Positions 1 to 40,456 are shown, numbered from the stretch's first letter. The stretch: 40,456 bases of DNA from an uncultured Caryophanales bacterium (GCA_948442255.1 CAOJRT010000013.1:1-40456); one strand, 5' to 3'. Numbers and translations are program-made. The notes: a model not told the origin generated them from the sequence alone.

Positions 1-4
1 AAGT

Positions 5-55
5 GAACTATATTTAAATTATTCTATTTGTTGCACTTGACTTTTTAATTTATAA
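5..55. repeat. Left arm of a 51-bp perfect inverted repeat
   Basis: These 51 bases are the exact reverse complement of the last 51 bases of the window (40406-40456). The match begins GAACTATATTTAAATT and stops where position 56 is C here and the right flank continues with A-rich sequence. Only four bases (AAGT) lie outside this arm. It may be a true long-range inverted repeat, an inversion site, or the overlap left when an assembler broke at a repeated node. Confidence 0.95.
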
Positions 56-68
56 CTATTTACAACAG

Positions 69-88
69 GACAAAAAGATTTGTCTTTT
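69..88 (+). terminator. Possible terminator for a gene entering from the left
   Basis: The hairpin GACAAA-AAGA-TTTGTC is followed by TTTT. On the plus strand it would end a transcript arriving from outside the window. The stem is only 6 bp, so this is tentative. Confidence 0.35.
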
Positions 89-90
89 AA

Positions 91-118
91 CAAAAAAGAG
101 TCAGTATAACCAACTCTA
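91..118 (-). terminator. Terminator downstream of thyX
   Basis: Read on the minus strand just after the thyX stop codon, AGAGT and ACTCT pair around an 11-base loop and are followed by a run of T. It closes the thyX transcript. Confidence 0.45.
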
Positions 119-122
119 TTCT

Positions 123-1313
123 TTATATTTTTCTTATTAATTGTACCCCTTCTTTAAAATGACAAGGAGCCGTACACGTAAACCCAGGAAAAGTACAACG
201 TGCTCCTTTTGTATACAACATTAATTCTTCGTATATCTTTTTATCATTTTCGCTACTAGAATCTCTTAATGCCCTTATGTATTTTGCTAATACTTCTTTA
301 GTAATGTCTAAAGCCTCTAGTTGTGGAGCAGTACAAATTCTTTCATATAGTTTTAATATAAAATTTTCATAACATCCTGTTTCATTAACATTTACAAGCA
401 TTCCAAGAGGGAATTCTGAAATTCCTGATATATCCTCTAACCATTCATTTACTAAATCTTCATCTGTTCTAATAATTCTTGGTATATAAAACTCTTTTTT
501 ATCTTTTAATGAAAAACAGTAATCTAATGTACGATGTCTTTGTAAATCGGCTAAAGCTGAAATAGTAGCCTCATAATTTACTGAATAACTTCGTCCAAAT
601 TGTTCGTCATATTGTGTATCCTCTTTTATTAAAGAGAATTCTCGGTTACGATAAGCTTTTATGTCGGTAGTAATAAAACCTGTTGTATATAATGTATCTC
701 TAAACTCTTCTAAATAAGGTTTTAAAGCTTTACATAGAGGGTTTGTTGTCTCTTCACGAATCATTTTTTCTGTAAAATAATACAAATAATTTAATTATCT
801 AAAAGATGTAGAGTATTTCATTTTTGTTCTCATAAAGATAGATAGCAAGTATCTAGCATTTTCTTTGGCTTTCTTACTTATCATTTTATCCGTCAAATAG
901 ACTTCATTAGGATAAGCTTTTTTTATTTCTTCCTCAAATATTGCCTGCCACTTTTGGTATAACTTATTTTCCTCTTCATTTCCAAACATAGTGGTATATC
1001 TTCCAGATTTTTCTGATGTATTGTATTCATGTTCATTATTTAACATCATAGCAATTATTTTAGGAATTCCTTCAAAATAAAGTTGAATGGTATCATGTCC
1101 AAAAACAGAATGGTGGTGATTTATTTTATTACCTTCTGCTCTTTCAAGTGTTTTTTCTGTTGGTTCTTTTATAATATCTCCAAAGCTTTTTTGGGTGTAA
1201 CAGATATTAGCGGCATGTCCCCCCCTTTTTTCTAATTCCTTGATAGTCGTGTTGTTAATTATTCGCTCGTCTGTTGTAGTTATTCCTACTACTTTTATTG
1301 TCATTTCTTCCAT
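123..1313 (-). pseudogene. thyX: FAD-dependent thymidylate synthase (ThyX family), interrupted by an in-frame TAA
   Basis: ThyX makes dTMP from dUMP with FAD and methylenetetrahydrofolate. The reading frame is about 396 codons and carries two ThyX-like halves. The first half has a motif resembling the ThyX signature (NEHEYNTSEKSGRYT); the second has QRHRTLDYCF and ends in a Cys-rich tail (CTFPGFTCTAPC). Codon 173 is TAA at 795-797. The frame is the same on both sides, reading ...KMKYSTSFR-stop-LNYLYYFTEKM..., and Gln is the residue I would expect at the stop, so a single CAA-to-TAA change explains it. The ATG at 1313 is chosen because AGGAGG lies 6 bases upstream. The gene also contains a G7 run (1219-1225), in frame. 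It could be a real loss of function, a base error, or read-through. No thyA is visible in the window. Confidence 0.8.
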
Positions 1314-1482
1314 TTTAAACCTCCTGAACAAGACTTGTTAAATTTATTGTATCTCATCGTATAAAAAAAGCAACAAAAATTGTTACTTACTTTGCTAATA
1401 TAGTGGTATTAAAATTTACTTTTATCCTTTCCAGAGAATTTCTTCTTATAAATCACTTTTGGCATATTTGCATAAGGATTTG

Positions 1483-1491
1483 TGATATAAT
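1483..1491 (+). promoter_or_regulatory. Extended -10 promoter of murC
   Basis: TGATATAAT is a perfect extended -10 element (TGnTATAAT), 33 bases before the murC ATG. No good -35 is spaced at 17 bases, which extended -10 promoters tolerate. Confidence 0.6.
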
Positions 1492-1523
1492 GAAATAGAT
1501 ACTTTTTGTGAGGAGATGTTATC

Positions 1524-2891
1524 ATGCAAATTAATGATTATAAACATATTTATATGATTGGTATTGGTGGTATCAGTATGAGTGGTATCGCTGAAATTTT
1601 AGTCAAGTGGAACTTTCAAGTAAGTGGGTCTAATAACGTAACCAACGAACAAACAGAATGGCTCGAAAAGAATGGAGTTAAAGTAAATATTGGACACGCA
1701 AAAGAAAATATTCATAACGAAATAGATTTAGTTGTTTATACTGCTGCCATAAAAGAAGACAATCCTGAAATTATAGAAGCAAAAAAATATGGAATTCCTA
1801 TTGTGGAAAGAGGAAATTTTTTAGGAGAGATTACAAAACTTTTTAAAGATACTATTGGTATTGCTGGAACACATGGAAAAACGAGTACAACAAGTATGGT
1901 TGCCTCCTCCTTTTTAGAAGCAGAACTTGATCCTTCTATTCAAGTTGGAGCATTTCTTAATAAAATTAACGGAAATTATCGTGTAGGACAAAGTGATTAC
2001 TTTATCATAGAAGCTTGTGAATATGCTGAAAGTTACTTGAACTTTCAACAAAGAAGTGCTATCGTTTTAAATATTGATGATGATCACCTAGATTATTTTG
2101 GTACAATTGAGAATATTAAAAAAAGTTTTGAAAAGTATGTTTCTCATCTACCAGAAAATGGTTTATTAGTATTAAATCGCGAAGACGAAAGATGTTATGA
2201 CTTAAGGAATTTCACAAAAGCACAAGTCATTACAGTTGGAAAAACAGATAGAGCTGACTGGCATTATGAAAATATTACTTATGATGAAGATGGATATCCT
2301 TCTTATGATGCATATAAAGGAGCACATCTTGTAAATCGCATGACTTTGCATGTTACAGGAGAGCACATGGTATTTAATAGTTTGTGTTGTTTGGCTTTGT
2401 GCGATGCTTATGGAATTAATCCTTCTATCGTTGCTGGAGCATTAAAGGAATATAGTGGAGCATCAAGAAGACTCGAATATAAAGGAGAGGTGAATGGCGC
2501 AAAAGTTTATGATGATTATGGACATCATCCAACAGAAATTGCAGCGACTGTAAAAGGTCTTTTAAATAAGAAATTTCATGAATCGTGGGTTGTATTTGAG
2601 CCTCACACTTATAGCCGCTTAGCACAACATTTAAAAGAGTTTGCTTCTTCTTTAATCCCTTTTGACCATATTGTTATTACTGATATCTATGCTGCCAGAG
2701 AAATAAATACTTATGCTATTCACGAAGACGATTTAATTAAGGAGATAAAGGCTTTGGGTAAAGAAGCCATACATATAAGTGACTTAGAAGAGATAGTTTC
2801 TTACTTAAAAAAACAGGTTAATCAAGGAGATATTGTCCTTTCTCTAGGAGCTGGAAACGTCACAAAAGTAAGTCAATTTTTAACAAAGTAA
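1524..2891 (+). CDS. murC: UDP-N-acetylmuramate--L-alanine ligase MurC
   Basis: MurC adds L-alanine to UDP-MurNAc using ATP, the first amino acid step of cytoplasmic peptidoglycan precursor synthesis. The protein has 455 residues, the usual MurC length. It has the N-terminal nucleotide-binding loop GIGGISMSG (residues 13-21), the ATP-binding loop GTHGKTS (115-121), and the Mur-ligase C-terminal part with DDYGHHPTEI, followed by the EPHTYSR segment. GAGGAG sits 8 bases before the ATG and an extended -10 promoter lies upstream. It is the only long plus-strand gene in the left 30 kb and stands alone, with convergent terminators separating it from the surface-protein gene. Its presence shows the organism makes a peptidoglycan wall. 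Confidence 0.97.
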   Translation: MQINDYKHIYMIGIGGISMSGIAEILVKWNFQVSGSNNVTNEQTEWLEKNGVKVNIGHAKENIHNEIDLVVYTAAIKEDNPEIIEAKKYGIPIVERGNFLGEITKLFKDTIGIAGTHGKTSTTSMVASSFLEAELDPSIQVGAFLNKINGNYRVGQSDYFIIEACEYAESYLNFQQRSAIVLNIDDDHLDYFGTIENIKKSFEKYVSHLPENGLLVLNREDERCYDLRNFTKAQVITVGKTDRADWHYENITYDEDGYPSYDAYKGAHLVNRMTLHVTGEHMVFNSLCCLALCDAYGINPSIVAGALKEYSGASRRLEYKGEVNGAKVYDDYGHHPTEIAATVKGLLNKKFHESWVVFEPHTYSRLAQHLKEFASSLIPFDHIVITDIYAAREINTYAIHEDDLIKEIKALGKEAIHISDLEEIVSYLKKQVNQGDIVLSLGAGNVTKVSQFLTK

Positions 2892-2916
2892 AAAGAACAT
2901 GTCAAAATGTTCTTTT
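2891..2916 (+). terminator. Terminator of murC
   Basis: A 10-bp stem, AAAAGAACAT and ATGTTCTTTT, encloses a 6-base loop directly after the murC stop codon. The T tail is part of the stem and the sequence beyond it is only moderately T-rich. Confidence 0.7.
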
Positions 2917-2954
2917 CGCTTGCTTCTAAGTATAGATTTCATTCCATTGTTTAT

Positions 2955-2976
2955 AAAAAAAAGAAATACTTTTTTT
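2955..2976 (-). terminator. Weak A/T terminator after the surface-protein gene
   Basis: On the minus strand, AAAAAAAG-TATTT-CTTTTTTT forms an 8-bp stem ending in T, 4 bases past the stop codon at 2980. It faces the murC terminator. Confidence 0.45.
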
Positions 2977-2979
2977 CTA

Positions 2980-5900
2980 TTAAGAAGCTATAGGTATTTC
3001 TTTTTTTGGTTTTTCAAAACGAATTTCACTTATAATAATAACAAGAATAATTAAGATAAGTACAAGGATAATTTTCCATGTATTACTACTCTTTTTAGCT
3101 GGTTTAACGTTTCTTGTTGAAGTTTCACTTTCTTTATTGTCAACTACTGGTGTATTTATTGTACCATTGTTGCCTGCATTGTTATCGCCAACATTATTAT
3201 TGGAACCATTTGAATTGTTATCACCAGTTGTATTGTTAGACGAATTATTATCACTTATGTTATTATTATTATTATTATTGTTATTGTTATTCCCATTATT
3301 TCCTGATGGATTGTATGTTCCTCCATTTGTATTAGATGAATTATTATTTCCATTGTTGTTTGAGGAATTATTTCCATTATTATTTGAATTATTACCTGAA
3401 TTATTGCCTGAATTATTATTGCTTCCGTTGTTATTGTTCGTATTATCAATTGTTTTATCAATCCAAGTAACTACCGCTTTAACAGACCCTGTATTGCCTG
3501 CTTTATCTCTAAATTCAAAAGTAAATTCACCATTTTCTGTAAAGACGTAGCTATTCTTACCTCCATTATTTGTAATGGTGATATCTTCACTATAATTTGT
3601 TAATGTAACAATGACATTTTCACTTGTTTTATCTTTTGTACTATACGCAATAGATGCTCTTGGTGCTTCTTTATCTATCCATGTTACTTTTGCAGTAGCG
3701 GAACCTGTATTTCCAGCTGCATCTTGGAAGTAGAAAGTATATTCACCATTATCATCAAATGTTACCATAAATGGGTCATTATTAGGTGCTTGATTTTCTT
3801 CTCCAGTTGCATTATTTTCTGTAATGATTGTAACTTCTTCACTAGGAATTAGTTTGGCGCTTACTTCATGGTTTGTAGGATTAGTTGTACTATACTCGAT
3901 TCTAGCTGAAGGAGCAGTTTTGTCAATCCAGTTTACTTTGGCTTTGGCAGAACCAGTTAATCCTGTGGCTTCATCTATAAATTCAAAAGTAAATTCTCCA
4001 TTTTTTGTAAAAGTATAAGTATCTTTTCCATCATTATTTGTTATTTTTATTGTTGTACTAGGGTTTACTAATCTTGCTACAACATCTTTATTTGTTTTTT
4101 CTGTTGTACTATATCCTATTCCAGCTGTAGGATGAGGATTTTTTGTTATATCTTGATAGAAATTGAATGCTTTGGCAGCAATAAAACTTAAAGAACTGGC
4201 ACTAGATGTATTTAAACCAACGATTTTAATATACTCTAGCTCTACTGGTGTTTCAAAGTCAATTGTTTTTATCTCATCATTATTTGCCCAATCTACTTGC
4301 GTTATTTCTGTAAAGTTTTCACCATCAGCACTACCTAGTATTTGCGCTTTTAAAATTTTACCATTTCCTCCACCTGCTGGAACATAATCCATTGCGGATA
4401 AAACGATTCTCCTATCAAATTTAATTATAATAAACTTGTCTCTATCTGTACCATTCCACGCAGAATGCCATCTCGTATTATAGTTTCCATCAATTGCGTA
4501 AGCTGCACTACCTTGATTGCTTGTTGCTTGTGATGAAACTCCAGTCATTGTTAAATGCGAAACTGGAATGTATTTTCTTGTATCTGGTTGATTATCTTGT
4601 GTAAACGTATATGTGGCAAATGGGCTTGGTAATTTTGTACCTGTTGCTCCCACTCTCACTTGGACAGTTTTATTCCCTGTTAAATCGGGAGAAGATGTAG
4701 CGTATGAAGTCCATGGGTCGGATTCAGTCATTCTCCATTCCATTGTTAAATCCACACCTACTACACGGTTTTCTAAATCATTACCAAATAAGTAGTCTCC
4801 TCCATTGTGCTGAGGAAGAGTTCCCTCTGTAATATCTATTTTGTATAGATTTTCTTCATTATAATTTACTCCAACAATATGAACATAAATGTCATTTTCT
4901 GCGGTTATACTAGCAATTTGTTCTTTGGTTAATTGAAGTTGGTGAGGTTCATCGCCTGTAAAGCTAACTTCATTCCAAGTATTTTTACCATCTAAGCTGT
5001 AATCCCAACGTATACCATTTCCGTCAAATCGACTAGATAATACAATCTTTTCAGCGTTTTCACCATCAAAAGAGAATGTTGCTATAGATTTATCAATTTT
5101 TCCTAATAGGAAGTTAGCTTCTGTTCTTGTAAGAGATGGTTGTACAACTGTAGTGTCACTATTTTGTACTTGACTTGATTCTGTTAAAGCTCTTGTTTGT
5201 AAAAGTGTAAACCTATAAACATATTCTATACTAGTTAATTTTGGTTTAATTAAATTTTGTAAATGATACATAGGAAGAGGGAAGTATTTCATATTTGTAG
5301 CAACTTCTTCAGCTAATTTATAGTAATCCTCTTCTGATTTTGTTGTACTTCTATTATATAAATCAATTAAACCAAGCCATGCATCAAAATTTATACTTTG
5401 TACGCTTAAAGCTTTTCTATAAATTTCTTCTTGTTTAGTCGAATCATTACTGTATACATCTGCCAATTTAACAAGTTCTTCTGCTTTTACTAAATTGTCA
5501 TAGTCATTAATAGCCTCTTGTCCTAATTGCATGTAGACAACTTGGTAAGATCCTTTCGCATAGCTTCCATTACCCCAACCAAGTAATAATCTTTCTCCTT
5601 TTTCAGATAAAGTCCATCCACTAACGTCATTATCAATTCCCCAAGCGGCTTTACCTGCTTCATTCTTACTATAATAAAGAAGTGCTGCATGTCCAGGTTG
5701 CCCAATAACAGTTGCTGGCATACCATGTGTTGTACGGATATTAGAACCAGTTTTGGATATACCTCCACAAACTGCTCCTGTTCCAAATTTGTTCCTTAAA
5801 TTCATCCATACTTTATATAATTTGTAATCCACTGTACCTCTTGTTATCTTTATAGTATATTCAGGATTTTCTTTTCCTCCTGGAATTGTGTAACTTAAAT

Positions 5901-7371
5901 CAAACATTCCTATTTTGTTATCTTTATTATTTTTATCTGGTACTGCAAATAGCTCATTGAAGTAGTCTCTATTTTCTTCGCTATAGTATAAATCTTGGCT
6001 ATAGTTTGGCCAAACATAAGCCATGTAAGGATGTGGTGTTAAATAACTCCAAACTCTACCTGGTTCTGCGTCTATTTTTGATTGAACATAGTCATTTAAC
6101 CATAAGATTTCTTCGTCATCTATACTATTATTCATAATATAACGCATTTCTTCAACTTGTAAAGCTTCAAAAATTGGCGTCATATTCACATTATCAGTGG
6201 CTTTTAATTTTCCATTTTTATGTAAATATTTAAATATTGCATAACGCCTTACTGCGTCTGATTGATTTTCTTTTGCACTAGACTGCATCCATAAACCTAC
6301 TAACTGTCCGTGAGTCAAGGATAAAGTAATTGCCATTTTTTTATATAAATCTCCATAAGTCATATTAGGATACCATTTGTTATTTAAAAGTGTAGTATTA
6401 TTAAAATCTTCTTTATAGTTATAATAAAGTCTAGATAGTTGAGTTAATGAATTATAGTATCCTCCGTCTGGAGCACCTCCAAGCATATATAGCTTTAACA
6501 CATCTTGATTATTCATTAACCAATCAATAGCTTCTTTATTTTCATTACTAGCGTTATAAATAGAATTAAGTGTATATTGACCAACACTTTTTACAAGTTC
6601 TCTTTTTAATAACGTGTATTCAAATTCACCAGTTATATCTGTTTGATTAGCGAATTTTGTCTTAATTATATTGTCATATTCTTCTACAGAAGCAAAAGAG
6701 GAAGATTCATCAATTTCATTTACTAGTTTAGCATCAGCATAAACAGAGTGATCATTTGCATTAGATCCATTATCATTTGCATATAGTCTTAAATATTTTG
6801 CGTCACTAATATCTACTTTAACAAAGGTAGCATTTTCTCTTGGCTTTTTTAATAAGTCTTGTACTTGTGGAACCCAAGTTGAACCATCCTTTGATGTAGA
6901 TATTGTAAATTTAACACCATTTCCTTTTGAAGTAGTCAAATTCATTCCGACAAAAGCGGTAAAATATTTATAATCATAAGCACTTAAATCATAGGTGATT
7001 TGTGATGTTGCATGTGCCCAAATTCCTTTTTCGAAAGAAAAGGAGTTATTTTCGATTTTAACAGTGATTTTTCCTCCACCATTTACTTCATCGTAACGTA
7101 TTTGATCCCAACTGGTTGCTGTTTGATTTTTAATATATTCAATATTAGATAGATAAACACAATCTTCTGTTTTGGCTCTGTTATAAGCAAGTAATGTGTC
7201 ACTACTTTCCACTACTTCTAATCCAGAATTAGTAGCATTCGTATCATCTGCTTTTGATACGTTATTAGTCGTAACTATTAATACTCCTAATAGTAAAATA
7301 AAGCACATAACATAAGCAAGTAAAAAATTTTTTCTCTTTGTGTCTTTTCTCATATTTATTCTTTTTTTCAT
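2980..7371 (-). CDS. Giant membrane-anchored surface protein: NPCBM, transglutaminase-like, F5/8C and Ig-like domains
   Basis: This 1463-residue protein is probably displayed on the cell surface. From the N-terminus: a signal peptide or signal anchor (about residues 15-37); an NPCBM-type carbohydrate-binding domain (about 55-220, with the SWDQIRYDEVNGGG and FEKGIWAHA signatures); a helical region; then a candidate catalytic core with GAVCGG (Cys about 535), QPGHAALLYY (His about 561) and WGIDND (Asp about 580), the order of a transglutaminase Cys-His-Asp triad. Next come a beta region with GNKTVQVRVGATGT, an F5/8 type C (discoidin) domain (about 935-1072, DGNYNTRWHSAW), three Ig-like repeats each ending near WIDK (about 1085-1306), an Asn-rich stalk, and one C-terminal membrane helix (about 1434-1453) with a short charged tail. 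There is no LPXTG, so anchoring is by the helix. I chose the ATG at 7371, 11 bases after AGAAGG; a GTG lies 12 bases upstream. Glycan binding, such as mucin, is inference from the domains. Confidence 0.85.
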   Translation of the reverse strand: MKKRINMRKDTKRKNFLLAYVMCFILLLGVLIVTTNNVSKADDTNATNSGLEVVESSDTLLAYNRAKTEDCVYLSNIEYIKNQTATSWDQIRYDEVNGGGKITVKIENNSFSFEKGIWAHATSQITYDLSAYDYKYFTAFVGMNLTTSKGNGVKFTISTSKDGSTWVPQVQDLLKKPRENATFVKVDISDAKYLRLYANDNGSNANDHSVYADAKLVNEIDESSSFASVEEYDNIIKTKFANQTDITGEFEYTLLKRELVKSVGQYTLNSIYNASNENKEAIDWLMNNQDVLKLYMLGGAPDGGYYNSLTQLSRLYYNYKEDFNNTTLLNNKWYPNMTYGDLYKKMAITLSLTHGQLVGLWMQSSAKENQSDAVRRYAIFKYLHKNGKLKATDNVNMTPIFEALQVEEMRYIMNNSIDDEEILWLNDYVQSKIDAEPGRVWSYLTPHPYMAYVWPNYSQDLYYSEENRDYFNELFAVPDKNNKDNKIGMFDLSYTIPGGKENPEYTIKITRGTVDYKLYKVWMNLRNKFGTGAVCGGISKTGSNIRTTHGMPATVIGQPGHAALLYYSKNEAGKAAWGIDNDVSGWTLSEKGERLLLGWGNGSYAKGSYQVVYMQLGQEAINDYDNLVKAEELVKLADVYSNDSTKQEEIYRKALSVQSINFDAWLGLIDLYNRSTTKSEEDYYKLAEEVATNMKYFPLPMYHLQNLIKPKLTSIEYVYRFTLLQTRALTESSQVQNSDTTVVQPSLTRTEANFLLGKIDKSIATFSFDGENAEKIVLSSRFDGNGIRWDYSLDGKNTWNEVSFTGDEPHQLQLTKEQIASITAENDIYVHIVGVNYNEENLYKIDITEGTLPQHNGGDYLFGNDLENRVVGVDLTMEWRMTESDPWTSYATSSPDLTGNKTVQVRVGATGTKLPSPFATYTFTQDNQPDTRKYIPVSHLTMTGVSSQATSNQGSAAYAIDGNYNTRWHSAWNGTDRDKFIIIKFDRRIVLSAMDYVPAGGGNGKILKAQILGSADGENFTEITQVDWANNDEIKTIDFETPVELEYIKIVGLNTSSASSLSFIAAKAFNFYQDITKNPHPTAGIGYSTTEKTNKDVVARLVNPSTTIKITNNDGKDTYTFTKNGEFTFEFIDEATGLTGSAKAKVNWIDKTAPSARIEYSTTNPTNHEVSAKLIPSEEVTIITENNATGEENQAPNNDPFMVTFDDNGEYTFYFQDAAGNTGSATAKVTWIDKEAPRASIAYSTKDKTSENVIVTLTNYSEDITITNNGGKNSYVFTENGEFTFEFRDKAGNTGSVKAVVTWIDKTIDNTNNNNGSNNNSGNNSGNNSNNNGNNSSNNNGNNNSSNTNGGTYNPSGNNGNNNNNNNNNNNISDNNSSNNTTGDNNSNGSNNNVGDNNAGNNGTINTPVVDNKESETSTRNVKPAKKSSNTWKIILVLILIILVIIISEIRFEKPKKEIPIAS
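3260..3292. repeat. ATT/GTT trinucleotide tract in the Asn-rich stalk
   Basis: About seven consecutive TAT/ATT triplets followed by GTT/ATT triplets encode a run of asparagines (AAT/AAC on the minus strand). More interrupted copies continue to about 3440. Slippage would change stalk length in whole codons without breaking the frame. Confidence 0.85.
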
Positions 7372-7470
7372 ACTCCTACACACCCTTCTTGTGATTGTAT
7401 TATAGCAAATTCTGTATCCTTTTCAAGTTTTCCTCCCTTTTTGTCGATTTTACTTTACATTTTTTTGCAC

Positions 7471-7501
7471 AAAAAAATTGGTTTTAAAACCAATTCTTTT
7501 T
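7471..7501 (-). terminator. Terminator of the rpsF-ssb-rpsR operon
   Basis: A perfect palindrome, AATTGGTTTT followed by AAAACCAATT (7476-7495), is flanked by A7 on its left, giving a T run on the minus strand. It also has a T run on the plus side. It lies 14 bases past the rpsR stop. Confidence 0.85.
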
Positions 7502-7514
7502 TACACTTATTTTA

Positions 7515-7727
7515 TTACTTAACATATGGGATTAATGCCATATATCTTGCCCATTTAATTTGTTGTGCAATATGTCTTTGATGTTTGGCACAAGCACCAG
7601 TCATTCTACGAGGCATGATTTTTCCTTTTTCATTAATATATTTAGAAACAATCATAACATCTTTATAGTCAACACTTTTTCCTGCGCACATTTGGCAAAT
7701 TTTCTTTTTCTTACGATAAAATTCCAT
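7515..7727 (-). CDS. rpsR: 30S ribosomal protein S18
   Basis: S18 binds 16S rRNA in the platform of the small subunit as a dimer with S6. The 70-residue protein shows the S18 core VDYKDV ... YINEKGKIMPRRMTGACAKHQR ... ARYMALIPYV. It has CQMC near the N-terminus and a Cys in GACAKHQR, consistent with the zinc-binding (C+) form of S18. The ATG at 7727 is preceded by AGGAGG; the longer frame upstream lacks a good site. It is the last gene of rpsF-ssb-rpsR, 16 bases after ssb. Confidence 0.97.
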   Translation of the reverse strand: MEFYRKKKKICQMCAGKSVDYKDVMIVSKYINEKGKIMPRRMTGACAKHQRHIAQQIKWARYMALIPYVK

Positions 7728-7743
7728 TTTTAAGTCCTCCTTT

Positions 7744-8187
7744 TTAGAATGGTAGGTCATCATCACTTAATGCTACTTCTTCTCCGAAGTCTTTAAAAGG
7801 ATCTTCACTTATGTCCGTAGTAGCTATGTTACTTTCCCCTACAAAATTTTCGTTATCTGAAACATTGCTTCCTCTTCCACCTAAGAATGTTACGTTGTCC
7901 GCAATGATTTCTGTTACATATCTTTTGGTTCCATCTTGTGCGTCATAGCTTCTCGTTTGGATTCTTCCTTCTACTGCTACTTGTGAGCCTTTTGTACAAT
8001 ATTTAGCTATATTTTCAGCTTGTTTTCTCCAAGCTACACAATTTATAAAGTCTGTATCTCTTTCTCCATTTTGATTTGTATAGGTACGAGATACTGCCAC
8101 TGTAAAAGTAGTTGAATTCGTTCCGTTTGCTGTTGTACGCATTTCTGGATCTCTAACTAATCTTCCGATTATTATTGCTTTATTCAT
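7744..8187 (-). CDS. ssb: Single-stranded DNA-binding protein
   Basis: SSB coats single-stranded DNA in replication and repair. The 147-residue protein starts MNKAIIIGRLVRDPEMR, carries the OB-fold motif DFINCVAWRKQAENIAKYC and the core VEGRIQTRSY, then a short acidic linker. It ends in DDDLPF, the conserved tip that recruits partner proteins. It lies between rpsF and rpsR, the conserved Bacillota order. Both gaps are under 20 bases, so one transcript is likely. Confidence 0.97.
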   Translation of the reverse strand: MNKAIIIGRLVRDPEMRTTANGTNSTTFTVAVSRTYTNQNGERDTDFINCVAWRKQAENIAKYCTKGSQVAVEGRIQTRSYDAQDGTKRYVTEIIADNVTFLGGRGSNVSDNENFVGESNIATTDISEDPFKDFGEEVALSDDDLPF

Positions 8188-8195
8188 TACTTATC

Positions 8196-8486
8196 TTACT
8201 CCTCATCTAATCTAACAATTAAATGTCTTAAAATATTTTCATCAAGGCTAGCTTTACGATTAAGCTCTCTTTCTGCTTCTTTTGAAGCATTAAATTGCAT
8301 TACGAAATAGTAACCATTGATTTCTTTTTTGATTGGATAAGCTAATTTCTTTTCACCAAGTTCTTTCATGTCAGCAACTTTTCCTTTTAAATCGTTAACA
8401 ACATTTTTTATTGTGGCAGCTGTTTTTTTCACTTCGTCACTTTCCATTGTTGCTTTAACGATAAACATCATTTCGTATTTATTCAT
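8196..8486 (-). CDS. rpsF: 30S ribosomal protein S6
   Basis: S6 pairs with S18 on 16S rRNA. The 96-residue protein starts MNKYEMMFIVKATM and has the S6 features KELGEKKLAYPIKKEINGYYFVMQF and ILRHLIVRLDEE. AAGGAGG lies 8 bases before the ATG. It is the first gene of the rpsF-ssb-rpsR operon, behind a clear promoter and a structured leader. Confidence 0.97.
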   Translation of the reverse strand: MNKYEMMFIVKATMESDEVKKTAATIKNVVNDLKGKVADMKELGEKKLAYPIKKEINGYYFVMQFNASKEAERELNRKASLDENILRHLIVRLDEE

Positions 8487-8550
8487 TATTACACCTCCTT
8501 ATGGTCTTTTCGGCTTTATTTCTATATAAAGCAAGGAGTAAATTTCTTAC
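8487..8550 (-). promoter_or_regulatory. rpsF leader with two hairpins (possible S6:S18 autoregulatory site)
   Basis: On the minus strand the leader holds GAGTAA-GAAAT-TTACTC and GCTTTAT-ATAGAA-ATAAAGC, then CCGAAAAGACC before the ribosome binding site. In many bacteria the S6:S18 complex represses this operon through a leader hairpin with conserved CCG bases. The CCG here fits loosely; I cannot confirm the fold by eye. Confidence 0.4.
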
Positions 8551-8559
8551 TCGTTTCTT

Positions 8560-8588
8560 AGTATAACATCATCTTATTTGTTTGTAAA
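8560..8588 (-). promoter_or_regulatory. Promoter of rpsF-ssb-rpsR
   Basis: On the minus strand TTTACA (8583-8588) and TATACT (8560-8565) are separated by 17 bases. TGT directly precedes the -10, making it an extended -10. This is the best sigma-A-type promoter in the window. Confidence 0.8.
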
Positions 8589-8665
8589 CCTTGTTTGTTA
8601 ATCGTTAATACCGAACAAGAATATTTCTTCCCTTGTAATTTCAATAATAGTTAATAAAATATGCT

Positions 8666-9144
8666 GTGTATTTCTATAAATATGTCTTAATTATGCTATT
8701 ATCAAGTATTTCATCTATATTTTTTTCTTTTAATGACGTTATACTATATAAAGGATATGAAGTTATTGGCCATTATTTATCTTTTAGCCAAACAGATTCC
8801 AAATTTGTCTTTTTAAATGGATTTTTTATTGAATTTTGTAATCTTTTTCCTCTAGATGTTGATTTCTTATAATATGAAATTGAAATTGCCATTTTAGAAG
8901 AGCATCGTGGCAAAGGTTTTTCTAGTCTTGCACTTGAAGATTTAAGTCAACATTTATTTCATCGTTCGGATGCATGCCATGCTATTTATTTATCTATTGA
9001 TAAGGAGAACAAATCCTCTATACGAATGGCTTTAAAAAACGGATTAGCGCAAGCAAAACAGAAGAATAAAAAAAGTATGGTGATACTCATACACTTATTT
9101 TTACAAAAAAGAATTGTTTTTTAGGAAATGTAAATAAGGAATAA
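8666..9144 (+). pseudogene. Decayed GNAT acetyltransferase
   Basis: One plus-strand frame carries an N-terminal part (YKGYEVIGHYLSFS), a TAA at 8870-8872, then in the same frame EIEIAILEEHRGKGFSS. RGKGFSS is the acetyl-CoA binding motif A of GNAT enzymes and is followed by IYLSIDKENKSSIRMALKNGL. The frame then shifts near 9075: a different frame gives the expected tail YGDTHTLIFTKKN and stops at 9144. At least one nonsense change and one frameshift mean no active enzyme. The substrate cannot be named. Confidence 0.75.
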
Positions 9145-9177
9145 CAAAAAAAGGCGGGTTCTTAAACGAAATTACTT

Positions 9178-9855
9178 TTATTTTTCAACATAGGGATAAC
9201 GAATCGTATTTTTTATCACATCATACTTCTTGTTTACTGCATTATTCGTGTCTTCTTTTGATGGAACCCTTTCACAAAATAGAGTAAATTTTTTTTCATA
9301 ATTATCTTCTTCGCCAAGTAAAAGAATTCTTATTAAAGGGACTATTCTTTGACTGGATGATATTTTATTCCAAACGGATATAATATCTGCACATGTACAA
9401 CAATTTAATTCAATTCTTTCTAGCAGACAGGAATCTATGTCTTTGAAAAAAGAATCGTATTCTTCAAGAGAAAATCTTTTTTTATCAAATTCATAGAAGA
9501 AATACAAACTCCCTTTTTGCATTTTTTTTAAAATGATATCTCTTAAAGCAATTGTTTTTTCTTTATATTTTATTGTTTGAAACAATGCTCTCATCTCATG
9601 ATTTTCATCTACAACATAAATTCCTCTTAAATTTATATCTGTAGGTGGAAAGCCCGTTTCATCTTCATATTCTTTTTTTATATTTTTTCTTATTCTTTCT
9701 TTCTTTTTTGAGAAGAAATCTTCTTCTGAGCTATAGGAAAGGGTATATTTGTCAATAATTGTTAAAAAAGATTGCATTGAGTAGTCCATTTCTTTTGCTC
9801 CACCCAATCCTTCAACTTCTACCTTAACCACTAATTTATAACAACTTTTTTCCAT
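9178..9855 (-). CDS. Hypothetical protein next to ychF
   Basis: I do not recognise this 225-residue protein. It has no signal peptide or membrane helix. It is rich in Lys and Glu, with a basic stretch FFSKKKERIRKNIKKEYEDE (about residues 48-67) and a Cys cluster LNCCTCADI (about 150-158) that could hold metal. The start codon is 7 bases after the ychF stop with no clear ribosome binding site, so translation is probably coupled to ychF. The gene faces no terminator, so it belongs to the same transcript. Base composition matches its neighbours. Confidence 0.7.
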   Translation of the reverse strand: MEKSCYKLVVKVEVEGLGGAKEMDYSMQSFLTIIDKYTLSYSSEEDFFSKKKERIRKNIKKEYEDETGFPPTDINLRGIYVVDENHEMRALFQTIKYKEKTIALRDIILKKMQKGSLYFFYEFDKKRFSLEEYDSFFKDIDSCLLERIELNCCTCADIISVWNKISSSQRIVPLIRILLLGEEDNYEKKFTLFCERVPSKEDTNNAVNKKYDVIKNTIRYPYVEK

Positions 9856-9861
9856 AGTATT

Positions 9862-10968
9862 TTATTTTGTTACATTAAAACGGAAGAAGCAAATGTCTCC
9901 ATCTTGCATAATGTATTCTTTTCCCTCTAAACGCAATTTCCCTGCTTCTTGCACGTTTTTTTCACTTCCTAATGAGGACAAATCACTATAAGACATGACT
10001 TCCGCTTTTATAAAGCCTTTTTGAAAATCAGTATGAATGATTCCCGCGCATTCAGGAGCTTTCATTCCGTTTTTAAAAGTCCAAGCACGACATTCATCAG
10101 ACCCTGATGTAAAAAACGTCTTTAACCCTAATAAATCGTAAGTTGCCTTAATTAGTAAATCTAATCCTGAAGAAGATAAACCTAGATCTTGCATAAACTC
10201 TTTTTTTTCTACCTCTTCTAATCCTGATAATTCGCTTTCTAATTTGGCACACATAAGAATTACTTTCGCATTTTCTTTTTTGGCATATTCTTCCACTATT
10301 TTCGTATAAGAATTAAAACCAATAATGCCATCTTCTTCATTTACATTTGCCACATAAATAATCTTTTTTTGGGTAATAAAATTAAAATTTTGAATAGCTC
10401 TTATTTCATCTTCAGTAAAGGTGATTTGTCGCAATGGAATTTCTTTTAAAAGAGCTTCTTGGGCTTTACGAAGCGTATTTAATTCTAATATTGCTTCCTT
10501 ATCTTTAGTTGTTTCTGCTTTTTTTTCAATCTTGCTAATACGATTTTCTACGATTTCCAAGTCTGCTAAAATCAACTCTGTGTTTATTATTTCGATATCT
10601 CTTATAGGAGCAATTTTTCCTTCTACGTGGGTTATTTCGGCATCTTCAAAGCACCTTACTACTTCCACAATGGCATCTACTTCTCTAATATGAGATAAGA
10701 ATTTATTGCCTAATCCCTCTCCTTTGGATGCTCCCTTTACTAAACCAGCAATGTCTGTGAATTCAAATGTAGTAGGTACCAGTTTTTTAGGAGAATACAT
10801 CTCGTTTAGTTTATCTAGTCTCTCATCAGGAACAGTGACTACTCCGACATTTGGTTCAATAGTTGCAAAAGGATAATTGGCTGCTAATATATTTTTCTTT
10901 GTTATGGCATTAAATAAAGTGGACTTTCCAACATTAGGTAATCCCACAATCCCTGCTTTTAATGACAT
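9862..10968 (-). CDS. ychF: Redox-regulated P-loop ATPase YchF (Obg family)
   Basis: YchF/OLA1 is an Obg-family P-loop protein that prefers ATP and binds ribosomes. The 368-residue protein has the P-loop GLPNVGKST (residues 10-18), FEFTDIAGLVKGASKGEGLGNKFL (switch II), the ANVNEED base-specificity region typical of YchF rather than NKxD, and a C-terminal TGS domain ending EYIMQDGDICFFRFNV. The ATG at 10968 has GAGGTG 6 bases before it; an upstream GTG lacks such a site. In Bacillus this gene sits just upstream of rpsF, as here. Confidence 0.96.
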   Translation of the reverse strand: MSLKAGIVGLPNVGKSTLFNAITKKNILAANYPFATIEPNVGVVTVPDERLDKLNEMYSPKKLVPTTFEFTDIAGLVKGASKGEGLGNKFLSHIREVDAIVEVVRCFEDAEITHVEGKIAPIRDIEIINTELILADLEIVENRISKIEKKAETTKDKEAILELNTLRKAQEALLKEIPLRQITFTEDEIRAIQNFNFITQKKIIYVANVNEEDGIIGFNSYTKIVEEYAKKENAKVILMCAKLESELSGLEEVEKKEFMQDLGLSSSGLDLLIKATYDLLGLKTFFTSGSDECRAWTFKNGMKAPECAGIIHTDFQKGFIKAEVMSYSDLSSLGSEKNVQEAGKLRLEGKEYIMQDGDICFFRFNVTK

Positions 10969-11011
10969 AATGAACACCTCAATTCATTTCTTTATTATAT
11001 TCTAATCCACT

Positions 11012-14000
11012 TTACTTTTCAATTGGTTTCCCACTTAAAGATAGACTTTTTTGTTCTTCTTTTTCTTTCCTATCCATTTTGTCCAATATTTTATACACCG
11101 TTAATAATTCTTGCCCACTTAATAATTCTCGATAACTAATATGATAATATGACATAATCGTCTTTTTAACGGTTGGTACTAATTGTTTTTTATATCGCCC
11201 TAGCAGTTCTATCGCTGCTTCTCTTTTTAATGCGAAGATATCTGTTCCACCATCATATTTGGCTCTAATTAAATCATATAGAATCTCAATGGGTATATTT
11301 GCTACTTTTCTATTTTTACATCTTAATGTTGCTTTTATATGGCATTCATATATTTTTTTCTTATATTCGGCCATATGCTGTTTTTCACTATTATAGTAAT
11401 TTACTATTTCATCTAGTGTGAAAGTTTTTTCTTTGTATATTTTATCTTGATGTTTCTTGGAAGCGAGCATAAACCTACCAATCATATCACAAACTCTACT
11501 AGGAGTCTTATCTAACTTTAGTTTACTAATAATCGCAGGAAGAGCTAGATTTTCAATACCACTATTTCCGAAATATAGATCAAATATTTCTTTTGCTAAA
11601 ACTTTATTTCCATCAAATGGGAAATCTGTATCTTGCCAGTGCGTTTCTAAATAGTCAAAATCAAATAATTTAGTATCTCTTTTTTCGATAATTTCAAATA
11701 ATTTAATATTTATTTTATTTATTCTATTTTTGACATAATTATACCCTTGTTTGTATTTCTCTGCTATTTCCTCTAATGTTAACTGATGATGATAATAAGC
11801 ATCAATAAGTATTCTATCATTTTGAGGAAAGTATCTTATGTTTGGTAATATATCATATTCATAGTTAATGGTACCAGGTATTTCCCTGTTTTTATATTTT
11901 AAAATTGCGAGAATAGTTCTTAAATATCTATTATAGATACTTTGTTCACACTCATTATATAGGATTGCTATTTCTCCCATAGATTTATAAGGATAACTAT
12001 TTAGTTCAAATAAATAACAAATAATTTCTCTTTCTTTTCTGCTAATTGGCAAGTGCACATCTTTTAAATATTCTTCTAAGTCTATTCTTTTTATATAACA
12101 AATCGTATCAGTATAAGTTCCTATTTTATTATGTTTTAGTTTTTTCTCAATAGAAGTTTTCATATTTCCATAAGAATGCGAAGAAGGAAGATTTAATCTC
12201 TGTGTTATTTCTTTTTTATTTAATTTTACTCCTTCCTGGTTATACTGATTTTTTATTCCATAGAAATAAGATACAAATCGCTTTTCTACTTCTGTTAATA
12301 TACTTTCTGAGGGATGTTTGGATAGTTCTTTTTCTATATCATTTCTTTCTAAAACAACATCTTTTATTAAATATTTTCTATAAATTTTATTAAATCTACA
12401 GATTATCTTAGCAACTTCTTCTTTCGAAACACCATTTTGTTCTGCTATTTTATCAATCGTAAAATAATCAATATATTTTTCTTCTATTATCTTCTTTTCA
12501 AATGCAGAAAACAAAGATGGTTTCTTTATTATTTCTTCTAACAAATCACTTTCGGGAGAAAAAGGAGTTGTGATATGATAACGTATAAAGTCGATTCTAC
12601 GGATAGCTGTGGTTATTTTATTAGAAATATCATAGGGTGGAAGTCCCGTTATTTTTTCAATTTCTTCATAAGTTTGGTCTTTTAAGAAAAATAAGATAAG
12701 AATTTCTTTTATATTTTCGGCAAATTGCATTTTAGGATCCGTAATATAAGGAAGATAAATTTTTTTGTTAATATTTAATGAACAACTTTTATTAGCATAT
12801 AAATTAATTATACTCTTATAAGCACTGCTAATTTTATTAGCTATATATGGATAAGGGATATGTAGACGTTCACCAATCTCTTCAATTGAATATCTTTCTC
12901 CTTTTACACCAAAATATAAATCTAATAGTTCCTCTTTTTCTCCCACAACTTTGTCTGGGTATTTTCTCTTTATTTCTAAGTACTTTTCTTTATCAAAACT
13001 ATTATTCATATAATGGTCAATATGATAATACATTTTTTCTAAGCGAAATATGATACAAGAAATATCTTCTGCGTCGATGTTAGTTCCATACAAACGATTA
13101 AATTCTTTTCTTGACATGTTCCCTAAAATTATATTTTCAATAATAAGTTGGTGGTCTTTACAAAATTCATTTTTCTTTTTTAAATAAGCTTCTTTTAACT
13201 TAGAAAATGGTAACCGGGTATCTCTTTTTCGATATCCGTATAATAAAACATTTAAAAATCTATTTGTATACATCTTTTGTATTGCTTCCTTAGGAGTGCC
13301 TTCAAAATATTTTTCTAATAAGAATTGTTCTTTTGTTGAAAGCTCTTCCCATTCGCCATGATATAAAGAAAGAAAATCCTTTAAAGTGTAATTATATTTT
13401 TTCTTTAAGTAAGTATATGCTACGACTTTTTTCCCGTGTTCATTTGCAAATGTATAGATAGAAGACTTATACAATTTTGTTAAATCTTTATGATAAGTTT
13501 CATAGTCCTCTCTGTCTATGTTTTCAATTGCTCCCTTAATGTTCACTAAATATTTTTGCATTTCTTCATAAGTTATTCCTAATTTATATGAAGTATCTTG
13601 TATACAAAAAGTTTCTTTCTTTATATATAAATCATAATAAATGGCATATTCTATATTACTTAGTATAGGTCTTAAATATAAATATCTCGTAATATCCCTA
13701 GGTGTAAGAGGAGCTGTCTTTATTTTTTCTAGTTTTAATACACCAATGCTTTTTAACATATTTATATACTCTTTTTGATTATCTTTAAAATAGTATTTTA
13801 ACTTTCTTTTTAAGCGCTCTTCTTTTTGGCGAATTCCTTCTCTCATTATTCCTAACTCGTTAGCGATTTTCTCTTGCGTAATAGGTTCTGGTATTAAGAT
13901 TCTATAATAAAGAATAAAATATTCATATGGAGAAAGTGTATAACGAAAAAAAGATAATAAACGTTGATCCGTTTCTTGGTTGATGACTTTTTCATAAGAA

Positions 14001-14614
14001 TCTAGGGTACTCTCATCGGCAATAATATCTTCTAATGTGGCACCATTTTCTTCATCATTTATTTTTTTATTTATACTTACTATTCTGTTTTGAGATTTCT
14101 GTTTTAAGTGCTCTAATGTTTTGGGACTTATTTGTAATTTTTCACAGATTTCATTATCTGTTAAGTCTTCTTCTCTTATTAAACTTATTAATTTTTTACC
14201 CTCTCTTATTTTATTACTTGGGTAACAAAGTGTTTCTTCTTCTTTTTCTATCGCTCTATCTATTTGGCGGACAATCAAAGTCGTTGCATATGTCGAAAAG
14301 GCTGATTTCTCTGGATTATAAGTTTCTATAGAACGCCAAAGCCCTAACATCCCTTCTTGTATTATATCTATAAACTGCATGTGCATAACTCTGGAGACAT
14401 AGTTTTTACCAATGGAGAAGACTAAACGCATATTACTTTTAAATACCTCTTCTTTAGCAGCCATATTCCCATTATGGTACTCTTTTATTAATGTTGTAAT
14501 TTCTTCCTGTGATTTGGGAGGAAAATGTTCTAATTTTTTTAAAAATTCTTGTTCTACTGTACCAAGTACCTCTTTTTCGGTTTTTCCCTTGCAAAAAGTA
14601 ACTTTTTCCCCCAT
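11012..14614 (-). CDS. Giant sigma-70-like protein with about ten extra region-4-like HTH units
   Basis: The 1200-residue protein starts like a sigma-70 factor. Residues 62-125 match sigma region 2: NMRLVFSIGKNY (2.1), FIDIIQEGMLGLWRSIETYNP (2.2) and SAFSTYATTLIVRQIDRAIE (2.3-2.4). Residues 135-185 resemble region 3 and 225-277 region 4 (SPYEYF ... ITQEKIANELGI). Ordinary factors end there. Here about 900 more residues hold roughly ten units of 60-90 residues, each a 'no-gap growth helix' (for example LLDLYFG, FEKKIIEEKYI, EREIICYLFEL, DRILIDAYY) then a helix-turn-helix such as YSIEEIGERLHIP, TIDKIAEQNGVSKEEV or LTLEEIAEKYKQGYNYV. Unit centres are near 340, 445, 510, 585, 655, 725, 800, 880, 955 and 1030. 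The ATG at 14614 has AAGGAG 8 bases upstream. It lies between abgT and ychF in a conserved cluster. Promoter recognition is inferred from regions 2-4; the role of the array is unknown. Confidence 0.85.
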   Translation of the reverse strand: MGEKVTFCKGKTEKEVLGTVEQEFLKKLEHFPPKSQEEITTLIKEYHNGNMAAKEEVFKSNMRLVFSIGKNYVSRVMHMQFIDIIQEGMLGLWRSIETYNPEKSAFSTYATTLIVRQIDRAIEKEEETLCYPSNKIREGKKLISLIREEDLTDNEICEKLQISPKTLEHLKQKSQNRIVSINKKINDEENGATLEDIIADESTLDSYEKVINQETDQRLLSFFRYTLSPYEYFILYYRILIPEPITQEKIANELGIMREGIRQKEERLKRKLKYYFKDNQKEYINMLKSIGVLKLEKIKTAPLTPRDITRYLYLRPILSNIEYAIYYDLYIKKETFCIQDTSYKLGITYEEMQKYLVNIKGAIENIDREDYETYHKDLTKLYKSSIYTFANEHGKKVVAYTYLKKKYNYTLKDFLSLYHGEWEELSTKEQFLLEKYFEGTPKEAIQKMYTNRFLNVLLYGYRKRDTRLPFSKLKEAYLKKKNEFCKDHQLIIENIILGNMSRKEFNRLYGTNIDAEDISCIIFRLEKMYYHIDHYMNNSFDKEKYLEIKRKYPDKVVGEKEELLDLYFGVKGERYSIEEIGERLHIPYPYIANKISSAYKSIINLYANKSCSLNINKKIYLPYITDPKMQFAENIKEILILFFLKDQTYEEIEKITGLPPYDISNKITTAIRRIDFIRYHITTPFSPESDLLEEIIKKPSLFSAFEKKIIEEKYIDYFTIDKIAEQNGVSKEEVAKIICRFNKIYRKYLIKDVVLERNDIEKELSKHPSESILTEVEKRFVSYFYGIKNQYNQEGVKLNKKEITQRLNLPSSHSYGNMKTSIEKKLKHNKIGTYTDTICYIKRIDLEEYLKDVHLPISRKEREIICYLFELNSYPYKSMGEIAILYNECEQSIYNRYLRTILAILKYKNREIPGTINYEYDILPNIRYFPQNDRILIDAYYHHQLTLEEIAEKYKQGYNYVKNRINKINIKLFEIIEKRDTKLFDFDYLETHWQDTDFPFDGNKVLAKEIFDLYFGNSGIENLALPAIISKLKLDKTPSRVCDMIGRFMLASKKHQDKIYKEKTFTLDEIVNYYNSEKQHMAEYKKKIYECHIKATLRCKNRKVANIPIEILYDLIRAKYDGGTDIFALKREAAIELLGRYKKQLVPTVKKTIMSYYHISYRELLSGQELLTVYKILDKMDRKEKEEQKSLSLSGKPIEK

Positions 14615-14644
14615 AAAAATCACTCCTTGCGAGCTATCTTAACA

Positions 14645-14678
14645 CAAAAAAACACATTTACCAAATTTAATGTGTTTT
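14645..14678 (-). terminator. Terminator after abgT
   Basis: AACACATT (14651-14658) pairs with AATGTGTT (14669-14676). On the minus strand the hairpin overlaps the abgT stop codon and is followed by seven T. It separates abgT from the sigma-like gene, so the latter probably has its own promoter or relies on read-through. Confidence 0.7.
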
Positions 14679-16209
14679 ATGCAGCTATTAGTCCGTCTAT
14701 TCCTAAAGGTAATCCAATAATATACCAAGCAATTAATAAGATAAGTAATACCACTCCTATTACTACACTATAAATGATTTGATAACGTAAAGTTCTAAAT
14801 ACGCTGATTGGTTTATCACTTTGGTTATACTTTTCCAAGTAAGCAATGTAGATTGTGAAATACGCTAGCAGTGGGGTAATCCCTAATGTCATGTTTTCAG
14901 CAAAACGGGAAATTACTTGCGCAAATTCTGGGCTTAAGCTGTTATTCATAAAAGTAGGAATCGCAACGGTTGATATAATCGCCCATTTCGCTGTTGTCCC
15001 TGTTTGAAAAATAGTAGAGATTGCTGAAATGACAAATAGCGCTATGATAAGCGTTATTCCACTAAAGGAACTCGTTGCTAAAAGGTTTACTAGAGATATG
15101 GTGATAACTGTACCTATGTTGCTCTTTTTAAATATATTTATAAAAATAGAGCCTAAGAAGATTAAAATTAATGTATGACCTATTCCGTCTAAAGAATGGC
15201 TTAAATCTTCACAAAAATCATTATTGTTTTTTATTGTTTTTGCTCCAATACCATAGAATAAACCCAAAATAACGAAGAAACAGGTTATGATAAAGACAAA
15301 GCCATTACTAAAGAATGAGTTATAACTAAATAGCTTATCAATATAAAACTGTTGACTATAGTCTAAAAAGTTTCCCGAGAATGGTAATCCTGGAATTATA
15401 TTATAGATAAAAATTAGTAAATAGATTGCACCTGCTGTTATAGAAAATAAAAGCCCTCTATATTCTCTTTTCCCTAATCTTAACTCTTTTTTTTCTTCTT
15501 TATACTCGTATTTTTCTACCTTATAGGTACTAATTTTTTCTGTTATCAAAGTAATAATGATGGAACAGAGAATAACGGCAACTGCCATAATAAATACAAA
15601 TATCGTTGTATTTAATGTATAAGAACTATCTATTGATAAAGCATTTGCTAAGGTGTAAGATAGCAATTCACTATCGATTGAAGTGAAGAAAAAATTTAAA
15701 CCACTCCCACAAGTCAGTGCAGCATAGACAGAAACAATTCCTAATAAAGGATTTCTTCTCCCATAGATAAACAATAAAGCAGCTAATGGAATCATGACAA
15801 CATAACCAATATCCCCCATTACACTAAACAAAATGCTTATAAACACTAAGCCAAACGTAATGGTATACTTTTTACAGTACTTAGTTAAAATAGTGAAAGT
15901 TGTTTTGATAAAGCCACTTTTTTCCATAATTCCTATTCCTATTAATACGATGATTAACATACTTAAAGGAGTAAAGGAAGTAAAGTTTGATACGGTTGTT
16001 GTAAATATGTATTTTATTCCACTTAAACTAAGTAAAGACTCTACGCTCTCTGAGGTGGCAACATATTCGCTCGTTACCACGTCTATTTTATTGTAGGTTG
16101 CTTCTAACCCAATTAGATTTAAGAACGCACTTAGTAAAATAGTTCCAAATATCAAGATGATAAAAGTCATGACTGGATTTAGAGTCATTTTTTCTTTTAA
16201 TTTATTCAT
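14677..16209 (-). CDS. AbgT-family transporter (p-aminobenzoyl-glutamate type)
   Basis: This polytopic membrane protein of about 510 residues has some 11-13 hydrophobic segments. It has AbgT family features: the N-terminal NPVMTFIILI segment, SFTPLSMLIIVLIGIGIMEKSG, the loop GDIGYVVMIPLAALLFI, and a C-terminal half with TPLLAYFTIYIAYLEKY. AbgT members import p-aminobenzoyl-glutamate, a folate breakdown product, or export sulfonamides, by proton or sodium coupling; the substrate here is not known. The start overlaps the end of the DUF951 gene. I prefer the ATG at 16209, with AGAGG 9 bases upstream, over 16215. It ends the parA-parB-mscS-DUF951 transcript. Confidence 0.88.
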   Translation of the reverse strand: MNKLKEKMTLNPVMTFIILIFGTILLSAFLNLIGLEATYNKIDVVTSEYVATSESVESLLSLSGIKYIFTTTVSNFTSFTPLSMLIIVLIGIGIMEKSGFIKTTFTILTKYCKKYTITFGLVFISILFSVMGDIGYVVMIPLAALLFIYGRRNPLLGIVSVYAALTCGSGLNFFFTSIDSELLSYTLANALSIDSSYTLNTTIFVFIMAVAVILCSIIITLITEKISTYKVEKYEYKEEKKELRLGKREYRGLLFSITAGAIYLLIFIYNIIPGLPFSGNFLDYSQQFYIDKLFSYNSFFSNGFVFIITCFFVILGLFYGIGAKTIKNNNDFCEDLSHSLDGIGHTLILIFLGSIFINIFKKSNIGTVITISLVNLLATSSFSGITLIIALFVISAISTIFQTGTTAKWAIISTVAIPTFMNNSLSPEFAQVISRFAENMTLGITPLLAYFTIYIAYLEKYNQSDKPISVFRTLRYQIIYSVVIGVVLLILLIAWYIIGLPLGIDGLIAA

Positions 16210-16396
16210 TTGCATTTTCCTCTACTTTTTTTAACTTTTTTTCAAATTCTAGTCGATCCATCATAATTTCACGACCACAATTTACACATTTTATTTTTAC
16301 GTCTACACCCGTTCTTATGATTTTCCATTTGTTTGTCTGACAAGCATGTGGTTTTTTCATGATGACTATGTCGTTTAATTTATATTTAGGATTCAT
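16202..16396 (-). CDS. DUF951 small zinc-ribbon-like protein
   Basis: This 64-residue protein matches the DUF951 pattern: DIVIMKKPHACQTNKWKIIR, then VDVKIKCVNCGREIMMDRLEFEKKLKK. Three Cys and one His (HAC, CVNC) could bind zinc. Its function is unknown. It overlaps mscS by 11 bases and abgT by 8, so it is translated with them. In many Bacillota a DUF951 gene lies between parB and ychF, as here. Confidence 0.92.
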   Translation of the reverse strand: MNPKYKLNDIVIMKKPHACQTNKWKIIRTGVDVKIKCVNCGREIMMDRLEFEKKLKKVEENANE

Positions 16397-17201
16397 GATG
16401 CACCTCCAATTGTGGATATGGAATTCTAATTCCCTGTTTCGTTAGTATATTGTATATAATCGCATTTGCATCTCTTTTCGCTTGCCAATGCGATTCCCTT
16501 TTGCATTTAAATTTTATTAAGTGATTTACGGAATTACTTCCTAATTCTTTTATTCCCAGATAAACTGCGGATTCTTCATAAACTTCTGTGAGTTTCTCTA
16601 AAGCAGGAAGAATTTCTTTTTTGATAATGTGCTCTATTTTTTTATTATCTTCTTCATAAGCAACGGATATTTCTACTGTAACAGAAGGTTCTTCTTGTGA
16701 TAAATTCCTTATTTCCATAATGTTACGATTGGCCACAATTAAGACTTCTCCGTTAGCGTTTTTAATTTTGGTACTGCGGAAGCCAAACTCAATCACTTCT
16801 CCTGTAAAATCATTATAATTTACAATATCCCCTACTATAAAATAGTTTTCTGATAAAAGATTTACTCCATTTATGATATCTTTTAAAGTATCTTGCAATG
16901 CTAATCCTAAAATAGTTGCTGTAATTCCCAGTCCTGTAAGCATTCCTTTTATATTTATTTCAAAGATACTAAGGATGGTTAGAATCGCTAATATTAAGAT
17001 AATATATTTGCTAATATTTTTAAAAATCTTTGTAATCGTGATTCTTTTTTTTCTTTCATATCCCGTTTCTCCCTTAGTTCCACTTTTATCTAAAACTCTT
17101 GCTATTATATGGTATAGAAAAAAAGATAATAAAATCGTAATTACGACGCCATAGACTTCCTTTTTACAGATAACGTTTATGATTTTAGTAATTATATTCA
17201 T
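16386..17201 (-). CDS. Small-conductance mechanosensitive channel (MscS family)
   Basis: The protein opens under membrane tension to release solutes in osmotic downshock. It has 271 residues. Three hydrophobic segments occupy about residues 15-35, 62-85 and 88-115; the third is the pore helix GMLTGLGITATILGLALQD. The MscS beta domain follows (NYFIVGDIVNYNDFTGEVIEFGFRSTKI, VLIVANRNIMEIRNLS) and then a C-terminal alpha/beta part ending GIRIPYPQLEVH. AGAAGGTGA precedes the ATG. It starts 2 bases after parB, in the position of yyaD/yyaE near Bacillus soj-spo0J. Confidence 0.94.
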   Translation of the reverse strand: MNIITKIINVICKKEVYGVVITILLSFFLYHIIARVLDKSGTKGETGYERKKRITITKIFKNISKYIILILAILTILSIFEINIKGMLTGLGITATILGLALQDTLKDIINGVNLLSENYFIVGDIVNYNDFTGEVIEFGFRSTKIKNANGEVLIVANRNIMEIRNLSQEEPSVTVEISVAYEEDNKKIEHIIKKEILPALEKLTEVYEESAVYLGIKELGSNSVNHLIKFKCKRESHWQAKRDANAIIYNILTKQGIRIPYPQLEVHHES

Positions 17202-17203
17202 TT

Positions 17204-18091
17204 TTATTCACCTTCTATGGTTACTCCAAGGATATCTAGAATTCGGTCCAAATCATTGTCTGAATCAAAAGGAATTTCGATTTTTTTAGCACTAATTTTT
17301 ACTTTTGTACCTATTTTTTCTCTCATAACACTTTCATATATTGTGTGCTTGGCGCTATAAATGGAAGATTTTTTTAATTTGTTTGTTTTTTCTATTTCAG
17401 GGTTACTGGCTATTTTTTCTGTATCTCTTACGCTTAACCCTTCCTCGATAATCTTTTTTGCTAATTTTTCTATTTCTTCTGTATCACTAAGTTTGCTTAA
17501 AACACGAGCGTGTCCCATGCTTATTTTTCCTTCGGATACATATTTTTTGGTAGTCTCTGGTAGTCTTAATAACCCAAGTAAGTTCGTAATATAACTTCTA
17601 CTTTTTCCAAATTTTTGTGCGGCTTCCTCTTGAGTGATACTAGCAGAAGTAATAATTTTATCAAAGGCTTCGGCTTCTTCTATTGGGTTTAAGTTTTCTC
17701 TTTGGATATTTTCTACAAGAGCAATTTCCATCATGTCTTGGTCATTAAAGTCTCTTATAATCGCAGGAATAGTCTCTTTCCCGGCCATTTTAGAAGCTCT
17801 TGTTCTTCTTTCTCCTGCTATAATTTCATATCCTTTGATACTTTTTTTTACAATAATTGGCTGAATTACTCCATGTACTTTTATAGATTCTGCGAATTCA
17901 CGCAAAGACTCCTCATCAAAATAGGTTCTTGGTTGATAAGGATTACTTCTTATTTCTGTAAGAGGGATTTCAACAATATCACTTTCTTTTGTCTCTTTAA
18001 TAATTTCTTTTTCAAAGTTATCAAAATCAATCATTTCGTTTGAAAATAATTGTTCTAACCCTTTTCCTAATGCTTTTCTTTTAGTCTCCAT
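17204..18091 (-). CDS. parB: Chromosome-partition protein ParB (Spo0J)
   Basis: ParB is a CTP-dependent clamp that loads at parS sites and spreads on DNA near the origin, directing chromosome segregation with ParA and SMC. The 295-residue protein opens with RKALGKGLEQLF, the ParA-stimulating motif. The CTP-binding ParB core has NPYQPRTYF (50-58), GVIQPIIV, and GERRTRA (93-99), then ENIQREN. The HTH ITQEEAAQKFGKSRSYITNLLGLLRLP follows, and a short dimerisation end. It overlaps parA by 11 bases, so the two are co-translated. I found no full parS site in the window. Confidence 0.97.
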   Translation of the reverse strand: METKRKALGKGLEQLFSNEMIDFDNFEKEIIKETKESDIVEIPLTEIRSNPYQPRTYFDEESLREFAESIKVHGVIQPIIVKKSIKGYEIIAGERRTRASKMAGKETIPAIIRDFNDQDMMEIALVENIQRENLNPIEEAEAFDKIITSASITQEEAAQKFGKSRSYITNLLGLLRLPETTKKYVSEGKISMGHARVLSKLSDTEEIEKLAKKIIEEGLSVRDTEKIASNPEIEKTNKLKKSSIYSAKHTIYESVMREKIGTKVKISAKKIEIPFDSDNDLDRILDILGVTIEGE

Positions 18092-18866
18092 TGCGACTAA
18101 TCACTTCCTTTGCTAAGTTTTGATAAGCTAGTGTTGCTCTACTAGTAGGGTCATAATCACTGATTGGTTTTCCGTGACTTGGAGCTTCTACTAACCTAAC
18201 TAATCTTGGAATGATGGTATTAAATACTTTATTTTTAAAATACTTTCTTACTTCTTCTATTACTTCTAGGCCAATATTAGTCCTTCCATCTAACATGGTT
18301 AATAAGACACCTTCTATTCTCAAGTCTGGATTCATAGAAGATTGGACCATAATAATAGAATTTAAAAGCTGTGTTAGTCCTTTTAATGCGTAATATTCAC
18401 ATTGGACAGGAATGATAACGGAATTACTTGCTACGAGAGCATTCATGGTAGATATAGCAAGAGAAGGTTGGCAGTCCACTATGATAAAATCGTATTTTTC
18501 TTCTATGGCTTTTATTACTTCTTTTAATTTTTCGTTTGGTTTAAAGTCCATATTCTTATGCATATTATTGGAAAACTCCATATCTATTCCAGCTAAATTT
18601 ATAGTAGCAGGTACTAATGATAAATTTTTAAACTTTGTTTTGATGACTGCTTCTTCCATAGAACAAGAATCTGTTAAAACATCATAAATATCATGGTTAA
18701 AATTATCTTCGTCATAACCTAGTCCTGTGGATGCATTTCCTTGTGGGTCTAAGTCAATTAAAAGAGTTTTTTTCCCTTCTTTTCCTAGTGCCGCTGCTAA
18801 ATTTATACTAGTAGTTGTCTTCCCTACGCCACCTTTTTGGTTTACTAATGAAATAACTTTTGCCAT
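18081..18866 (-). CDS. parA: Chromosome-partition ATPase ParA (Soj)
   Basis: ParA is a deviant Walker ATPase that binds DNA and works with ParB in chromosome segregation and control of DnaA. The protein has 261 residues from the ATG at 18866. The deviant Walker A KGGVGKTT lies at 10-17, DLDPQGNASTGLG at about 39-51, Walker B FIIVDCQPSLA follows, and ECEYYALKGL and PRLVRLVEAPSHG are typical of Soj. AAGGTGG precedes the start. It leads an operon with parB, mscS, DUF951 and abgT. Confidence 0.97.
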   Translation of the reverse strand: MAKVISLVNQKGGVGKTTTSINLAAALGKEGKKTLLIDLDPQGNASTGLGYDEDNFNHDIYDVLTDSCSMEEAVIKTKFKNLSLVPATINLAGIDMEFSNNMHKNMDFKPNEKLKEVIKAIEEKYDFIIVDCQPSLAISTMNALVASNSVIIPVQCEYYALKGLTQLLNSIIMVQSSMNPDLRIEGVLLTMLDGRTNIGLEVIEEVRKYFKNKVFNTIIPRLVRLVEAPSHGKPISDYDPTSRATLAYQNLAKEVISRNGD

Positions 18867-18904
18867 ATTGCGTACCACCTTTTCCTGTATTATTTCTCTA
18901 AATC

Positions 18905-18933
18905 ATTTTATCATATAAAGTAATAAATGTCAT
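18905..18933 (-). promoter_or_regulatory. Promoter of the parA operon
   Basis: On the minus strand ATGACA (18928-18933) and TAAAAT (18905-18910) are 17 bases apart, with TGA just before the -10. It sits 39 bases upstream of the parA start and below the ftsH terminator. Confidence 0.65.
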
Positions 18934-18954
18934 AGACTTTTCATGTATATGGAA

Positions 18955-18985
18955 TAAAAAAGAGAACTTTTTAATTGTTCCCTTT
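18955..18985 (-). terminator. Terminator of ftsH
   Basis: Minus strand: GGGAAC and GTTCTC pair (one G-T) around a 9-base A/T loop and run into six T immediately after the ftsH stop codon. Confidence 0.7.
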
Positions 18986-20943
18986 TATTCACTTTCTTTT
19001 AAAGAAGCTTCTAGTTCTTCTTTTGTCATCTTTGTATAGCCTTTGATGCCTTTAGCTTTCGCTTGTTCTTTTAACGCGCTTAAGTCTTCCTGTATGTTTT
19101 CTATAGATTCTAGTGTTCCTTTTTCAACAAGTGTTCTAATTTGTTCTTTTGTTAGTGTTTCATGTTTCATTAAGGCATCGGCGATTAATAGAACGAGTGT
19201 CTCGTGTTTTGAAAGAAGTTTCTTTGTATTCTTATAACAATCTTCTAAAATATTTCTTACTTCGTTATCTATCTCTAGTGCTACTTGGTCTGAGAAATCT
19301 TTTTGCTTTGTATAATCTCTTCCCAAGAAAACACCTTCGCTTTCTGTTTCTAATTGTGCAAGCCCTAAGTCACTCATTCCATATTTTGTAACCATAGAAC
19401 GAGCAATTTTAGTCGCTTTTTTGAAGTCATCTGATGCTCCTGTTGTTATTTCACCTAAGAATATTTCTTCTGCCGCTCTTCCTCCTAAGAGACCTGTAAT
19501 TTGTGAGATTAATTCTTCTCTTGTCATAATACCCATTTTTTCTTCTTTTGGAAGCATCATGGTATATCCACCAGCCATTCCTCTTGGAATAATGGTAATT
19601 TTATGTACTTCTTGTGCATCTTGTAGTTTTAAACCAATAACAGCATGTCCTGCTTCATGGATAGCAACTAAACGTTTTTCTTTTTCTGTTATACGACGAC
19701 TTGTCTTAGCAGGTCCAAGCAAGACTCTGTCTGTTGCTTCATCAATTTCTTCCATTGTAATATTTGTCTTATCACGTCTTACTGCAAGTAATGCTGCTTC
19801 ATTAAGTAAGTTTTCTAAGTCTGCCCCACTAAATCCTGGTGTTCTTTGACTTACATTTTCCAAATTCACATCTTTAGCGAATGTTTTGTTTTTTGCATGT
19901 ACAGCAAGAATTTCTTCTCTTTCTCGTGCATCAGGTAATGATACTGTTACTTGTCTATCAAATCTTCCTGGACGTAAAAGCGCTGGGTCTAAAACGTCTG
20001 GACGATTTGTGGCAGCAATGATAATAATTCCTTCATTTGCTCCAAATCCATCCATTTCAGTTAATAATTGATTTAATGTTTGTTCACGTTCATCATGACC
20101 ACCGCCAATTCCTGAACCACGTTGACGCCCTACTGCGTCAATTTCATCTATAAAGATTAAACATGGCGCACTTTGCTTTGCTTGTTTAAACATATCTCTA
20201 ACACGGGAAGCTCCTACTCCGACGAATAATTCTACGAAGTCAGATCCACTTATATAGAAGAAAGGAACATTTGCCTCCCCAGCAACTGCTTTTGCTAGTA
20301 AAGTCTTACCTGTACCTGGAGGACCTACTAATAAAACTCCTTTTGGTATTCTTGCTCCTAATTTTTGGAATTTCTTTGGGTTTTTCAAGAAATCAATTAG
20401 TTCTTTTACTTCTTCTTTTTCCTCTTTTAGGCCAGCAACATCAGTAAATCTTACTTGTCCACCATCTTCACTTAGTTTGGCACGACTTCTACCAAAATCC
20501 ATTGATTTATTATTACCAGCAGCTAATTTATTAAATAAGATAAAAGCTACTACAATAATTATTACCATTGGTAAAATATTTACTAAGATGTATACAAAAC
20601 TGTTTGAACCTGGATCTTTGTTTGTTTCATAATCCTTAATCTGTTTTTCTTCGGCATATTTTGTAACCAATTCAATTTCTTCGCTGATTACTTTTGCTTT
20701 AAATGATTCGTGTTCTTCATATCCGTCTAGTTTTCCTGTAACATAGTAGATACTATCATTACTATTTGGAGTAATAGTAATTTCAGTTACTTTTTCATTT
20801 TGAATTTCACTAATTAATTCTCCTGTTGTTATTTTATGTTCTACATTGGATCCTCTATTTGCAATAAATAAAGAACCTATTAATACGATTGCTAAGATTA
20901 TGTATGGCATCATTGCCATCAATGCATTATCTTTTTTCTTCAT
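18985..20943 (-). CDS. ftsH: ATP-dependent zinc metalloprotease FtsH
   Basis: FtsH is a membrane AAA+ protease that degrades membrane and short-lived proteins. It has 652 residues from the ATG at 20943, preceded by AAAGGAGAG. Two membrane helices lie near residues 9-29 and 114-138. The AAA domain carries Walker A GPPGTGKT (207-214), Walker [10 protein letters not shown] and the arginine-finger segment RPGRFDR; the protease domain carries zinc motif HEAGH (429-433). The last 25 residues, [20 protein letters not shown], resemble a small SAP or Rho-N-like helix-extended-loop-helix motif, which is not usual at the end of FtsH. The start of ftsH overlaps no gene but lies just inside the end of tilS. 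Confidence 0.97.
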
Positions 20944-20966
20944 GTATTTCTCTCCTTTTTCTTTTT

Positions 20967-22286
20967 TTACTTGTACCATAGTATTATATCATAGTTTTCC
21001 TTTTTTGCTTTATCAAATTTTGATTTTTTTAATCCAGGAAGCCAAATTATAGTGTCTTCATTATCAACTACGATAGGTTGGGTATCTCTACTTTCTTTTT
21101 CTATCTTTAAATCAATAAAGATGTCTTTTAATTTTTTTGCTGATTTCATTTTTTTTATCACCATTTTGTCACCATTTTTTCTCGTCCTTACGTACAAAGG
21201 AAGATGAATTTCTTGGCTATTTAATCTAATATAATTATTTGTATTCTCTTCTGCATTTGTTAAACATTCTATTTTATGTCCATTTGGCAATTCTGTAACG
21301 TCCTCTATTTTAATAAGATAACCATCTTTTTTCTTTTTATGACGTGTAAATTTTAGTTTATTGTAAGATTTTGTAAGATGAAGTCTATCTGGAAGATTTA
21401 CTTCAATATTTGGTTTTGGATTTTCGATAATATCTAGAATAAAATCAATATGTTTATCATTTACTAAATACAAGTGATCTTGGTAATTTTTCCGAAGAAT
21501 CTCTTCAATTATTTTTGTTTTTATAATACTTTCTAAGTCAGCAAAGTCTTGAATATCGAGTATGCTATTTTGATATCTTTTTTCTATTTCTTTTTCAATA
21601 TCTTTGTTTACATAACTATAATACTTATATAGTTCTTTGCTAAATTTCAAGTATTTGTTATGTACTTGCTTATTTTCTTGTTTTAAGAAAGGCACTATAT
21701 TTTGACGATATCTATTCCTTGTATATTTATCTGTAAAATTAGAATTGTCTATCACAAAAGGAATCTTATTTTCTTTGTTGTATATTTCTATTTCTGCTTT
21801 TGTTGCATAGATAAGAGGTCTTATAATGCGATAGTCTTTCTTATCTGTTTCCACTTGAAAACCACAATACCCTTTTAAGTTAGAACCTCTTGTTAAACGC
21901 ATGAGTATAGTTTCTATCAAGTCATCTCCATGATGGGCGGTAAGTAAGTATTTTGCTTTATATTTTATTATGATTTCTTCAAAATAGGCATATCTTTTTT
22001 CTCTTAGCTCTTGTTCTTTGTATTCTTTTGTTTCTCCTTTTTTGGAGAAAACCGTTGTTTCTACTAAGACATTATGTTCTTTGCAATATTTTTCTACAAA
22101 TTTAAGTTCTTTTGCACTTTCTTTTCTTATATTGTGATTGATATGTGCACAGATAATATTTATCTTTTTCTTTAAATTTAATAGAAGATGCAAAAGACAC
22201 ATAGAATCTGGTCCTCCTGATACTCCAATAACTAAGGTATCCTCCTCTTTTAATAAGCTATTTAAATAGGCAATTGATTCTTTCAT
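20967..22286 (-). CDS. tilS: tRNA(Ile)-lysidine synthase TilS
   Basis: TilS modifies C34 of the CAU-anticodon isoleucine tRNA to lysidine, so that it reads AUA codons. AUA is frequent in this A/T-rich genome. The 439-residue protein has the PP-loop SGGPDS (23-28), the ICAHINHNIR and LTAHHGDDLIETILMRL motifs and a C-terminal substrate-binding part ending DTIIWLPGLKKSKFD. AAGGAGG lies 3 bases before the ATG. The tilS-ftsH pairing is common in Bacillota; hpt, often between them, is absent here. Confidence 0.95.
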   Translation of the reverse strand: MKESIAYLNSLLKEEDTLVIGVSGGPDSMCLLHLLLNLKKKINIICAHINHNIRKESAKELKFVEKYCKEHNVLVETTVFSKKGETKEYKEQELREKRYAYFEEIIIKYKAKYLLTAHHGDDLIETILMRLTRGSNLKGYCGFQVETDKKDYRIIRPLIYATKAEIEIYNKENKIPFVIDNSNFTDKYTRNRYRQNIVPFLKQENKQVHNKYLKFSKELYKYYSYVNKDIEKEIEKRYQNSILDIQDFADLESIIKTKIIEEILRKNYQDHLYLVNDKHIDFILDIIENPKPNIEVNLPDRLHLTKSYNKLKFTRHKKKKDGYLIKIEDVTELPNGHKIECLTNAEENTNNYIRLNSQEIHLPLYVRTRKNGDKMVIKKMKSAKKLKDIFIDLKIEKESRDTQPIVVDNEDTIIWLPGLKKSKFDKAKKENYDIILWYK

Positions 22287-22336
22287 ATGTCCTCCTTGCC
22301 ATGTATTTTAGTAAAAATACTTTCACAAATCAATCC

Positions 22337-23432
22337 TTATTTCATTTTCAAGATGGATTCTATAAATGGCATAACTTCTCCATCTAAGACTTTTGAAGCG
22401 TCTGTCATTTCAAAATTACTTCTAGTATCTTTCACCAATGTATATGGTTCTAAAACATAACTTCTTATTTGGCTTCCAAAATCAATTCCTGTTGTAATCC
22501 CTTTTAAATTTGCCATTTCTCTTGCTTTTTTCTCTTGTTCTAAACTAAAAAGTTTGCTTTTTAATACTTTCATAGCTTGTTCTTTATTTTGAATTTGACT
22601 TCGCTCATTTTGACAAGTTACAACAATTTTACTTGGGAAGTGCGTAATTCGTACTGCAGATGGGGTGGTATTTACTCCTTGTCCTCCATGGCCACTTGCA
22701 CAATAGGTATCAATACGGATGTCTTCTTCTTTGATTTCAACATTTATTGTTTGATCTACTTCTGGTACAACAGAAACAGAAGCGAAAGAAGTATGTCTTC
22801 TTTTATTGGAATCAAAAGGAGAAATTCTTACCAAACGGTGCACTCCTCTTTCGCATTTTAAATATCCATAAGCATAAGGTCCTTTGATATGCAAGGTAAC
22901 CGATTTTATCCCTGCCTCTTCCCCCGATTCTTTTTCAATTATTTCACAAGAAAACTCTTGTTTGTCACAAAATCTTTCATACATACGTAGTAACATACTC
23001 GCCCAATCACAAGATTCTGTCCCCCCAGCCCCTGGGTGAATTTCTAAATAACAATCAAAGTTATCATATTCTCCACTTAATATAGTATTTAATTCTAATG
23101 ACTCAGTTTCTTTATCTAATAAATTCGTACTATTTTCTAACTCTGTTTGTAAATCAGAAGAGCTTTCTAATTTTAATAATTCTAAAATCTCTTCATTATC
23201 TTGAATATTCTTCTTTATATGTTGATATTCACCTAGTTCTTTTTTTAGAAGAGATAATTCTTGATTTAACTTATTGGCTTTTTCGATATCTTCCCAAAAA
23301 TTAGGTTGATTCATTTCTTCTTCTATCTTTTTTATTTCTGTTTCTTTTTTTGATACGTCAAAGAGACCTCCCGATTTGCTCTAAACGATTTTGTTGTTCT
23401 TTTATTTTTATTTCTAACTCTTTTAATTCCAT
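22337..23432 (-). CDS. prfB: Peptide chain release factor 2, with programmed +1 frameshift
   Basis: RF2 ends translation at UGA and UAA. A 24-codon first frame starts at the ATG at 23432 (MELKELEIKIKEQQNRLEQI...) and stops at TGA (23358-23360). Moving +1 at CTT-TGA-C continues as DVSKKETEIKKIEEEMNQPNFWED through the full factor. A Shine-Dalgarno-like GGGAGG sits just upstream of the slippery CTT, the classic RF2 autoregulation arrangement. The body has the GGQ catalytic motif (SGHGGQGVNTT) and the RF2-type anticodon-like region. It is followed by tilS after 50 bases. Anyone calling only the long frame from MNQPNF would miss the N-terminus. Confidence 0.96.
23357..23363 (-). other. Programmed +1 frameshift site of prfB
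   Basis: Minus strand CTTTGAC: the P-site codon CTT slips onto TTT when RF2 is scarce and TGA is read slowly. GGGAGG ends 3 bases upstream of the slippery CTT and acts as the internal anti-Shine-Dalgarno stimulator. Confidence 0.95.
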
Positions 23433-23448
23433 ATTTCTCACCAAAGAT

Positions 23449-23457
23449 ATTATATCA
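23449..23457 (-). promoter_or_regulatory. Extended -10 promoter of prfB
   Basis: Minus strand TGATATAAT, identical to the murC extended -10, lies 17 bases before the prfB start codon. GGTGAG between them serves as the ribosome binding site, so the leader would be very short. Confidence 0.55.
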
Positions 23458-23494
23458 TACTATTTGTCGGACTTTGTGTTATTAAGGTGAAATT

Positions 23495-23521
23495 TAAAAA
23501 AGAAGCTTTTTATACTTCTTT
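23495..23521 (-). terminator. Terminator after the lipoprotein gene
   Basis: Minus strand AAAGAAG and CTTCTTT pair around a 9-base loop and continue into T. It lies between the lipoprotein gene and the prfB promoter. Confidence 0.6.
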
Positions 23522-23582
23522 CTGTTTATAAATATAAAGTTGTTCACAAGTAATTTTCTTTTAATAAATCTATTATTGTCTT

Positions 23583-24134
23583 TTACCTCATACTCATAAC
23601 GGTACATTTTCCATTTGCATTGGTACTGAAGGTTGCGGAGAAGGTTCTGTCATGTTTATCTACCCAAGTATATCTTACAGATGTAGATGTTTTTCCAGCT
23701 AATACACCTTCTACTCCTCCTACTATTTCTACAACTTCTTCATAGGTAAATGATTTGCCGCTTTTTAGAGAAGCACTCATTTCGCTATACTTAGAGAAAT
23801 CAACTTGATCGCTTTTTATAGCTTCCTTATCTAGTGTAGCTTGTAAGATAGGACTATCTCCTGCATAGCTAAGTATAATACTTGTTTTTGAATTTAGTTT
23901 CCAAGTGTAAGTTTCTGAATAATTACTTTTTTCGGCTTCAAAACCAATAATTTCGTTCAATTCCTCTAACGAATTTGTTACTTCGATTTGTTTTATACAT
24001 TCTTCGACTTTGCATTTTCCTTTTTCTTCTTCTGGCTTTTCTGCTTCTCTTAAATTGTCATTTCCACAACCAGATAGAAATCCTAATAAAAGGGTTCCTA
24101 AACTTAAGCTTAATAAATTTCTTTTCCAATTCAT
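23583..24134 (-). CDS. Lipoprotein with tandem BLIP-like (DUF3862-type) repeats
   Basis: The 183-residue protein has a lipoprotein signal: a basic start MNWKRN, a hydrophobic core and lipobox LSGC with Cys about residue 23, so it should be lipid-anchored outside the membrane. After an acidic linker, two similar halves follow. The first has SLEELNEIIGFEAEK ... SETYTWKL; the second has TYEEVVEIVGGVEG ... VRYTWVDKHDRTFSATFS. Each starts with a helix and ends in strands, as in the beta-lactamase-inhibitor-protein-like fold of small Gram-positive lipoproteins. The function is not known. Two Cys (KCKVEEC) near the N-terminus may form a disulfide. Confidence 0.8.
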   Translation of the reverse strand: MNWKRNLLSLSLGTLLLGFLSGCGNDNLREAEKPEEEKGKCKVEECIKQIEVTNSLEELNEIIGFEAEKSNYSETYTWKLNSKTSIILSYAGDSPILQATLDKEAIKSDQVDFSKYSEMSASLKSGKSFTYEEVVEIVGGVEGVLAGKTSTSVRYTWVDKHDRTFSATFSTNANGKCTVMSMR

Positions 24135-24261
24135 CTTTTTTTCTTTCCTTTCTTTTATATCTTTATTTTATCATATTCTTTTAATACTTTTTCTATTTTA
24201 TCTTTATAATTTTTATTTATGCATCTTTCTATTAGCTTGTATTCTAAAAATTTTTTTCTTT

Positions 24262-24675
24262 TAATTTATTTTCACATTTATGGATTTAAAATTACTATAA
24301 TATCTAGCTTTTAAAGAAGTAAACTTAAGAACACAATAATCTGGGTCAGTCTTTCCTATAATATATGCTGTCTCCTAGTTGCCAGATTTCATTTTTTATT
24401 TCTTGGCTTTCTAATACTTCTACTGTTCCTATTAAAGAGACCCCTCTATAGAAACGCTTGTCACAGAAGTAAAGACACGCTTTTTCATTCTTTTTTAAGG
24501 ACTTTACTTTTAAAGAGGACGTGTTCGTTGAAAAATAAATCTCTTTTATACCATTTCTTTTTCGAGGTCTTAACATTGCTTTTGTATTAGGAAATCCGTC
24601 TTCATCAACAGAAGAAATATAACAAACACTCTGTTTATCTATCATTTTTCCAATTGTTTTTTCTGCATCTTTCAT
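24262..24675 (-). pseudogene. Pyridoxamine 5'-phosphate oxidase-like protein, frameshifted near its end
   Basis: The first frame (24346-24675, 109 residues) is a split-barrel flavin-binding protein: CYISSVDEDGFPNTKAM, IYFSTNTSSLKVKSLKKNEKACLYF, VSLIGTVEVL. It ends ...GDSIYYRKD at a TGA. Moving one base gives TDPDYCVLKFTSLKARYYSNFKS to a TAA at 24262-24264, which is the usual C-terminus of this family and brings the length to about 138 residues. The shift lies in AGGAAAGACTGAC near 24350. AAGGAG sits 6 bases before the ATG. It is either a recent pseudogene or a single-base sequencing error. Confidence 0.8.
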
Positions 24676-24749
24676 ATGTACTCCTTTTTTTATTATCCCT
24701 TAAAAAGAAAAAAAAGTAAATTATATAAATTCAAGAATACTCTTATTTC

Positions 24750-25634
24750 TTAAAACTCAATTATGATTTTTAAAATATCTTTTTCTTTTTTAGCATAAAC
24801 TCTACCATTTAGTTGTTCTACAAATTCTTTTACTATAGTAAGGCCTAAACCAGTATTACATTTTGTTCTTGATATATCTAACGTATAAAATTCATTAAAA
24901 ATCTTTTCGACATCTAAAGAAGGTTGCAATAGGATATTTTCAAAGACAATTCTCACCTTATCTTTATTTTCTATCTCTATTTTTAAGTCGCTTGTGCTAT
25001 GTTTATAAGCATTTAAAATTAGGTTATCAAATATTCGTGACAGCATCATCTTATTAGAGAAAAGGTATATCTTTTCTTCTTTCGCTTCTAATTTAATACG
25101 TCTGTTTTCATTTCCAAATATATCATAAAAGTTTGCTATTGTTTCTTCTAATAAAGCTATTATGTTTAGCCGCTCTACTTCTGGTTCTTTATTATTGGCA
25201 ATAATTTTTGAAAATTCAAAAAATGAATTTATTAAGTCTTCTAATGTTCTAATGCGCTCTTCTATTATACTTAAGTCCTCTTCTTTTTCTTTCATACTTA
25301 TCTTTTCTTCTTTTATTAAATTAATATAGCCAAGCGCAGCAGTCAAAGGGGTTCTTAAATCGTGAGATATGTTCGTAATCATTTTCTTTAGTGATTCATT
25401 CTTATGATTATATTCTATTTCTAACTCTTTTGTTTCCTTTAACAAATGATTAATTTTTAAGATAATTTTTTTTACACTTTTTAGATTATATTTAGAATGA
25501 ATTAATTGATTACTATTTTCTTTCTTTATCAAATTCATTTCTTTTTCTATATCTTTTAATTCTTTATGCAACAAAAAAAGATAAGTAATTAATATAAATA
25601 TAACGATTAATAAAATAATTATTATAGATAACAT
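24750..25634 (-). CDS. Sensor histidine kinase of a detoxification module
   Basis: The 294-residue kinase has one N-terminal membrane helix (about residues 2-22) and almost no outside domain, then a coiled-coil stretch. The phospho-acceptor box NISHDLRTPLTA has His91, and the ATPase part has the N box NLILNAYKHS (about 204-213) and TGLGLTIVKE (261-270). Kinases that lack a sensor domain and lie beside an ABC transporter usually sense drug flux through that transporter (BceS/GraS type). It starts 17 bases after the permease gene, so it is the last gene of the ABC operon, with the response regulator upstream at 27475-28149. Confidence 0.93.
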   Translation of the reverse strand: MLSIIIILLIVIFILITYLFLLHKELKDIEKEMNLIKKENSNQLIHSKYNLKSVKKIILKINHLLKETKELEIEYNHKNESLKKMITNISHDLRTPLTAALGYINLIKEEKISMKEKEEDLSIIEERIRTLEDLINSFFEFSKIIANNKEPEVERLNIIALLEETIANFYDIFGNENRRIKLEAKEEKIYLFSNKMMLSRIFDNLILNAYKHSTSDLKIEIENKDKVRIVFENILLQPSLDVEKIFNEFYTLDISRTKCNTGLGLTIVKEFVEQLNGRVYAKKEKDILKIIIEF

Positions 25635-25651
25635 ACTTATCTTTTCCTTCC

Positions 25652-26488
25652 TTACTTAATCTCGGTTTTCTTAAATGAGAAATATCCAATTAAATTAAAT
25701 AAAACGATATAAATAATTCCTAAAATAATACAAGTCATTACATATTTGTTTGAAGGATTATCAGTTAATTTAGATAAAGCGAATTGTATTTCATAGTTAT
25801 AAAACCAATCTGCTTTTATTTTAAATAGGTTTGTAATTGCCATTACAATTATTTGTACTAACAAGATAAATGGAATTGATATTGTATTAAATAGGGATGT
25901 TTTCTTTAATAAAAAAGCAAAACAGATTAATAAACTTATTATACCATATAAGAGAGGAAGTTGGACAAGGGTTATTTTTGTAAATTCCCAAAATGGTGTA
26001 CTAAAGGATTCTCCATTTACTATCAAGTTAAGAAAATAAGAAAAATAATTACTAAACAAAATAAGAATAGTACATATTCCAAATATGATGATTGTTTTCG
26101 ATAGATAGTAAGTTTTTCTTGATACAGCTGAAGAAAGCGTATTTTTTACTGCTTTATTAGAAAAATCAGTTACAAGAACAATGACTGTTATGATAATAAA
26201 TACATAATAGAGATTTACATTTTGACCTATAATGTCTTTATCTAGAGGAAAGGCCCCATCTCTTTGCATGACTTTTCTTACTTCTTGTAAGGATTTTGCT
26301 TTTGATAACTCTTCTATAAATTCTGTATCATTTAAATTAATATTGCTTTGTCCTACGGATAGTCCAATGTGCCCTGCACTCATTCCTACTATACTTATTA
26401 CTGACATAATAAGTACTAAAAATAGAGCGATATAAACAGCAAAACTTTTTTTTATGCGATATAAATCAGATGCAATAATATTAAGCAT
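25652..26488 (-). CDS. ABC transporter permease (BcrB/lantibiotic-immunity type)
   Basis: The 278-residue protein begins with a cytoplasmic segment MLNIIASDLYRIKKSFAVY, then about six membrane helices with a large loop after the first (about residues 40-85). This layout is that of bacitracin/lantibiotic immunity permeases (ABC-2 type). It overlaps the ATPase gene by 8 bases, AAGGAGG sits upstream, and it forms the membrane half of that exporter. The substrate is unknown. Confidence 0.85.
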   Translation of the reverse strand: MLNIIASDLYRIKKSFAVYIALFLVLIMSVISIVGMSAGHIGLSVGQSNINLNDTEFIEELSKAKSLQEVRKVMQRDGAFPLDKDIIGQNVNLYYVFIIITVIVLVTDFSNKAVKNTLSSAVSRKTYYLSKTIIIFGICTILILFSNYFSYFLNLIVNGESFSTPFWEFTKITLVQLPLLYGIISLLICFAFLLKKTSLFNTISIPFILLVQIIVMAITNLFKIKADWFYNYEIQFALSKLTDNPSNKYVMTCIILGIIYIVLFNLIGYFSFKKTEIK

Positions 26489-27404
26489 TTTCGTTCTCCT
26501 CCTTTATTATATTTTTAAAATAATCTTCTAATGATATTCCTGTTTCCCCTAATTGTTTTATATTTATATCATTTTTCACAAGCACTTTATTTACTTTTTC
26601 GATATGATTTAAATAGTCATAGAGTCTTATTTCTTCTTTATCAATTACTTTATAGTTTGTTGTTTTTAATTCTTTTTCAAGTATTACTGATACTTTTTTC
26701 ACATCATCTGTTTTTATAATAATGCATTTAGAACATTCTTTATCTAATTCTTCTTTTGTAAGACTTTTGACTACTTTTCCTTTTTCTATAATACAGAAAT
26801 TGGTTGCTATTAAATATAATTCTGATAAGATATGGCTTGATATTAATATCGTAATATTTTTTTCTTCATTTAATCTTTTAAAAGTTTCTCTAAGTTCACT
26901 AATGCCTAATGGATCTAAACCATTGATTGGCTCATCTAATATGATGAAGTCAGGATTATCCAAAATGGCAAAAGCTATTCCTAATCTTTGTTTCATGCCT
27001 AATGAAAAATTTTTAAATTTTTTCTCTCTTGTATTTTCCAAATCTACTGCTTTTAGCGCTTCTTTTATTTGGTTCTCATTAGTAATTCCTTTTTGTATAG
27101 CATAATACTTTAAATTTTCATAAGCACTTAAATTGGGAAAAAAAGCAGCGTTTTCAATCAAACATCCAATTCTTCTTTTTGTTTCTGTTATATCTGTATC
27201 TTCATGATTAAAAAGGGTAAAATCACCATCCGTTTTTGTTGTAAGAGTAGATATTATCTTCATTAAAGTTGTTTTACCCGCTCCATTTCTTCCTATTATT
27301 CCATAAATATCTCCTTTTTTTATTTCTATATTTACTCTATCTAAAGCTGTAAATTCTTTGTATTTCTTTGTCAAATTATTTGTTTTTAATATACATTCTT
27401 TCAT
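26481..27404 (-). CDS. ABC transporter ATP-binding protein (BcrA type)
   Basis: The 307-residue ATPase powers the adjoining permease. It has Walker A GRNGAGKTT, signature FSLGMKQRL (a bacitracin/lantibiotic-family variant of LSGGQ), Walker B FIILDEPINGLDPLG and H-loop SSHILSEL. The C-terminal part DYLNHIEKVNKVLVKNDI ... LGETGISLEDYF is typical of BcrA-like proteins. AGGAGG lies 6 bases before the ATG. A hairpin terminator separates it from the response-regulator gene. Confidence 0.94.
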   Translation of the reverse strand: MKECILKTNNLTKKYKEFTALDRVNIEIKKGDIYGIIGRNGAGKTTLMKIISTLTTKTDGDFTLFNHEDTDITETKRRIGCLIENAAFFPNLSAYENLKYYAIQKGITNENQIKEALKAVDLENTREKKFKNFSLGMKQRLGIAFAILDNPDFIILDEPINGLDPLGISELRETFKRLNEEKNITILISSHILSELYLIATNFCIIEKGKVVKSLTKEELDKECSKCIIIKTDDVKKVSVILEKELKTTNYKVIDKEEIRLYDYLNHIEKVNKVLVKNDINIKQLGETGISLEDYFKNIIKEENENA

Positions 27405-27430
27405 TTTTTCCTCCTATATAATTAATATAA

Positions 27431-27460
27431 CAAAAAAGAGTTAAATACTTCTTAACTCCT
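27431..27460 (-). terminator. Terminator or attenuator between response regulator and ABC genes
   Basis: Minus strand GAGTTAA-GAAGTAT-TTAACTC followed by TTTTTT, just after the response-regulator stop codon. It could limit expression of the downstream ABC genes or end the regulator transcript. Confidence 0.7.
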
Positions 27461-27474
27461 TTCTTAAATAATTC

Positions 27475-28149
27475 TTAATTCTTTTTTAGGCGATACCCAA
27501 CACTCCATATTGTTTCTATATATTCTTCTTTTGGATTGCATTCTTTTAATTTGTTTTTTATTTTACTCATATGGACATTTAATGTGTTTTCGTCAGCACT
27601 AAACTCATCATTCCAAATCTTATCAAATATGAAGCTTTTTGTAACAATTCTTTCTTTATTTTCCATTAATAATTTTAATAAAGAAAATTCTTTTTTAGTT
27701 AAAGAAAGTTCCTTTTTATTACAAGTTACTTGGTAATTATCTACTGATAAAATGATATCTTTATATTTAAGAATTTTTTCTTTTTCATCTACTTGTTTTG
27801 TAAGCCAGACATTTATTCTGGCCAGTAATTCTTCATTATAAAAAGGTTTTGTTATATAGTCATTGACTCCTAAAGAGAAAAGATTAAGCTTTTTTTCTAT
27901 ATCTGCAATAGCACTCATGATAAGAATGGGAACATCATGTATACCTTTTAATTCTTTTATTATTTCTTCACCATTTTTACCTGGAAGCATAAGATCTAAA
28001 AGGATTAAATCTACTTCTTCGTTGTGTACTAATAAAGCTTCGGTTCCTGCATAGGCATTTTTTACTTGATAGTTATTGTTTAATAATAGCTTTGTTACCA
28101 TTTCATTTATATGTTTATCATCTTCAATAATAAGAATTGTTTTTTTCAT
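27475..28149 (-). CDS. OmpR-family response regulator
   Basis: The 224-residue regulator has an N-terminal receiver domain (acidic pair ED about residues 9-10, phospho-acceptor Asp52 in LILLDLMLPG, Lys in YITKPF about 102) and a winged-helix DNA-binding domain (about 125-224) with KKEFSLLKLLMENKERIVTKSFI and TLNVHMSKIKNKL ... VGYRLKK. It most likely takes phosphate from the kinase at 24750-25634 and controls the ABC operon between them. AGGTGG precedes the ATG. Confidence 0.95.
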   Translation of the reverse strand: MKKTILIIEDDKHINEMVTKLLLNNNYQVKNAYAGTEALLVHNEEVDLILLDLMLPGKNGEEIIKELKGIHDVPILIMSAIADIEKKLNLFSLGVNDYITKPFYNEELLARINVWLTKQVDEKEKILKYKDIILSVDNYQVTCNKKELSLTKKEFSLLKLLMENKERIVTKSFIFDKIWNDEFSADENTLNVHMSKIKNKLKECNPKEEYIETIWSVGYRLKKN

Positions 28150-28168
28150 ATAACCACCTATAATTTTT

Positions 28169-28177
28169 ATTATAACA
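28169..28177 (-). promoter_or_regulatory. Extended -10 promoter of the response regulator
   Basis: Minus strand TGTTATAAT (extended -10) is 19 bases before the start codon and within the short gap after the 28191-29261 gene. The -35 is not obvious. Confidence 0.5.
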
Positions 28178-28190
28178 CATCTCTTTGCTT

Positions 28191-29261
28191 TTATAACTTA
28201 CGAAGTCTCATAGATACTTCTTCATATAATCCTTTATTTTCTCTATAAAATTGTTCAAATATGTCTGTATTTTGTTCACAGATTTTTTCTGTTGTAGCCA
28301 TTGTCTTTAACCCTTCTTCTCTTGATACGCACGGATATGGAGAAGCTAATATCTCTTTCAATCTTTGTAAGTTTTCCTTGGTGTTATGAAGGTTTGAACA
28401 TTCTAGATTTATTTGTAATGTATTGCTATCACTATATAAAAGCTTAGATTCAGCGTCCATCCCATATATTTCATATTGGTTAGGTCCTAAATAATAACTC
28501 TCTCCACCATATAACGAAAGACTTATTACATGATTACCTATTCTATTTCGGATACTATTATTTGGTTGGTTCTTTTTAGATAATATAATAGAATTTAGTC
28601 TTTCTTTTTCTACTTTTGCTAGTTTCTCCTTTATAAAGTTATATTCTTCTTGTAAGGATTTTTCATCTTTTCCTTCATTATTTATCATTTCTTTAACAGC
28701 TTCTACAGCAAACTTTTCAATAAAATACTTCAAATTTATAAACGTCTCATAATCTTCTAGATTTCCCGCCAAAGCGAATATTTCGATTCCATAGTCATTT
28801 AAAATGTCTCTAAACAGAGGAATTCTATGTCTACATACTCCCTGTCCCATAAGAATATTTGCGCCCATTAACGATAAAATTTCTCGTGTTTCTTTGGAAC
28901 TAGCTTGGTATTTTCTTCCTTCTGACAAATATCCTTTATTTAGTGCCCAATGAAACAGAGATTGGAGTTCGGCTGGGTTTCGCAGATTGAAAGTCCTATT
29001 CATCTCATTATAGTTTTTTATAAACTCTTGATAAGTTTTTTTGATTTCCATTATATTCTGATTTCTAATTTTTTCTTCCACAAATAGTCCAATAATAGAA
29101 GCAATCGTAAGTGACCCACATACACTAGCTAAAATTGGGTCTTGTATTGCAATACTAGTAGCTATTATTCCATCAATAGTTAGTAATGTAGTACTACTGC
29201 GTAATTTATTATATAAGCTTCCGCTTATTTCATGACAAATTAAATCTTTTATAGTCTCCAT
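28191..29261 (-). CDS. Membrane protein with a transglutaminase-like Cys-His signature
   Basis: I do not know a name for this 356-residue protein. Two hydrophobic segments lie near residues 25-60 (SSTTLLTIDGIIATSIAI, ASVCGSLTIASIIGLFV). The rest is soluble: MGQGVCRHRIPLFRDILNDYGIEIFAL near residues 137-163 and IGNHVISLSLYGG ... YEIYGMD near 240-270. A Cys at the head of a helix, then His and Asp on following strands, is the transglutaminase-like / cysteine-peptidase order, and CRH is a recurring variant of it. A third Cys lies in INLECSN. GGAAAGGA precedes the ATG. It is flanked by a terminator upstream and the response-regulator promoter downstream, so it is probably monocistronic. Activity is inference. 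Confidence 0.75.
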   Translation of the reverse strand: METIKDLICHEISGSLYNKLRSSTTLLTIDGIIATSIAIQDPILASVCGSLTIASIIGLFVEEKIRNQNIMEIKKTYQEFIKNYNEMNRTFNLRNPAELQSLFHWALNKGYLSEGRKYQASSKETREILSLMGANILMGQGVCRHRIPLFRDILNDYGIEIFALAGNLEDYETFINLKYFIEKFAVEAVKEMINNEGKDEKSLQEEYNFIKEKLAKVEKERLNSIILSKKNQPNNSIRNRIGNHVISLSLYGGESYYLGPNQYEIYGMDAESKLLYSDSNTLQINLECSNLHNTKENLQRLKEILASPYPCVSREEGLKTMATTEKICEQNTDIFEQFYRENKGLYEEVSMRLRKL

Positions 29262-29301
29262 ATTTATTATTCCTTTCCTATAAAGTTTTTTATAATTTAA
29301 A

Positions 29302-29323
29302 AATCCCCTTTTGCTTGGGGATT
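29302..29323 (-). terminator. Terminator of the TetR-ABC operon
   Basis: A strong 7-bp stem AATCCCC and GGGGATT with an 8-base loop and T run on the minus strand, between the second ABC permease and the gene at 28191-29261. A second hairpin, AAGATAAA and TTTATCTT, lies at 29341-29361. Confidence 0.8.
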
Positions 29324-29380
29324 ATTATATTCGAGATAAGAAGATAAAGCAAGTTTATCTTATAAATAAGTTCTTTCTTT

Positions 29381-30529
29381 TTAGCCTATTTTTTGTTTAT
29401 ATTTGGAAATTATATTATTTAGGATGATATATAGAACAGAAAAGATAATTAATACTAAGCTGTTGATAAGAATTGGTTTAAGTGATTCTCTATTTATTAC
29501 TTCGATAGTTTTTAATAAATCATTGGAATTGATGTACCAATAAGCAGGTAAAGCATGAGCAATTTGTAAAACACCCTTAGGTAACCATTCAGAGGGAACA
29601 AAAGCACCACAAAGGAAGGAAGAACCTAAAGCAATTACATTCACAATCCCACTTACCGCATTTTTATCTGTTATAAGAGTACTTATTAATAAAGCAATTG
29701 TTAGAGAACAGAAGGTAAAAAGATAAGCGTTCAACATATAAATTAGACCTCTTGTTGTAAAGAGAATATCTTTTAGAAGAATTGCTCCTAATAGGATAAA
29801 TAAAAGCCACGCGATAGAGGAATATACAAAACTAGCTAATAAAAGCTTTCTATTATGTTCTTTATAATTCATACTACTTATAATGATTCTTTTTTTCGTA
29901 TTTTTTTCTTTAAAACTAGACATTACTAGGCAAACAACAAAGATGACTACAGCCATGATACTATAACTTGCAAAGTTAAAATATCTGGAGGAGTTTGTTG
30001 TTTTTGTTGTATCTAATGAAGATGCTATTTCTACTTTTGCCGACGTTTTAAGATTATGATTAATAGCTTCTATTAAATTTTCTTCATCTGTCTCTTTCTT
30101 TTTATATATTGTTTGTATTTGCAAATATCTTTCCAACATTCTGCTTGCTAAACTGGCTTGATAATCTCCTGTAGACTTTATTTCTATTTCAGGATTGCTA
30201 CCCTCCATTACCTCTTTACTATAATCTTCTGGAATATAGATTACAAAATTTATATCTCTATAAAAGAGAGCGTCATTAATAGAATCTTCCTCTTCTTTTA
30301 TTTCTTTTCTATTACTATTTTCTCCTAAGTAACTTATTAAATTCTTTGTAAGTAAACCATCTTTATCCTTATTGATAATAAAAATATCTGGTCTACTATT
30401 AACAAAGTCTGTTTGTGTATCTTTTGTAGACATATTAAGAAAACCAAATACAAGCAATAATACTGTATATAAAATTACTGTTCCTTTGTATTTTTTGACT
30501 ACATTCCAAAATGTTTTAAATACTATCAT
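29381..30529 (-). CDS. ABC-2 type permease (second of a pair)
   Basis: The 382-residue protein has one N-terminal membrane helix, an outside domain of about 140 residues, then five to six helices, the ABC-2 layout. IALGSSFLCGAFVPSEWLPKGV ... ALPAYWYINS is the typical ABC-2 C-terminal signature. It overlaps the first permease gene by 14 bases and AAGGAGG lies 7 bases before the ATG. With 30516-31628 it makes the membrane dimer of an exporter powered by 31628-32566. Confidence 0.9.
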   Translation of the reverse strand: MIVFKTFWNVVKKYKGTVILYTVLLLVFGFLNMSTKDTQTDFVNSRPDIFIINKDKDGLLTKNLISYLGENSNRKEIKEEEDSINDALFYRDINFVIYIPEDYSKEVMEGSNPEIEIKSTGDYQASLASRMLERYLQIQTIYKKKETDEENLIEAINHNLKTSAKVEIASSLDTTKTTNSSRYFNFASYSIMAVVIFVVCLVMSSFKEKNTKKRIIISSMNYKEHNRKLLLASFVYSSIAWLLFILLGAILLKDILFTTRGLIYMLNAYLFTFCSLTIALLISTLITDKNAVSGIVNVIALGSSFLCGAFVPSEWLPKGVLQIAHALPAYWYINSNDLLKTIEVINRESLKPILINSLVLIIFSVLYIILNNIISKYKQKIG

Positions 30530-31628
30530 ACTTTTGCCTCCTTAGCCCTCTATAAGAAAGTAGCAACATTACTAGGGAGAATGCTAATAAACTTATTATA
30601 TTCATAAGAAATCTATTCAATCCTTCATAATAATATAAGGCATAGAAACCATCTGTAATCATATTAGCAGGATTAATCTTATTTAAGAGAGGGATGGTTT
30701 TATCTATTTGGTATTTCATTGTAATTCCCATCATTCCTGATAAGAAACAACCTAACATGGTGATGGCTATTAATATACCTGTTTTTGTATTTTCATTTGC
30801 TTTTATCAATGTGGCAACGGCTACTCCTAAGGATAATCCAGCTAATGAACCTATAAGGCCAAGAAGAATCATAAATGGGAGATTATTTCCATAATCCACA
30901 TGTAGGCAGAAAATCGTGAAGATAAAGAGAAGCGAAAGTCCTACTACTTGGACTAAATAACTCGCTAATAAACTTCCTAATAGCAATCCTCCTTTATGGG
31001 CAGGAGAAATAGATGTTCTTTTCCCTACTGCGTTTTTATTCGCTAGTTTATAATTGGTAATAAACATAGACAATATTCCGCCATAAAGAGCTGACATAGC
31101 AATTAAAGTGTAATACTCTATCATAGTGTAGCTTAAGTTTTCTTTTGAGATATCTTTTATATTTCCTTTTAATTCGCTTATATTCATTTGCGAATTTCCT
31201 TCTTTATAAAATTCTGTCATGATTTCTTTATTACTACTTATTTCATCCACCACATATCTTAAGACGGTTTCATTAATACCGCTTCTATTTACTGTGATAT
31301 TTACTCCTTCTTCAAATAGAAGATACCCTGTTATTTTTTCTTCTTTTAATAATTCTTTCGCTTCTTCTATATCTGTATAGGTAATTGAAAAAATTTTCTC
31401 TTCTTCACTTAACATTTTAAAAGCTTCTTTAGAAAACATATCCCTGTCAAATTCTTCATTATTTATAATAGCAATCTTTATTACATCTAATTTTTCACTA
31501 CTTTCTATATCACTAAAAGCCATATGAAAGAATATTCCTAATATAATTGGAAAGGCAAAAGTCCAAAATAGGAGTATTTTATTCTTTAATAAAACTTTTA
31601 GAGAATACTTAAAATTATGCCATAACAT
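30516..31628 (-). CDS. ABC-2 type permease (first of a pair)
   Basis: The 370-residue protein has a first helix NKILLFWTFAFPIILGIFFHMAF, a large outside domain (about residues 45-170) and five more helices, with GVAVATLIKANENTKTGILIAITMLGCFLSGMMG matching ABC-2 permeases. Its ATG overlaps the ATPase stop by one base. Unequal paired permeases like this export drugs or antimicrobial peptides; the substrate is not known. Confidence 0.9.
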   Translation of the reverse strand: MLWHNFKYSLKVLLKNKILLFWTFAFPIILGIFFHMAFSDIESSEKLDVIKIAIINNEEFDRDMFSKEAFKMLSEEEKIFSITYTDIEEAKELLKEEKITGYLLFEEGVNITVNRSGINETVLRYVVDEISSNKEIMTEFYKEGNSQMNISELKGNIKDISKENLSYTMIEYYTLIAMSALYGGILSMFITNYKLANKNAVGKRTSISPAHKGGLLLGSLLASYLVQVVGLSLLFIFTIFCLHVDYGNNLPFMILLGLIGSLAGLSLGVAVATLIKANENTKTGILIAITMLGCFLSGMMGITMKYQIDKTIPLLNKINPANMITDGFYALYYYEGLNRFLMNIISLLAFSLVMLLLSYRGLRRQKYDSI

Positions 31629-32566
31629 TAGTCTCTTAGTTCCTTTCCTGTTAGATTCAAAAATACATCATTTAGTGTTGGTCTTTCGGAGAAGATTTTA
31701 CTATAAGTTACTTTATTTTCTTTTAATAAATCAATTAATTCACTTAAGTTATTTTTGCCTTTTTTATAGGTTACGATTAATGTATTTCTTTCTAAACTCA
31801 CTTCATGAACATTTTTAAAATATTTAATTTTCTCGATTACAGTTTCCTTTATATGGTCTACTTCTACTGTTATCTTTTCATCCATGTTGGCTAACTCTTT
31901 TAATTCATCAGCAGATCCTTCTGCAAGAACTTTTCCTTTATCTAGAATAATAATACGATCACAAAGGAGTTCAACTTCTTCCATATAATGTGTTGTATAA
32001 ATAATGGTAGCTCCTCTGTCTCTTAATGTTTTAATTCCTTCTAAGATATTATTTCTACTTTGAGGATCTACTGCTACTGTTGGCTCATCCAAAAAGATTA
32101 ATTTTGGTTTATGGGCGATTCCGCAAGCAATATTTAATCTTCTCAAAAGTCCTCCTGATAGTTGTTTGGGATAAAACTTTTTATAATTTTCTAATCCTAC
32201 TAAGGCAATAGCTTCTTCAATGTATTCTTTTCTTTGCTTTTTGTTTTTTATATAAAGCCCACAAAAATAATCCAAATTATCATATACTGTTAGCTCTTCA
32301 AATACTGCGACTTCTTGGAACACAACGCCAATATCTTTTTTTATATCATAAGCATCTGGTTTCATTATTTTACCAAATATCTTTATAGTACCTTTATTTA
32401 TATTAAGTAAAGATAAAATACAATTGATAGTCGTTGTTTTTCCACTCCCGTTTGGTCCTAAAAGACCAAGAATTTCTCCTTCTTTGACTACAAAAGATAA
32501 ATCATCTACAGCTTTTAACTCTTTATATTCTTTTGTTACATTTTTTACTTCGACAATGTTTTTCAT
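31628..32566 (-). CDS. ABC transporter ATP-binding protein (DrrA-like)
   Basis: The 312-residue ATPase has Walker A GPNGSGKTT, signature LSGGLLRRLNIA, Walker B LIFLDEPTVAVDP, and H-loop YTTHYMEEVELLCDRI. The C-terminal regulatory part ends PTLNDVFLNLTGKELRD, typical of DrrA-type ABC-2 exporters. It overlaps the TetR gene by 4 bases, so the regulator and exporter are co-translated. Confidence 0.95.
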   Translation of the reverse strand: MKNIVEVKNVTKEYKELKAVDDLSFVVKEGEILGLLGPNGSGKTTTINCILSLLNINKGTIKIFGKIMKPDAYDIKKDIGVVFQEVAVFEELTVYDNLDYFCGLYIKNKKQRKEYIEEAIALVGLENYKKFYPKQLSGGLLRRLNIACGIAHKPKLIFLDEPTVAVDPQSRNNILEGIKTLRDRGATIIYTTHYMEEVELLCDRIIILDKGKVLAEGSADELKELANMDEKITVEVDHIKETVIEKIKYFKNVHEVSLERNTLIVTYKKGKNNLSELIDLLKENKVTYSKIFSERPTLNDVFLNLTGKELRD

Positions 32567-33129
32567 TTTTTCTCACTCTTTCTTCCTTTAACCATTTCTC
32601 TTACTGTTTCTTTTAGTAATTCATTTACTTCTTTTTCACTAAACTTGACGGTTTTTGTTGCCACAAGAGTAGCCAAACCATGTGTAAAAATCCATACTTT
32701 TAAATGAAAACACTTTTGTTCTTCGTAAGTAAAACCAGTTAATTTCATTCCTTCTTCTATTACATGATTTCCCATTGAATCATTTATAATGAACGATTCA
32801 GGAGTTAAATCTGTTTTATTCATGAAGATTAGTTTAAAGTAATTTGGATAATCTCTTGCGAAGTTAATATAAGCAATTCCCAATCCTTTATAAGATTCAT
32901 CTTCATTTGCCCCTTTTTTCATATAAGATTGATATAATTTATATATCTTTTCATAGGCAACTTTTTTTAGTTCTTCCATATTGTTAAAGTTATAAAATAT
33001 AGGTTGTACAGAACACTTCATATAGGATGCTATTGTTCGGGAATTTAGACTCTCCATTGGTACTTCTTTTAAAAGTTCTAAGGTTGCCTCTATTATATTC
33101 TCTTTCGTTATTTTTCTTACTGGTGGCAT
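32563..33129 (-). CDS. TetR-family regulator of the ABC exporter
   Basis: The 188-residue regulator has an N-terminal TetR HTH (about residues 8-55: ENIIEATLELLKEVPMESLNSRTIASYMKCSVQPIFYNFNNMEELKKVAYE) and a C-terminal ligand domain of the TetR-like C class. AAGGAGG lies 4 bases before the ATG. It starts the operon TetR-ATPase-permease-permease and probably represses it by binding the twin palindromes at 33144-33169, with the exported compound as inducer. Confidence 0.94.
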   Translation of the reverse strand: MPPVRKITKENIIEATLELLKEVPMESLNSRTIASYMKCSVQPIFYNFNNMEELKKVAYEKIYKLYQSYMKKGANEDESYKGLGIAYINFARDYPNYFKLIFMNKTDLTPESFIINDSMGNHVIEEGMKLTGFTYEEQKCFHLKVWIFTHGLATLVATKTVKFSEKEVNELLKETVREMVKGRKSEKK

Positions 33130-33143
33130 TTGTCCTCCTTTTA

Positions 33144-33169
33144 TAACAATCGTTATATAACAATTGTTA
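33144..33169. promoter_or_regulatory. Twin-palindrome operator of the TetR-ABC operon
   Basis: Two 12-base palindromes, TAACAATCGTTA (33144-33155) and TAACAATTGTTA (33158-33169), repeat with a 14-base period just upstream of the TetR ribosome binding site. TATAAC-type sequence inside could be the -10, so bound repressor would cover the promoter. Confidence 0.75.
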
Positions 33170-33288
33170 TCATAACAGAAAAAAGCAAAGAAGTAAATCT
33201 TTTTTATTACTCATTTATAAAACATAGGAATTTTTACAATATCTCTGCTTGGGTAAAGCTTCTGCGTGCAAGCTAAATCTTAGCAAAT

Positions 33289-33790
33289 CTATTTTTTTCT
33301 TTTTTTATTTTCCAAATTTAATTTCATAAATATAGAATTTTTTATAGGGCTATTGTTTTAATTTTCTGTTTCATAAAAGCCAAACTTTTTATACATATGA
33401 ATAGCATTTTCAAGAAAAGATAGTGTATCTAATATCATATGGGAATACCCAATTGTTCTGGCATCTCCGATTATTTTTTGAAGCAATTTCTTTCCTATTT
33501 GTTTTCCTCTAAATCGTTCTCTAACATAAAGACGTTTCATTCCGCAATTTTTATCTTCTATTTTTCTTAGTGCTATACATCCTGCTAATTTGATTTTATA
33601 ATACGCTAAATATAGTCTGCCATTTGGTAGACTATATTTTTGTTCTAAATGATCTATTTCTTCATTGAAATTTTGTATATCAAGATAGTTTTGAAAAATA
33701 GAATCACTTGCTATTAATATCTCTGTATATTTTGAAATAATGTACTTATTTCGTCTAGATAATTGTATCCAACTAATATTTCTACATATT
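33289..33790 (-). pseudogene. Decayed GNAT acetyltransferase
   Basis: The intact piece (33358-33540) reads MKRLYVRERFRGKQIGKKLL ... MILDTLSFLENAIHMYKKFGFYETEN, a GNAT core with the acetyl-CoA motif RGKQIGKK. Upstream in the same frame DHLEQKYSLPNGRLYLAYYK ... AGCIALRK precedes it, but a T run in AATTTTCAATG (near 33680) shifts the frame, and the N-terminus lies in other frames up to about 33790. After GFYETEN a TAA (33358-33360) stands where the family has Tyr, and the same frame continues NNSPIKNSIFMKLNL to 33289. At least one frameshift and one nonsense change. Confidence 0.75.
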
Positions 33791-33915
33791 TATCTATATT
33801 CTTTGTATTTTATTATAGCTTCTTTTTTGTTGGTTAAGGAATTTATTCTTTACAGGATTTGATTAGACTTTCTATTTCTCCTTTGTTAAAATAAGGTTAG
33901 AAAGGAAGAGCTTCT

Positions 33916-34461
33916 ATGCAGATTACGTATGCTTATATACTTTCGCAATTGTTTGTTATCTTTTACTATTTAATTGTTATTTCAACGTACCAATTAAAAA
34001 ATAGGAAGACTATTTTAGTTTTAAATTTAATTGCTGTTCTTATAATGGGTGTATCTTATTATCTGCTATCTGCTTATACAGGAGTTGCTATGGTGATAGT
34101 TGGAGCTATTCGTAATATTTTATTTTATTTCGATTTCTCTGGGGATAAAGAAAATACTAAAATTGGTATTAAAAACATTATGGAATTGATTTTTATTACT
34201 TTTATTTTAATTATTTTAACAATTTATACGTATGATGGCTTTTTTAGCTTAATGTCTGTATTTGCTACTTATTTATATACTTTATCTATATGGCAGAAAA
34301 ATACTAAAGTTTATAAGATATTTGGTATCCCTGTGGGATTAACTGGTGTTCTTTATAATATTTATATCTTTTCTGTTCTTGGAATAGTTTTAGAATCTAT
34401 TTCTTTTTTATCTGCAATTATTGGCTTTTGCAGAGAAATGAAGAGTACAAAAAAGGCTTAA
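33916..34461 (+). CDS. YgjV-family membrane protein
   Basis: The 181-residue protein has about six membrane helices with short loops. SYYLLSAYTGVAMVIVGAIRNILFYF matches the conserved segment of the YgjV family, whose function is not established. AGAAAGGAAG lies upstream of the ATG. It converges with the TudS-related gene, ending 4 bases inside it. No operon partner is seen. Confidence 0.8.
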   Translation: MQITYAYILSQLFVIFYYLIVISTYQLKNRKTILVLNLIAVLIMGVSYYLLSAYTGVAMVIVGAIRNILFYFDFSGDKENTKIGIKNIMELIFITFILIILTIYTYDGFFSLMSVFATYLYTLSIWQKNTKVYKIFGIPVGLTGVLYNIYIFSVLGIVLESISFLSAIIGFCREMKSTKKA

Positions 34462-34967
34462 CTTTCGTTTATTGTTTTTTCTAACTCTTTTAAAGATTTC
34501 TTAATATACTTTCTATTTATTCCTATAAAAGGAATGTTTTCTTCTATTAAGTTTTCTTTTAATTTTTCCATAAACAACCCCATTCTATTTTGCATTCCTT
34601 TATTTGTATAAATATAATTTACACAACAGGAAGGAGATTGTTCTATTCCCATGATTGCTATTACTTTATATCCGCTAATTGTAATATTTTTTACTTGTTT
34701 AGCAGTTTCGTCTGCCAAAGCAACACAATGTTTATTAAATTCTTCTGTATCATATTTTATTATTCCCTTTGGTTCTCTTATTAAAGAATTGTTATAACTT
34801 GCTTCTGCACAAGGCATTTGCACTATATTTATGTCTTTGTTTATTAGCAATTCTACAATCGGTTTTATAGAGCTTCTCCATTCATATTTTACGATTCCTT
34901 GTGCTTGATAAGCTTGTGCTAATAAACAAAGTGGTACAAATACAAATTTTTTACTTCTGTTACTCAT
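34458..34967 (-). CDS. TudS-related putative desulfidase (CD3072-like, DUF523-related)
   Basis: The 169-residue protein has Cys residues placed as in TudS/DUF523-type proteins: PLCLLAQ (about residue 14), QMPCAE (about 53) and SPSCCVNYIY (about 120), with IAIMGIEQSPSCCVNYI as the core. TudS enzymes use a [4Fe-4S] cluster to remove sulfur from thiouracil; this clade's substrate is not known. GGAGGA lies upstream of the ATG. It converges with the YgjV-family gene. Confidence 0.8.
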   Translation of the reverse strand: MSNRSKKFVFVPLCLLAQAYQAQGIVKYEWRSSIKPIVELLINKDINIVQMPCAEASYNNSLIREPKGIIKYDTEEFNKHCVALADETAKQVKNITISGYKVIAIMGIEQSPSCCVNYIYTNKGMQNRMGLFMEKLKENLIEENIPFIGINRKYIKKSLKELEKTINES

Positions 34968-35064
34968 AGAGAATATTCCTCCAACCTTTTCTCTATTTTA
35001 GCACAACTTATCACCTTTATATGTACGAAAAACAAAAAAATAGTTAACTGCATATATTTATATT

Positions 35065-35424
35065 ATGAATGAACAAACAGATACAATTAATCATTTAACA
35101 CTTGAAAACTATATTTGGGGTATTTTTATACTAATTGCTGTTGCTAACATTGTAGGTGATGAATTAATAAAAGACTCTATCACTGAACATAATAGAAAAA
35201 AAGATTCTCTCGCGAAGAATATTTTTATTATTACTCTTATTGTAACAATTTTAATCTACCTATATTTTCTCTCAAGAAATTATCACGACTATCAATCACA
35301 TAAAGACGAAGTAGCTTATGAAATACGTTTTTTGGGAAGTATTTTTACGATTGTAGGAGTGCTTTGTTTTCTATATTTTCAAATAAAAATAACTACAAGT
35401 GACGACTCTGTTTCATCGATTTAA
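35065..35424 (+). CDS. Small hypothetical membrane protein
   Basis: I do not recognise this 119-residue protein. It has three hydrophobic segments (about residues 14-30, 50-68 and 88-106) with a charged stretch EHNRKKDSLAKN between the first two. There is no clear ribosome binding site before the ATG, so the start or the gene itself is uncertain. It is followed by about 200 bases without a gene. Confidence 0.55.
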   Translation: MNEQTDTINHLTLENYIWGIFILIAVANIVGDELIKDSITEHNRKKDSLAKNIFIITLIVTILIYLYFLSRNYHDYQSHKDEVAYEIRFLGSIFTIVGVLCFLYFQIKITTSDDSVSSI

Positions 35425-35623
35425 TTTTAACGTTTCGATTTTTTTAATTCAATTTGCTTGGTTACTATTTAATCCACTTTACTCTTTATTCAATAGCAAT
35501 TATTATATTTAAATTATAATAATTTGTATAAAGTAAATCGACACTTTTTCCTTTTTGTGTTGTTCAAGATTATTATAACACCTGCTAAAATGTAATTGTA
35601 ATTTGAAAGGAGAGGTGTTTAAA

Positions 35624-35971
35624 ATGAATACAGATAAAATTTATGCTGAACAAATTGCTAACGAATATTCAGTTAAGAAAGATTCAAAAGTTATAGCATT
35701 AAAAAAATTAGATAGAAAGGTAAAATCTCTAGCTAATATATTTGCCTATACTAATGGAATAATAATGTGCTTAATATTTGGAATTGGTATGTGCTTATCC
35801 ATGAACGTAATCGGTGATAATTTTTTTATTTTAGGAATTATAATTGGTATTATAGGAATGATTGGAATTTCAATTAATTATCCTTTATACAAAAAGATTT
35901 TAACTAAATCTAAAGATAAATATTCTTATGATATAATTAAGTTAGCACATGAAATAGTAGAAGAAAATTAA
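35624..35971 (+). CDS. Small two-helix membrane protein (family often labelled dihydropteridine reductase)
   Basis: The 115-residue protein has a soluble N-terminus MNTDKIYAEQIANEYSVKKDSKVIALKKLDRKVK, two membrane helices (about 38-60 and 66-88) and a short tail. I recognise the MNTxKIYAEQIANEY opening from Clostridia proteins carrying the label 'dihydropteridine reductase'; nothing here looks like a reductase, so I regard that label as doubtful. GGAGAGG precedes the ATG. The TetR-type gene starts 22 bases downstream, an arrangement suggesting it is regulated by that protein. Confidence 0.75.
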   Translation: MNTDKIYAEQIANEYSVKKDSKVIALKKLDRKVKSLANIFAYTNGIIMCLIFGIGMCLSMNVIGDNFFILGIIIGIIGMIGISINYPLYKKILTKSKDKYSYDIIKLAHEIVEEN

Positions 35972-35993
35972 TAAAATGAGGAGGCGGTACAAT

Positions 35994-36562
35994 ATGAACA
36001 AACAAGAAAGCAAGTATTATTGTACTGCTTCTTTTATAGATGAAGCATTAATTAGTTTATTAAATGAAAAAGATATTGATTATATTACAGTAAAAGAAAT
36101 ATGCGAAAAAGCAGGGGTTAATCGTTCAACATTTTATCTTCATTATGAAACAATAGATGATTTGCTTACTGAAAGTTTGAAATACATAACAAATAAATTT
36201 ATAGATTTTTTTAACAGAGATTCAAAAGGTTTTATTGAAAATCTAAATAGCGTCCAAAAAGAAGATTTAGTTTTTATTAATGATGAATATTTAAGACCAT
36301 ATTTAGAATTTATTAAAGAAAATAAAAAAGTTTTATAGCATCATTTAAAAATCCAATAGTGATGAAATGTATTCTAATTTAGAAAAATATGTACTTATTC
36401 CAATACTTGATAAATATGATATTCCAGATAATAACAAGAAGTATATATTAAAAATTTTACGTTAATGGCATAATGGCAATAATTAAAGACTGGACTATAA
36501 ATGATTGTAAAGAAAAAATTGAAGATATAATTAATATCATTATTGAGTGTGTAAAACCATGA
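35994..36562 (+). pseudogene. TetR-family regulator with several frameshifts
   Basis: A good HTH half (35994-36338) starts after GAGGAGG: FIDEALISLLNEKDIDYITVKEICEKAGVNRSTFYLHYETIDDLLTE. After ENKKVL a stop comes early, but other frames continue the same protein: ASFKNPIVM, then NSDEMYSNLEKYVLIPILDKYDIPDNNKKYI, then FYVNGIMAIIKDWTINDCKEKIEDIINIIIECVKP to a TGA at 36560-36562. At least three small indels break it. The N-terminal 115 residues could still be made and bind DNA, but the dimer domain is lost. Confidence 0.8.
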
Positions 36563-36782
36563 AGGATATAATAAAAAAGATATTCATTCCAAATAAAATA
36601 ATCAGCTTTTTGTTATTTAGTTTATCTCTTACATCTTCACCAAAATACTTTTTTGTGTCTAGCTCATTTAAATTAAGTGTAAGTAATACTCTTTTAAAAT
36701 AATAATCTTGTGGCCCTTTTGTTTCAAATTCTGTAAAGAACTGTTCTTTTCCATACGTTTTTTTATTTAAATCCTCCTCTAT
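36540..36782 (-). pseudogene. Unidentified gene fragment
   Basis: A minus-strand open frame without a start codon at its head reads IEEDLNKKTYGKEQFFTEFETKGPQ..., then FKRVLLTLNLNELDTKKYFGEDVRDKLNNKK, and ends in a hydrophobic stretch IILFGMNIFFIISFMVL. It looks protein-like rather than random, but I do not recognise it. It overlaps the tail of the TetR pseudogene convergently. GAGGAGG lies at its upstream end, so a nonstandard start is possible. Confidence 0.35.
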
Positions 36783-36817
36783 TTATACTAATAAATAAAC
36801 AAACCAAGAGTCGTAAT

Positions 36818-37354
36818 AATCTTAAACTATTGGAAGCATTTCTAAAGCACCTGCTATTTTACTTATTTCACAGTCAGATGTAACATGGATGTCAAATCAT
36901 TAGAAGATAAACTTGGTATAACTTTATTTGTAAGAAAAAAAGGAGTTATTTTAACAGATGAAGGTAATGTACTTTTTTCTTATAAAAAAAAGTGGATTAA
37001 AAGCTTTTTCTTATGGAGAAAACGCTTTAATAAATCTTAAAAACTTAGATTATGGTATTATTCGAATAGGCGCAAGTACAATAGTATCTAAGAATATTCT
37101 AATATTGAAATCGAAATTGTCAACGTTCTAACAGAAAATCTTTTACAAGATTTAAGCAATGGAAATCTAGATATGCTTCTTCTTAATTTATCTATGAAAG
37201 CAACCAAAGATTTAGAACAATATCCTTTACTATTTCAAAAAGAGCCTTCTAACATTCGAATGTGGCTTAGTTTAAAATTGGGTATGCAATAAAAGAATTT
37301 ATTTCAACTGAATTCAAAAATCTTTTTTTTAAGTACAAAGTTACTTTGATTTGA
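36818..37354 (+). pseudogene. Decayed LysR-family regulator
   Basis: The pieces occur in order but in different frames: NLKLLEAFLK, VKSLEDKLGITLFVRKKGVILTDEGNVLF (HTH and its wing), SGLKAFSYGENALINLKNLDYGIIRIGAST, IEIEIVNVLTENLLQDLSNGNLDMLLLNLS, and GYAIKEFISTEFKNLF. The stretch between the first two is shortened, and A-run indels shift the frames. At about 540 bases against the usual 870-900, it has also lost sequence. Confidence 0.8.
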
Positions 37355-37442
37355 CTGTTTCTATTTTTATTACAAATAACAACATCCTTTTTATTGCTTT
37401 CGCTCTTAAATTTATTCTAGAAATCTTTTCTTTTTTACTACA

Positions 37443-38497
37443 TTATGTTTCTTCATTTAGCAAATGAAGGTTGTTGTTCATAATCAATCTATTGCCATCT
37501 CTCTCTAGATTTTCAGGAATGCTTTCTTTTTTTGTTTCTCCCAATAAAGCGTTTACCCTAAAAAAACTAGCAGCTATATTTTCTTTATTTTTTTGTACTT
37601 CTAACATTCTTTGTTCCATCATTTGTTCTAATTGAGCTTTCTTTTCGTCTACCTCCTCTATTCGTTCTTTTAAAAGTCCAATTGTTCCTATTGAATAGTC
37701 TGGTAAAACATAGGTTAAATCTAGCAAAGGTAACCCATCTAATCCAATTACAGTAACAAAATTCAAACTCATTGTATTATCTTTAGAGTTCACTCTTATT
37801 GTAGCTAACCAAGCGTTATTTGCTTGCATATATTCTAATATGCTATCTACCACTTCTGTTGGAAAAGTAAAATATTTTTCTAATTTATATTGTACCTCAC
37901 AAGAGTTTTTAATACTATCTAATGAACTCCATTTCGCAGTAATTCTACGATTTAAAGCCCACGAATAGAAAAAGCATTCCTCTTCCTCTCTTTCTTTATT
38001 AATAGTTACTGTACATAAAAGTAGTTTGTTATCCATCAGACTTTTTTCTGGTTTCAAAATAGGATAAGATATTTTTCCATCAATAAACCCTTTATAGCTA
38101 ACATTATTTTTTTTATCAACATAAAAGAGTAAGTGTCCCTCCCCCCCCCATTCGAGACATTCTGTTGGCATGCAGATCTAGGAATAAGAAAATGATGCTC
38201 GTCTAATATTCTGAAACATACCTCTGGTCTTATGGGTAATTTTTCTCGTTCTCCTTTTTCGTTTTCAACTTCTATGATTTTTGTGGTATAAATACTTCCT
38301 GAATCCCAATCAAAATCACCAAATGGGTAAATAATTTCCCCTTCTCTATTATAAACTACATTATAATATTTTTTGTACTCATCTGTTACTTGCACTACAA
38401 ATCCCCATTCTTTTTCTAGAACATCTATCTGGTCGGATTGTATATTATTAAGGAATATTTGATTAAACACATCTTTTTTTATTTTTTCTATTATCAC
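37443..38497 (-). pseudogene. Hypothetical coiled-coil protein split at a G9 tract
   Basis: Two frames share one protein. The N-terminal frame starts at the GTG at 38497 (AGAAGGA upstream): DQIDVLEKEWGFVVQVTDEYKKYYNVVYNREGEIIYPFG resembles WG-repeat-like beta units, ending ...SACQQNVSNGGG. The C-terminal frame resumes EGHLLFYVDKKNNVSYKGFIDGKISY, contains CFFYSWALNRRI and GLDGLPLLDLTYVLPDYSIG, and ends in a coiled coil (about the last 70 residues: EERIEEVDEKKAQLEQMMEQRM). The join lies at nine G on the coding strand (38141-38149). With 7 or 10 G the two would be one protein of about 351 residues. The function is not known. Confidence 0.6.
38141..38149. repeat. Homopolymer of nine C (G9 on the coding strand)
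   Basis: C9 flanked by T and A in a very A/T-rich region, at the exact point where the reading frame of the gene at 37443-38497 changes. Such tracts are typical slipped-strand phase-variation sites, and also typical places for sequencing indels. Confidence 0.95.
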
Positions 38498-38678
38498 GTG
38501 GATTCCTTCTTTCTTTATGCACTTACAACATAGAAAACTAGTATCATTTTACCAAAAAAAATTTCAAATGAAAAGGTAACTTTTAAATTAACTTAAAATA
38601 TTATTTATGATAATGTTTTAAGTGTTAAATTTGGAAAATCTCTCAAGTTAATATATAATATTCCACCGAGGTAAAAAC

Positions 38679-38798
38679 ATGATAAAGACTGAATTGAGAA
38701 TGAATAAACAACAAAAATATGATGCTGCAAAAAAAGGAGTCGTTTATAATCGCAACAAAAATCAAGTGTATTATTATCAAATAAAAGGAGAAAGTTAA
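38679..38798 (+). CDS. Possible small ORF of 39 residues
   Basis: The ATG is preceded by GAGG 8 bases upstream. The product MIKTELRMNKQQKYDAAKKG ... NQVYYYQIKGES is basic and rich in Lys, Gln and Tyr. No family is recognised; it may be a short peptide gene or a fragment. It stands alone between the coiled-coil gene and the DUF262-type gene. Confidence 0.35.
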   Translation: MIKTELRMNKQQKYDAAKKGVVYNRNKNQVYYYQIKGES

Positions 38799-39060
38799 GC
38801 AAGTTTTATTCACAATAATGAAAATCGTAATCCAGTTAACGCTTTAGATAATTCAATCTCCGAAAATATTATATTATTTTATAAAATCAAATATTATAAG
38901 TTTAATTTTTATTTAACAAAGTAATTTGACTAAAGATAAATGATGGTTACTTCATTAAAAAAAAATAGAACTTTTAGCTTTTTAAATTCTATTTTTTGTT
39001 TTCTTTTTTTAATTCTCTATAATATAAATATAACTTTTAACAAAATACTTTGTTTAATAT
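38799..39060. other. A/T-rich intergenic stretch
   Basis: Apart from the terminator at 38960-38997 I see no gene, repeat or RNA structure in these 260 bases. Confidence 0.6.
38960..38997 (-). terminator. Terminator of the DUF262-type gene (bidirectional)
   Basis: An 11-bp stem AAAAAATAGAA and TTCTATTTTTT encloses 16 bases, with T runs on both strands. It lies 64 bases past the stop codon at 39061. Confidence 0.6.
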
Positions 39061-40398
39061 TTATTGATATTTTTTTCGCACTAATTCTAGAAAATCACTA
39101 AACAGAGAATCTAAACGTGCTCCCAAGAAGTTTTTATATTCTTTATCAAATTCAATAGGGGAATAATCAATAAATGCTAAATCTTCTTGTGTAGGATAAT
39201 TTATTAAGGAAAGATATTCTTTATCTAATACAAAAGAAGGACGGTTTTCAATATATTCATAAAGTGTTTTCTCATGCTTGGCACGGTTATCAGTAGAAGC
39301 CAAATAGCAGATATTTCCTAATGATGATATAGGATATCCTTTCAAATGGGAAAAATCTAATTGTTTTTCTATTCTTTTTTGAGGAATTATATGTTCAAAG
39401 TCAATGCTAAAATTATTATGTTCATCCTTTTCAAAATATTTTTTCAAAGCAGGATTTAAATCAATTTTATATTTCACTAAATAATCTATAAATAATTTTG
39501 CTTTTAAAGATACTGTTGCTCCTACTTCGTTTAATTGGTTTTCTCTTAATTGTGTGAATGCCGTTTGCCATTCATTTGGAGAGATATTTTTAACATATTT
39601 TTCTAAAGATTCTTTATTAGCTACCTCTCTTGATAAATCAGAAACTTGTCTATTAATTTTCCAAAAATCAGTTATATAGTCTCTAAAGTAATGTAAAGGG
39701 AGGTATTTGACAAATTTTTCATTCCATTTTTTATCAGTAATTTTATTGATAGTAAAGTTTTTTAGATTAATTTCATAATTATGCCTTATATAAGACATTG
39801 CCATATGATAAATCATATAAGTGCTATCAAGAGTGTTATTAGCTCCATTTTTAGCAATAATCCAATATTCTAAAGCTTCAATTAGATTTTGGAATGTTTC
39901 TACTATGCAATTTTTTAAATCAACTAGAAACTTAGGTGATGCACCAACTAAGAATCCTTTTTTGCCAGAGGATTCTTTAAGGCCTAACTTTTCTGCTTTA
40001 TTTACATCAAGTCCAACAATTAAAGATAAAATTTCAAAGCCGATGGGATCAGTAGATTTTTTATTTGTTCCAAATATTAAGTTAAACTTTTTACCTCTTA
40101 GAATTTCACTGATAGAATAACAATATTCAAATAGCGTTACTCCTTTATTTATAATATCCTCTTTGGTAATATCTACTTCTAAATCACTCTTTAAACGCAT
40201 TTGTTCATATTTTTCAAATATTTTGTTATTTATATCCTCATCTTCTATTCTGTACAAAGTAGAGTCCCAAAGTGATGAAAAGGTTTCATATTTAGAAAGA
40301 TTTACTCCCCCTGTATTTAAATTATAAAATATTGTTGGCAAGTTCTCGCTTGGTCCTGTGTATACAATCGCAGGAACAAGAAGATTAGTTATATCCAT
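39061..40398 (-). pseudogene. GmrSD-type DUF262/DUF1524 nuclease gene, N-terminally truncated
   Basis: GmrSD-like proteins cut modified phage DNA; the N-terminal DUF262 domain is a ParB-like NTPase with a DGQQR motif and the C-terminal DUF1524 domain is an HNH nuclease. Here the 445-residue frame begins in the middle of DUF262: LPTIFYNLNTGGVNLSKYETF is its second conserved block. The DGQQR part, expected about 100-180 residues earlier, is missing. The HNH motif is present: DFEHIIPQKRIEKQLDF ... SSLGNICYLASTDNRAKHEKTLYEY. The ATG at 40398 has no ribosome binding site, and the frame stays open back into the right inverted-repeat arm, where it meets a TAA. So the gene has been cut 5' by a rearrangement, or the assembly joins unrelated ends. 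Confidence 0.7.
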
Positions 40399-40405
40399 AT
40401 TTTTT

Positions 40406-40456
40406 TTATAAATTAAAAAGTCAAGTGCAACAAATAGAATAATTTAAATATAGTTC
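40406..40456. repeat. Right arm of the 51-bp perfect inverted repeat
   Basis: Exact reverse complement of 5-55. It is the very end of the window and lies 8 bases upstream of the truncated DUF262 frame. The window length and the arm coincide exactly at this end. Confidence 0.95.

Follow-up and report, generated by a model that had tools for sequence, protein, structure and literature searches.

Textbook sigma factors have a single domain that reads the −35 element. A gene for a 1200-residue sigma-like protein, in a 40,456-nucleotide stretch of DNA (the window) from a 1.64 Mb MAG of the class Bacilli, raises the question of whether that domain has been multiplied within one sigma subunit, and of what such a protein would do.

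The mechanical open reading frame runs from a GTG at 14623 to 11012 on the minus strand. This GTG overlaps the ribosome-binding region, and translation probably begins at the ATG at 14614, which follows AAGGAG after 8 nt; the resulting gene of 1200 residues agrees with the extent proposed in an earlier sequence-only reading of this DNA. Residue numbers refer to protein P0001, in which the GTG is residue 1 and the ATG residue 4. The gene probably has its own promoter, read by eye as TTGGTA-17-TAAGAT, and directly before this putative promoter lies a terminator-like inverted repeat of abgT (AAAACACATT...AATGTGTTTTTTT). The ychF gene begins about 35 nt past the stop codon, and the order along the minus strand is prfB-tilS-ftsH-parA-parB-mscS-abgT-giant gene-ychF-225 aa-ssb, in keeping with the chromosomal setting claimed before. 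The 225-aa open reading frame downstream of ychF (9178–9855) has no significant match in Pfam or NCBIfam. Elsewhere in the window (2980–7383), a 1467-aa protein carries NPCBM and F5/8 type C domains and is perhaps surface-bound or glycan-binding. The features of the giant gene are as follows (AF2, AlphaFold2 model; E-values from hhalign unless stated otherwise).

11012..14614, minus strand, giant sigma-like gene, 1200 aa from the ATG (ORF call; AAGGAG 8 nt before the ATG)
14636..14641, minus strand, putative −10 element (TAAGAT), with TTGGTA 17 nt upstream (read by eye)
14240..14443, minus strand, sigma region 2, residues 61–128 (Pfam PF04542, 5e-14; alignment)
13979..14194, minus strand, sigma region 3/linker, residues ~144–215, weak (generic HTH models; alignment)
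13787..13930, minus strand, sigma region 4 proper, residues 232–279, −35 helix MREGIRQ (Pfam PF04545; alignment; AF2)
13523..13657, minus strand, unit U1, residues 323–367 (E 3.5e-9 to region 4; AF2)
13241..13384, minus strand, degenerate U2, residues ~414–461 (AF2; no sequence significance)
13025..13159, minus strand, unit U3, residues 489–533, trihelical in the model, weak in sequence (AF2; best non-overlapping E 2.6e-4)
12797..12940, minus strand, unit U4, residues 562–609, 'ELLDLYFG' repeat (E 7.7e-9 to U7, 8.9e-6 to SigA region 4)
12581..12718, minus strand, unit U5, residues 636–681 (E 3.2e-10 to U9, 1.2e-6 to region 4; Pfam Sigma70_r4_2)
12368..12505, minus strand, unit U6, residues 707–752, 'EKKIIEEKY' repeat (E 4.7e-10 to U9; AF2)
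12122..12292, minus strand, unit U7, residues 778–834 (E 7.7e-9 to U4, 2.1e-6 to SigA region 4; AF2)
11891..12040, minus strand, unit U8, residues 862–911 (E 7.3e-7 to U7, 7.4e-6 to region 4)
11684..11824, minus strand, unit U9, residues 934–980 (E 3.2e-10 to U5; AF2)
11447..11605, minus strand, unit U10, residues 1007–1059 (E 1.2e-8 to U4; AF2)
11036..11416, minus strand, helical tail, residues 1070–1196, with at most two degenerate units, U11 and U12 (AF2; no sequence significance)

The N-terminal module is that of a sigma-70 factor, as had been claimed. Pfam matched Sigma70_r2 at residues 61–128 (5e-14) and Sigma70_r4 over three stretches (1e-18, best at 237–276), as well as Sigma70_r4_2 at 639–666 within U5 (3e-9). 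Sigma regions were recognised by NCBIfam as well; the best profile models were RpoD_Cterm and Sig70-cyanoRpoD, of RpoD/RpoS types, and sigma chains bound to RNA polymerase ranked first in a Foldseek search with the full-length model (5ipl_F, E 4e-9). The region-3 HTH of the window copy was detected by generic HTH models only and has no match to Pfam region 3, which was found at 1e-10 in the relative L080 (on the same contig as L035). Region 4.2 has an RExxRQ −35 helix, MREGIRQ in the window copy and TRERIRQ(IE) in relatives.

Region 2 of the window copy is altered. The core-binding motif DIIQEG..GL of region 2.2 is kept, and TLIVRQIDR stands in 2.3/2.4 in place of WWIRQAITR, the WW being changed to TL. 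Equivalents of W433/W434, Q437 and T440 are missing, so the amino acids for reading and melting the −10 element are absent from this copy. In most relatives, regions 2.2–2.4 are canonical (for example, LDIIQEGNLGLMRAVEDYDP...AFSTYAVWWIKQAITR in L080), and DIIQEGNLGL, the W434-type tryptophan and TRERIRQIE are retained in the alignment. The copy in genome G001 has a region 2 more degraded than that of the window, and in G008 region 2 is missing altogether from several copies. The proposal of a working sigma factor is thus better supported for the relatives, and is doubtful for the window copy because its −10 residues are lost.

The array after region 4 comprises about 900 residues and is all helical. 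Unit profiles derived from the family alignment A2 (37 rows) were compared by hhalign, with 390 column-shuffled controls. U1 and U4–U10 are mutually similar, with a best E per unit between 7e-7 and 3e-10; the lowest E among the controls was 0.0036, which rules out chance or low-complexity repeats. Region 4 matches U1, U4, U5, U6, U7, U8 and U9 at E of 1.5e-4 or better, and U10 is linked to the array through U4 rather than directly through region 4. A SigA region-4 profile built from other genomes, and hence independent of the family, matches U4 (9e-6) and U7 (2e-6), with weaker matches to U5, U6 and U8 (3e-4 to 7e-4). Weak matches to several units also came from SigA region 3, itself the site of an HTH, and SigA region 2 matched none of the array units (E of 0.04 or higher).

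The AlphaFold2 models have a mean pLDDT of 82.5 for the full length and 86.1 for the array alone. A helix order of [linker helix]-[~11]-[~8]-[16-20] recurs in region 4, U1 and U3–U10, which adds U3 as a ninth trihelical unit, together with three degenerate segments (U2, U11 and U12) that are helical and without significance by sequence. Successive units are spaced roughly 70–85 residues apart. The helix pattern, taken together with the sequence similarity, suggests a trihelical HTH fold for each unit. With eight extra units seen in the sequence, nine in the predicted secondary structure and at most 12 if the degenerate ones are counted, the earlier figure of about ten region-4-like HTH units is a fair one. 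The sequence-only reading had also raised the case of a C-terminal part formed by one unrelated fold, which is ruled out by the hhalign repeats and the helix pattern of the models. A Foldseek search of the array model alone gave no PDB match at E of 0.001 or better; sigma factors lead the list of weak matches (best 0.019), and the best viral match was at 1.1e-3. No solved protein appears to have this arrangement, a result that by itself is no proof of an HTH fold.

Whether the units read DNA was assessed at positions equivalent to sigma-70 588/589 in 20 sequences, with U7 left out since its register is unclear. In region 4, R588 is kept in 17 of 20 and Q589 in 16 of 20 sequences. The reading helix of U5 is conserved (family consensus sKtRISNIITdgIRKID), with S in 18, N in 14 and T in 15 of the 20 at its contact positions. 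That of U8 is basic and conserved (SIrRRYQRAIVsIYK), with an R/R/Q pattern in which the contact positions hold R/K in 16/20 and R in 14/20. U10 is partly conserved (N 10, R/K 12 of 20). Contact positions are not conserved in U1, U3, U6 and U9; U4 has H/D there and is acidic, and the reading helices of U1 to U4 are neutral or acidic. The net charge of the array is +20. U8 is the most conserved array unit, and U8 and U10 are about equal in conservation to region 2, whose identity of 0.49 is the highest among all parts in the family alignment. Two non-HTH motifs, DKHLPIS and FDFDYY...LPFYG, are also conserved. Clear conservation of the contact positions is thus limited to U5, U8 and region 4, and some units of the array proposed earlier do not look like DNA readers. 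The conserved positions point to two or three extra DNA-reading units, with spacer-like or lineage-specific units between them.

Homologues with the same architecture, whose existence had been put forward as a check, were found. About 20 full-length homologues (1174–1228 aa) align end to end with a constant order of units, most at 25–36% identity to the window protein, and come from a single family of RF39-type gut Bacilli, in which they cover about 10 genera. A search of genome contigs with one sequence found nothing, and with the family alignment it found relatives. The array is present in 13 of the 288 genomes of the order, from 10 genera. A class sample of 395 genomes gave only single-unit matches outside the family (E 4e-7 or weaker), and a phylum sample of 392 genomes, at a cut-off of 1e-7, had the array in no genome other than that of the window. 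The named relatives are uncultured gut Bacilli, including Candidatus Coprovivens excrementavium (L086); it and such relatives are placed in the order RF39 (PMC8035907).

The gene also occurs in split forms: short proteins of about 410 aa with the sigma module and U1 (L098–L101), and the array alone in L103 (764 aa) and L102 (apparently interrupted). The split point, near residues 400–425, coincides with a dip in model confidence, and U2 adjoins this module boundary. At L103:49-4871 (genome G089), the 764-aa HTH array without region 2 lies between three small sigma-like genes (249, 287 and 221 aa). Two or more copies occur in some genomes (L089; L082; G008), and the L082 copies flank a 633-aa transposase-like gene, named by eye. 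G008 (L040, L042, L091, L093) has the array gene in many tandem copies, the majority of which lack sigma region 2.

Two pairs have dN/dS values of 0.31 (L079/L088) and 0.34 (L080/L083), indicating that the array is under selection; in L079/L088, the later array segments are at 0.18–0.24 versus 0.47 for the sigma part. Divergence is nevertheless fast: L081 and L086 share 51% identity, while their ObgE proteins share 89% and their FAD oxidoreductases 94%. The flanking genes, mostly housekeeping ones, vary from one genus to another, and no conserved operon partner was found among the neighbourhoods compared. A parB-like gene lies near or adjoins the giant gene in the window, L107, L108 and L102, with three genera other than that of the window showing this arrangement; in several other members of the window genus the giant gene lies between obgE and the FAD oxidoreductase gene, and further ones are elsewhere. 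The proposed ychF/parA setting thus holds in part, for the three genera with a parB-like gene nearby, and fails for those near obgE or elsewhere. The gene was also placed earlier in a core cluster between abgT and ychF; its varying location shows that it is not a fixed member of such a cluster. Given these differing neighbours, and the L079 and L088 genes that share 92.6% of their bases and have no neighbours in common, the giant gene is a solitary chromosomal gene that now and then changes place, and the nearby parB-like genes are not taken as a sign of an origin-related function. The genus-level tree has many long branches and weak forks and does not separate vertical descent from transfer. 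A phage or mobile origin was rejected, with no match in 50,697 phage records by tblastn and the array gene not found in viral contigs. Read by eye, the upstream regions showed no long promoter motif in common, and many have a sigA-like TATAAT near the start codon. In one clade, a protein of about 287 aa is encoded between obgE and the giant gene (L080:4026-4889; orthologues in L081, L083, L086 and L089); it has no Pfam match and evolves fast, with 53–65% identity where ObgE has 89–92%.

Compared with group 1/2 sigma-70 factors (RpoD, RpoS, SigA), the family has regions 2 and 4 in common, and region 3 as recognised in relatives, whereas most of those are 250–400 aa with one region 4, and the window copy, unlike them, lacks the −10 readers. 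A single region 4 is usual for sigma-70 factors, not defining, and here eight to nine further units follow it. We place the giant protein with the sigma-70 factors, as a form with a multiplied region 4: its N-terminal module is unmistakably sigma-70, and the array units look like region-4 HTHs. As a functional sigma factor, the window copy falls short in one defining feature, the −10 residues. The extensions of ECF sigma factors have other folds and are regulatory, whereas here region 4 itself is repeated and region 3 is present in relatives. The combination of a sigma module with an extra C-terminal module is common to both, ECF41 being an example (see PMC3426412 and PMC8999054). RpoD/RpoS models score best for the window protein, which places it outside the ECF type. 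MzaA, from the candidate anti-phage system MZA, is also a long sigma-like protein, but its long part is N-terminal; the window protein matches only positions 422–660 of the 683-position profile and has no counterpart of the N-terminal module of about 420 aa. Among the neighbours listed by Pfam or by eye, no Mza partners were noted. In the split sigma factor SigO/RsoA of Bacillus subtilis, the sigma-2 and sigma-4 parts are on separate chains, as may hold in G089, but there is one sigma-4 part and no array. T5 D5-like regulators (phrog_323) and the phage sigma families phrog_351 and phrog_1740 gave weak HTH matches across several units (E 0.0002–0.002); for phrog_323, E was 0.0018 with the full length, 0.001 with the array and 0.0002 in L080. 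Unlike the giant protein, the D5-like profile covers about 320 aa without a sigma module, and the similarity may be generic HTH likeness. In contrast to a TALE-like programmable array, whose near-identical repeats differ at hypervariable reading residues, the units are highly diverged and each is fixed in its family position. Neither the family libraries searched nor PDB sequences yielded a repetition of region 4 at this scale, and the open-licence papers searched contain no description of multi-region-4 sigma factors.

The best reading of the family is a group-2-like (RpoD/RpoS-like) sigma-70 factor in which multiplication of region 4 has produced an arm of about nine further units in a constant order, and we give about an even chance to such a factor with an arm that reads upstream DNA. 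The architecture, the repeats, the predicted helix pattern, the family, the purifying selection and the conserved contact positions come from the analysis itself; what we infer is binding to RNA polymerase and to DNA, where the arm lies, and the regulon, as follows. Region 2 would dock on the beta-prime clamp and would also, in the majority of relatives, melt the −10 element; region 4 would bind the −35 element, and the arm would lie along the DNA upstream of it. U5 and U8, and perhaps U10, would make conserved base contacts, with the other units mainly setting the spacing or reading lineage-specific sequence. A promoter read at several sites, which is plausible, would give a very narrow regulon. 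Copies with an eroding or missing region 2, including that of the window, would bind DNA as arrays and initiate little or no transcription by themselves, and some copies turning into such stand-alone arrays is the best reading of these forms. A bolder version, which we rate as somewhat less likely than not, has the sigma factor carrying its own activator: the arm would read at least two extra elements far upstream of −35 in a multipartite promoter, and would be detachable in evolution. Counting against the upstream reading arm are the lost −10 readers of the window copy, the erosion or loss of region 2 in G001, G008 and G089, the unconserved contacts in U1, U3, U6 and U9 with an acidic U4, and the fast divergence, which seems unlike a factor with a stable regulon.

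Contact conservation confined to region 4, U5, U8 and part of U10 favours the upstream reading arm over three rivals. The lost −10 readers of the window copy would also suit a sigma-derived DNA-binding array for which initiation is not the main job and region 2 is dispensable, coating or bridging sites as a repressor, a silencer or a decoy that holds RNA polymerase. Copies without region 2 do keep the array (G008; L091, L092, L093), a free array sits beside small sigma genes in L103, and U8 and U10 match region 2 in conservation; but most full-length members retain canonical 2.2–2.4 and 4.2, which would decay if unused, and region 2 has the highest identity of any part; for the family as a whole this reading is rather unlikely. 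For the copy in the window, which has lost its −10 readers, it is as likely as the sigma factor with an arm. The variable contact faces of U1, U3, U6 and U9, the neutral or acidic reading helices of U1 to U4 and the conserved non-HTH motifs would also suit a structural scaffold, in which the HTH units form a helical rod that binds proteins and region 4 alone touches DNA. The conserved S/N/T of U5 and R/R/Q of U8 at base-contact positions, and the charge of +20, count against such a rod, which is improbable. Least probable is a conflict or defence-related factor like MzaA, evolving fast under attack. The fast divergence, the patchy presence in the order, the tandem copies and the varied locations, with one locus close to type I restriction genes and two copies flanking the transposase-like gene, are compatible with it; the PADLOC match, however, is limited to the generic sigma part of MzaA, the surrounding genes are for the most part housekeeping ones and share no partner, and the gene was not found in the phages and viral contigs searched.

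If the upstream reading arm is correct, a fixed-order, roughly tenfold domain under purifying selection would show that promoter specificity can be built by domain repetition inside a sigma subunit. The family would also offer a natural basis from which to develop transcription factors for long promoters, and it bears on gene control in small-genome gut Bacilli of the order RF39. The existence of the architecture holds regardless of its eventual function.

A second kind of giant sigma factor, of 710–1196 aa, was observed in the same bacterial family (L044:4478-8014, L045:1714-8111, L046:6166-8298, L047:4635-7478, L110:5582-8353, L111:5572-8139 and L112:1899-4067). It has an N-terminal extension, regions 1.2–4 (in those scanned) and then a long C-terminus, which in L044 includes an HTH_17-like domain of about 80 aa that also occurs in other large proteins of about 25 genera.
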